Assembly (NCBI GenBank): GCA_025454155.1
Contig: JALOOZ010000007.1
Coordinates: forward strand, 1 to 48,055
Direction of reading: 5' to 3'
Source: Thermodesulfobacteriota bacterium
GTDB taxonomy: Bacteria > Desulfobacterota > Desulfomonilia > UBA1062
DNA length: 48,055 bases
The translations under genes and the position numbers were made by a program. Of this stretch, positions 1 to 48,055 are shown one piece after another (the stretch's first letter is position 1; the number at the start of each line of letters is the position of its first letter). Under the pieces are notes generated by a model. That model was not told the DNA's origin. It was given only the letters and a program-made list of their open reading frames with translations, and ran no database searches.

Positions 1-65
1 CCTTTCCCCTGAGCCCCGTGGGCAAGATCCTGAGGAACAAGGTGAGGGAGCTGTTCGGCACTTAA
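1..65 (+). CDS. Acyl-CoA synthetase/AMP-dependent ligase, C-terminal end only (truncated by window start)
   Basis: Frame 3 reads FPLSPVGKILRNKVRELFGT* ; the SPVGKILRNKVREL pattern is the typical C-terminal catalytic-lysine end of AMP-binding acyl-CoA ligases. Confidence 0.6.
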   Translation, partial: FPLSPVGKILRNKVRELFGT

Positions 66-180
66 GGACCCCCCCTGCTCAATGGGGTCAGCCGTCAGGG
101 GACTCTCGAAGCGCATATGGGCGCATGCAGACACATGGGCCTGATTATTTGAAATAACTTTTAAAACACGGAGGTACTGC

Positions 181-2025
181 ATGGGGGACAAGAGTTTCAG
201 GAGCTTCGCAGGGGCAATCCCGACGCTGGCTGGCATGGAGCAGACATCGGGCCTTCTGAAGACCTTCTATACCCAGTGGGGAGGACTGAACACCCTCCGC
301 ATCCTGGTGGGTACGGGATCGAGGACCGGACACCTCAAGACCATCAGAGACCTCGCGAACTTCAGACTGGGGGACATTACGCCGAACTTCATGCTGTCCA
401 TGTGGGATGTGTTCGGGGACCGGGAGGCCATCATCTCCGAGGGCAGGCGCTTCACCTATGCGGCCATGAAGAACCGCGTCCTCAGGCTCTCCAATGCCCT
501 GCAGGGCCTCGGCCTGAAACCGAAGGACAGGTGTGCGGAGCTGCTGTACAACTGCAGCGAGTTCTTCGAGGCCTTCTTCGCGTGCTCGCTCATCGGCTGT
601 CCCATGCCCTTCCTCAACTGGCACCTGGGGCGCGAAGAGCTCGTCGACGCCATCAACCGGGTGAGGCCGAGGGCACTCATCCTCCACGCCGAATTCGCCA
701 CCGGTATCGTTGCGCTCAGAGAAAGGCTGCCGAGCATTGAACATTATATCATAGTGGGCGGCGATGCCCCTGCCAGCATGCTGGACTACGACGAACTCCT
801 CGAGCGGTCCCCCGCCACCATGCCCGACACCCATCTCATCATTGCCCTGAACCCGTATACGGGCGGCACCACGGGCACGCCCAAGAACGTGAACTACTAC
901 GACAGCATCGGGTATGCCTTCAGCGACCTGGCCGAAACCCCCAAGGTTTCCCTGGAGGAATATCTGCGCTTTCTCATCCTCCAGTTCAGCTTCCTGTACT
1001 GGTTCGGCGGCACCGAGATCAAGGACCCCATCACGAAGAACATCCGGTGCCTCATCCCTGGACCTCTCTATCACGCCGGCTCCATTGCGGGATGGGTGCC
1101 TTTCATCCTCCTGGGGGGCACGGGTGTGCCCATGAAGAGCTTCGAGCCGGAAGAGTTCCTGAGGCTGATCGAGGCCGAGCGCATCAACTGGGTCTTCGTG
1201 GTTCCCACCATGCTCGAGCGGATCCTGGCCTTGCCGGATGAAGTCAGGAGGCGCTACGACCTCAGTTCCATGCATACCGTCATCTGTGCGGCTGCACCCG
1301 CCACACCCGAACTCAAGATGGCAACCAACGCCTTCTTCAGGCAGCAGGGCTGCAGCCGCAACGTCTTTACGGAGTTCTACGGCTCTTCAGAGACCGCGGT
1401 CACTTCGGTGCTGCTGGCGAGGGACTACGAGGAGAAACCGGGTCGCTATGCCAGCGTGGGAAAGATCAGGTGCGCGGATACGAAGATCTTCGACGAGGAC
1501 TCGGGAACGTGGTGCCCGCCGGGCAAGGATGGCAAGGTGCTGACACGCAGCCTCACCACCATCAGCCTCAACTACGTGGGTTCGCCTGAAAAACTCGAAA
1601 GCGCATTCAAGCGCATCGACGGGGAACTGTGGTTCGACGACGGCCTGCTGGGACACCTGGACGACGACGGGTTCCTCTTCCTCACCGGCCGCGAGAAGGA
1701 GATGATCATCACCGGCGGTGTGAACATCTTCCCCAACGAGATCGAGACCGCCATCAAGAGGCATGAAAAGGTCATGGACGTGGCGGTGGTGCGCTATCCC
1801 CATGCGGAGCTCGGCGAGGTGCCTGCCGCGGTCATCCAGCTCAAGGACGGCCAGACGCTCGGCCGGGACGATATCGTTGATCACCTCAAGGCGCTGAACC
1901 TCACGAGCATCAAGATACCCCGGCATGTCGAGTTCGTCGATGCCCTGCCCCGCCACATCGACGGCAAGATGATCAAGAAGGAGATCGAGGACCGGTTCTG
2001 GGAGGGGGTGGAGCGGAGGGGATAA
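181..2025 (+). CDS. AMP-binding acyl-CoA synthetase / fatty-acid--CoA ligase family protein
   Basis: 614 aa ORF with YTGGTTGTPK P-loop-like motif, FTEFYGSSE, and C-terminal GREKEMIITGGVNIFPNEIE and GKMIKKEI; RBS ggaggt upstream. Confidence 0.9.
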   Translation: MGDKSFRSFAGAIPTLAGMEQTSGLLKTFYTQWGGLNTLRILVGTGSRTGHLKTIRDLANFRLGDITPNFMLSMWDVFGDREAIISEGRRFTYAAMKNRVLRLSNALQGLGLKPKDRCAELLYNCSEFFEAFFACSLIGCPMPFLNWHLGREELVDAINRVRPRALILHAEFATGIVALRERLPSIEHYIIVGGDAPASMLDYDELLERSPATMPDTHLIIALNPYTGGTTGTPKNVNYYDSIGYAFSDLAETPKVSLEEYLRFLILQFSFLYWFGGTEIKDPITKNIRCLIPGPLYHAGSIAGWVPFILLGGTGVPMKSFEPEEFLRLIEAERINWVFVVPTMLERILALPDEVRRRYDLSSMHTVICAAAPATPELKMATNAFFRQQGCSRNVFTEFYGSSETAVTSVLLARDYEEKPGRYASVGKIRCADTKIFDEDSGTWCPPGKDGKVLTRSLTTISLNYVGSPEKLESAFKRIDGELWFDDGLLGHLDDDGFLFLTGREKEMIITGGVNIFPNEIETAIKRHEKVMDVAVVRYPHAELGEVPAAVIQLKDGQTLGRDDIVDHLKALNLTSIKIPRHVEFVDALPRHIDGKMIKKEIEDRFWEGVERRG

Positions 2026-2101
2026 GGGAGCATCCGCATCAATGATCAGTGGCGGATAAAGTTCTACGCACCACATCACGGCCTGAAACAGGATTTGCCT
2101 A

Positions 2102-2596
2102 TCATGTTTCAAGTTGTTTATACATGATAAAGGCATCCACAAAGCCAACTTTCGGATGTCGGAAAGCCTTCGGCAAGGCACCGATTACATCAAAACCATG
2201 CCTTTTCCAGAGCCTGACAGCACCTCCATTCGTAGAAACCACCAAGTTGTACTGCATCGCTTTGAAGCCTTGGGCTATGGCTTCACGCTGCGAATGTTCA
2301 CACATTTCGGACGCAATCCCGTTACCACGAGCGTTTTCAGCAACGATATAACCACAGTTACAAACATGAGCACCTAGGGCGGGTTGATTTGGCTTTAGGT
2401 AGTAAGTGCCAAGGATACTCTTGTTTTGGTCTACTGCAACATAGGTCGATGAAGGTATTTCGACCCAGATCTTGTGTGCCTCTTCAATTGTGATATCAGG
2501 TGAGAAGGCGTAGGTCTCACCAGCACGAAACACGGGCTCTATTATCCGCCAAGTGGCGGACCAGTCCCTGTCTTCCAATGGTCGAATCTGGATCAT
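2102..2596 (-). CDS. GNAT family N-acetyltransferase
   Basis: MIQIRPLEDRDWSATWRIIEPVF...GYIVAENARGNGIASEMCEHSQREAIAQGFKAMQYNLVVSTNGGAVRLWKRHGFDVIG: typical GNAT motif A/B; internal ATG chosen over ORF-track start at 2653. Confidence 0.9.
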   Translation of the reverse strand: MIQIRPLEDRDWSATWRIIEPVFRAGETYAFSPDITIEEAHKIWVEIPSSTYVAVDQNKSILGTYYLKPNQPALGAHVCNCGYIVAENARGNGIASEMCEHSQREAIAQGFKAMQYNLVVSTNGGAVRLWKRHGFDVIGALPKAFRHPKVGFVDAFIMYKQLET

Positions 2597-2724
2597 GACA
2601 TGCTCAGTCCTTGAATATGACGTTTGCCATACTATGTACAAGTTGGCAAACATATCAATGAGTTCTTCTTTACCTGCCTTTCTTTAATGTCAGATCCAGT
2701 TAGTTTTTTTAAACATCATTACTG

Positions 2725-2730
2725 TATAAT
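2725..2730 (+). promoter_or_regulatory. Probable sigma70 -10 box (TATAAT) for the nitrilase-family gene
   Basis: Perfect TATAAT 28 nt upstream of ATG 2758 with AAAGGAGG SD between; -35 element weak. Confidence 0.45.
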
Positions 2731-2757
2731 AATTGTTCGTTGACAAAGGAGGAAACC

Positions 2758-3705
2758 ATGAGAAAGCAGGTCAGGGTCGCAGCTATACAGCTTGCCGTCA
2801 GGATAGCGGACTTGTCAGCAAACATAGCCAGCTGCGAAAAACTGGCACGGTCGGCCGTGCAGGAAGGATCCCAGTGGATCGCGCTCCCGGAATTCTTCAC
2901 TACCGGGGTTGCCTGGGAGCCGAAGATCACTGATGCTGTTGAAACTGAAGACGGCGCGGCCGCATCTTTCCTGCGTGATTTCTCGACCCGGCATGGCGTC
3001 GTCATTGGCGGATCTTTCCTGTGCCGCATCTCCACCGGGGCGGTAAGGAACCGGTACCTGGCCTTTGCGAACGGCACTCTCGTCGGCCGGCATGACAAGG
3101 ATCTGCCAACCATGTGGGAGAATGCCTTCTACGAGGGCGGGGATCCGGGCGATACCGGTATGCTGGGCAGTCATGAAGGAATCCGCATCGGTGCTGCCAT
3201 GTGCTGGGAGTTCATGCGCACCATGACCGCACGGAGGCTCCGTGGCAGGGTCGATGTCATCATGGGCGGGTCATGCTGGTGGAGCATTCCTGATATCCTG
3301 CCCGGGTTCATCAAGTCTCCCTGGGAGAAGCAGAATGTGCTCAATGCCATAGGCTGTATTCAGGATACTGCACGGCTTGTTGGCGCGCCGGTCATCCATG
3401 CAGCGCATTGCGGTAGTATCGATTGTCCCTTTTACGGTCTGCCGCCCCTGCGCTACCGCGGGCACTTTGAAGGAAACGCCGCCATTGTGAATGCATTCGG
3501 CCAGGTTATCGCAAGCCGGGGGCATGACGCAGGCGAAGGCATTGTCTGTGCCGAGATTCCCCTGGATACAATGCCGGCCCGTGAGGGCATCCCCAACCGG
3601 TTCTGGATGAGGTCTCGCGGGTTTCTGCCCGCAATTGCCTGGCATTACCATGGATGGCTGGGGAAGCTCTGGTATCGCCGACATGTCAGGAAGACGGAAA
3701 GCTGA
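2758..3705 (+). CDS. Carbon-nitrogen hydrolase (nitrilase superfamily)
   Basis: Glu-Lys-Cys signature: WIALPEFFTTG, GRHDKDLPTMWENAFYEGG, IGAAMCWEFMRT; SD aaaggagg immediately upstream of ATG 2758. Confidence 0.85.
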   Translation: MRKQVRVAAIQLAVRIADLSANIASCEKLARSAVQEGSQWIALPEFFTTGVAWEPKITDAVETEDGAAASFLRDFSTRHGVVIGGSFLCRISTGAVRNRYLAFANGTLVGRHDKDLPTMWENAFYEGGDPGDTGMLGSHEGIRIGAAMCWEFMRTMTARRLRGRVDVIMGGSCWWSIPDILPGFIKSPWEKQNVLNAIGCIQDTARLVGAPVIHAAHCGSIDCPFYGLPPLRYRGHFEGNAAIVNAFGQVIASRGHDAGEGIVCAEIPLDTMPAREGIPNRFWMRSRGFLPAIAWHYHGWLGKLWYRRHVRKTES

Positions 3706-3887
3706 AGCATTATCCCTGACAAATTTGATGATAGATCAAGAACACCATCCGCCCCCCGACCTACAGCAGCTATATCGGTGCGGTCTCCAGGGGGACGGTG
3801 AGCTGTACGTTCCCCGGCGGGGTAGCCCTGTGGTAGCACGAGCTTTTGTGTCATGAAATGGATTATCGTAGATTGGCTCTGGAAGAG

Positions 3888-3961
3888 TGCGCCCAGCAAG
3901 ACTCGAACTTGCGACCTTTGGATTCGTAGTCCAACGCTCTATCCAGCTGAGCTATGGGCGC
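3888..3961 (-). tRNA. tRNA-Arg (anticodon ACG); 3' CCA not encoded
   Basis: Reverse complement GCGCCCATAGCTCAGCTGGATAGAGCGTTGGACTACGAATCCAAAGGTCGCAAGTTCGAGTCTTGCTGGGCGCA folds as complete cloverleaf; loop CTACGAA, 7-bp acceptor GCGCCCA/TGGGCGC. Confidence 0.97.
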
Positions 3962-3982
3962 ACACGGTTTTTGAACTTCCTG

Positions 3983-4011
3983 CTTATAGAAGGATTCAGA
4001 CAAAGAGTCAA
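3983..4011 (-). promoter_or_regulatory. sigma70-like promoter of tRNA-Arg
   Basis: On minus strand TTGACT-N17-TATAAG, ending 21 nt upstream of the tRNA 5' end. Confidence 0.8.
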
Positions 4012-4027
4012 GAGAGCTTGAGAATCA

Positions 4028-4054
4028 AAGAGGGGCCTTTCACAGGCCCCTCTT
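4028..4054 (-). terminator. Hairpin terminator of the atp operon
   Basis: AAGAGGGGCCT-TTCAC-AGGCCCCTCTT: 11-bp GC-rich stem with 5-nt loop just downstream of atpC stop; followed on minus strand by TTTGATTCT. Confidence 0.75.
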
Positions 4055-4079
4055 CATGTATTGCAGCTGTCAAGAATAC

Positions 4080-4502
4080 TTACTTGGACTTTTCCCAGTT
4101 CTCCAGAACCCTCAGCTTGATCTCGGCGCGGTGAAGGCGTTTCTCCCATTTATCGTGTTCCGGGTCATCCCTGCCAAGCTGACGCAGCTTCTCACTGGCC
4201 TGCTCTATGTCTGCCTTCACCTCGTCAGCCTTGATGTCTTCGGCCATGTCCGCCGTTTCGGCCAGGATGATCACCCGGTTGGAGATGACCTCGGCGAATC
4301 CCCCTCCGACGGCAATGTAGATGTCCCGGTCCTCGGTCCTGACAATGATCTGGCCGGGTTTCAGGGTGGTCAGGAACGGGGTGTGCCCGATCAGCACCCC
4401 GAACTCACCCATGGAGCCCGGTGCCACCACTTCGAAAGCCTTGCGGCTGAGCACCGCCTTCTCGGGGGTGACCACGTCGAGCTGCATGTATTCTTCAGCC
4501 AT
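4080..4502 (-). CDS. atpC: F1Fo ATP synthase subunit epsilon
   Basis: MQLDVVTPEKAVLSRKAFEVVAPGSMGEFGVLIGHTPFLTTLKPG; gene order after atpD. Confidence 0.95.
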   Translation of the reverse strand: MAEEYMQLDVVTPEKAVLSRKAFEVVAPGSMGEFGVLIGHTPFLTTLKPGQIIVRTEDRDIYIAVGGGFAEVISNRVIILAETADMAEDIKADEVKADIEQASEKLRQLGRDDPEHDKWEKRLHRAEIKLRVLENWEKSK

Positions 4503-4514
4503 GAGTCTTCTCCC

Positions 4515-6819
<2,305 letters not shown>

Positions 6820-6832
6820 GTGCGCTCCTGTG

Positions 6833-8891
<2,059 letters not shown>

Positions 8892-8893
8892 GG

Positions 8894-9475
8894 TTACCTC
8901 ACTACCTTCTCTAGGTATTCTTCCAGGATACGCTTCTGGTCATCCGGAGTCATGCTCTTGGTGATCATACCTGAGGCCATGTCCCCGGCCATCTCCACCA
9001 CGTGATCCTTGAGCTCGTTCTTTGCCTTGACCACTTCCTGTTCGGCAGTCCACTTGGCCTGCTGGATGATACGCTCGGCCGCGACCTTGCCCTCCTCGAT
9101 GATGCGGGCCTTCTCGCTGCCCAGCTCGCCCATGATGGCACCCTTGATATCCTGAATGTCCTTTTCCACGTTCTTGAGCTTCTGCTGTATGTCGGCATAC
9201 TGGGCTTCGGCATCCGCCTTGGCCTTATCTGCCTCATCGATCATCTGGGCTATCTCTTCCCTGCGGTCGACGAAATATGTCTTTATCTTGTCCGCCAGGA
9301 GTTTCCAAAGCAGCGCCATGAGGATGATGAAATTGACGACTCGCCAGATCATGGTACTCAGAGACGAACCTTCCCCGCCGCCTTCTGAGGCAAGAACCAC
9401 GGCAAAGGTAGCGAGCAGAAGCACGGAGACAATCGATATAACCCGGGGCAGGATATTCCTGAATCTGCGTTTCAT
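8894..9475 (-). CDS. atpF: F1Fo ATP synthase subunit b
   Basis: N-terminal TM segments then charged coiled coil ending in MTPDDQKRILEEYLEKV; position upstream of atpH. Confidence 0.9.
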   Translation of the reverse strand: MKRRFRNILPRVISIVSVLLLATFAVVLASEGGGEGSSLSTMIWRVVNFIILMALLWKLLADKIKTYFVDRREEIAQMIDEADKAKADAEAQYADIQQKLKNVEKDIQDIKGAIMGELGSEKARIIEEGKVAAERIIQQAKWTAEQEVVKAKNELKDHVVEMAGDMASGMITKSMTPDDQKRILEEYLEKVVR

Positions 9476-9900
9476 GCGGCCTTCCTCCCCAAAATTTGCT
9501 GGGCGATCGTTGCTGCCATGACACTCAGCTCAGGCTCGAGTTCTTTTTTCGCCTGTGCTATTTCGGTTGCCATCTGCTGCTGCATCTGTTCAATGATGTT
9601 TTCAGCGTTCTTGCGAGCCTCTTCGATGATGCCGCCCGCCTCCAAGGAAGCCTCGTTGCGCGCGGCATTCTTTGCGTTCATGGCCTCGACCTTGGCATTG
9701 TAGAGTTTCTGATTGTAATCGACCATGAGGGACTGGCAGTCCTCAACGACCTTCTTGGCCTCCTGCTGCTGCCCGTCAATCCTCATCTCCCTTTCCTCGA
9801 GAACCTTCAGAATGGGCTTATAGAGGACAATATTCAGGATGAATATGAGAGCAAGGAAATTGATTATCTGGATGATAAGGGTAAAGTTAATCTCTATCAA
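9472..9900 (-). CDS. F1Fo ATP synthase subunit b' (second b-type subunit)
   Basis: MIEINFTLIIQIINFLALIFILNIVLYKPILKVLEEREMRIDGQQQEAKK: typical b/b' N-terminus; overlaps atpF by 4 nt. Confidence 0.9.
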   Translation of the reverse strand: MIEINFTLIIQIINFLALIFILNIVLYKPILKVLEEREMRIDGQQQEAKKVVEDCQSLMVDYNQKLYNAKVEAMNAKNAARNEASLEAGGIIEEARKNAENIIEQMQQQMATEIAQAKKELEPELSVMAATIAQQILGRKAA

Positions 9901-10209
9901 AACCTGCCTCCTTAGACGTTGGTAACCGAGAAAGCGCTCGTTAACGAATCTCCGTCCTTCTCAACCGTTGCCCAAGATTTTTCTGCCCTGCAACATGCTC
10001 CAGAACGTTGAGCCGCCGTACCTCAAGGCACCTGCAGCATGAATACCACCCCATTGCCTGCCGCCGGGTCGAACCCTCAAGATCAACTGTCACGATCTGC
10101 GGAACGGGAACTATCCGAAAACGACCTGTCCACCCTCTTTCCAACTGGCCTTGTTCTTCTCTCCGGCACGGCCTTGACTGAATGGCTGTTCACTCATTCA
10201 GATCAATTT

Positions 10210-10239
10210 TTCCTATCATTTCAAACTCGACAATGTCAA
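10210..10239 (-). promoter_or_regulatory. Candidate sigma70 promoter for the atp operon
   Basis: Minus strand TTGACA-N18-TAGGAA with TG extension (TGATAGGAA); about 300 nt upstream of the b' start. Confidence 0.5.
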
Positions 10240-10352
10240 GGATTTTATTGTCCCCTCCAAGGATCGGTTTGCGTCATCGATATCCGGGATAGAAATCTTT
10301 GTTCCCTGATTATACAGTGAAAAGGAGGTGAGGCTTTACCTCACTATATAAA

Positions 10353-10658
10353 ATGGAGAAATCGCTCCCGGCACACCGGGGATTGCAGGGCAGGCTACTT
10401 GCAGGCAGGTATCTCTTGTGGTATTTCAAAAATGCCATGGTGGATTTTAGCAGAGTCTCCCTCAGGGTCGACCGGAAGGATATCTTTTATATCCATCATA
10501 TCGTCGAGGGATATGAAGGCCTGGGCACCGTAAGCACCCAGGACCCCTCCCGGGGGCTCCTCTGGCTGACTTTCCCTGAAACCCGCAGAAAAGCCTTGTT
10601 CGATCTCATTCATGCCCTTCAGGCGGAAGAGGTCATAAAGGAGGTTATTGAGTCATGA
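10353..10658 (+). CDS. DUF4911-like small protein
   Basis: VDRKDIFYIHHIVEGYEGLGTVSTQDPSRGLLWLTFPETRRKALFDLIHAL resembles DUF4911; overlaps next gene by 4 nt. Confidence 0.7.
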   Translation: MEKSLPAHRGLQGRLLAGRYLLWYFKNAMVDFSRVSLRVDRKDIFYIHHIVEGYEGLGTVSTQDPSRGLLWLTFPETRRKALFDLIHALQAEEVIKEVIES

Positions 10659-11065
10659 AGAAAACTGCGTTTCTCATCGGTGCCGTTCTTCTGGTGGCCC
10701 TCTCCCTCCTCCTCATGGGAATGGGCGGGACAGGTTCTCCAGGACAGGAGCCGGCCGACTCCCTGTTCAACGCGAAGATAAGGGACACCTCCAACAACGA
10801 GGTGCGGGTCACATCAGTGACTTTTGACGGCAAGACCTCCTTCAATGTACTCCGGGGCAAGGGAAGGATTCAGATCCCCTTTGAGAACATCTCCCGCATT
10901 GAACTGAAGGAAGGCTCCGTGTGCATAACTTTGAAAGGCACTGGATCCATGTGTGACCTCAAGACCAACAGCATGTCCAAGGTATACGGAAAGGTGCCCT
11001 ATGGATGGTACCAGATAGCGATGAAAGATGTGTCATGGATCGAACTGACAAAGGCTGAACCGTGA
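10655..11065 (+). CDS. Hypothetical exported protein
   Basis: N-terminal signal MKKTAFLIGAVLLVALSLLLMG; coupled to flanking genes by ATGA-type overlaps. Confidence 0.75.
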   Translation: MKKTAFLIGAVLLVALSLLLMGMGGTGSPGQEPADSLFNAKIRDTSNNEVRVTSVTFDGKTSFNVLRGKGRIQIPFENISRIELKEGSVCITLKGTGSMCDLKTNSMSKVYGKVPYGWYQIAMKDVSWIELTKAEP

Positions 11066-11568
11066 ACGCCCTGGACATCCTCGTCATCGCCCTTGTCGTC
11101 GTCTTCACGGGCCTGGGGGTTTATCAGGGCCTGATCAAGAGCGTGTCTTCGTTTGTAGCCATCATCGGGGGCCTACTCCTGGCAAAAAGGTTTTCCATCG
11201 AGGTTTCGCAGTTTCTCACGGTCCTCCATGTCGAAGACGTCAGGGGTGTCATGGGATTCATCGTTGTCTTCCTCTTCTTTTTCATCATCATCAAGGTCTT
11301 CATGCACTTTCTCCAGAAAATCCTGAACGCCTCCGTACTGGCAACATTCGACACCGTCTTCGGTGGCCTCTTCGGTTTTCTGAAGGGCTTCATCCTTGCC
11401 CTGATGGTGGTGGCCATACTCCAGGTAGTCCTCCCCAAGAATTCTGCCATCCTGGTCAACTCTAAAACCTTGCCCGTCACGAAACAGGCGGCCATCGTGG
11501 TCATGGGATTTGTGCCTGCTCAGATGCAGCCTTACATCCATCAGACGACCCGGAGAATCATTAAATGA
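11062..11568 (+). CDS. CvpA family membrane protein
   Basis: NALDILVIALVVVFTGLGVYQGLIKSVSSFVAIIGGLLLA ... VFGGLFGFLKGFILALMVV: CvpA-like TM pattern. Confidence 0.85.
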   Translation: MNALDILVIALVVVFTGLGVYQGLIKSVSSFVAIIGGLLLAKRFSIEVSQFLTVLHVEDVRGVMGFIVVFLFFFIIIKVFMHFLQKILNASVLATFDTVFGGLFGFLKGFILALMVVAILQVVLPKNSAILVNSKTLPVTKQAAIVVMGFVPAQMQPYIHQTTRRIIK

Positions 11569-11584
11569 TCCGGATCACACCTCG

Positions 11585-11878
11585 TTATTGGGAGTGTTCC
11601 AGATCAGCGTTTTCCTCCAGAACGATATCTTCCATATCGAGCACATACTCTTCCACTTCTTCGTCGGCTTCCATGGGGACACCGCCCCCTTCGGGCATGG
11701 TCCCGAGGTCGGTCTTCACCTTGGCCAGTGAACGTTTCCTCTTTCTCTTGAGCATCCGTTTGGTGTCCTCGTTATTCTGATCCTCTCCACAGGAGGGACA
11801 GAGAGGCCGTTCTTTTCCCAAGTCATAGAATTTCGTGCCGCACTTGTAGCATTTAAATCGTGTCCCGAGATCGGCCAC
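11585..11878 (-). CDS. FYDLN-acid (TIGR02300-like) zinc-ribbon protein
   Basis: GTRFKCYKCGTKFYDLGKERPLCPSCGEDQ then acidic C-terminus; GTG start with SD AAGGAG. Confidence 0.85.
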   Translation of the reverse strand: MADLGTRFKCYKCGTKFYDLGKERPLCPSCGEDQNNEDTKRMLKRKRKRSLAKVKTDLGTMPEGGGVPMEADEEVEEYVLDMEDIVLEENADLEHSQ

Positions 11879-12040
11879 AGAATGCTCCTTCAGATGTATT
11901 TAGAAAACACATACTCGTCGTGGGCCAAAGTTAATGTCAAGTGAAATATATTGATGCCCGCATCCCTCGATCCACCGGGATGCACCCGGGCCGTTCTTAT
12001 GAGAAGCCAAACAACGAGTCCAGCCACATATTAATAGGAT

Positions 12041-12069
12041 TTGACTAATGGATACTCCTTACATAATCT
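12041..12069 (+). promoter_or_regulatory. sigma70-like promoter of lpxC
   Basis: TTGACT-N17-TAATCT, -10 box ends 10 nt before ATG 12080. Confidence 0.7.
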
Positions 12070-12079
12070 AGGACCTGCC

Positions 12080-12886
12080 ATGGAGCGCAGGACCATCCGC
12101 ACAGAGACTTTGATCGAGGGCACGGGACTCCACTCGGGAGTTTCCTCCACCCTGTGCCTCAGGCCGGCTTCGGACGGTATCGCCTTCATCAAGGAAGGCG
12201 AACGCATCCAGGCAACCCCTTCAAATGTCATCGATACACGCCTGAATACCACCATCGGCAGAGGATCGGTGAGGATATCCACCATCGAGCATCTCATGGC
12301 GGCTCTGTACGGCATGGGGATCACCGATTGCGACATAGAGGTTTCCGGGACTGAGATCCCGGCCATGGACGGCTCCGCCTCCGCCATGGTCAGGTATATC
12401 CAGGAGGCGGGCACTGCATCCCTGGGGCTGCCGTGTGTCCCCATAGAGATCCCCGGGACCCTCCACGTCGATGGGGGAGCATCATGGATCGACGCAGTTC
12501 CGGGAGAGTTCTCTCTCAGCTACGAGATCGACTTTCCCGATCCGGCCATCGGCCGCCTGAAGTATACCTTTGATGGAACGGGCTTCCCCGAAGAGATAGC
12601 CCCCGCCCGCACCTTCGGGCGGATGCAGGATGTGGAAATGATGCGCTCGGCAGGGCTTGCCATGGGCGGTGGACTGCACAACGCGGTGGTGGTGGACGGC
12701 GAACGCATACTCAACCCCGGAGGCCTGCGTTTCCCCGATGAATTCGTCCGCCACAAGGTGCTCGACATCCTGGGCGACCTGTGGACGCTCCATGCCCCTC
12801 TGAAGGCAAGAATACGGGCCTACCGGGCCAATCATGCACTGCACATACGCCTGGCCAGGACCATCTTCGAAGGTTTGAAGGGATAG
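12080..12886 (+). CDS. lpxC: UDP-3-O-acyl-N-acetylglucosamine deacetylase
   Basis: RTIRTETLIEGTGLHSG, TIEHLMAALYGMGITDCDIEVSGTEIPAMDGSA, RTFGRMQDVEMMR, FVRHKVLDILGDL. Confidence 0.95.
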   Translation: MERRTIRTETLIEGTGLHSGVSSTLCLRPASDGIAFIKEGERIQATPSNVIDTRLNTTIGRGSVRISTIEHLMAALYGMGITDCDIEVSGTEIPAMDGSASAMVRYIQEAGTASLGLPCVPIEIPGTLHVDGGASWIDAVPGEFSLSYEIDFPDPAIGRLKYTFDGTGFPEEIAPARTFGRMQDVEMMRSAGLAMGGGLHNAVVVDGERILNPGGLRFPDEFVRHKVLDILGDLWTLHAPLKARIRAYRANHALHIRLARTIFEGLKG

Positions 12887-12891
12887 AGACC

Positions 12892-15069
12892 ATGTCCAAG
12901 AAAACCAGGGAGATGATCATCGTTGCAGCCATTCTCCTGGTGATGATCCTCATGAGCATCGCCAAGACGAACCTGAGCAACCTGGGCCTCGTGCCTTCCA
13001 GCAATGCCGTCATCTTCACCATCATCAGCCTGAACGTCGTTCTGCTGATCCTGGTCGTGTTCCTGGTGACCCGCAACGTGGTCAAGCTCATGCTGGAGCA
13101 CAGGAGAGGCGTCCTTGGCACCAGGCTCAGGATTAAGCTGGTCGTGGCCTTTGTCACGCTGACCATCATCCCCACCGCAGTGCTGTTCTTCGCCAGCGTG
13201 GTGTTCCTGAACAGGAGCATGGAGGGATGGCTCTCCACGGAAGTTGAGAGCGCTATCGAGGAATCCATGAACGTGGCGAACATCTACTACCAGGAAGCCT
13301 CGGTGGACGCTATCCACTACGCCACATCCATCGCCAAGGAGATCACTGAACGCAGGCTCCTGAAGGAGGAGAACCTCAATATCCTTAACTCCATGCTCAA
13401 GGAGAAGATGATCCTCTTCCGCCTCTCCTCCGTGGTCGTCTTCTCCTCACAGGAGGAGGAGCTCGTCAAGATCCTCTCGCCCGACATCCGGGCAGACGCC
13501 ATGCCAAGCCCCGAATCCACCAACGTCCAGTCCGCCATGCTCGGCAAGAGCCTCTCCATGGTGGTGCAGAAGGGAACCGCAGACATCATCGAAGGCATCG
13601 TTCCCATCCGGTCTTCCTTCAATCCGAACGACGTGGTGGGAGTGCTCGTGGTTGACTATTATGTGCCCGAGAGCCTCTCGGGAAGGCTCAGCCTCATCAA
13701 GAGCTCCTTTTCCGACTATTCTCAGATCCTCCGGCTCAAGGGACCCATCAAGACCAACTACATCATCCTGCTCACCTCGGTGACACTCCTCGTCATCTTT
13801 TCCGCCGTCTGGTTTGCCCTGAACATAGCCAAGGGGCTCATCAATCCCATCGAGAAGCTCGTTGAGGGCACCCAGCGGATCTCCAAGGGTGACCTGGGCT
13901 TCAGGATCGATGTCCAGGCCGATGACGAACTGGGGATCCTGGTGGATGACTTCAACATCATGGTGGACGACCTGAAGACCTCGCGGAAAAACCTGGAAAG
14001 CGCCTACAACGAAATCTCCGCCCGGAACCGCTACATCATGACGGTCCTGAACACCATCTCCACCGGGGTCATCACCATCAACCAGCAGGAACAGATCGCG
14101 CTCATCAACCCTTCAGCCCAGAAGATGCTCGGGCTCATTCCCAACAAGGTGCTGGGGAGGCCTGCCTCAGAGGTGCTCTCGGGTGAGTACCTGCCCATCT
14201 ACACCGAGCTGGTGGCTGGCCTGAAGAACTCCCGCTCATCGACAGTCTCCAAACAGCTCTCCGTTTCCGTTGCAGGCAAGGGCCTGACGCTCATGGGGCA
14301 GGCGTCGCCGCTCCATGTGGAAAGCGACGAGAGCATGGGGGTTCTCGTCGTGTTCGACGACCTCACCCAGCTCCAGCGCATGCAGCGCATGGCCGCGTGG
14401 CGCGAGGTGGCCCGCAGGATCGCCCATGAGGTGAAGAACCCCCTCACCCCCATCCAGCTCTCGGCCCAGCGGCTCAGGCGGAGATATCTGGACAAACTCG
14501 GCGATGACGGGGAGGTCTTTGATGAATGCACCAGGGTCATCATCAACGAGGTCGACGTGATGAAGCGGCTGGTCAATGAGTTCTCGGCCTTCGCCAAGAT
14601 GCCCACGTCCATGCCTGTGCCCGACGACATCAACAAGGTGGTGACCGATTCGGTGGCGCTCTACCGGCAGGCCCACCATGGGGTGGAGTATATCCTTGAT
14701 CTGGATGACCGCATACCCCGGGTCGATATCGACAGCTCCCAGATGAACAGGGCCATCGGCAACCTGCTGGAAAACGCCACCACGGCCGTCCTGGGAAGCG
14801 ACTACGCCATCAAGAGGATCCTGATCAAGTCTGTTTACGACCCGGAGCTGCATATCGCAACCCTGGACATCATCGACACCGGTCCCGGGATCCCGAAGAA
14901 CGTGAAGGAACGGATGTTCGAACCCTACTTCTCCACCAAGAAGGGAGGCACAGGCCTGGGTCTCAGCATTGTGAATCGGATCATCGCGGATCACAACGGA
15001 TTCATCCGTGTGCGTGACAATGAACCGAGAGGAACCATATTCAGTATCGAACTGCCTGTGAAGGAGTGA
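12892..15069 (+). CDS. NtrY-like sensor histidine kinase (TM, HAMP, PAS, HisKA, HATPase)
   Basis: HAMP LINPIEKLVEGTQRISKGDLGFRI, H-box RRIAHEVKNPLTPIQLSAQRLRRRY, IDTGPGIP, STKKGGTGLGLSIVNRI. Confidence 0.93.
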   Translation: MSKKTREMIIVAAILLVMILMSIAKTNLSNLGLVPSSNAVIFTIISLNVVLLILVVFLVTRNVVKLMLEHRRGVLGTRLRIKLVVAFVTLTIIPTAVLFFASVVFLNRSMEGWLSTEVESAIEESMNVANIYYQEASVDAIHYATSIAKEITERRLLKEENLNILNSMLKEKMILFRLSSVVVFSSQEEELVKILSPDIRADAMPSPESTNVQSAMLGKSLSMVVQKGTADIIEGIVPIRSSFNPNDVVGVLVVDYYVPESLSGRLSLIKSSFSDYSQILRLKGPIKTNYIILLTSVTLLVIFSAVWFALNIAKGLINPIEKLVEGTQRISKGDLGFRIDVQADDELGILVDDFNIMVDDLKTSRKNLESAYNEISARNRYIMTVLNTISTGVITINQQEQIALINPSAQKMLGLIPNKVLGRPASEVLSGEYLPIYTELVAGLKNSRSSTVSKQLSVSVAGKGLTLMGQASPLHVESDESMGVLVVFDDLTQLQRMQRMAAWREVARRIAHEVKNPLTPIQLSAQRLRRRYLDKLGDDGEVFDECTRVIINEVDVMKRLVNEFSAFAKMPTSMPVPDDINKVVTDSVALYRQAHHGVEYILDLDDRIPRVDIDSSQMNRAIGNLLENATTAVLGSDYAIKRILIKSVYDPELHIATLDIIDTGPGIPKNVKERMFEPYFSTKKGGTGLGLSIVNRIIADHNGFIRVRDNEPRGTIFSIELPVKE

Positions 15070-15071
15070 GC

Positions 15072-16421
15072 ATGAAATACACCATACTCATCGCTGATGA
15101 TGAAGAGAACATTCGGCTCTCACTGAAAGGAGGGCTTGAAGACGAGGGTTATAACACGATCCTTGCCTCATCGGGAGAGGAGGCACAGAAGATCGTAGAG
15201 AAACAGGACGTGGACCTCTTGCTCCTGGATATCTGGATGCCCGGCAAAGACGGCCTGCAGACCCTGGAGGAGATAAAGCGTGACGGGCACGCCTTCCCGG
15301 TCATCATCATGACAGGCCACGGATCCATCGAGACAGCCATCCGGGCCACGCGACTCGGAGCCCTGGATTTCATCGAAAAGCCCCTGGACCTCAACAAGAT
15401 CATCATCACCATCAACAACACACTGCACCTGAAGGCCCTGGAGGAAGAGAATGCGCTGCTGAAAAAAAAGGCCGAGAAGGACGACGAGATCATCGGGAAT
15501 TCACCGTCAATTCTCAGGCTCAAGGAACAGATCGACCGGGTATCTCCCACGGACGCATGGGTGCTCATCCTGGGAGAGAACGGCACCGGGAAGGAACTCG
15601 TGGCCAGGCGCATCCATAAGAACAGCAGGAGGGCCGTTCATCCTTTCGTGGAGGTGAACTGCGCCGCCATACCCGAAGAGCTCATCGAAAGCGAGCTCTT
15701 CGGACACGAGAAGGGGGCCTTCACCGGCGCCACCGAGCGCAAGAGGGGCAAGTTCGACCTCGCCCACAACGGCACACTCTTCCTGGACGAGATCGGCGAC
15801 ATGAGCATGCCCACCCAGGCCAAGATACTCCGCATCCTTCAGGAGCAGCGTTTCGAGCGGGTGGGTGGCTCACAGACCATCCAGGTGGACGTGCGTGTCC
15901 TCACGGCCACCAACAAGAACCTGGAGCACGAGATCGCCGAAGGGCGATTCCGGCAGGACCTCTATTACCGCCTGAACGTCATACCCATCCTCGTACCCCG
16001 GCTCATCGAACGCCGTGACGACATACCGGAGCTGGTGGACCATTTCCTCAAGCTCTTCTCGCCGATGAAGGGCGGCAAGAAGAACATAACAGAGGGCGCC
16101 GTCAAGAAGTTCATGCAGCACGACTGGCCCGGCAATGTCCGGGAGCTCAAGAATATCATCGAACGGCTCGTGATCATGACACCGGGGAACACCATCACGG
16201 CCGATGACATCATCCCCCTGGGCACCAGGACAACCAACGAGATGGACAGGATCTTCGACATGCAGGAACTCAAGGACGCCCGGGCCGAGTTCGAGAAGAT
16301 CTTCATCGAACGCAAGCTCACCCAGTGCGGCAACAACATATCCAGGACCGCAGACCTCATCGGTGTGGAGAGGAGCAACCTGCACCGCAAGATCAAGAGC
16401 TTGGGGATCGATGTGGAGTGA
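15072..16421 (+). CDS. NtrX-like sigma54-dependent response regulator
   Basis: Receiver [12 protein letters not shown]...[16 protein letters not shown]+ [22 protein letters not shown]-terminal Fis HTH. Confidence 0.95.
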
Positions 16422-17967
16422 GGATGGATCAGTCCGAAAGGACCCGGGCGCCAAGCTGAACATCGCGCTGGTATACCCCAATACCTACTGGGTCGGCATG
16501 TCCAACCTCGGTTTCCAGCAGATGTACCGGCTCTTCAACATCCATCCGGGCATCCTGTGCGAGCGCTTCTTTACAGACAGGACACGGTCGGTGGAGGCGG
16601 ACAGGCCTCTTTCGGACTTCCACCTCATTGCCTTTTCCATCTCGTACGAGATGGACTACATCGAAGCCGTGCGCATCCTTGTGGATGCCGGCATAACGGT
16701 ATCCACCAGTCTGCGCCTTGGTAAACCGATCGTCATGGCCGGGGGGGCCGCCATCACCATGAATCCCGAACCTCTGGCCGATGCCTGCGATATCTGTTTC
16801 CTGGGCGACGGGGAAACCCTGCCGGAAAGTCTTCATGGGGCTTTCACGACAAGCTCCGGCTATGATGAGTTTCTCGACCGGATCGGCACTGCCGGCGGTG
16901 TGTACCTTCCGGCCCGCACCAGGCCTGTCAACGAAGGTGATGCCATCGCCTCCTTCGAAGGCCCCGCTCCCCGGCTCTCCCGGGCAGACCCGCTCACGGA
17001 CCCTGCCCGGACCAGTGTCTTCACCAGAGAGACTGCCTTCGGCGACATGTTCCTGGTGGAGACCGCCCGGGGGTGCCCCTTCACCTGCTCCTTCTGCGGT
17101 GCCCGTGAGATCTACTCGCCTTACCGGTGCGTCCCCCTCGGCAGGCTCGGCCCCATCCTCGATGAGGCCGCCGCGCACCGTGACAAGATCGGCCTGGTGA
17201 GCACCTCGCTCAACAATCACCCCGATGCCGCAGCCATCTTCTCCGAGATCCGCAGACGAGGCCTGAAGGTGGCACCGCCCTCGCTCAGGCCTGGCATGAT
17301 CAGCCCCGAGCTGATAGCGGCCCTGGGGGATTCAGGGGTCAGGGGGGTGACCCTCGCACCCGAAACCGGAGCCGAAGATCTTCGATTTTCTGCTGGCAAA
17401 CACATCCGCAACGAGACCATCCTGGATGACGTGAAGGCTCTCGTGACTGCAGGGATTCGCGATATCAAACTCTATTTCATGGTGGGCCTGCCCGGCGAGC
17501 ACCTATCCCACCTGGATGAGACCATCGACCTCATCAAGCGCATCCGCCAGACCTTTATCCATGTATCCCGTGGAAACAGGAAGATCGGCACGGTGGGCGT
17601 AAGCATCAACACCTTCGTGCCCAAGCCGCATACCCCCTTCGAACGGCAGCCCATGATCGAGCCCGGGGAGGCTAAATCTCGGATAAGGCGAATTCAGAAG
17701 GGCCTCAGGGGCGAAAGCAATGTCCAGCTGAGCTTTGAAGGGCCCAAGTGGGCCTACCTGCAGGCCCTCATATCCCGCGGAGACCGCCGTCTCCTGAGCC
17801 TCCTCATCGAGCTGGCAGGCCATGATGCGTCAACCTGGACCCGCATCCTGAAGCAGTGGCCGCTGAACCCGGACTATTTCGCCCTCAGGGCCAGACAGGA
17901 ATCCGAGGTCCTGCCGTGGTCCTTCCTCAGGGGCACCTGCAGTACGGAGGACAGCCATGACTGTTAA
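16411..17967 (+). CDS. B12-binding-type radical SAM protein
   Basis: NIALVYPNTYWVGMSNLGFQQMYRLF N-domain; ETARGCPFTCSFCGAREIYSPYR (CxxxCxxC); ATG 16411 chosen, ORF-track start at 16204 lies inside the upstream regulator. Confidence 0.85.
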   Translation: MWSEDGSVRKDPGAKLNIALVYPNTYWVGMSNLGFQQMYRLFNIHPGILCERFFTDRTRSVEADRPLSDFHLIAFSISYEMDYIEAVRILVDAGITVSTSLRLGKPIVMAGGAAITMNPEPLADACDICFLGDGETLPESLHGAFTTSSGYDEFLDRIGTAGGVYLPARTRPVNEGDAIASFEGPAPRLSRADPLTDPARTSVFTRETAFGDMFLVETARGCPFTCSFCGAREIYSPYRCVPLGRLGPILDEAAAHRDKIGLVSTSLNNHPDAAAIFSEIRRRGLKVAPPSLRPGMISPELIAALGDSGVRGVTLAPETGAEDLRFSAGKHIRNETILDDVKALVTAGIRDIKLYFMVGLPGEHLSHLDETIDLIKRIRQTFIHVSRGNRKIGTVGVSINTFVPKPHTPFERQPMIEPGEAKSRIRRIQKGLRGESNVQLSFEGPKWAYLQALISRGDRRLLSLLIELAGHDASTWTRILKQWPLNPDYFALRARQESEVLPWSFLRGTCSTEDSHDC

Positions 17968-18664
17968 CCCCGGAGGTTCCGGAAAACCCCACTACCTGGG
18001 CCACAGATTGAGGCTCAAGGAGCGGTTCCGCAAGTCCGGGAGGAAGGCCCTGGCCGATCACGAACTCATCGAGCTGCTGCTGGCGTATGCCGTCCCCCGG
18101 AAAGACACCAAACCCATTGCCAAGAGGCTCCTGGAAAGATTCGGGTCCTTCCAGGCAGCTCTCGACGCACCGCAGGAAAGCCTCGAAGAGACAAACGGCA
18201 TCGGTGATCATGCATCCACCCTCGTCTCCCTGTTCAGGGCATGCATGAACCGCTATCTCGAGCCGTCGGGAGACAACCGCACCGTGATCACCGGCCCTGA
18301 AGATGTTGCAGACTATGTGAGGGCAGAGATCGGGGGCAGTGCCAGGGAGCAGTTCCTGCTCATCTGCCTGAACGCCGCCGGCAGGATCATCCACACCCGC
18401 ACCATGGCCGAGGGTACTGTGGATGCTGCCCACGTCTATCCCCGGGAGGTGCTCAAGGCAGCCATGAACTGCAATGCCACGGCCCTGATCCTGGTTCACA
18501 ACCACCCCTCGGGAACCCTGGCGGCCTCCGAGCAGGACCTGCGGCTCACCCGCTCGCTCACGGAAATCTGTTCACAGGTGGGCATAAGCCTTCACGACCA
18601 TCTCATCGTCACCCGATCAGGTGCCTACAGCATCCGGCTCCAGGCCGCGTTGCCCAGGCGGTGA
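17957..18664 (+). CDS. radC: RadC family protein (JAB/MPN domain)
   Basis: HELIELLLAYAVPRKD; ALILVHNHPSGTLAASEQDLRLT ... HDHLIV JAMM metal motif. Confidence 0.93.
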   Translation: MTVNPGGSGKPHYLGHRLRLKERFRKSGRKALADHELIELLLAYAVPRKDTKPIAKRLLERFGSFQAALDAPQESLEETNGIGDHASTLVSLFRACMNRYLEPSGDNRTVITGPEDVADYVRAEIGGSAREQFLLICLNAAGRIIHTRTMAEGTVDAAHVYPREVLKAAMNCNATALILVHNHPSGTLAASEQDLRLTRSLTEICSQVGISLHDHLIVTRSGAYSIRLQAALPRR

Positions 18665-18803
18665 GCCCTGCGGCTTATGCCCGCCCCATGTAAATCATTT
18701 GCAAATGAAATGTAATTTGAATGTGAAATCAAATAATTAAATAGTATTCAGCGCCGATCTGACCGATAGTGCCCCCTAAATCTTCACACCAAGGAGAATA
18801 CCC

Positions 18804-20543
18804 ATGAAGGCAGAGAACCCGGTGCATCCGCAAGGATCACGAGCGAATATTCTCTTCACAAGCGTGTTCGGTCCCTATGCCGTGGATGACGAGTACGGGA
18901 GCCGGAAGATCAATCCCATGGAACTCTACCACAACCAGGTCACCCGGGAGCAGGGCCCCTTTTCTCTGCGCATGTTCCACCGCTCCTTCGGCCTCATGCT
19001 CATCAAGGAGAACCTCGATGCCCCATGCACGCTCCTGGACTTCCCGAGTCTGGATCGGTTCATTGATGAAATCACCATGCATTCCTACGATATTGTGGGC
19101 ATCAGCGCCATCATCCCCAATGTCGGCAAGGTGAAGAAGATGTGCGAACTCATCAGGACCCACCGGCCCGGGACGACCATAGTCATAGGCGGGCACATAG
19201 CCAACCTCCCGGACCTCGAACGCATGGTTGATGCCGACCATGTCTGCAGGGGGGAAGGCGTCCGCTGGTTCAGGGCGTTTCTCGGGCTCGATGTGAACGC
19301 CCCCATAAGGCACCCCTATGTATATTCCGGTTTCGGCACCCACATCCTTGGGGTAAACACGCCGGACAAGCCGGTAAACACGGCTGCCATGCTGATCCCC
19401 TCGGTGGGATGCCCCATGGGTTGCAACTTCTGCTCCACCTCCGCCCTGTTCGGGGGAAAGGGATCGTCCATCAATTTCTACGAAACGGGCGACGAGCTGT
19501 TCAGGGTCATGTGCGACATAGAGGCGACCATGAAGGTGAACGCGTTCTTCGTCATGGACGAGAACTTCCTCCTTCACCGCACCAGGGCGCTGAGGCTCCT
19601 GGAGCTCATGCAGGAACACCGGAAAGCCTGGGCCCTCTTCGTCTTCTCGTCTGCGCGGGTACTGAAATCATACACCATGGAGCAGCTCATACGCATGGGC
19701 ATATCCTGGGTCTGGATGGGTCTTGAGGGCGAGAACAGCTCGTACAAAAAACTCTGCGGCGTGGAGACGAAACCGTTCGTACAGGAGCTGCAGTCCCACG
19801 GCATAAGGGTCCTCGGGTCGACCATCATCGGCCTGGAAAACCATACTCCGGAGAACATCGAGAAGGTCATCGATCATGCCGTGAGCCACGATGCAGTCTT
19901 TCACCAGTTCATGCTCTATACCCCGATCCCGGGAACCCCTCTGTACGAGCAGCACCGCAGTGACGGGACCCTCCTGGGTGACGATGAAAGGCCGGCAGCG
20001 GACAACCACGGCCAGTTCCGCTTCAACTATCGCCACACTCACATAACAGAGGGCCAGGAAACCGGATACCTCCGCAATGCCTTCGTCCGGGACTTCGAAG
20101 TGAACGGGCCCAGCCTGGCGCGGATGATCCGCACCATGCTGGTCGGATGGAAAAGGTACAGGAACCACCAGGATCCCTGCGTTCGCAAACGACTGAAATG
20201 GGAGATCAAGTACCTGAAAACCACCTACGGGGCGGCGGTATGGGCCATGAAGAGGTGGTATCGGAATGATCCCCGGATGCATGCCATGATCGGTTCGATC
20301 CTCGCCGACATCTACAGGGAATTCGGGTGGAAGACCAGGATCATAGCACCGCTGCTGGGCATCATCGTGGTCTCTGCCATCAGGAGGGAGCAGCGCAGGC
20401 TCGCCACCGGCTGGTCTTACGAGCCCCCCGTGTTCTACGAGAAGAATGCCAGGGCCCTGGCGCTGAAGTCGCCGGAGCCATCCCCGGACAGGCCTCGGCG
20501 AGTCCCGCAGGGTGCACTCATGCCGCAGGCCGCCCGGAACTGA
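18804..20543 (+). CDS. B12-binding radical SAM protein (BchE-like architecture), function unknown
   Basis: N-domain VGISAIIPNVGKVKKMCELIR...TTIVIGGHIANLPD; VGCPMGCNFCSTSALFGGKG (CxxxCxxC); SD aaggag. Confidence 0.9.
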   Translation: MKAENPVHPQGSRANILFTSVFGPYAVDDEYGSRKINPMELYHNQVTREQGPFSLRMFHRSFGLMLIKENLDAPCTLLDFPSLDRFIDEITMHSYDIVGISAIIPNVGKVKKMCELIRTHRPGTTIVIGGHIANLPDLERMVDADHVCRGEGVRWFRAFLGLDVNAPIRHPYVYSGFGTHILGVNTPDKPVNTAAMLIPSVGCPMGCNFCSTSALFGGKGSSINFYETGDELFRVMCDIEATMKVNAFFVMDENFLLHRTRALRLLELMQEHRKAWALFVFSSARVLKSYTMEQLIRMGISWVWMGLEGENSSYKKLCGVETKPFVQELQSHGIRVLGSTIIGLENHTPENIEKVIDHAVSHDAVFHQFMLYTPIPGTPLYEQHRSDGTLLGDDERPAADNHGQFRFNYRHTHITEGQETGYLRNAFVRDFEVNGPSLARMIRTMLVGWKRYRNHQDPCVRKRLKWEIKYLKTTYGAAVWAMKRWYRNDPRMHAMIGSILADIYREFGWKTRIIAPLLGIIVVSAIRREQRRLATGWSYEPPVFYEKNARALALKSPEPSPDRPRRVPQGALMPQAARN

Positions 20544-20619
20544 ATGAATGTGCTTGTGCGACCCTGCATGAAAGAGCTAAGTTATGTCAGCTTCTTGCTC
20601 TCTTCATGCGGGGGTTTTC

Positions 20620-22023
20620 ATGGAATACGTCCTTTTCAGCCTTGCGTTCGCAGCCGGCGGCCTTGCCGGGTGGCTCTTCGCGAGGGCTCAGTATTCAGGC
20701 GAACTGAGGGCCGCCGAGCAGGCAAACACGGACGTCAGGACCCTTGAGGATCGTCTCAGGCGGGAACTCGACGAGGCCCGGAATGTCATCGAGCAGGAAC
20801 GCATCGAGCAGGCACGGCTCGAGACAAGGCTCCTCGAGACCCAGGCCTCGCTGAGTGAGCAGAAGGCAATGGTCGACGATGCTGGCAGAAAGCTCTCCGA
20901 GACCTTTAAGGCCCTGTCCCTGGATGCGCTGAACCAGAACAATGCCACCTTCATCCAGCTGGCGGACAGGACCATGCAGGCTGCGCTCGCCGAAATGAAG
21001 GGCGACTTCGAGAAGCGCCAGGGCGCCGTTGAAGCCCTCGTAAAACCCCTTGAAGAATCACTCAAGCGCTACGAGACCCAGATCCAGGCCATCGAGGGCT
21101 CGCGTCAGGCGGCCTACGGCGATATCAGCCGGCACATCGGGGAGCTCGTCAAGATGCAGGAACGGCTCACCGACCAGACCCGGACCCTGGCCTCGGCACT
21201 GAAAGAACCGCAGGCCCGGGGCCGATGGGGAGAGATCACCCTGAGGCGGGTGGTGGAGCTCTCGGGCATGTCCTCCCACTGCGACTTCGTGGAGCAGCCC
21301 TCCACAGATACGGAGACAGGGAGAAAACGGCCCGACCTCATCATCAAGCTTCCCGGAAACAGACAGGTGGTCATTGACGCCAAAGTGCCGCTGCGGTCGT
21401 ATCTGGAGGCATACGAGTCCACGGACCCGGATATCCAGGCCGTATGCCTGGCCCGTCATTCGAAATCTGTCCGCGATCACATGTACGGCCTGTCCACCCG
21501 GGAGTACTGGAGACAGTTCAGCCCGACACCCGACTTCGTGGTCCTGTTCCTTCCCGGCGAGGCCTTCTTCAGCTCGGCCCTGGAGAAGGACACGACCCTC
21601 ATCGAGGACGGCATCGACAGAAAGGTGCTCATCGCCACGCCCGTGACGCTCATCGCCTTACTGCGCTCGGTGGCCATGAGCTGGCAGCAGCACAGTGCCG
21701 CAGAGAACGCCCGCAAGATCTGGGAGACCGGCGTCGAGCTCTTCGATCGCCTCAAGACCTTCATGAGGCACTTCGACAGGGTCCGCGACGGCCTCGTCAA
21801 GGCCGGCGAATCCTACAACGCGGCGCTCGGGTCCTTTGAATCTCGAGTCCTGCCATCTGCGAACCGCCTCAAGGAACTCGCTGCCCCCGATCATGATGAA
21901 GCCCTGGAAAGTCCTGAGCCGGTGGAGGTGGTACTGAGGACCATCCCGACGCTGGGGGATCCCGGGACAGAAAAGACCACTGAAACCGATTCCGCGCCGA
22001 TGAATCAGTCGGAGGATTCTTGA
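20620..22023 (+). CDS. rmuC: DNA recombination protein RmuC
   Basis: N-terminal TM + coiled coil; GRWGEITLRRVVELSGMSSHCDFVEQ, RPDLIIKLPGNRQVVIDAKVPL. Confidence 0.95.
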   Translation: MEYVLFSLAFAAGGLAGWLFARAQYSGELRAAEQANTDVRTLEDRLRRELDEARNVIEQERIEQARLETRLLETQASLSEQKAMVDDAGRKLSETFKALSLDALNQNNATFIQLADRTMQAALAEMKGDFEKRQGAVEALVKPLEESLKRYETQIQAIEGSRQAAYGDISRHIGELVKMQERLTDQTRTLASALKEPQARGRWGEITLRRVVELSGMSSHCDFVEQPSTDTETGRKRPDLIIKLPGNRQVVIDAKVPLRSYLEAYESTDPDIQAVCLARHSKSVRDHMYGLSTREYWRQFSPTPDFVVLFLPGEAFFSSALEKDTTLIEDGIDRKVLIATPVTLIALLRSVAMSWQQHSAAENARKIWETGVELFDRLKTFMRHFDRVRDGLVKAGESYNAALGSFESRVLPSANRLKELAAPDHDEALESPEPVEVVLRTIPTLGDPGTEKTTETDSAPMNQSEDS

Positions 22024-22068
22024 TTTTCCCAGGGAACCGGCGCGCTTTGGATTGTGCGCATGTTTCCT

Positions 22069-22443
22069 TTACTTGTCCGCCTCCAGCAGGCTCTGCACCT
22101 TGAACAGGATGATGTGCGCCGGCGACGGCTTGACAAGGTAGAGGTTCGCCCCCACCTCGAAGGCGAGCTTGCGGTTCTCCGGGGAGGAGTCGGTGGTAAG
22201 CATGATGATGGGCAGGTCCTGGTAGAGGGGATCCTTCCTGATGGTTCCGATGAACTCGATGCCGTCCATGTTGGGCATGTTCAGGTCCGATATGATGAGC
22301 TTTATCTGCGGATTCTGGGAAAGCTTCTCCAGTGCGTCGAAGCCGTCCGAGGCCTCGATGCACTTGAAGTTCCTGGTCTTCAGAGTCGCCGCGAGGAACT
22401 TCCTCACCGTAGTCGAATCATCCACTATCAGGATCGTTTCCAT
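22069..22443 (-). CDS. Single-domain response regulator (CheY-like)
   Basis: ILIVDDSTTVRKFLAATLK...LIISDLNMPNMDGIEF...IIMLTTD...LVKPS. Confidence 0.93.
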   Translation of the reverse strand: METILIVDDSTTVRKFLAATLKTRNFKCIEASDGFDALEKLSQNPQIKLIISDLNMPNMDGIEFIGTIRKDPLYQDLPIIMLTTDSSPENRKLAFEVGANLYLVKPSPAHIILFKVQSLLEADK

Positions 22444-22455
22444 GAATCCCTCCGC

Positions 22456-23316
22456 CTATTCCTTTTTATATCCCAGAGCGCCCGGGAAATGCACGAGCTT
22501 GAAGGCACGCGATATGTTGTGCAGTGATTCGGAATGCCCGATGAAGAGATACCCTCCGTGGTTGAGGCAGTCGTAGAGCTGGGACACGAAGCGTTTCTTG
22601 GCTTCGTCGTCAAAATAGATGAGCACGTTTCTGCAGAAGATGACGTCGAAGCCCTTCATGATCTGAATCCGCCTAGTATCGTTGAGGTTGAGATACTGCA
22701 GATCCACCAGGTTGCGCACCTCCTCGATGATGCGGTATGCATTCCCCTCAGACAGGAAGAACTCCCGCTTGATCTCAGGTGGTACGGAGCGCAGGGAATA
22801 ATCGCTGTAGACGGCTGCCTTGGCGGACCGTAACGCCTTTTCGCTGATGTCGCTGGCCACGATCTTCACATCCCAGCTCGTGCCCTTATCGTTCAGAACC
22901 TGCCTGAGCACGATCCCCATGGTGTAGGGCTCCTCTCCCGTCGAACACCCTGCCGACCAGAGCCGGATCTGTTTTTCGCTCTGCTTCTCCTTGCGGGAGA
23001 TGACTTCGGGCATTACCTTGTCCTGGAAAGCCTGTATCTGGGGTGGGCTCCTGAAAAAGCTGGTCTCATTCGTGGTCACCGAGTCGAACAGAGACCTCAG
23101 CTCCCTGGCCGCGTTGGGATCATACTTGAGGAGATAGTAGTACTTGTCGTAGTCGGCGAGATTGTTGGCCCTGAGCCTCAATCCAAGCCTGGCCTCCAGC
23201 TGTCCCTTCTTGTTGTCGCCAAAATAGATGCCGGACTGCTCGTAAATGAAGTCCCGCAGCAGGATAAAGGTTTCATCGGTCATCTTGTGGCATGAGCTGG
23301 ACAGGCTCTCATCCAT
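22456..23316 (-). CDS. cheR: Chemotaxis protein methyltransferase CheR
   Basis: TNETSFFRSPPQIQAF, RLWSAGCSTGEEPYTMGI, DVIFCRNVLIYFDDEAKKRF, GGYLFIGHSESL. Confidence 0.95.
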   Translation of the reverse strand: MDESLSSSCHKMTDETFILLRDFIYEQSGIYFGDNKKGQLEARLGLRLRANNLADYDKYYYLLKYDPNAARELRSLFDSVTTNETSFFRSPPQIQAFQDKVMPEVISRKEKQSEKQIRLWSAGCSTGEEPYTMGIVLRQVLNDKGTSWDVKIVASDISEKALRSAKAAVYSDYSLRSVPPEIKREFFLSEGNAYRIIEEVRNLVDLQYLNLNDTRRIQIMKGFDVIFCRNVLIYFDDEAKKRFVSQLYDCLNHGGYLFIGHSESLHNISRAFKLVHFPGALGYKKE

Positions 23317-24208
23317 TGTCCTGCTCCTTGTCCGAGGGTTCCATGACCGTGCTTATGTAGCTCTTCACCTGATCGCCGATGCTCTCCATCTCAAAGGTTA
23401 TTCTCTCGATATCGAGCTCATCAACGGGCAGCCCCCTCTCCTTGAGGACCTTCCAGGCCTCCTGGTCTGCGAGAACGAACGACATCCTGTCGCCGCACGA
23501 CAGTTGAGCCGCCTTTGCAAGAAGGTTCGCCATCGAGATGAGCGCCGCCATCTCCCGGGATGATGCCTGGGAAGGCTGGTGATGCCACAGGACGACATCC
23601 GCCAGATAGGGGGGCAGGTTCCACTTCTGTGCGATGAAATACCCCACCTCCATGTGGTTAGTCCCGCACATCTCCATCTCGGTCTCATACATGGGCCTGT
23701 CCTTTTCTATGGACATATTGTACGCGGCCATGAATTCCTGATGGAAGTACTGGTCGAGTATGATCTTTCCGATGTCATGGAGAAGTCCGGCCACAAATTC
23801 CCTGCCCATGGTCCGCATGCCGAGCTTCTTGTCGATGTGCCTCGCAATCAAGCCGGTGGCCACGCTATGGTCCCAGAAACTCTCCCGTACGGACACCTCC
23901 TGGGTCTTTCTCGACTTGAGAGCCGAAAACACCGAAAGCGAGGTGGTGATGTTGATGATCTCGGCAAGCCCCAGGAAGATGATGGCATGATGGAGGGTAT
24001 CGACCTTCCGGTCCCCCCTGCGGTAAAAGACGGAATTGGCCATCCTCAATACCTTTGCGGCCAGTGGAGGATCCCTGTGGATGCTTTCCGCGATGCTCTG
24101 AATGGTCACGTCGGACTGGTGGGCCAGGCTCAGGACTTCTAGAGCCACCGAGGGCAGCGTGGGGAGGTCATCGATGTTGCGAATGCGATCGAGCACATGA
24201 TCTTTCAT
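23309..24208 (-). CDS. HDOD domain protein
   Basis: DDLPTLPSVALEVLSLAHQSDVTIQSIAESIHRDPPLAAKVLRMANSVFY ... GLLHDIGKIILDQYF. Confidence 0.92.
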   Translation of the reverse strand: MKDHVLDRIRNIDDLPTLPSVALEVLSLAHQSDVTIQSIAESIHRDPPLAAKVLRMANSVFYRRGDRKVDTLHHAIIFLGLAEIINITTSLSVFSALKSRKTQEVSVRESFWDHSVATGLIARHIDKKLGMRTMGREFVAGLLHDIGKIILDQYFHQEFMAAYNMSIEKDRPMYETEMEMCGTNHMEVGYFIAQKWNLPPYLADVVLWHHQPSQASSREMAALISMANLLAKAAQLSCGDRMSFVLADQEAWKVLKERGLPVDELDIERITFEMESIGDQVKSYISTVMEPSDKEQDNG

Positions 24209-24209
24209 C

Positions 24210-26114
24210 TCAGAAACTCACCCCCTGAAGGCTGTCGATGGCCTCGATGGCAGCTCGAACAACGTCCGGGTTCGGATCGTCGAGATAAGGGTCTATCTCT
24301 GCAACGAGGTCCTCCTCTTCCCACTTTCCAAGGGTCCTGAGGATGGTGATGCGGAGGAAATCCGCTTTACATGCAAGCATGGCCAGGAGCCTGTCTCTGG
24401 CCTGGGAGTCCCTGAACATGCCTAGGGCCTCGATGGCATGAGATGCAGCCCACATATCGTTGCCGGCCACGGTGTCCTCGAGGACATTCCTGAGATCCTC
24501 CATCTTCTTCAAACCAGCTATGTCTATGGCAGTATTCCTGATCTGCTCATGTTCATCAGCAATGAGAACCTTTAGCTTTTCCGGGGTGATGGCAATATCC
24601 CTGTCCCGGACAGCCCTGAGGGCAGCGGCTCTCACCTCCCAGCCCGCATCACCGACGAGGCTCCCGGCAACCTCTCCCAGCCGGTCGCTCCCCATACGGA
24701 CAAGGCCGTTCAATCCGGTGATTCGCCTGCCCGGGTCAGTGTCGCCGCACATGCCTGCAAGCACTTCCTCCGCTTTCTCCGTCCCAATCTGCACGATCGA
24801 TACAAGGGCCGCCTCTCGTACATCGGGGTATTCATGACCCAGGAACGGCTCTATCTCTGTTATATCCTCCGGATCCCCGTATCTCCCCAGTGCACGCAGA
24901 GCGGATGCCATGACATGTCCGTCCCTGTCCTTGAGGAGCCGGAGGAAGGTGTCGTGGAGATCCGGGCCACCGATGGCGGCAAGGGCATCGATCATGGCCC
25001 TCCTTGCATAGACCTGTTCGGAAAAGACCCTCTCGCACATCCGGAGTGCTTCCTCCCGGGAGCCGATTCTCGCCAGGACCTGTACCGCCAGAATCTTGAG
25101 ATTGTCCTCCTCATCAAGGAGTTCGACCATTGCATCGACATCATTGATCCCGCACAGTGCCTCTGCCAGAGAGGCGAACGTGTCGGCCTGAGTATCAGGG
25201 TCAATGCCCCGGGCGAACTCGATGATGGCTTGAACACTGGACCTGTCGCCGATGCGGGAAAGGATGAGGAGCATATCGCCAAGCAGATCGTCTTCAGCCT
25301 CTGCCAGGTGCATCTCTATGGCGGACTTTATGGTGAGGGAGTCCTTCCCCTGCAGGTCCCCGATTTCACCGGGTGAAATTGTCTTAATCAGTGCCTTGAC
25401 AATCTCGATCTCGATATAGGGTCCTGAGTATTCCAGCATTTCAATGAGTGGCGTCACGACCTTTTTTGACCGGATCTTGCCCATGGTCTCGAGCAGGACC
25501 GCTACCGTGAGTTCGTCATGCCCCCACTTCTCGAGCTGACCCAGCAGAAATTCCGGAAGACCCCCATGCGGCAGATGTGACATCGCCTCGATCGCACTGA
25601 AACGGATCCACTCCTCGTCATCGATGAGCGGCATGAGATGCTCGAAGGCCCTGGGGTCTCCGAGCAGCCCCAGAGAGACCACCGCGGCGTTGCGGACATT
25701 GGGATTCCGATCTTTCAGTCCTCCGATGAGGACATCTACACTTTCAGGATTTCCCAAGGTACCCAGGATATCAAGAACGAACAGTCTGATGTCATCGTTG
25801 GCGTCCATGGCAAGCCTGTGCATGACATCTATCCCGTCGTCCCCGATCCTGCGGAGGATATCAATGGCTGCATTGCGAAGCCCCGGATCTGTCTCAGCCA
25901 CAAGCAGGGCAACCTTCTCGACGGCAGTCTGCCCCCCCAGGAACATGAGCGCACTCTGGGCTGCGTCCCTGACGCCGCTGTTTGTGTCCCTGAGCAGAAC
26001 GACCAGCCTCTCTATGGAGCTATCATCCCCCGACTCCCCCAGCATGGTGGCAGCCGCACGCCTGTCCGAAGAGTCCTTCGAGGCCATCAGGACATCGATT
26101 CCGGAATAATCCAT
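24210..26114 (-). CDS. HEAT-repeat protein
   Basis: 634 aa of repeated helical units e.g. DRNPNVRNAAVVSLGLLGDPRAFEHLMPLIDDEEWIRFSAIEAM, DPNPDVVRAAIEAI. Confidence 0.88.
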   Translation of the reverse strand: MDYSGIDVLMASKDSSDRRAAATMLGESGDDSSIERLVVLLRDTNSGVRDAAQSALMFLGGQTAVEKVALLVAETDPGLRNAAIDILRRIGDDGIDVMHRLAMDANDDIRLFVLDILGTLGNPESVDVLIGGLKDRNPNVRNAAVVSLGLLGDPRAFEHLMPLIDDEEWIRFSAIEAMSHLPHGGLPEFLLGQLEKWGHDELTVAVLLETMGKIRSKKVVTPLIEMLEYSGPYIEIEIVKALIKTISPGEIGDLQGKDSLTIKSAIEMHLAEAEDDLLGDMLLILSRIGDRSSVQAIIEFARGIDPDTQADTFASLAEALCGINDVDAMVELLDEEDNLKILAVQVLARIGSREEALRMCERVFSEQVYARRAMIDALAAIGGPDLHDTFLRLLKDRDGHVMASALRALGRYGDPEDITEIEPFLGHEYPDVREAALVSIVQIGTEKAEEVLAGMCGDTDPGRRITGLNGLVRMGSDRLGEVAGSLVGDAGWEVRAAALRAVRDRDIAITPEKLKVLIADEHEQIRNTAIDIAGLKKMEDLRNVLEDTVAGNDMWAASHAIEALGMFRDSQARDRLLAMLACKADFLRITILRTLGKWEEEDLVAEIDPYLDDPNPDVVRAAIEAIDSLQGVSF

Positions 26115-26172
26115 GCTGCCCTCTATGCCTTAGCGAGTTCTCTGGAATCCGGCATCATCCGCCGGAGAATGT

Positions 26173-26778
26173 TCAACGGGAGCTGAACTGGACAAACGCC
26201 ACTTCCTTTATGGGATAATCCATGAGATCGTCCGACAGCATCAGGGAGATCTCGGTCTGTGAATACACGCTCGCAGCAGCACTCAACCTCCTGTAGATGA
26301 TTCTCCTGATGTCATAGAGCCTGCCCTGTATCGTGGGTATCACCGCGGGATCGACCTTCAGGCTCACCTGTGCAATGAGCACCCCCGATTTGTTCGGAAC
26401 CCGGGTTTCATAGAAGACCATGAACGGATCAAGCGTCATCCCGTCGGCACCAAAGACAGCCTCCTTGTTCTGGTTCACCGGCCTGGAGCCCTGGGTTGGT
26501 GTTTCCCCATGAGATCCCAGGAAGAAAACGCTCGTGACAATGGTGAGGACGAGAAGGCAAGCCGCACCCCCTGCACCCAAGACGATGAGCCTCTTTCTGG
26601 ATTTCGGCTTTCCATCGGTTTCCGGATCGGAAGGGGTCCCGTCTTCACTCTCCCCTCCAGTCATGGCCTCCCGGCTTTCGAGAGGGATCCCGTCCTTGTC
26701 GAGCTCGGCCTTGTCGGCGTCCGCAAAGACGATGCCTTCATTATCGAGATCTGCTTTTCTGCCTGTCTGGTCCGCCAC
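26173..26778 (-). CDS. FliL-like flagellar basal-body-associated protein
   Basis: Charged N-terminus, single TM RLIVLGAGGAACLLVLTIVTSVFFLG, periplasmic domain ending ...IRRIIYRRLSAAASVYSQTEISLMLSDDLMDYPIKEVAFVQF; flagellar context. Confidence 0.65.
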   Translation of the reverse strand: MADQTGRKADLDNEGIVFADADKAELDKDGIPLESREAMTGGESEDGTPSDPETDGKPKSRKRLIVLGAGGAACLLVLTIVTSVFFLGSHGETPTQGSRPVNQNKEAVFGADGMTLDPFMVFYETRVPNKSGVLIAQVSLKVDPAVIPTIQGRLYDIRRIIYRRLSAAASVYSQTEISLMLSDDLMDYPIKEVAFVQFSSR

Positions 26779-26786
26779 GTCTTCAC

Positions 26787-27170
26787 CTACTTGCTGAATA
26801 TCTGATTGATCTTCTGGCTGAGCGTCTCCGCGGTGAAAGGCTTCACGATATAGTTGCTCACACCTGACTTCACCGCCTCAATGATATTCTCCTGCTGGGC
26901 CTCAGCCGTGACCATCAGGAACGGTATGTGCCTAAGGGCATCATCAGAACGAACAACCTTCAGGAGTTCAAGGCCGGTCATCTTGGGCATATTCCAGTCC
27001 GACACCACCAGATCGATCTTCTCCCGCTGGAGTACCTCGAGCGCTGTCGATCCATCGTCTGCTTCTATGATATTGGCGAAATTCAACTGCCTCAGGATAT
27101 TTTTCACGATCCTGCGCATGGTTGAGAAATCGTCAACGACGAGGATCTTCATGTTCCTGTCGAGCGTCAT
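26787..27170 (-). CDS. cheY: Chemotaxis response regulator CheY
   Basis: MKILVVDDFSTMRRIVKNILRQLNFANIIEADDGSTALEVL...VVSDWNMPKMTGLELL...VTAEAQQENIIEAVKSGVSNYIVKPF. Confidence 0.95.
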   Translation of the reverse strand: MTLDRNMKILVVDDFSTMRRIVKNILRQLNFANIIEADDGSTALEVLQREKIDLVVSDWNMPKMTGLELLKVVRSDDALRHIPFLMVTAEAQQENIIEAVKSGVSNYIVKPFTAETLSQKINQIFSK

Positions 27171-27226
27171 GGACACCTCCAATACTCCTGCACTTCTCTA
27201 CTGATCGTATCTTCCCAGGCAAATCT

Positions 27227-27997
27227 TTACACGCATATCTCTTTCAAAATCTTGTTCATCTTGGACCGCAATCGCAGCACGGCCTTCGTGTGTATCTGCG
27301 ATACCCGCGACTCTGTGAACTTGAGGACATGCCCGATCTCCTTCATGGTGAGTTCGTCATAATAGTACAGTGAGATCACCATGCGCTCCTTTTCCGGCAG
27401 CGACTGGATGGCCTTCGCCACCATGGTGCTGACTTCGGCATAACGGATCTTGTGCGAAGGCCAGTCACGTTCATCCTGGATGATGAATTCCAGCAGGTTC
27501 CGCTTGGATAGATCCGTGTCGTCCTCTCCAAGATCATCCAGGCTGAGCAGCGAGACGGATGCCGTCTCGGACAGGAGGCGGTAGAAAGACTCCATGTCGA
27601 CATTCATCTCCCTGGCGACCTCTTCATCTCTGGCAGGCCTTCCCAGGGTATATTCCAGCTTCGAAATCGCCTCCTCAACCTTGCGGGCCTTCTGCCTCAC
27701 TGACCTGGGAACCCAGTCCATGGAGCGAAGCTCATCGAGGATGGCGCCCCTGATCCTGAATTCGGCATAGGTCTTGAACTTGATCTGCTTGCTGGCATCG
27801 AACTTCTCTATGGCATCGATGAGCCCGATGACCCCTGCATTGATGAGATCGTTCAGGTCGATGTGCGGGGGCAGCCTGATGGCAATACGGCTCGCAATGT
27901 ACTTGATCAGCGGGGCGAATTCATTGATGATCGTTGCCCTGATCTTGGGATTGAGCTTCTGTTCCTCAGTAAGTTCCGTGTACATGATATCCTGCAT
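27227..27997 (-). CDS. fliA: Flagellar sigma factor sigma28
   Basis: INAGVIGLIDAIEKFD, FKTYAEFRIRGAILDELRSMDWVPRSVRQKAR, region 4 LTMKEIGHVLKFTESRVSQIHTKAVLRLR. Confidence 0.95.
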   Translation of the reverse strand: MQDIMYTELTEEQKLNPKIRATIINEFAPLIKYIASRIAIRLPPHIDLNDLINAGVIGLIDAIEKFDASKQIKFKTYAEFRIRGAILDELRSMDWVPRSVRQKARKVEEAISKLEYTLGRPARDEEVAREMNVDMESFYRLLSETASVSLLSLDDLGEDDTDLSKRNLLEFIIQDERDWPSHKIRYAEVSTMVAKAIQSLPEKERMVISLYYYDELTMKEIGHVLKFTESRVSQIHTKAVLRLRSKMNKILKEICV

Positions 27998-28868
27998 GGT
28001 CCGTTCCTTTCGCTTGGTTCAAGAGCATCTTCCTGAAGAAGAACTGAAGGTTTCCCCCCAATGATGCCCGCGAGGTTTCCTCGAGCCTGCCGGCTATCCT
28101 GGCAAGCTTCTTGGTGGCATCACTGTTCGGATTCACCCCCACGAACGCCTTCTGTGCCTTGATACATTCAGGAATGAATTTGTCATGCGGGATGGAGCCG
28201 AGCATCTCCAGAGCTACATCCCCGAGGAACCTATCACATACCAGAATCAATTTTTCCGCCACTTGATCCCCCTCGATTTTCGATGTCACGTTATTGACGA
28301 TGAGGTCGAACCTCTTGATGCCATAATGCTTCCGGAGCACCTTGATGAGCGCGTACGCGTCGGTGATGGAGGTAGGCTCTGCAGTTGCCACCACGATGAC
28401 CCGCTGAGAGGCTGCATTGAAGTACATGACATTCCGGGATATCCCCGCCCCGGTGTCTATGATCATGTAGTCGAACTCGCCATCGAAATGGTCCAGTGCA
28501 TTCACAAGGCTGATCTGCTGTTCCGGATTCAGATCGGCAAGTTCCTGAATGCCTGAGGATGCCGGGATGATCTTTATGCCTGCAGGACCTGCAAGCACGA
28601 TATCCTCTATGGAACAGGCGCCGTCGAGGACATGCTGGATGGTGAGCTTTGGTGTAATGCCCAGCATCACGTCCACATTGGCAAGTCCAAGGTCGGCATC
28701 CAGCACGAGGACCTTCTTGCCTCTGGAAGCCAGCAGGATGGCCATATTCACCACGATGCTCGTCTTCCCCACTCCTCCCTTGCCGGAGGTCACGGAAAGG
28801 ACCTCGGGGTTTTTTGATGTGCCTTCTTCGAAGATTCTCCTGAGGGTGTGGGCTTGATCCTTCATCAT
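27966..28868 (-). CDS. flhG: MinD-like ATPase FlhG
   Basis: VLSVTSGKGGVGKTSIVVNMAILLASRGKKVLVLDADLGLANVDVMLGI; adjacent to flhF. Confidence 0.93.
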   Translation of the reverse strand: MMKDQAHTLRRIFEEGTSKNPEVLSVTSGKGGVGKTSIVVNMAILLASRGKKVLVLDADLGLANVDVMLGITPKLTIQHVLDGACSIEDIVLAGPAGIKIIPASSGIQELADLNPEQQISLVNALDHFDGEFDYMIIDTGAGISRNVMYFNAASQRVIVVATAEPTSITDAYALIKVLRKHYGIKRFDLIVNNVTSKIEGDQVAEKLILVCDRFLGDVALEMLGSIPHDKFIPECIKAQKAFVGVNPNSDATKKLARIAGRLEETSRASLGGNLQFFFRKMLLNQAKGTDHAGYHVHGTY

Positions 28869-29929
28869 GCATCTCCAAGTGTGCGTGCTATTATCTTTTC
28901 GCTGCTCGCGGGTTCGATGTCCTCGGGGACCCTCTGACCGGTCGTTATATAAGAGACAGGCGTGCGGTGGATCATGTTGTGCGTGACGATGCTCCCGAGG
29001 GTATGGGCCTCATCAGACTTAGTGAAGATCATGCGGTCCACCTTGAGCGGTGAAAACGTCTTCGTGATGGTGTCCATCTCCCGGTCGCGGGTGGCGACCG
29101 GCATGAGGAGGAATCTGCAGGCATCGATACCGTCAAAGAACCCGATGAGCTGGCGCACGTACTCGGCACAGAACGCCGAGCGGCCCACGGTGTCCACGAG
29201 GATGAGATCGTTTGACGAGAGCTGGTTCAAGGCGGTCTTGAGTTCCGGGGGGGTTGTCACGGAAAAGAACGGGATGTTCAATATCTTGGCATAGATTCGG
29301 CTCTGATCGATGGCCCCGATCCGGTAGCTGTCCAGGGTTATGAGGGCCACCCGCTTCCCTTCGGAAAGTACCGCGCGGCCTGCCATCTTGGCGATGGTGG
29401 TGGTTTTCCCGACCCCGGTGGTGCCTAAAAAGATCCTGATTCGGCCGCTGGGGGGATCTTCCGCACGGATCAGCTTGGAGAGGAGGTTCTTCACCCCCTC
29501 TTCGGATGCATCGCCGCCGAGCTTGGAGAGAATGAGATCAACGAGGCTCTCGCGCACCCCCCTCGAAAGAAGTTTTTCCCGCAGAGGATTGGAGGGGGTG
29601 ACCATGCCCTGGTTCATGAGCTGCTTGAGCATCTTTTTGAGCTCGACGATCTCGTCGCCGATATGCGCAGGCGCCGGGAGAAACTGGGCACCCTGATTCC
29701 ACTCATCGCCCTTCCCTGCCTGGGCTTTTCCCCCGTGCATCCTCTTCATGAAGGCGTCTTGGTCATAATCAACAGCGGCCACCACCTCTATCAGGGGCTT
29801 GCTCATGAGACCGTAGCCGCTTTCCCTGATCTCCCGCGTGGAGACGATGACCGCATTGGATCCGAGTTCGGACTTGATCTGCGTCAACGCATCCTTCATG
29901 GATACTGCCGTGTAGGTTTTAATTTGCAT
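28865..29929 (-). CDS. flhF: SRP-type GTPase FlhF
   Basis: IFLGTTGVGKTTTIAKMAGRA, LITLDSYRIGAIDQSRIYAKIL, LILVDTVGRS, MIFTKSDEAHTLGSIV. Confidence 0.95.
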   Translation of the reverse strand: MQIKTYTAVSMKDALTQIKSELGSNAVIVSTREIRESGYGLMSKPLIEVVAAVDYDQDAFMKRMHGGKAQAGKGDEWNQGAQFLPAPAHIGDEIVELKKMLKQLMNQGMVTPSNPLREKLLSRGVRESLVDLILSKLGGDASEEGVKNLLSKLIRAEDPPSGRIRIFLGTTGVGKTTTIAKMAGRAVLSEGKRVALITLDSYRIGAIDQSRIYAKILNIPFFSVTTPPELKTALNQLSSNDLILVDTVGRSAFCAEYVRQLIGFFDGIDACRFLLMPVATRDREMDTITKTFSPLKVDRMIFTKSDEAHTLGSIVTHNMIHRTPVSYITTGQRVPEDIEPASSEKIIARTLGDA

Positions 29930-31974
29930 CGATCCTCACCAGGCCAAGATTCTTTATGGTCACATCCGGAGGTATCTCGTTGTGGGAAAGCACGACCAGG
30001 TCGGGAAAGCCTCTTCACATATGCCCTGCTGATGGGCGAGGTGAGGAGGATCGGTACCAGTCCTTGTTTCCCCACGTTGTTTACCTCCTTGTTCAACGTC
30101 ATCAGGATCTTCTGCGATTTCTCGGGATCTATTGCAAGATACGAACCATGGTCCGTGTGCTGGATGGAACTCGAGATCATTCCGTCTATCATGGGATCCA
30201 GAGCCAGTACGTTGATGGTGCTGTTCTGGATATAGGGTGCACTGATGGTGCGCATGAGGGCTTGTCTGACATACTCCGTCAAAATATCGGGGTCCTTGGT
30301 CATATGGCCGAAGTCCGCGCACGTCTCCAGAATGGTGAGGATGTTCTTGACGGGAACCTTCTCCTTGAGAAGGTTTCTGAGCACCCTGAGCACGACGCCG
30401 GCAGGCAGTGTTCCGGGGAGGAGGTCTTCCACCACCTTGGGGTGTGTCCTGGAAACCGAGTCCAGGATGGACTGCAGCTCCTGCCTGCCCAGAAGGTCGT
30501 GTGCATTGCCCTTGATGGCCTCGGTGAGGTGGGTGGCCACCACCGTTGCAGCGTCGACTATGGTCAGACCGGCAATCTGGGCGCGCTCGCTGTCCGCCTT
30601 CTTGATCCAGAGGCCAGGCAGGCCGAAGGCGGGTTCCTTCACGGGGATGCCGGGTATATCGATCTCCACCTTCTCAGGATTGAGGACCATGAGCCGGTCG
30701 GCTATGGCCTCGGACCGGGCGATCTCGATCCCCTTCAGAAGGAGCCGGTACTCGTTGGGCTTGAGCTCCAGGTTGTCCCGCACATGGATGGGCGGGACCA
30801 CTATGCCCAGCTCGGAGGCGACGGTCCTTCGCATGCCTTTGATTCTACCCAGAAGCTCGCCTCCCTGGGCGGTGTCCACAAGGGGTATGAGGCCGTAGCC
30901 CACTTCGAATTCGATAATGTCCATGGGGAGAAGGGCCTCGGCTGAGACCTCTTCGCTCTGGGGCGGCGACTGCTCCTCCACCTTCTCCTCTGCCTTGAAC
31001 CGGAGGCTCACCCATCCGAGAGCTCCCATGACGGATGCCATGGAGAGAAACGCGAAATGAGGCATTCCCGGCACCAGCCCGAAGATGAAGATGATGCCTG
31101 CAGCGGTCAGCAGGGCCATGGGCTGGAAGGAAAGCTGTTCTGAGAGCTGGCTCCCTACGGACTTGTCTGCGGCGGACTGGGTCACGATGATGCCTGCTGC
31201 AGAAGAGATGACGAGTGCCGGGATCTGTGCCACCAGGCCGTCGCCGATGGTGAGGACGGTGTATGTCTTCAGGGCCTCGGCAAAGACCATGCCGTTCTGG
31301 AGCACGCCGATGATGATGCCGCCCGTGATGTTGATGAGCACGATGACGATGCCCGCAATGGCATCGCCGCGGACGAACTTGGTCGCACCGTCCATGGCCC
31401 CGTAGAATTCCGCCTCACGGGCGATCCGTTCCCTCCGCTGCCTTGCCTCCTGCTCCGTGATCATGCCGGCGTTCAGGTCGGCGTCGATGGCCATCTGCTT
31501 GCCGGGCATGGCGTCCAGGGTGAACCGGGCGGTCACTTCACCGATGCGGGTGGCGCCCTTGGTGATCACCACGAAGTTGATGAGAACGAAGATGGCGAAG
31601 ACTACGAATCCCACGACATAACTGCCGCCGACCACGAACTGGCCAAAGGTGTGGATGACCCTCCCTGCCGCCAGTTCGCCCTCGGAGCCGTGCAGAAGGA
31701 TGACCCGCGTGGATGCGATGTTGAGGGCCAGCCGGTACAGGGTGACGATCAGCAGCAGAGACGGGAAGACTGAAAAGTTCAACGGGCTTGTGGTATACAT
31801 GCTCACCATGAGTATGATGACGCCGATGGCGATGCTGAACGTGAGCAGGATGTCCAGCATGAAGGTCGGGATCGGTACCAGCAGGATGAACAGAACGGCC
31901 AGGACACCTGCCGCCATGAAAATGTCGCTGGTGATCTTTTCCGGGAGCTTGATGGGAAGGGTCTGAATTGCCAT
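29896..31974 (-). CDS. flhA: Flagellar export protein FlhA, with frameshifted C-terminus (conserved end would stop at 29919)
   Basis: Long FlhA body (FVVITKGATRIGEVTARFTLDAMPGKQMAIDADLNAG etc.); after VKRL the frame becomes non-homologous while another frame reads FPDLVVLSHNEIPPDVTIKNLGLVRIDAN*. Confidence 0.9.
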   Translation of the reverse strand: MAIQTLPIKLPEKITSDIFMAAGVLAVLFILLVPIPTFMLDILLTFSIAIGVIILMVSMYTTSPLNFSVFPSLLLIVTLYRLALNIASTRVILLHGSEGELAAGRVIHTFGQFVVGGSYVVGFVVFAIFVLINFVVITKGATRIGEVTARFTLDAMPGKQMAIDADLNAGMITEQEARQRRERIAREAEFYGAMDGATKFVRGDAIAGIVIVLINITGGIIIGVLQNGMVFAEALKTYTVLTIGDGLVAQIPALVISSAAGIIVTQSAADKSVGSQLSEQLSFQPMALLTAAGIIFIFGLVPGMPHFAFLSMASVMGALGWVSLRFKAEEKVEEQSPPQSEEVSAEALLPMDIIEFEVGYGLIPLVDTAQGGELLGRIKGMRRTVASELGIVVPPIHVRDNLELKPNEYRLLLKGIEIARSEAIADRLMVLNPEKVEIDIPGIPVKEPAFGLPGLWIKKADSERAQIAGLTIVDAATVVATHLTEAIKGNAHDLLGRQELQSILDSVSRTHPKVVEDLLPGTLPAGVVLRVLRNLLKEKVPVKNILTILETCADFGHMTKDPDILTEYVRQALMRTISAPYIQNSTINVLALDPMIDGMISSSIQHTDHGSYLAIDPEKSQKILMTLNKEVNNVGKQGLVPILLTSPISRAYVKRLSRPGRAFPQRDTSGCDHKESWPGEDRCKLKPTRQYP

Positions 31975-31975
31975 A

Positions 31976-33055
31976 TTACCTCACGAGTTTCGCCTTGAGG
32001 CGGTATACATGTGCCAGGATCTCGGCCACTGCCTTGTAGAGGGCCTCCGGGATGATGCCGCCTATATCCACGCTCCTGTAGAGGGCCTGGGCCAATGGCT
32101 TGTTTTCAACAAGGGGAACGCCGGCCTTTCTTGCGATCTGCTTGATCTTTTCCGCCACCTCTCCCGCCCCCTTGGCGACCACCGTCGGTGCGATCATCTT
32201 TCCCCGATCGTACTGCAAGGCTACTGCCAAGTGGGTGGGGTTGGTGATGACCACGTCAGCCTTGGGCACCGCACGCATCATCCTCTTCCGGGCCATATGC
32301 ATCTGGATAGACCGTATCCGGCTCTTGATGATGGGATTGCCCTCTGACTGCTTGAATTCGTCCTTGATCTCCTGCTTGGTCATCATGAGATCCTGGGTAT
32401 ACTGCCATCGCTGGAAACCGTAATCCGCTGCCGCGATGATGATGAAGATCCAGAGGACATCCCAGAGGAGCCTGGTGGTTGAACGGAATATCGTCAAAAC
32501 TATGACGCCAACGTCAGCCGTCATGAGGGGAGGATACACAGGCAGCTCGCGTTTGATGGCCCGGTAGGCAACCCAGGCGATGATAAGCATGATGATGAGG
32601 GTCTTGACCAGCTGCTCAAGACTCTTTATGGACATGAACCTGTTCTTGAATCCGGTCAAGGGATTCATCTTGGATAGTTTCGGTGAAATGGCCTCCCCAC
32701 TGATGGTGAATCCGACCTGCATGATATTTGACGCAAGCCCTATGATGAGGAAGAGCACCAGCAGCGGCAGGATCATGACGGCAAGCTCGAAGACACTCTG
32801 CCTGAAGATAGAGATGACGCTCGTACTGGTGCCGTCCCACATCGACAGGTCAGCCAGGTACGAGCTGACGACTGTACAGAGCCTCCTTGCAACTGATGGA
32901 ATATAGAGATAAAAAGCCAAAACCGTGGCAAGGAACAGCATCATCGTGGACACCTCGATGCTCTTGCAGACCTGTCCCTTTTCACGGGCATCCTGGATGC
33001 GTTTACTGGTAGGTTGCTCTGATCGCTCTTGACCACTCTCGTTTTCTTTGGCCAT
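31976..33055 (-). CDS. flhB: Flagellar export protein FlhB
   Basis: KENESGQERSEQPTSKRIQDAREKGQVCKS; autocleavage NPTH in VVITNPTHLAVALQYD. Confidence 0.95.
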   Translation of the reverse strand: MAKENESGQERSEQPTSKRIQDAREKGQVCKSIEVSTMMLFLATVLAFYLYIPSVARRLCTVVSSYLADLSMWDGTSTSVISIFRQSVFELAVMILPLLVLFLIIGLASNIMQVGFTISGEAISPKLSKMNPLTGFKNRFMSIKSLEQLVKTLIIMLIIAWVAYRAIKRELPVYPPLMTADVGVIVLTIFRSTTRLLWDVLWIFIIIAAADYGFQRWQYTQDLMMTKQEIKDEFKQSEGNPIIKSRIRSIQMHMARKRMMRAVPKADVVITNPTHLAVALQYDRGKMIAPTVVAKGAGEVAEKIKQIARKAGVPLVENKPLAQALYRSVDIGGIIPEALYKAVAEILAHVYRLKAKLVR

Positions 33056-33151
33056 GACGTGAAGGAATGCGAAAAACATACCAGGTGGAACCGTCGTCCC
33101 ACCTTTCCGAAAAAGAGGTTTCTTCTATACACACCATTTATTTTATGTAAC

Positions 33152-33673
33152 ATGACGGGTATAAATGATTTTCAGGGCTCCGGCAGACCGGGAAAGGGGG
33201 ATGTCCTTCCGGTGAAGACATTCAAGGAAATGCGGAAATCAAAGGGGTTGACCATGGGCAAACTGGCAGAGCTCAGCGGCGTCTCGGCAAAGACCGTCTC
33301 CCAGTATGAGCAGAGCCCTCCGGAAAGGCCAAGCAGGAAGGTTCTGGGTAAGATCTCGGGTGCCCTCGGCATAGGCACGGACGAGCTCATGGAGCATGTC
33401 TACCCGTCAAAAAAACCCTCCGGAAACCACAGCGAGGCCGTGTCTGAAGGGACCATCATGCTGGAAGAGGCCCACGTGAACAGAATGGTAAGGCTCATCG
33501 ACAAGGAGCTCGAGGAGCTCAGATACATACTCATGGATAGCTCTGAGCTCGTCGATGATTATCCGGCACTTGCACGATGCATGGATATGATCAATGATGA
33601 TATCGATCTGCTCATAGAGATGAAGGGTCGTTTCCTGGATGAGGGAAACGATAAAGCCACAGGCAGACAATGA
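33152..33673 (+). CDS. XRE-family helix-turn-helix protein
   Basis: TFKEMRKSKGLTMGKLAELSGVSAKTVSQYEQSPPERPSRKVLGKISGALGIGTDELM; alternative GTG start at 33212. Confidence 0.8.
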   Translation: MTGINDFQGSGRPGKGDVLPVKTFKEMRKSKGLTMGKLAELSGVSAKTVSQYEQSPPERPSRKVLGKISGALGIGTDELMEHVYPSKKPSGNHSEAVSEGTIMLEEAHVNRMVRLIDKELEELRYILMDSSELVDDYPALARCMDMINDDIDLLIEMKGRFLDEGNDKATGRQ

Positions 33674-33702
33674 ATGGCAGGAAAGATCCCCTGAAGCGCT
33701 AG

Positions 33703-34359
33703 ATGATCCAGTTCGAGAACGTCACAAAGATCTACCACGACACCGTCTATGCTGTACGGGATATATCCCTGAGTATCGAGAAAGGTGACCTCTGCTTCAT
33801 TGTGGGGCCCTCCGGTGCAGGGAAAACGACACTGCTCAAGCTCATGTTCGGCCTCGAACACCCGTCCAGGGGGACCGTCTCTCTCTTCGGCCGCAATCTC
33901 GAGGCGCTCAATGCATCGAACATCCAGGCCATCAGGAGGCACACGGGGTTCGTTTTCCAGGATTTCAGGCTCATCGACGACTGGACCGTCTATCACAATG
34001 CGGCGATCATCCTGGAGATCCTCGGCAAGCCGGCGATCTACATACGGGGCCGGGTGTGGAGGATGCTGAAGTGGGTGGGCCTCCAGCACAAGGTCTACGA
34101 GCGTGCGAAAAATCTCTCGGGCGGCGAGAGGCAGCGCCTGGCCCTGGTGAGGGCCATTATCCACGATCCTGATATCCTGCTTGCCGACGAGCCGGTGGGA
34201 AGCCTGGATGAATCCATGGCCCGGTACATGATGAACATGTTTCTCAAGCTCAACAAGAAGGGCACAACCATTGTCATCGCGAGCCACCGCCAGGACCCTC
34301 TCATGGATTATGCAAAGGTCATCCGGATGGAACGTGGAGGACTCGCAGGGGACATATAG
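33703..34359 (+). CDS. ftsE: Cell division ATP-binding protein FtsE
   Basis: MIQFENVTKIYHDTVYAVRDISLSIEKGDLCFIVGPSGAGKTTLLKLMFG, LSGGERQRLALVRAIIHDPDILLADEP; followed by FtsX. Confidence 0.93.
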   Translation: MIQFENVTKIYHDTVYAVRDISLSIEKGDLCFIVGPSGAGKTTLLKLMFGLEHPSRGTVSLFGRNLEALNASNIQAIRRHTGFVFQDFRLIDDWTVYHNAAIILEILGKPAIYIRGRVWRMLKWVGLQHKVYERAKNLSGGERQRLALVRAIIHDPDILLADEPVGSLDESMARYMMNMFLKLNKKGTTIVIASHRQDPLMDYAKVIRMERGGLAGDI

Positions 34360-34363
34360 TCGA

Positions 34364-35233
34364 ATGATACGGCTCTACTATATCCTCAAGCTAATCGCGC
34401 GTGGCCTGCGTCTGCGGCCATGGGGGAGCGTGCTTACGCTTGTGGCCTGCTGGTTTGCGCTGTGCCAGCTCTCGCTGGTGTTATCTGCTGTGGATCTCGC
34501 GGACCGTGCGAGCACCCTGCCTGCGACCTCCGGGGCCATGGTGACTTATCTCAAGGAAGGGACACCTCAGAAACGCATTGCCGAGCTGGAACAGACCTTA
34601 CGGTCCCGGACGGAGATATCCAGGATTCAATTCGTCTCACCGGAGCATGGCCTGGAGAAAATGAGGAAATGGCTCGGGCCCGGAAGCCCGCTGGTTGAAG
34701 ACGTGGACCCTCAGATTCTGCCGCAGGCCTTTGAGATAACCCTCCACCGGGATCATGCGGACAGGGCCGCCCAAATAGCGCTTGAACTCAGCAGGCTTCC
34801 CGGGGTGAATGACGTGCGCTTCCGCAGGGGCCTGATCGGATCCATAGCAGGCTCCTTCACCCAGATCGTCATCGGGGCGTCGGTCGTCGGGGCCATCGTG
34901 ATGATATGTCTGGCTCTGGTCATCTTCCTGTCCATCCGTGTCGGTATCGTCTCGCGCAAGCAGGAGATCGAGGTCATGAAGATGCTGGGGGCCAACGCAC
35001 CTTTCATCTATGCCCCCTACATCATCGAAGGGGCAATCTACGGCCTCATCGGGTCGGCAGCGGCGCTGTCCACGACGTCCATGGCGCTGCATTATATGCA
35101 GGTCGGATATCCGGCCCTGCAGACCCTGATCCGTCCATTCGCGGTCCATCAGGTTGCAGGGGTGATTTTCTTCGCCTGTTTCTGCAGCATCACGGGGGCC
35201 ATGCTCGCTATACAGAGGAGCATCGATGTCTAG
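34364..35233 (+). CDS. ftsX: Cell division protein FtsX
   Basis: Permease with FtsX-type core IRVGIVSRKQEIEVMKMLGANAPFIYAPYIIEGAIYGLIGS. Confidence 0.92.
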   Translation: MIRLYYILKLIARGLRLRPWGSVLTLVACWFALCQLSLVLSAVDLADRASTLPATSGAMVTYLKEGTPQKRIAELEQTLRSRTEISRIQFVSPEHGLEKMRKWLGPGSPLVEDVDPQILPQAFEITLHRDHADRAAQIALELSRLPGVNDVRFRRGLIGSIAGSFTQIVIGASVVGAIVMICLALVIFLSIRVGIVSRKQEIEVMKMLGANAPFIYAPYIIEGAIYGLIGSAAALSTTSMALHYMQVGYPALQTLIRPFAVHQVAGVIFFACFCSITGAMLAIQRSIDV

Positions 35234-36287
35234 GAGGCTCGTCCTGGCGGCACTGATCTTCTTCCTCACCCTATCAGGAATTTGCCTGGCCAAGGACGAA
35301 TCAAAGAAAATCAAAGAGCTCGGCAGGAAGGTCCAGGCCATTGATCAGAAACGGCGGACAGAAGAACTGCGGCTGAAGGATATCGACAGGACCATCTCCT
35401 CTGCCCAGGGTGAGATTGCATCCGCCAGCAAGAAGGCAGAGGCCATCAACGAGAAGATCTTCACCCAGAAAGCCCAGATCCGCACCTATCAGAGGGCCCT
35501 GTCACAGTCCCAGGGAGCCTTGAGACAGAAGTGGATCGCCCTGTATAAAGGCGCATACCTCGATATGGTGGATGTGGTGTACACCCATGCCGAGTATTCG
35601 GGATATGTCGACGCCATCATCACCCGGAACATGGAGGAGATGTTGGAGTACCACCACGCGAAACAAAGGCTGCTCGACGCCAAGGTGCGCCTGGATGAGG
35701 CATCCAGGGCCCAGAGGGAGAACCTGAAATCCTGGGGAAAAACGGTCAGCACCCTCAGCAAGGAGCATGAGAAGAAAGCCCTCCTGCTCGCCTCGCTCCG
35801 TAAGGAAAAAGAGACCTACGAGGAACAGATCCAGAAGCTCCTCAAGAAACTGCAGGAGCGGAAGACCGAGGTCCCCAACCGGGGCATGGCCAAACGGATG
35901 GGAGACCTCCCCTGGCCCGTCCAGGGCATCATCGTACGCGGATTCGGGATCACACGGGAGGAGGGGTATGCCCGGATCTCCCATGGCGTGGACATCGAGG
36001 CCCCCGAAGGCGCTCCCGTGAAGACGATCCATGCCGGCACGGTGGCATATTACAGCTGGATTCCGAAATTCGGGAACACCATGATCATAGATCACGGGGG
36101 CGGCCTCTTTTCCGTGTACGGGCACCTCCAGAAGGCCCTGAAGTCGAACGGCGAGTCGGTTGGCGCTCGTGAAGAGGTCGCCATGGTCGGCCAGAGCGGG
36201 GATGTCATGAAACCGACCCTGCACTTCGAGATACGGTACAAAGACAAGCCCCAGGACCCCGTGAGATGGCTTTCCAGGCAACAGTGA
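35226..36287 (+). CDS. EnvC-like murein hydrolase activator (M23 domain)
   Basis: Signal peptide, coiled coil, LytM domain RISHGVDIEAPEGAPVKTIHAGTVAYYSWIPKFGNTMIIDHGGGLFSVYGHL ... PTLHFEIRYKDKPQDPVRWL. Confidence 0.92.
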   Translation: MSRRLVLAALIFFLTLSGICLAKDESKKIKELGRKVQAIDQKRRTEELRLKDIDRTISSAQGEIASASKKAEAINEKIFTQKAQIRTYQRALSQSQGALRQKWIALYKGAYLDMVDVVYTHAEYSGYVDAIITRNMEEMLEYHHAKQRLLDAKVRLDEASRAQRENLKSWGKTVSTLSKEHEKKALLLASLRKEKETYEEQIQKLLKKLQERKTEVPNRGMAKRMGDLPWPVQGIIVRGFGITREEGYARISHGVDIEAPEGAPVKTIHAGTVAYYSWIPKFGNTMIIDHGGGLFSVYGHLQKALKSNGESVGAREEVAMVGQSGDVMKPTLHFEIRYKDKPQDPVRWLSRQQ

Positions 36288-36359
36288 TTATTTTATCCTC
36301 ATGACAGATATGCTATAGGACGATTCAGAATGAAGTACTGCTCAAAGGAAAGGTATTCT

Positions 36360-37649
36360 ATGAGAAATCCTAAGGCAATCCTGCCTGGCCTTATAGTGGC
36401 AGGGCTTGTGGGCTTCCTGTTCTTCCAGCATACTGGAGCCCTCAAGGCTGAGACACCCAGCATCTTCCCCGAACTCCAGAAGTTTACGGACTGTCTCGAC
36501 CTCATCGAGAAGTATTACGTGGAGGAGGTGAAGCCCAGCGCCCTCATCGAGGGGGCCATCAAAGGGATGACGTCGACCCTTGATCCCCACTCCACCTATC
36601 TCTCGAAGGAAGACTACAAGGAAATGCAGATCAGTACCTCGGGCTCCTTCGGAGGGCTCGGCATTGAGCTCGGCCTGCGGGACGGCCAGCTCACGGTCAT
36701 AACACCCATCGAAGGCACTCCCGCCTTCCAGGCAGGCATCAGGCCCGGGGACAGGATCCTCAAGATCGACACGACCTCCACCACCGATATGACCCTGGAA
36801 GAGGCGGTGAAGATCCTGCGTGGCCCCAAGGGGACCAAGGTGACTCTGACCATCGGCCGGGACTCGGCGGAGAAGCCCCTGGAAGTAACCATCACCAGGG
36901 CCATCATCCACATCCAGAGCGTCATCTCCCAGATGCTCGAACCCGGGTATGGCTACATCAAGATAAGGAACTTCCAGGTGGACACCTCCGAAGCGGTGCG
37001 AAAGGCCATGCAGGGCATGCTGAAGTCGGGAACCCTCAAGGGCCTGGTTCTCGACCTCAGGTACAACCCCGGGGGACTGCTTGACCAGGCCATAGCCGTG
37101 AGCGACCTCTTCCTGAGCGAAGGCAAGATCGTCTACACCGACGGCCGAAGGCCGGAAGACCGCCTCGAATATCTCGCCCACAAGGAAGGCACCTTCAACA
37201 GCTTCCCCATCGTGGTCATCATCAACGGCGGTACGGCGAGCGCGGCAGAAATCGTTTCCGGAGCCCTTCAGGACAACAACCGCGCCATCATCGTGGGGGT
37301 CAAAAGCTTCGGCAAGGCCTCGGTGCAGACCATCCGCCCCCTGAGCGACGGGTCAGCCCTCAAGCTCACCATTGCCCGGTACTATACGCCCTCGGGCCGG
37401 TCGATCCAGGCAAAGGGCATAGAACCCGATGTGGCGGTGGAGCAGAAGGTCGCATCCCAGGAATCCACTCAGACCTTCATCCGGGAAAAGGACCTGAAAT
37501 CCCACCTGGAACCCACGGGAGCCGAGCCTGCCGAACAGGGTGACGCTCCGAGCGGGCCCGTGAACCTGGAGCGGGATTTCCAGCTGAAGTATGGACTTGA
37601 CATGCTCAAGACATGGGAGGTGTTCCACCGGATGAAGAAGGCGGCATGA
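36360..37649 (+). CDS. ctpA: S41 C-terminal processing peptidase
   Basis: PDZ plus GGLLDQAIAVSDLFL, INGGTASAAEIVSGALQDNNRAIIVGVKSFGKASVQTIRPL (Ser/Lys dyad). Confidence 0.93.
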   Translation: MRNPKAILPGLIVAGLVGFLFFQHTGALKAETPSIFPELQKFTDCLDLIEKYYVEEVKPSALIEGAIKGMTSTLDPHSTYLSKEDYKEMQISTSGSFGGLGIELGLRDGQLTVITPIEGTPAFQAGIRPGDRILKIDTTSTTDMTLEEAVKILRGPKGTKVTLTIGRDSAEKPLEVTITRAIIHIQSVISQMLEPGYGYIKIRNFQVDTSEAVRKAMQGMLKSGTLKGLVLDLRYNPGGLLDQAIAVSDLFLSEGKIVYTDGRRPEDRLEYLAHKEGTFNSFPIVVIINGGTASAAEIVSGALQDNNRAIIVGVKSFGKASVQTIRPLSDGSALKLTIARYYTPSGRSIQAKGIEPDVAVEQKVASQESTQTFIREKDLKSHLEPTGAEPAEQGDAPSGPVNLERDFQLKYGLDMLKTWEVFHRMKKAA

Positions 37650-38749
37650 GAAAACAGAAGAGGAAGAAGACACCCGGGAAGGCGCTCATCACTGCCGTCA
37701 CCTGCGGCCTCATCGCCCTGATCATCATCGCCACGGGTCTCGTCCTGTTCATCCAGAGACCGTCGCGACCCACGGAACGAATCCCTGGTCCGGAGAAGCC
37801 TGTCACCATCACCAGGCCCCTGATCATGGGAGAAGAGATCCTCATCAAGGGCTGTCTGTACGAGCTGGGCGTTCCGAAAGAGAAGGTCAGCATCAAAGGC
37901 AGGACCGTGCGTGTCACCATGGTGCGGGCGCCTTCCGAAGCCCGCATCCTCAAGGCCTTCTCCGCGCTCGAGCAAGAAGACGGGGTAAAGGTGGGCATGG
38001 AGGATTCTTCCCGCCTGATCGTCACCATGAACGGCCATACCTGGGTGGTCGTCTTCAGCGCCGCCAGGGCTCAGATGGAGACCAGGGCCAGGGTCGCCAT
38101 CATCGTGGATGACATGGGGCAGGATATGGGTATCGCCCGCAAACTCGCAGCAATCGACGCCGACCTCACCTTTGCCGTACTTCCCCACGGGCAGTATTCC
38201 TCGGATGTCGCCCGGTATCTCCACAAGGCCGGAAGACAGGTGCTCCTCCACCTTCCCATGGAAGGCAACGGGAAGAACCCGGGTCCGGGGGCCATCTACG
38301 GCACCACTGCTCCGGACGAGGCCGCCGGGATCCTTCGCGAAGCTCTTGACCTGGTCCCCCATGCGCAGGGCGTGAACAACCACATGGGCTCCGTGGCGAC
38401 CCAGAACAGGGCCATCATGGATGCACTCTTCTCGGTCATCAAGGAGCGGGGCATCTTCTTCGTCGACAGCCTGACCACAGACAACTCGGTGTGCCGGGCT
38501 GCCGCAGAAGAGATCGGGCTGCCCTTCGAGGCCCGCGATGTCTTCCTCGATAACGAACAAACCACCGAATACATATCCGGCCAGATCGAGGACCTTGTCG
38601 CAGCGGCATTACGCCATGGCGAGGCCATAGGGATCTGCCATCCCCATCAGGCCACCTACAGGACCCTGGCCCGCGAGGTTCCGCGACTGGGTGATATAGG
38701 CATCGAGGTGGTGAAGGTCTCCGAACTTGTGGATGAGCCGGACATGTGA
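37646..38749 (+). CDS. Divergent polysaccharide deacetylase family (YibQ-like)
   Basis: RVAIIVDDMGQDMGIARKLAAIDADLTFAVLPHGQYS, LLHLPMEGNG, GVNNHMGSVATQN. Confidence 0.88.
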   Translation: MRKQKRKKTPGKALITAVTCGLIALIIIATGLVLFIQRPSRPTERIPGPEKPVTITRPLIMGEEILIKGCLYELGVPKEKVSIKGRTVRVTMVRAPSEARILKAFSALEQEDGVKVGMEDSSRLIVTMNGHTWVVVFSAARAQMETRARVAIIVDDMGQDMGIARKLAAIDADLTFAVLPHGQYSSDVARYLHKAGRQVLLHLPMEGNGKNPGPGAIYGTTAPDEAAGILREALDLVPHAQGVNNHMGSVATQNRAIMDALFSVIKERGIFFVDSLTTDNSVCRAAAEEIGLPFEARDVFLDNEQTTEYISGQIEDLVAAALRHGEAIGICHPHQATYRTLAREVPRLGDIGIEVVKVSELVDEPDM

Positions 38750-38799
38750 TGCCCGGATTGAACAGGCTGAACGACCCAACCTCCGTGGTCCCGCCTCGA

Positions 38800-38829
38800 T
38801 TGACTCCATCCCGGCCATTGGGATATAGA
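38800..38829 (+). promoter_or_regulatory. sigma70-like promoter of the NusG-like gene
   Basis: TTGACT-N18-TATAGA, 28 nt before ATG 38858. Confidence 0.6.
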
Positions 38830-38857
38830 TGAAGTCGCAAAAAGGTCTGGAGCAGAC

Positions 38858-39358
38858 ATGAAACAGTGGTTCGTGGTACAGACAAATCCCAAGGAGGAAC
38901 ACCTGGCCTCCCTTGTCCTTACCCAGAACGGCATCCCCATCTATCAGCCGTTCATGGAGAAATTCGTGTTTCATGCCAGGAAGAAGACGCTGAAGCGCTA
39001 CCCCCTCTTCCCCAATTACCTCTTCGTGCACATCCCTCCCGTCGAGGAGGAATTCCACAAGATCCGATGGAGCAGGGGCGTTCGGAGGATCCTCATCGAC
39101 AACTACCAGCCCATCCCCATAGAGGACGAGTTCATCACCTCCCTGCAGACTCTCCAGGACAGTCAGAGCGGCGTCATCAAGAAGCCCGTTGAGTTCGAGC
39201 CAGGGGACACGGTACGGATCAAGTCGGGCCCTCTGAAGGATCTCGTCGGGATCTTCGAGGCATGGGGCTCGGATGAAGGCAGGGTGAAGATCCTGATCCA
39301 GATGGTCAACAACCGGGCCAAGGTGGTCATGCACCCCTCCCTCATCGAAAAGGCATGA
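38858..39358 (+). CDS. NusG/RfaH-like transcription antitermination paralog
   Basis: WFVVQTNPKEEHLASLVLTQNGIPIYQPFMEK...RYPLFPNYLFVHI...GDTVRIKSGPLKDLVGIFEAW (NGN + KOW). Confidence 0.88.
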   Translation: MKQWFVVQTNPKEEHLASLVLTQNGIPIYQPFMEKFVFHARKKTLKRYPLFPNYLFVHIPPVEEEFHKIRWSRGVRRILIDNYQPIPIEDEFITSLQTLQDSQSGVIKKPVEFEPGDTVRIKSGPLKDLVGIFEAWGSDEGRVKILIQMVNNRAKVVMHPSLIEKA

Positions 39359-39375
39359 TCCCTTAGGAGGGGCCT

Positions 39376-41001
39376 ATCCAGAAGATCTACGGCAATGGAA
39401 AGACCCTGAAGGCCTCCGATGCCAAGGCCATCGAGCGGCTCTATCGGAGGCGCGTTCCCTTCAATGCCGTCATCTCCCACGAGCTCTGCACGGAGCTGGC
39501 CCGCATATCGGTTGAAGCCGGCATCCAGATCGGCCTGCTCGTCAACCGTCTCGGCGGAGTTGAATACGTGCTCGCCGGCAGCGCCTCGGGCATCTCCATC
39601 CCTGAGTTGAACCGCATGAGGACCCATCCCGGCAGACTCCAGGGACTGAGGCTGATCCACACGCACTTCAAGGACGGACGTCTCACCTTCGAGGACCTCA
39701 CCGACCTTGCCAAGCTCCGCCTCGATATGGTCTACGCCATAGAGGTGCTGGAGGACGGCAGCCCCGGCCTGGCATACGGTGCCCACCTCCTCCCCGCCGA
39801 GGAGGGCGGAACCCTGTGGAAGGTTCTCGACCCGGTGCCCACCTACCGCATCGACATACCCTTCGATGCCTTCATCGAGGCCCTGGAGGGGGAGATCACG
39901 AAGAGGCAGACCCTCCTCGTCCCGGGGGCCCATGCGGACCGGGCCATCCTCGTAGTGGTCTCATCATCGGGCGGGGACATGCTCAAGGATGTCATCGACG
40001 AATTCCAGTCCCTTGCAAAGGCCGCAGAGGTCACGGTGGTGGACACCGTCGTGCAGAAGAGACCGAAGCCGGACCCCCGGTATGTCATCGGCAAGGGCAA
40101 GGTGGCGGACATCTATCTCAGGGCTCTGGCCAAGGACGCCAACCTGCTCGTCTTCGACCATGAGCTCACACCCTCGCAGGCCCGCTCCATCGCCGAGATC
40201 GCGGATATGCGGGTCATCGACCGCACCCAGCTCATCCTCGACATCTTCGCACGCAGGGCCAGGACCAGGGAGGGGAAGATCCAGGTGGAGCTCGCACAGC
40301 TCAGGTACAACATGTCCCGGCTCGTGGGCAAGAACCCCTCTCTGAGCAGGCTGGCAGGAGGCATCGGCACCAGGGGTCCTGGTGAAACCAAGCTCGAGGT
40401 AGACCGTCGTCGCGCCAAGGAGCGAATGGAGCGCCTCGAACGTGAGAACTCCCGGATCAGCCTCAAGAGAAGGATCACCAGGGCCCGCAGGGAAAGGCAG
40501 GGACTGCCCGTGATCTCCATCATCGGCTACACCAACACCGGCAAGTCAACCCTGCTCAATGCCCTGACCAGGAGCAGCGTGCTCACGGCGGACATGCCCT
40601 TCGCCACCCTGGACCCTTCCAGCAAACGACTGCGGTTCCCTAAGGACATCGAGGTTATCATCACCGATACGGTTGGATTTATCCGTGACCTGCCGAAGGA
40701 TCTCCGGGCAGCCTTCATGGCGACACTGGAGGAACTCGAGGACGCCCATCTCCTCCTGGAGGTCATCGACCTCACCGATCCCCACATCGACTACCGCATC
40801 CAGGCCGTGGAAGAGATCCTCAAAGGGCTGAACCTCCAGGACAAGCCGCGCCTGAAGGTATTCAACAAGGCCGACCGGGTCCATAGAAGCACTGCCCGCT
40901 CGTGGGCCGAACGCCATGACGGGGTGATCATTTCGGCCCTGGACAGGGCAACATTGAGAGCACTTATCGAGCGGATGCAGGGATACTTCCTGAAGGTGTA
41001 G
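39376..41001 (+). CDS. hflX: Ribosome-associated GTPase HflX; apparent ATC initiation codon
   Basis: GPGETKLEVDRRRAKERMERLE, IIGYTNTGKSTLLNAL, ITDTVGFIRDLP; N-terminal IYGNGKTLKASDAKAIERLYRRRVPFNAVIS upstream of the GTG (39568) used in ORF track; SD AGGAGG at 39365-39370. Confidence 0.92.
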   Translation: MQKIYGNGKTLKASDAKAIERLYRRRVPFNAVISHELCTELARISVEAGIQIGLLVNRLGGVEYVLAGSASGISIPELNRMRTHPGRLQGLRLIHTHFKDGRLTFEDLTDLAKLRLDMVYAIEVLEDGSPGLAYGAHLLPAEEGGTLWKVLDPVPTYRIDIPFDAFIEALEGEITKRQTLLVPGAHADRAILVVVSSSGGDMLKDVIDEFQSLAKAAEVTVVDTVVQKRPKPDPRYVIGKGKVADIYLRALAKDANLLVFDHELTPSQARSIAEIADMRVIDRTQLILDIFARRARTREGKIQVELAQLRYNMSRLVGKNPSLSRLAGGIGTRGPGETKLEVDRRRAKERMERLERENSRISLKRRITRARRERQGLPVISIIGYTNTGKSTLLNALTRSSVLTADMPFATLDPSSKRLRFPKDIEVIITDTVGFIRDLPKDLRAAFMATLEELEDAHLLLEVIDLTDPHIDYRIQAVEEILKGLNLQDKPRLKVFNKADRVHRSTARSWAERHDGVIISALDRATLRALIERMQGYFLKV

Positions 41002-41004
41002 GCT

Positions 41005-44000
41005 CTACTTCTTCTCGCCGCCCATGAACCGCAGAGAATCGTCGAAGAGCTTTCCGGGAAGCTTCAGCGATCTCAGGAGAGATGAAGCAACCGTGCCGGA
41101 CAATGTTTCAACGGGCGCTACCCTGACCTTCGGATCATCCAGGGTTCCTCCGACATTCATGCTGATGACGATGAATTTTCCGTTATCCCCCGTAAGCACC
41201 CAGCCAACCAGAGGTATCATGCTGATGGTCTTGTCCACGGTCTCCAGGGGTTGCACGCCGATGACGGCATCGATCTTCCTGGTGTCCATGAAATACTTGC
41301 CGACCGCCGAAATCTGGATTGAATTGCTGTCGAGCAGGAAGTCGTCGTAGCTGATTGTGTTGTCCCTGATCGTGAACGTGCAGTTGATGCGGTTGTAGGT
41401 GAAGTGCCTGCTCAGGAATTCCGTATCCTGATGCTGGTAGATCTTGTAGACGTTCAGCAGGGAGAAGATCTGGGAGACGAGAGCATACTTCCTTATCTCT
41501 CCGTCTGTTGCGTTGATGGTAAGGTTGCCGTTGAAGGTGTCAGAACTGCCCCAGACGCGGCCTTCGAGATCCAGCGCGCCATCGATGCCAGGGGTGCGGT
41601 TCGACGCCTTGAGTATCTTCCTGAGATCCGAATCCCGCAGTGAAACCACCAGGTCGAAGGAAGTTTTTCCCTCCAGCGAAAGACTCGCAGTCCCCTTCAC
41701 CGTACCCGAAACTGTTTCCATGACTATGTGGTCCAGCTTCAGCTCCCCTGCCTCCAGGGCGGCCTCGGCCGTGGCGTTCTCCACTGGCAGCCCGTAGATG
41801 ACACACTGAACAAGGCGGAGCCTGGCATCGGCCCGGAGATCCTTGATGCCCCCGAGCTTCCTGTCTTTCCCATCCATGGTCATGCCCTCAACAGTGATCA
41901 TCCCTTTGAAGTGGGGCTGCTCACCAATGGTGAGTTCACCGCTTAGGGTGGACCGGACATCTCCTATTCTGACCTTCAGGGCATTCATCGCGATCAGGGA
42001 CGGTCTGACGACCAGATCTCCATTCATGGTCATCACGTCATCGGACAAGGGCAGCGCAGCATCCTGCAGGGAGATGATTCCGGAAGCGGATACCTTGTCG
42101 CCCCAGGAGAGAGAGAGGTTGCCGTCCGCGGCGCCGCTCAAGGCTTTCGTGGCCGTCGGGCTCTGTATGGTCATGTCCTTCAGGTCCACCCTGCCGGAAA
42201 GTTCCGCCGAACCGTCGCCCCCCCTAATGTCAGCCTTCCCCTCCAGCCTGCTCGAGGTGGTGCGGATCACCAGTGAGCCGAAAGATATGGATGAGGGGCT
42301 CCCCAGCCTCGCCGTGAATTCTCCCTGTGCAGTAACTGCCTTTGCCCTGTAACTCTGATCGCCTCTTTCAAGGGCCATCCCCGGGGCGTTCAGCTCCATG
42401 GTGCCACTGAGGACATGGCCTCTGCCCTTGCCCGAAATCTTCAGAAAGGCGTCTTCAAGGGTGAACTTCCCCAGAGGGGGCAGACGGTCGGCGAGGAGGG
42501 TGAACGTGGAGATGCTTTCACCAAACGGAGCCATGATGCTCGCGTTCAGTCTCCTGATGCGGGTGTTGTCAACCGACCCGCTGAGGGCTATGACCTGCGG
42601 CTTTGAAAAGCCCTCTGAGTGATAGGTTCCGGACACGTTCGTCATCGCGTGCCTTTTCCATTGGAATGAACACCCGTCAAGCCGGAGATCTCCTTGGAGC
42701 ATCAACCGGTTCTTGAGCTCCTCGTCATAGACCGTCCTTACCCGTCCCTTGATATGGCCCGCCTTCACCCTGGATACAGGCTCCAGGAGTCTGAGGACTT
42801 CCCCGGGAACCATGGCGGCCCGCCAGACCCGCAAGAAATCAGGTGCAGGCATGTCCACGTCGACATCAACACCCACTCGCATAAGGGGCTTCATCGCTCG
42901 AGGGAACACGATATCCACCCGGGTGAGGCGGGAACTGCCCATCATGCCTGTCAAATTCATGAACCGGATATCTCCCGTGCCATACATGACCTGTCCGGTA
43001 ATGCCCGTAAGGCGCTCGGGTACATGCCCTGCACCGAAGCTCTGGCCCTTCAGTTCCTGGACCACATGGAGGTTGTCCAGAAGATCAACGCCCGAGATGA
43101 AACCCTTGAGGGGGCCATGGTATTGCGCAGTGGAGAACCGGGATCTTCCGCTCCTTATCTGTTGAGAGAGGAGTGTCCTGAGCCATCCGGGGAACTTCTC
43201 CAACGGGAGGAGGGATACGACCTCCTCATAGTCGAACTCCCTGGAGGACAACTCCAGATTGAGCCTGGTGTTCTGCCACGATGCCATATCAGTGAACCCG
43301 CTGATATCCGCTCTTCCCGAGACATCGAGAAACGGGGTCTTCAAGACGATGTCGTTGATCCTCATGGTGTTTCTCTCACCGGTGAGGGATGCGGACGCAC
43401 TCAGTCTGTCGATGGTGCCTTGCACCCAGGGGTAGCTCAAACCCTTGACCTGGAGCGAGAAAGATCCCGACTGACCGTCTCTCGTGTCCTCAACGGAGAT
43501 ATTCGCATGGGCAGTTCCCTTGAGCCTTCCATCCAATTGGTCGAGCTGGATGGCATAGGCATCAAAAGTGAGCTTTCCCGGTCTCTCCAGATCGGTCTCC
43601 AAAAGCACCCTGCCCCCGAGGGTACGGGCCCTGAGGTTTGCCCAGTCACTGGTGATGCGGCCGCTCACATCCGCCAGCGAGATATCCTCGCCCCGGTAAA
43701 TGAGCTTCAGCGAACCTTTCCAGATCACTATCGCGGGCCTTTTACCCTCGCTGTCACGTGCCTTGAGGTTCTTCAAGTTGTCGAGATCCACCGTCCCGGT
43801 CGGCATGATAAGCCGCACCTTCCTGACGCCAACATCCCCGAAGATGATAAGCCGCACCTTCCTGACGCCAACATCCCCGAAGAAGAGCTTCCACAGGGAA
43901 AGATACGCCGTAATACTCCTTATATGGAGGGTTATGACGCCGGGCTGGTCGATGTCCACCTTCGACAGGATGACCCGTGGACCGCTTTTCCATTCGAATC

Positions 44001-44175
44001 TCGCCTTCTCTATGGTAACGGGCACGCCGAGATTCTTCTGCAGCTGGTTCTGGACTGTTGCTGTCACCTTCTCGGGGGACTTGGAGACGAGGTACAAGAG
44101 GGAAATGGACCCTCCCGCCACGAAGGCGATGACGACAAGCAGGGTAAGTATGAGTACTTTGAAGGACTTCTTCAT
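41005..44175 (-). CDS. Large AsmA-like/DUF3971-type inner-membrane-anchored protein
   Basis: 1056 aa, N-terminal TM FKVLILTLLVVIAFVAGGSISLLYLVS, long beta-rich repeats, C-terminal VIGVQPLETVDKTISMIPLVGWVLTGDNGKFIVISMNVGGTLDDPKVRVAPVET. Confidence 0.8.
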   Translation of the reverse strand: MKKSFKVLILTLLVVIAFVAGGSISLLYLVSKSPEKVTATVQNQLQKNLGVPVTIEKARFEWKSGPRVILSKVDIDQPGVITLHIRSITAYLSLWKLFFGDVGVRKVRLIIFGDVGVRKVRLIMPTGTVDLDNLKNLKARDSEGKRPAIVIWKGSLKLIYRGEDISLADVSGRITSDWANLRARTLGGRVLLETDLERPGKLTFDAYAIQLDQLDGRLKGTAHANISVEDTRDGQSGSFSLQVKGLSYPWVQGTIDRLSASASLTGERNTMRINDIVLKTPFLDVSGRADISGFTDMASWQNTRLNLELSSREFDYEEVVSLLPLEKFPGWLRTLLSQQIRSGRSRFSTAQYHGPLKGFISGVDLLDNLHVVQELKGQSFGAGHVPERLTGITGQVMYGTGDIRFMNLTGMMGSSRLTRVDIVFPRAMKPLMRVGVDVDVDMPAPDFLRVWRAAMVPGEVLRLLEPVSRVKAGHIKGRVRTVYDEELKNRLMLQGDLRLDGCSFQWKRHAMTNVSGTYHSEGFSKPQVIALSGSVDNTRIRRLNASIMAPFGESISTFTLLADRLPPLGKFTLEDAFLKISGKGRGHVLSGTMELNAPGMALERGDQSYRAKAVTAQGEFTARLGSPSSISFGSLVIRTTSSRLEGKADIRGGDGSAELSGRVDLKDMTIQSPTATKALSGAADGNLSLSWGDKVSASGIISLQDAALPLSDDVMTMNGDLVVRPSLIAMNALKVRIGDVRSTLSGELTIGEQPHFKGMITVEGMTMDGKDRKLGGIKDLRADARLRLVQCVIYGLPVENATAEAALEAGELKLDHIVMETVSGTVKGTASLSLEGKTSFDLVVSLRDSDLRKILKASNRTPGIDGALDLEGRVWGSSDTFNGNLTINATDGEIRKYALVSQIFSLLNVYKIYQHQDTEFLSRHFTYNRINCTFTIRDNTISYDDFLLDSNSIQISAVGKYFMDTRKIDAVIGVQPLETVDKTISMIPLVGWVLTGDNGKFIVISMNVGGTLDDPKVRVAPVETLSGTVASSLLRSLKLPGKLFDDSLRFMGGEKK
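43805..43882. repeat. Perfect 2 x 39-bp tandem duplication inside the AsmA-like gene
   Basis: ATGATAAGCCGCACCTTCCTGACGCCAACATCCCCGAAG at 43805-43843 and 43844-43882, identical; in-frame (13 aa). Confidence 0.98.
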
Positions 44176-44257
44176 GGGGTTGTCTCTCCCATTAATACAC
44201 AGCAGCTTCGAATTGCAAGCGTTCTCGATGGGAACCCGCAGCTTGAGAGTCCAATCC

Positions 44258-44286
44258 TTGACGGGTTTTCATGAAAATGTTACACT
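44258..44286 (+). promoter_or_regulatory. sigma70-like promoter of serS
   Basis: TTGACG-N17-TACACT; -10 box ends 6 nt before ATG 44293. Confidence 0.75.
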
Positions 44287-44292
44287 CAGTGC

Positions 44293-45564
44293 ATGTTAGA
44301 CGTTAAATTCATAAGACAAAATGCGGACTTAGTGAAGACATCGCTGAAGAACAGAGGGGCATCCATCGGACTCGACCCGCTCATGGAAAAGGACCATGAA
44401 CGCAGGACTCTCATCCAGAAGGCCGAGGAGCTCAAGGCAGCGCGAAACCAGTTTTCCATGAAGATCGCCAAGGCGAAGGGCCAGGGTGGAGACCTGGAAC
44501 AGGAAAAGGCGGAGATGCGCCGCATCTCCGATGAGATCAAGGACCTCGATACCCGGATCCGGGATGTGGAGACCGCCATGGAAACCATGGCCATGGAGAT
44601 CCCCAACATCCCCCACGAGAGCGTTCCCGTGGGCTCCGATCCGAACGACAACCAGGTGGTGCGGAGCTGGGGGGAGAAGCCGCACTTCGACTTTACCCCC
44701 AGGGACCACTGGGAGGTGGGCGAGAATCTGGGCATACTCGACTTCAAGCGCGCCGCCAAGATCACCGGGGCACGCTTCACCGTGAGCTGGGGGCTCGGCT
44801 CCCGCCTGGAGCGTGCGCTGATCAATTTCATGCTCGACGTGCATACCGGCGAGCACGGCTGCACCGAGGTATGGACTCCGTTCATGACCAACCGCGACAG
44901 CATGACCGCCACGGGCCAGCTCCCCAAGTTCGAGGAAGAGCTGTTCCGGACCGACGACTTCTTCCTCGTCCCCACAGCCGAGGTCCCGGTGACCAACCTC
45001 TACCGGGACGAGACCCTGGCCGAGGAAGACCTGCCCATCAAGCTGGTCGCCTATACCCCGTGCTTCCGGAGGGAGGCCGGTTCCTACGGCAAGGACACCC
45101 GGGGCCTCATCAGGCAGCACCAGTTCAACAAGGTGGAGCTGGTGCGGTTCGCCCACCCCGAGCGCTCCTTCACCGACCTGGAGGAGTTGACCTCGGAGGC
45201 CGAGGCCATCCTGAAGAAGCTGGGCCTGCACTACCGCGTGGTGGTGCTCTGCACCGGCGATCTTGGATTCTCCTCGGCAAAGACCTATGACCTCGAGGTG
45301 TGGATGCCGGCCCAGGGCGTGTTCCGGGAGATCTCTTCCTGCAGTAATTTCGTCGACTTCCAGTCCCGGAGGGGGCAGATCCGCTTCAAGCCGAAGCAGG
45401 GCAAGAAGACCGAGCTCTGCCATACGCTCAACGGAAGCGGCCTGGCCGTGGGAAGGACCGTGGCCGCCATCCTGGAGAACTACCAGCAGGCCGACGGCAC
45501 CGTGCGGGTCCCCGAGGCCCTCAGGCCCTACATGGGTGTTGACCTCATCGGCCCCATGCGCTAA
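44293..45564 (+). CDS. serS: Seryl-tRNA synthetase
   Basis: [87 protein letters not shown]. Confidence 0.99.
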
Positions 45565-45578
45565 GGAGATTGCCGTCC

Positions 45579-45666
45579 GGAGGGATGGCCGAGTGGCTTA
45601 AGGCGTCGGTCTTGAAAACCGATGTACCGTCAGGTACCGTGGGTTCGACTCCCACTCCCTCCGCCA
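45579..45666 (+). tRNA. tRNA-Ser (anticodon TGA), CCA encoded
   Basis: GGAGGGATGGCCGAGTGGCTTAAGGCGTCGGTCTTGAAAACCGATGTACCGTCAGGTACCGTGGGTTCGACTCCCACTCCCTCCGCCA; long variable arm, loop CTTGAAA. Confidence 0.98.
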
Positions 45667-45694
45667 TTGAAACATCTCTTTGAGCAAAGATGAA

Positions 45695-46486
45695 CTACTC
45701 CTCCCCTGCCGGCTCGAATTCCAGGACACCGCTGTCCGCCTTGAAAAAGATGGAGAGGCGGCCATCCCTGAGCATGCATGAGGATGCCTCCTGAAGGGCG
45801 CTGGTATACTGGTCGAACAGGGAGTTCGCCGGGCAGATCATGCGCGTATAGGCGAGCTTCCTCATGATCAGGGCATTGCCGGCCATCAGGTAGGTCCCCA
45901 TGCCGCGGTTGCAGTCGGCAAGCACGGTCACCGTCCCGTCCGCCGATAGGACCAGTGCATACTTCGATGGGTCTTCGGGTGCAAGGGCAGTGCTGTCTGG
46001 ATACCGGATCTGCAGGAGCCTCCAGACAGGCCTGGAAACGGATGGGTTCCGCAAGAGGCGCAGACCCTCTTCACCCCAGACGTCGCGGTCGAACTTCAAC
46101 GCGGTGAGGCCTTCGCCGTCCACCACGAACGTCATGACTACGGGCTTCTCATAGGCCCGATCCTGCCGTCCGGTCAGCGCCACCCTCACGGTGCCGCCGA
46201 GGCGGTAATCCCAGGTGCCTGTCTCCACGACGGCCGGTGTTTCGTCCATGAAGTCCGTGAGCATCTCGGCCCGCCTGTCCCGTGCGAGCCTCAGCCGTAT
46301 CATGCGGCCGGGGCTGTCGGCAGCCGGCAGCCTGGCGCCGTAGGATCCATAGGTTCCCTCCGGTATGACCGGAGAGACCTTGTCCTCGTCTTCGGCCGTG
46401 AACCAGGAGGCGCACCCCGCACTTGTCAGGACGAGAAAGGCCACCACGAGCACGGTCCACTTCCTGTGTCCAACCGGATCCATCAT
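45695..46486 (-). CDS. META-domain lipoprotein
   Basis: Lipobox LTSAGCAS; C-terminal YALVLSADGTVTVLADCNRGMGTYLMAGNALIMRKLAYTRMICP...FDQYTSALQEASSCMLRDGRLSIFF resembles META domain. Confidence 0.75.
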   Translation of the reverse strand: MMDPVGHRKWTVLVVAFLVLTSAGCASWFTAEDEDKVSPVIPEGTYGSYGARLPAADSPGRMIRLRLARDRRAEMLTDFMDETPAVVETGTWDYRLGGTVRVALTGRQDRAYEKPVVMTFVVDGEGLTALKFDRDVWGEEGLRLLRNPSVSRPVWRLLQIRYPDSTALAPEDPSKYALVLSADGTVTVLADCNRGMGTYLMAGNALIMRKLAYTRMICPANSLFDQYTSALQEASSCMLRDGRLSIFFKADSGVLEFEPAGEE

Positions 46487-47871
46487 TCCTCCATACTCTT
46501 CACCTGTGGATAGGTGTCCTCCCCTGATGGGATCTGCCTTTCAGGCCGGTACGACCGAAGCATCAGGGTGAAATCGCCCTCGGGCGCCTTCAGCCAGTTC
46601 GGTCCCCTGTCTGCCCCGGGGGGGTCTTTCCGGATGAAGATCTCAATGGCACCGTCAGGGCTGGCCTGAAGACGGTCCCCGCTGCCGAGAGATGCGTTCT
46701 GGCCGCGCTCCGGATTCCGGGGGGCCTCCGCATCCCGGACAGACAGAGCCCAGCAGGCCTGGTTCAGCGGCAGCCGGTCCTTTTCCATACGCAGTACATA
46801 TCTTTCGTTTCCATTCAGACCTCTTCCCTGAGCATCCACCCTGCAGAAAGCCAGGGGCGCATCCTGCGCAAAGGGTTCTCCCAGGGCGTAATACGCAGTC
46901 GCTGCGCGCCTGAGATAGTCCGCCCCAGGGGTTACCGGAGATGATACGACGACCCAGCCGTCTCTCAGCGGAAAACCCTCTCCCGTATAGTGTCTGATAT
47001 CGTCCATGCCCTTATTCATGCCCTGTTCAATGGCCTTCCTAGCCGCCGGGCCCAGGCCGGAGGTATCGAAAAAACCGGTCCGTGCGTCGATGCCGATTCG
47101 TGTCATGCGGCCAAGGAGTGCGGCATCACCGGCTGGTGGAGGGGTGCGTTTCATGAAGAGCGCGAGCCTGCCGAAAAAAGCCTGCATGTCCATGAGGAGC
47201 ACCTGCCTCAGGGGTGACATCGGCATGGGGACGTCTGCCGCCGCTTCATGCGGGGCCTCCCGCTTGCCCCTGCTGAAACGGGAAAGCGTGGTCAGGCAGT
47301 ACCGGCCCATGAAGGTCTTCAACGCCTCTTGGTCCCGGGGCCCTTGATACAGGATCCTGCCGAAGATCCAGGCACCTCTGGTGGGGGATCTCATCCCGTT
47401 CACCCCCTGGGGAAGGCTGCCCTTCCAGCCTGGACCCGTCAGGGCAGTGCACAGCTCAGATGTCCCGGGTGCCGGGAGGGCATGAGTGTAAGCGTCTATC
47501 ACTTTGAAGAAAACCTTGCTTCCCGGCCCGTCAGGGCGGCAGAAGACCACGGGCTCCTTGGCCAGGTCCACATAGGCGGCGATACTGATGACGGACGGTC
47601 CGGCCTCGATGGGACCACTCTCCCCTGTACGATCCGGGAGAGGGGAATACATCATCTGATTCGCACCACCCAGGGAGCGCATCCGGGTCTGCCGTTCGGT
47701 TTCGAGGAGGATGGGGGCAAATCCGTAGACAAAGGCCTCTTGGGCCACGATCGCTGCCTCCTCGGCAGTGATGCCAGGGGCCGCCTGGACCGGTTGGATG
47801 AGGAGGCAAGGAATGAGGAGCGCAGCATATGCGAGGATAACAGCAGGCTTCATTCCCTTTCTCCTTTTCAC
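46483..47871 (-). CDS. DUF1254/DUF1214 domain protein, exported
   Basis: Signal peptide; EEAAIVAQEAFVYGFAPILLETERQTRMRSLGGANQMMYSP; C-terminal GNERYVLRMEKDRLPLNQACWALSVRDAEA ... ASPDGAIEIFIRKDPPGADRGPNWLKAPEGDFTLMLRSYRPE. Confidence 0.85.
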   Translation of the reverse strand: MKRRKGMKPAVILAYAALLIPCLLIQPVQAAPGITAEEAAIVAQEAFVYGFAPILLETERQTRMRSLGGANQMMYSPLPDRTGESGPIEAGPSVISIAAYVDLAKEPVVFCRPDGPGSKVFFKVIDAYTHALPAPGTSELCTALTGPGWKGSLPQGVNGMRSPTRGAWIFGRILYQGPRDQEALKTFMGRYCLTTLSRFSRGKREAPHEAAADVPMPMSPLRQVLLMDMQAFFGRLALFMKRTPPPAGDAALLGRMTRIGIDARTGFFDTSGLGPAARKAIEQGMNKGMDDIRHYTGEGFPLRDGWVVVSSPVTPGADYLRRAATAYYALGEPFAQDAPLAFCRVDAQGRGLNGNERYVLRMEKDRLPLNQACWALSVRDAEAPRNPERGQNASLGSGDRLQASPDGAIEIFIRKDPPGADRGPNWLKAPEGDFTLMLRSYRPERQIPSGEDTYPQVKSMEE

Positions 47872-48055
47872 GGCGGTTCACCCGACACGATTCTGCCCCT
47901 ATTAGTGCTTACAATCCATGGTGGAGTCAAGCACAGGATACTCACTCAGAAAAACCATAAGAGGGCTTGACTCCCCCCCGCCAAGTGTTGTTAAGATGTG
48001 GCGTTCACGGTGCCTCCGGCCTTCAGTGCGCACGGATGCACCTGTATGCGGTGGA

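Follow-up and report, generated by a model that had tools for sequence, protein, structure and literature searches.

An AUA, AUC or AUU start codon of hflX conserved in Desulfobacterota and its possible control by IF3

The hflX locus

The stretch of DNA analysed here (the window, 48,055 nucleotides) carries on its forward strand an rfaH/nusG-like gene (38858..39358) that begins with ATG and lies directly 5' of hflX. Its product matches TIGR01955 at 1.1e-27, which is below the cut-off of that model, and PF02357 at 9.5e-17. The gene ends with TGA at 39356-39358, and an in-frame TAG read at 39364-39366 closes the hflX frame upstream. The TAG is followed by GAG GGG CCT, then by ATC at 39376-39378, 17 nt downstream of the TGA, and then by CAG AAG ATC TAC GGC AAT. 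The Shine-Dalgarno (SD) motif AGGAGG at 39365-39370 stands 5 nt before the ATC, and a strong SD is found at the equivalent place in relatives. Between the TAG and the conserved HflX N-terminus the window has no canonical start codon, where canonical denotes ATG, GTG and TTG, and AUH denotes AUA, AUC and AUU (H being A, C or U). The first in-frame canonical codon, GTG at 39568-39570, comes 64 codons past the ATC and is an internal Val codon (codon 65) if translation starts at ATC. With ATC as the initiation codon, the hflX open reading frame spans 39376..41001 on the same strand and comprises 541 codons plus the stop. The original prediction, made from these letters, was that hflX starts at this non-canonical ATC; its coordinates for the TAG, the SD, the ATC and the GTG all turned out to be correct on re-reading.

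An rfaH-like gene lies directly 5' of hflX in 23 of 23 sampled genomes of the window's family. This suggests a conserved rfaH-like/hflX operon, and the two genes are probably co-transcribed in the window. Judging from the gene arrangement, translational coupling between them is possible.

The product is identified as HflX by its profile match to TIGR03156 (1.9e-129, 431.6 bits against an equivalog cut-off of 216.75). Its domains are PF13167 (GTP-bdg_N) at residues 206-292, PF16360 at residues 294-372 and the PF01926 GTPase (MMR_HSR1) at residues 380-498. The N-terminal, middle and GTPase domains are preceded by an N-terminal extension of ~185 residues (39376-39930). No Pfam domain and no solved-structure match was obtained for residues 1-185, and the PDB matches begin near residue 187. 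Matches to the solved E. coli HflX cover its chain residues 10-325 of 426. As the window protein extends only a little beyond its GTPase domain, it appears to lack the C-terminal domain of E. coli HflX.

The hflX gene of E. coli K-12 (L272:3173) is annotated with a TTG start. The E. coli protein is without the ~185-residue extension, whereas the window HflX has both the extension and the ATC. Given the TTG of E. coli, a tendency to weak initiation may be more widespread among hflX genes. A long-form HflX of Fusobacterium, the single informative case in the plasmid collection, starts with ATG, in contrast to the ATC of the window.

Initiation codon and its conservation

All sampled genomes belong to Desulfobacterota, and the loci came from a genome search and from short stretches of many families. 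In the window's family, 23 hflX 5' ends from several genera were aligned. At the place of ATC 39376, 12 of them have ATA, 6 have ATC and 5 have ATT, and none (0/23) has ATG, GTG or TTG. An SD lies a few bases 5' of the aligned codon. None of the 23 has a canonical start at a usable place upstream; in one genome (L025) a TTG is located 14 codons upstream, before the SD. An assembly or sequencing error that changed ATG to ATC might be suspected, as the window's assembly is fragmented (249 contigs). This explanation has a negligible chance of being right: AUH occupies the same place in 22 other assemblies of the family, which refutes it, and in dozens outside the family.

The AUH codon is close to being proven as the initiator of hflX by comparative sequence evidence. 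Codons 2-64 (39379..39567), which lie 5' of any canonical start in the window, are under purifying selection, with dN of ~0.01-0.37 against dS of ~0.2-1.9, similar to codons 65-160. Residues 4-6, 9 and 11-14 are strongly conserved, G6, K12 and A13 being near invariant. Since this selected stretch precedes the first ATG, GTG or TTG by 64 codons in the window, translation is almost certainly initiated at AUH. It is very improbable that translation instead begins farther downstream, at GTG 39568 or at some other canonical codon, leaving the upstream part untranslated. That GTG is the first canonical codon acceptable to a gene caller, but the dN/dS of codons 2-64 resembles that of the rest of hflX, the near-invariant residues would fall in untranslated DNA, and HflX homologs with an ATG start begin exactly at the position aligned with the AUH codon. 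Moreover, the distance from AUH to the first downstream canonical codon varies among AUH loci from 3 to 87 codons. The GTG was rejected as the start because of the purifying selection on codons 2-64.

Production of HflX by readthrough or frameshifting from the rfaH-like gene, or from an upstream start joined in frame, would be in keeping with the closeness of the rfaH-like stop to hflX in the family. Nevertheless, the window has an in-frame stop 3 codons before AUH, about half of the AUH loci have one 1-9 codons before it, and the codons 5' of AUH are SD-like without conservation at the protein level. On these grounds readthrough was rejected, and we judge such an origin of HflX to be extremely improbable.

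Across the phylum, 159 hflX starts were scored, and 95 of them are AUH, 62 canonical and 2 ACG. Five AUH loci (L028, L129, L176, L266 and L088) had been called canonical by the script owing to a nearby codon; they were corrected manually, the AUH codon with an SD being taken as the start. At the level of families, 38 of 58 have AUH throughout, 19 have canonical starts throughout, and one has ACG or ATG. The non-canonical start of hflX is thus strongly supported, with AUH in 23/23 members of the window's family and as the sole state in most families. The expectation that homologs carry Met at this position is borne out in Desulfobacterales and several further families, which have ATG there, and fails for the window's family and most sampled families. 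In family f2 hflX starts with TTG or GTG.

The single mixed family, f15, is split between a genus with ACG and one with ATG. In two of its genomes (L027 and L091) hflX apparently starts with ACG, preceded by the SD AGAGG and then ~7 nt, and in the relative L139 this position is occupied by ATG.

Changes of the start codon were counted on a tree of 85 HflX proteins from which the N-terminus was excluded. The start class (canonical or not) requires only 3 changes on this tree and the codon itself 17. Within the window's family there are at least 8 third-base changes, all among ATA, ATC and ATT and none to ATG. The AUH codon stays one step from ATG, which is never reached, and this suggests selection against AUG, although the sign argument taken alone is modest, ~(2/3)^8.

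The SD upstream of the AUH codon is very strong. Its median duplex energy is -10.0 kcal/mol at AUH hflX loci (n=90) vs. -3.5 kcal/mol at canonical hflX loci (n=30; Mann-Whitney p ~1e-12), and it reaches -6 kcal/mol or better at 93% of the 90 AUH loci. Among controls with canonical starts the medians are -9.8 for frr and 0.3 for obg, so SD strength is gene-dependent in the sampled genomes, and the telling contrast is the one between AUH and canonical loci within hflX.

infC and possible control by IF3

In 30 genomes, most of them with AUH hflX, the start is canonical for frr in 30/30 and for obg in 29/29. The rfaH-like gene has a canonical start in 23/23 genomes of the window's family; in L006, L008 and L024 this is a canonical codon a few codons before the aligned residue. 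A genome-wide habit of AUH starts was therefore rejected. The genome of the window also possesses infC, found at G000:C223 (L093) with 232.7 bits and an ATA start after GGGGAGGGTCGC, and an IF3 that is missing or altered was rejected as far as its presence goes.

The infC gene (loci L092-L121 and L182-L256) has an AUH start, mostly ATA, and a strong SD in nearly all sampled genomes and families. The exceptions are ATG in f2, GTG or TTG in f30, f65 and f93, and apparently CTG in f38, f71 and one genome of f91. The GTG call for f65 is a close one, with an ATA three codons on at nearly equal SD energy. In f2, f30, f65 and f93 both infC and hflX are canonical. Counted by family, with f3 left out as its infC start is ambiguous, infC/hflX starts are canonical/canonical in 4, canonical/AUH in 0, non-canonical/canonical in 12 and non-canonical/non-canonical in 33 (Fisher p=0.0086, an association that rests on perhaps two or three events, because the HflX tree places f30 and f65 in one group). 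The 12 families with AUH infC and canonical hflX indicate that the coupling is not obligatory.

The textbook case of an AUH start is infC, which begins with AUU in E. coli and with ATC in Streptomyces. The pcnB gene of E. coli has an AUU start that is sensitive to IF3. To our knowledge, only a handful of bacterial genes that start with AUH or another non-canonical codon have been characterised.

Unless the codon is AUG, GUG or UUG, 30S complexes are destabilised by IF3, and infC is thereby autoregulated (PMC5472188). Streptomyces sigR, with a GTC start, is repressed by IF3, and infC starts are given as ATT or ATC (PMC5472188). Mutants of infC with impaired fidelity derepress non-canonical starts 3- to 15-fold (PMC5472188). 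HflX splits stalled 70S ribosomes under stress, and IF3 is an anti-association factor (PMC9067457).

The hflX gene resembles infC in having a long-conserved AUH start after a strong SD, in belonging to the translation-factor genes and in sharing the same genomes. They differ in that infC is under autogenous control, its product being IF3, whereas the controller proposed by analogy for hflX is the product of another gene. Like sigR of Streptomyces, hflX is a gene other than infC whose non-canonical start is conserved and preceded by an extended SD. Unlike hflX, sigR has a codon of the GTC class, is confined to one genus and encodes a sigma factor; its repression by IF3 was shown experimentally. 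E. coli pcnB likewise has an AUH start outside infC, yet its product is not a ribosome-splitting factor.

Because an AUH start is the known trick by which IF3 throttles infC, IF3 may control HflX too. We infer such repression, as well as its physiological purpose, from the codon and its parallels. In the proposed mechanism, hflX would be initiated at ATC 39376 with formyl-Met on the strong SD. Since IF3 destabilises 30S initiation complexes formed on codons of the AUH class, an abundance of IF3 over 30S subunits would keep translation of hflX low, and a shortage of IF3 would raise it. The synthesis of HflX would then be tied to IF3 shortage, and splitting would be balanced against anti-association capacity, since HflX splits 70S ribosomes and IF3 prevents reassociation of the 30S subunits thus released. 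As it is IF3, not HflX, that does the discriminating, hflX would be cross-regulated by IF3 rather than autoregulated, and any feedback by HflX on its own gene would be indirect. The original prediction had likened hflX to infC and considered it possibly autoregulated. The likeness is supported by the anatomy of the two genes, which combine AUH with a strong SD in the same genomes and are both canonical in four families. Autoregulation gives way to putative control by IF3.

A different possibility is that hflX does start at AUH and the codon simply holds HflX at a constant low level, with compensation from the strong SD and from coupling to the rfaH-like gene, and with IF3 varying too little to matter. 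Weak starts do seem to suit hflX (TTG in E. coli, TTG or GTG in f2), the rfaH-like stop is located 17 nt before the ATC, and a strong SD together with a weak codon could set a fixed rate by themselves. However, GTG or TTG would suffice for that purpose and should be found mixed with AUH inside families, and 0 of the 23 family members have one; AUH has been kept through at least 8 third-base changes, and the SD is very strong, not weak. We regard a fixed rate as rather unlikely. In our view, hflX probably joins infC as a second phylum-wide AUH gene, with IF3 throttling its translation as in infC, pcnB and sigR. More tentatively, the same start-codon discrimination might co-regulate splitting and anti-association capacity in an IF3-HflX homeostatic circuit across most of the phylum, with HflX surging when excess 30S or stress titrates IF3.

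No prior report of a non-canonical or AUU start of hflX was found among the titles and abstracts searched, in which subscription journals are thinly covered. Control of this type is known already, and what appears to be new is the gene and how widely its start is conserved. If true, a second gene with a conserved AUH start (in 38 of 58 families) would make discrimination by IF3 a wider regulatory channel and would join initiation fidelity to ribosome rescue.

Gene annotation and other open reading frames of the window

Gene callers limited to ATG, GTG and TTG would truncate HflX in much of the phylum, and by 64 residues in the window. The open reading frames of the window were scanned for conservation 5' of their first canonical codon. 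The stretch in hflX proved to be the longest by far, with 67 residues of open frame; the scan is noisy, since overlapping genes give such signals too. On the minus strand, ~31 residues of open frame at 44176-44268, 5' of the ATG of a large open reading frame (41005-44175), are conserved in relatives, which may reflect a promoter between divergent genes or another upstream start.
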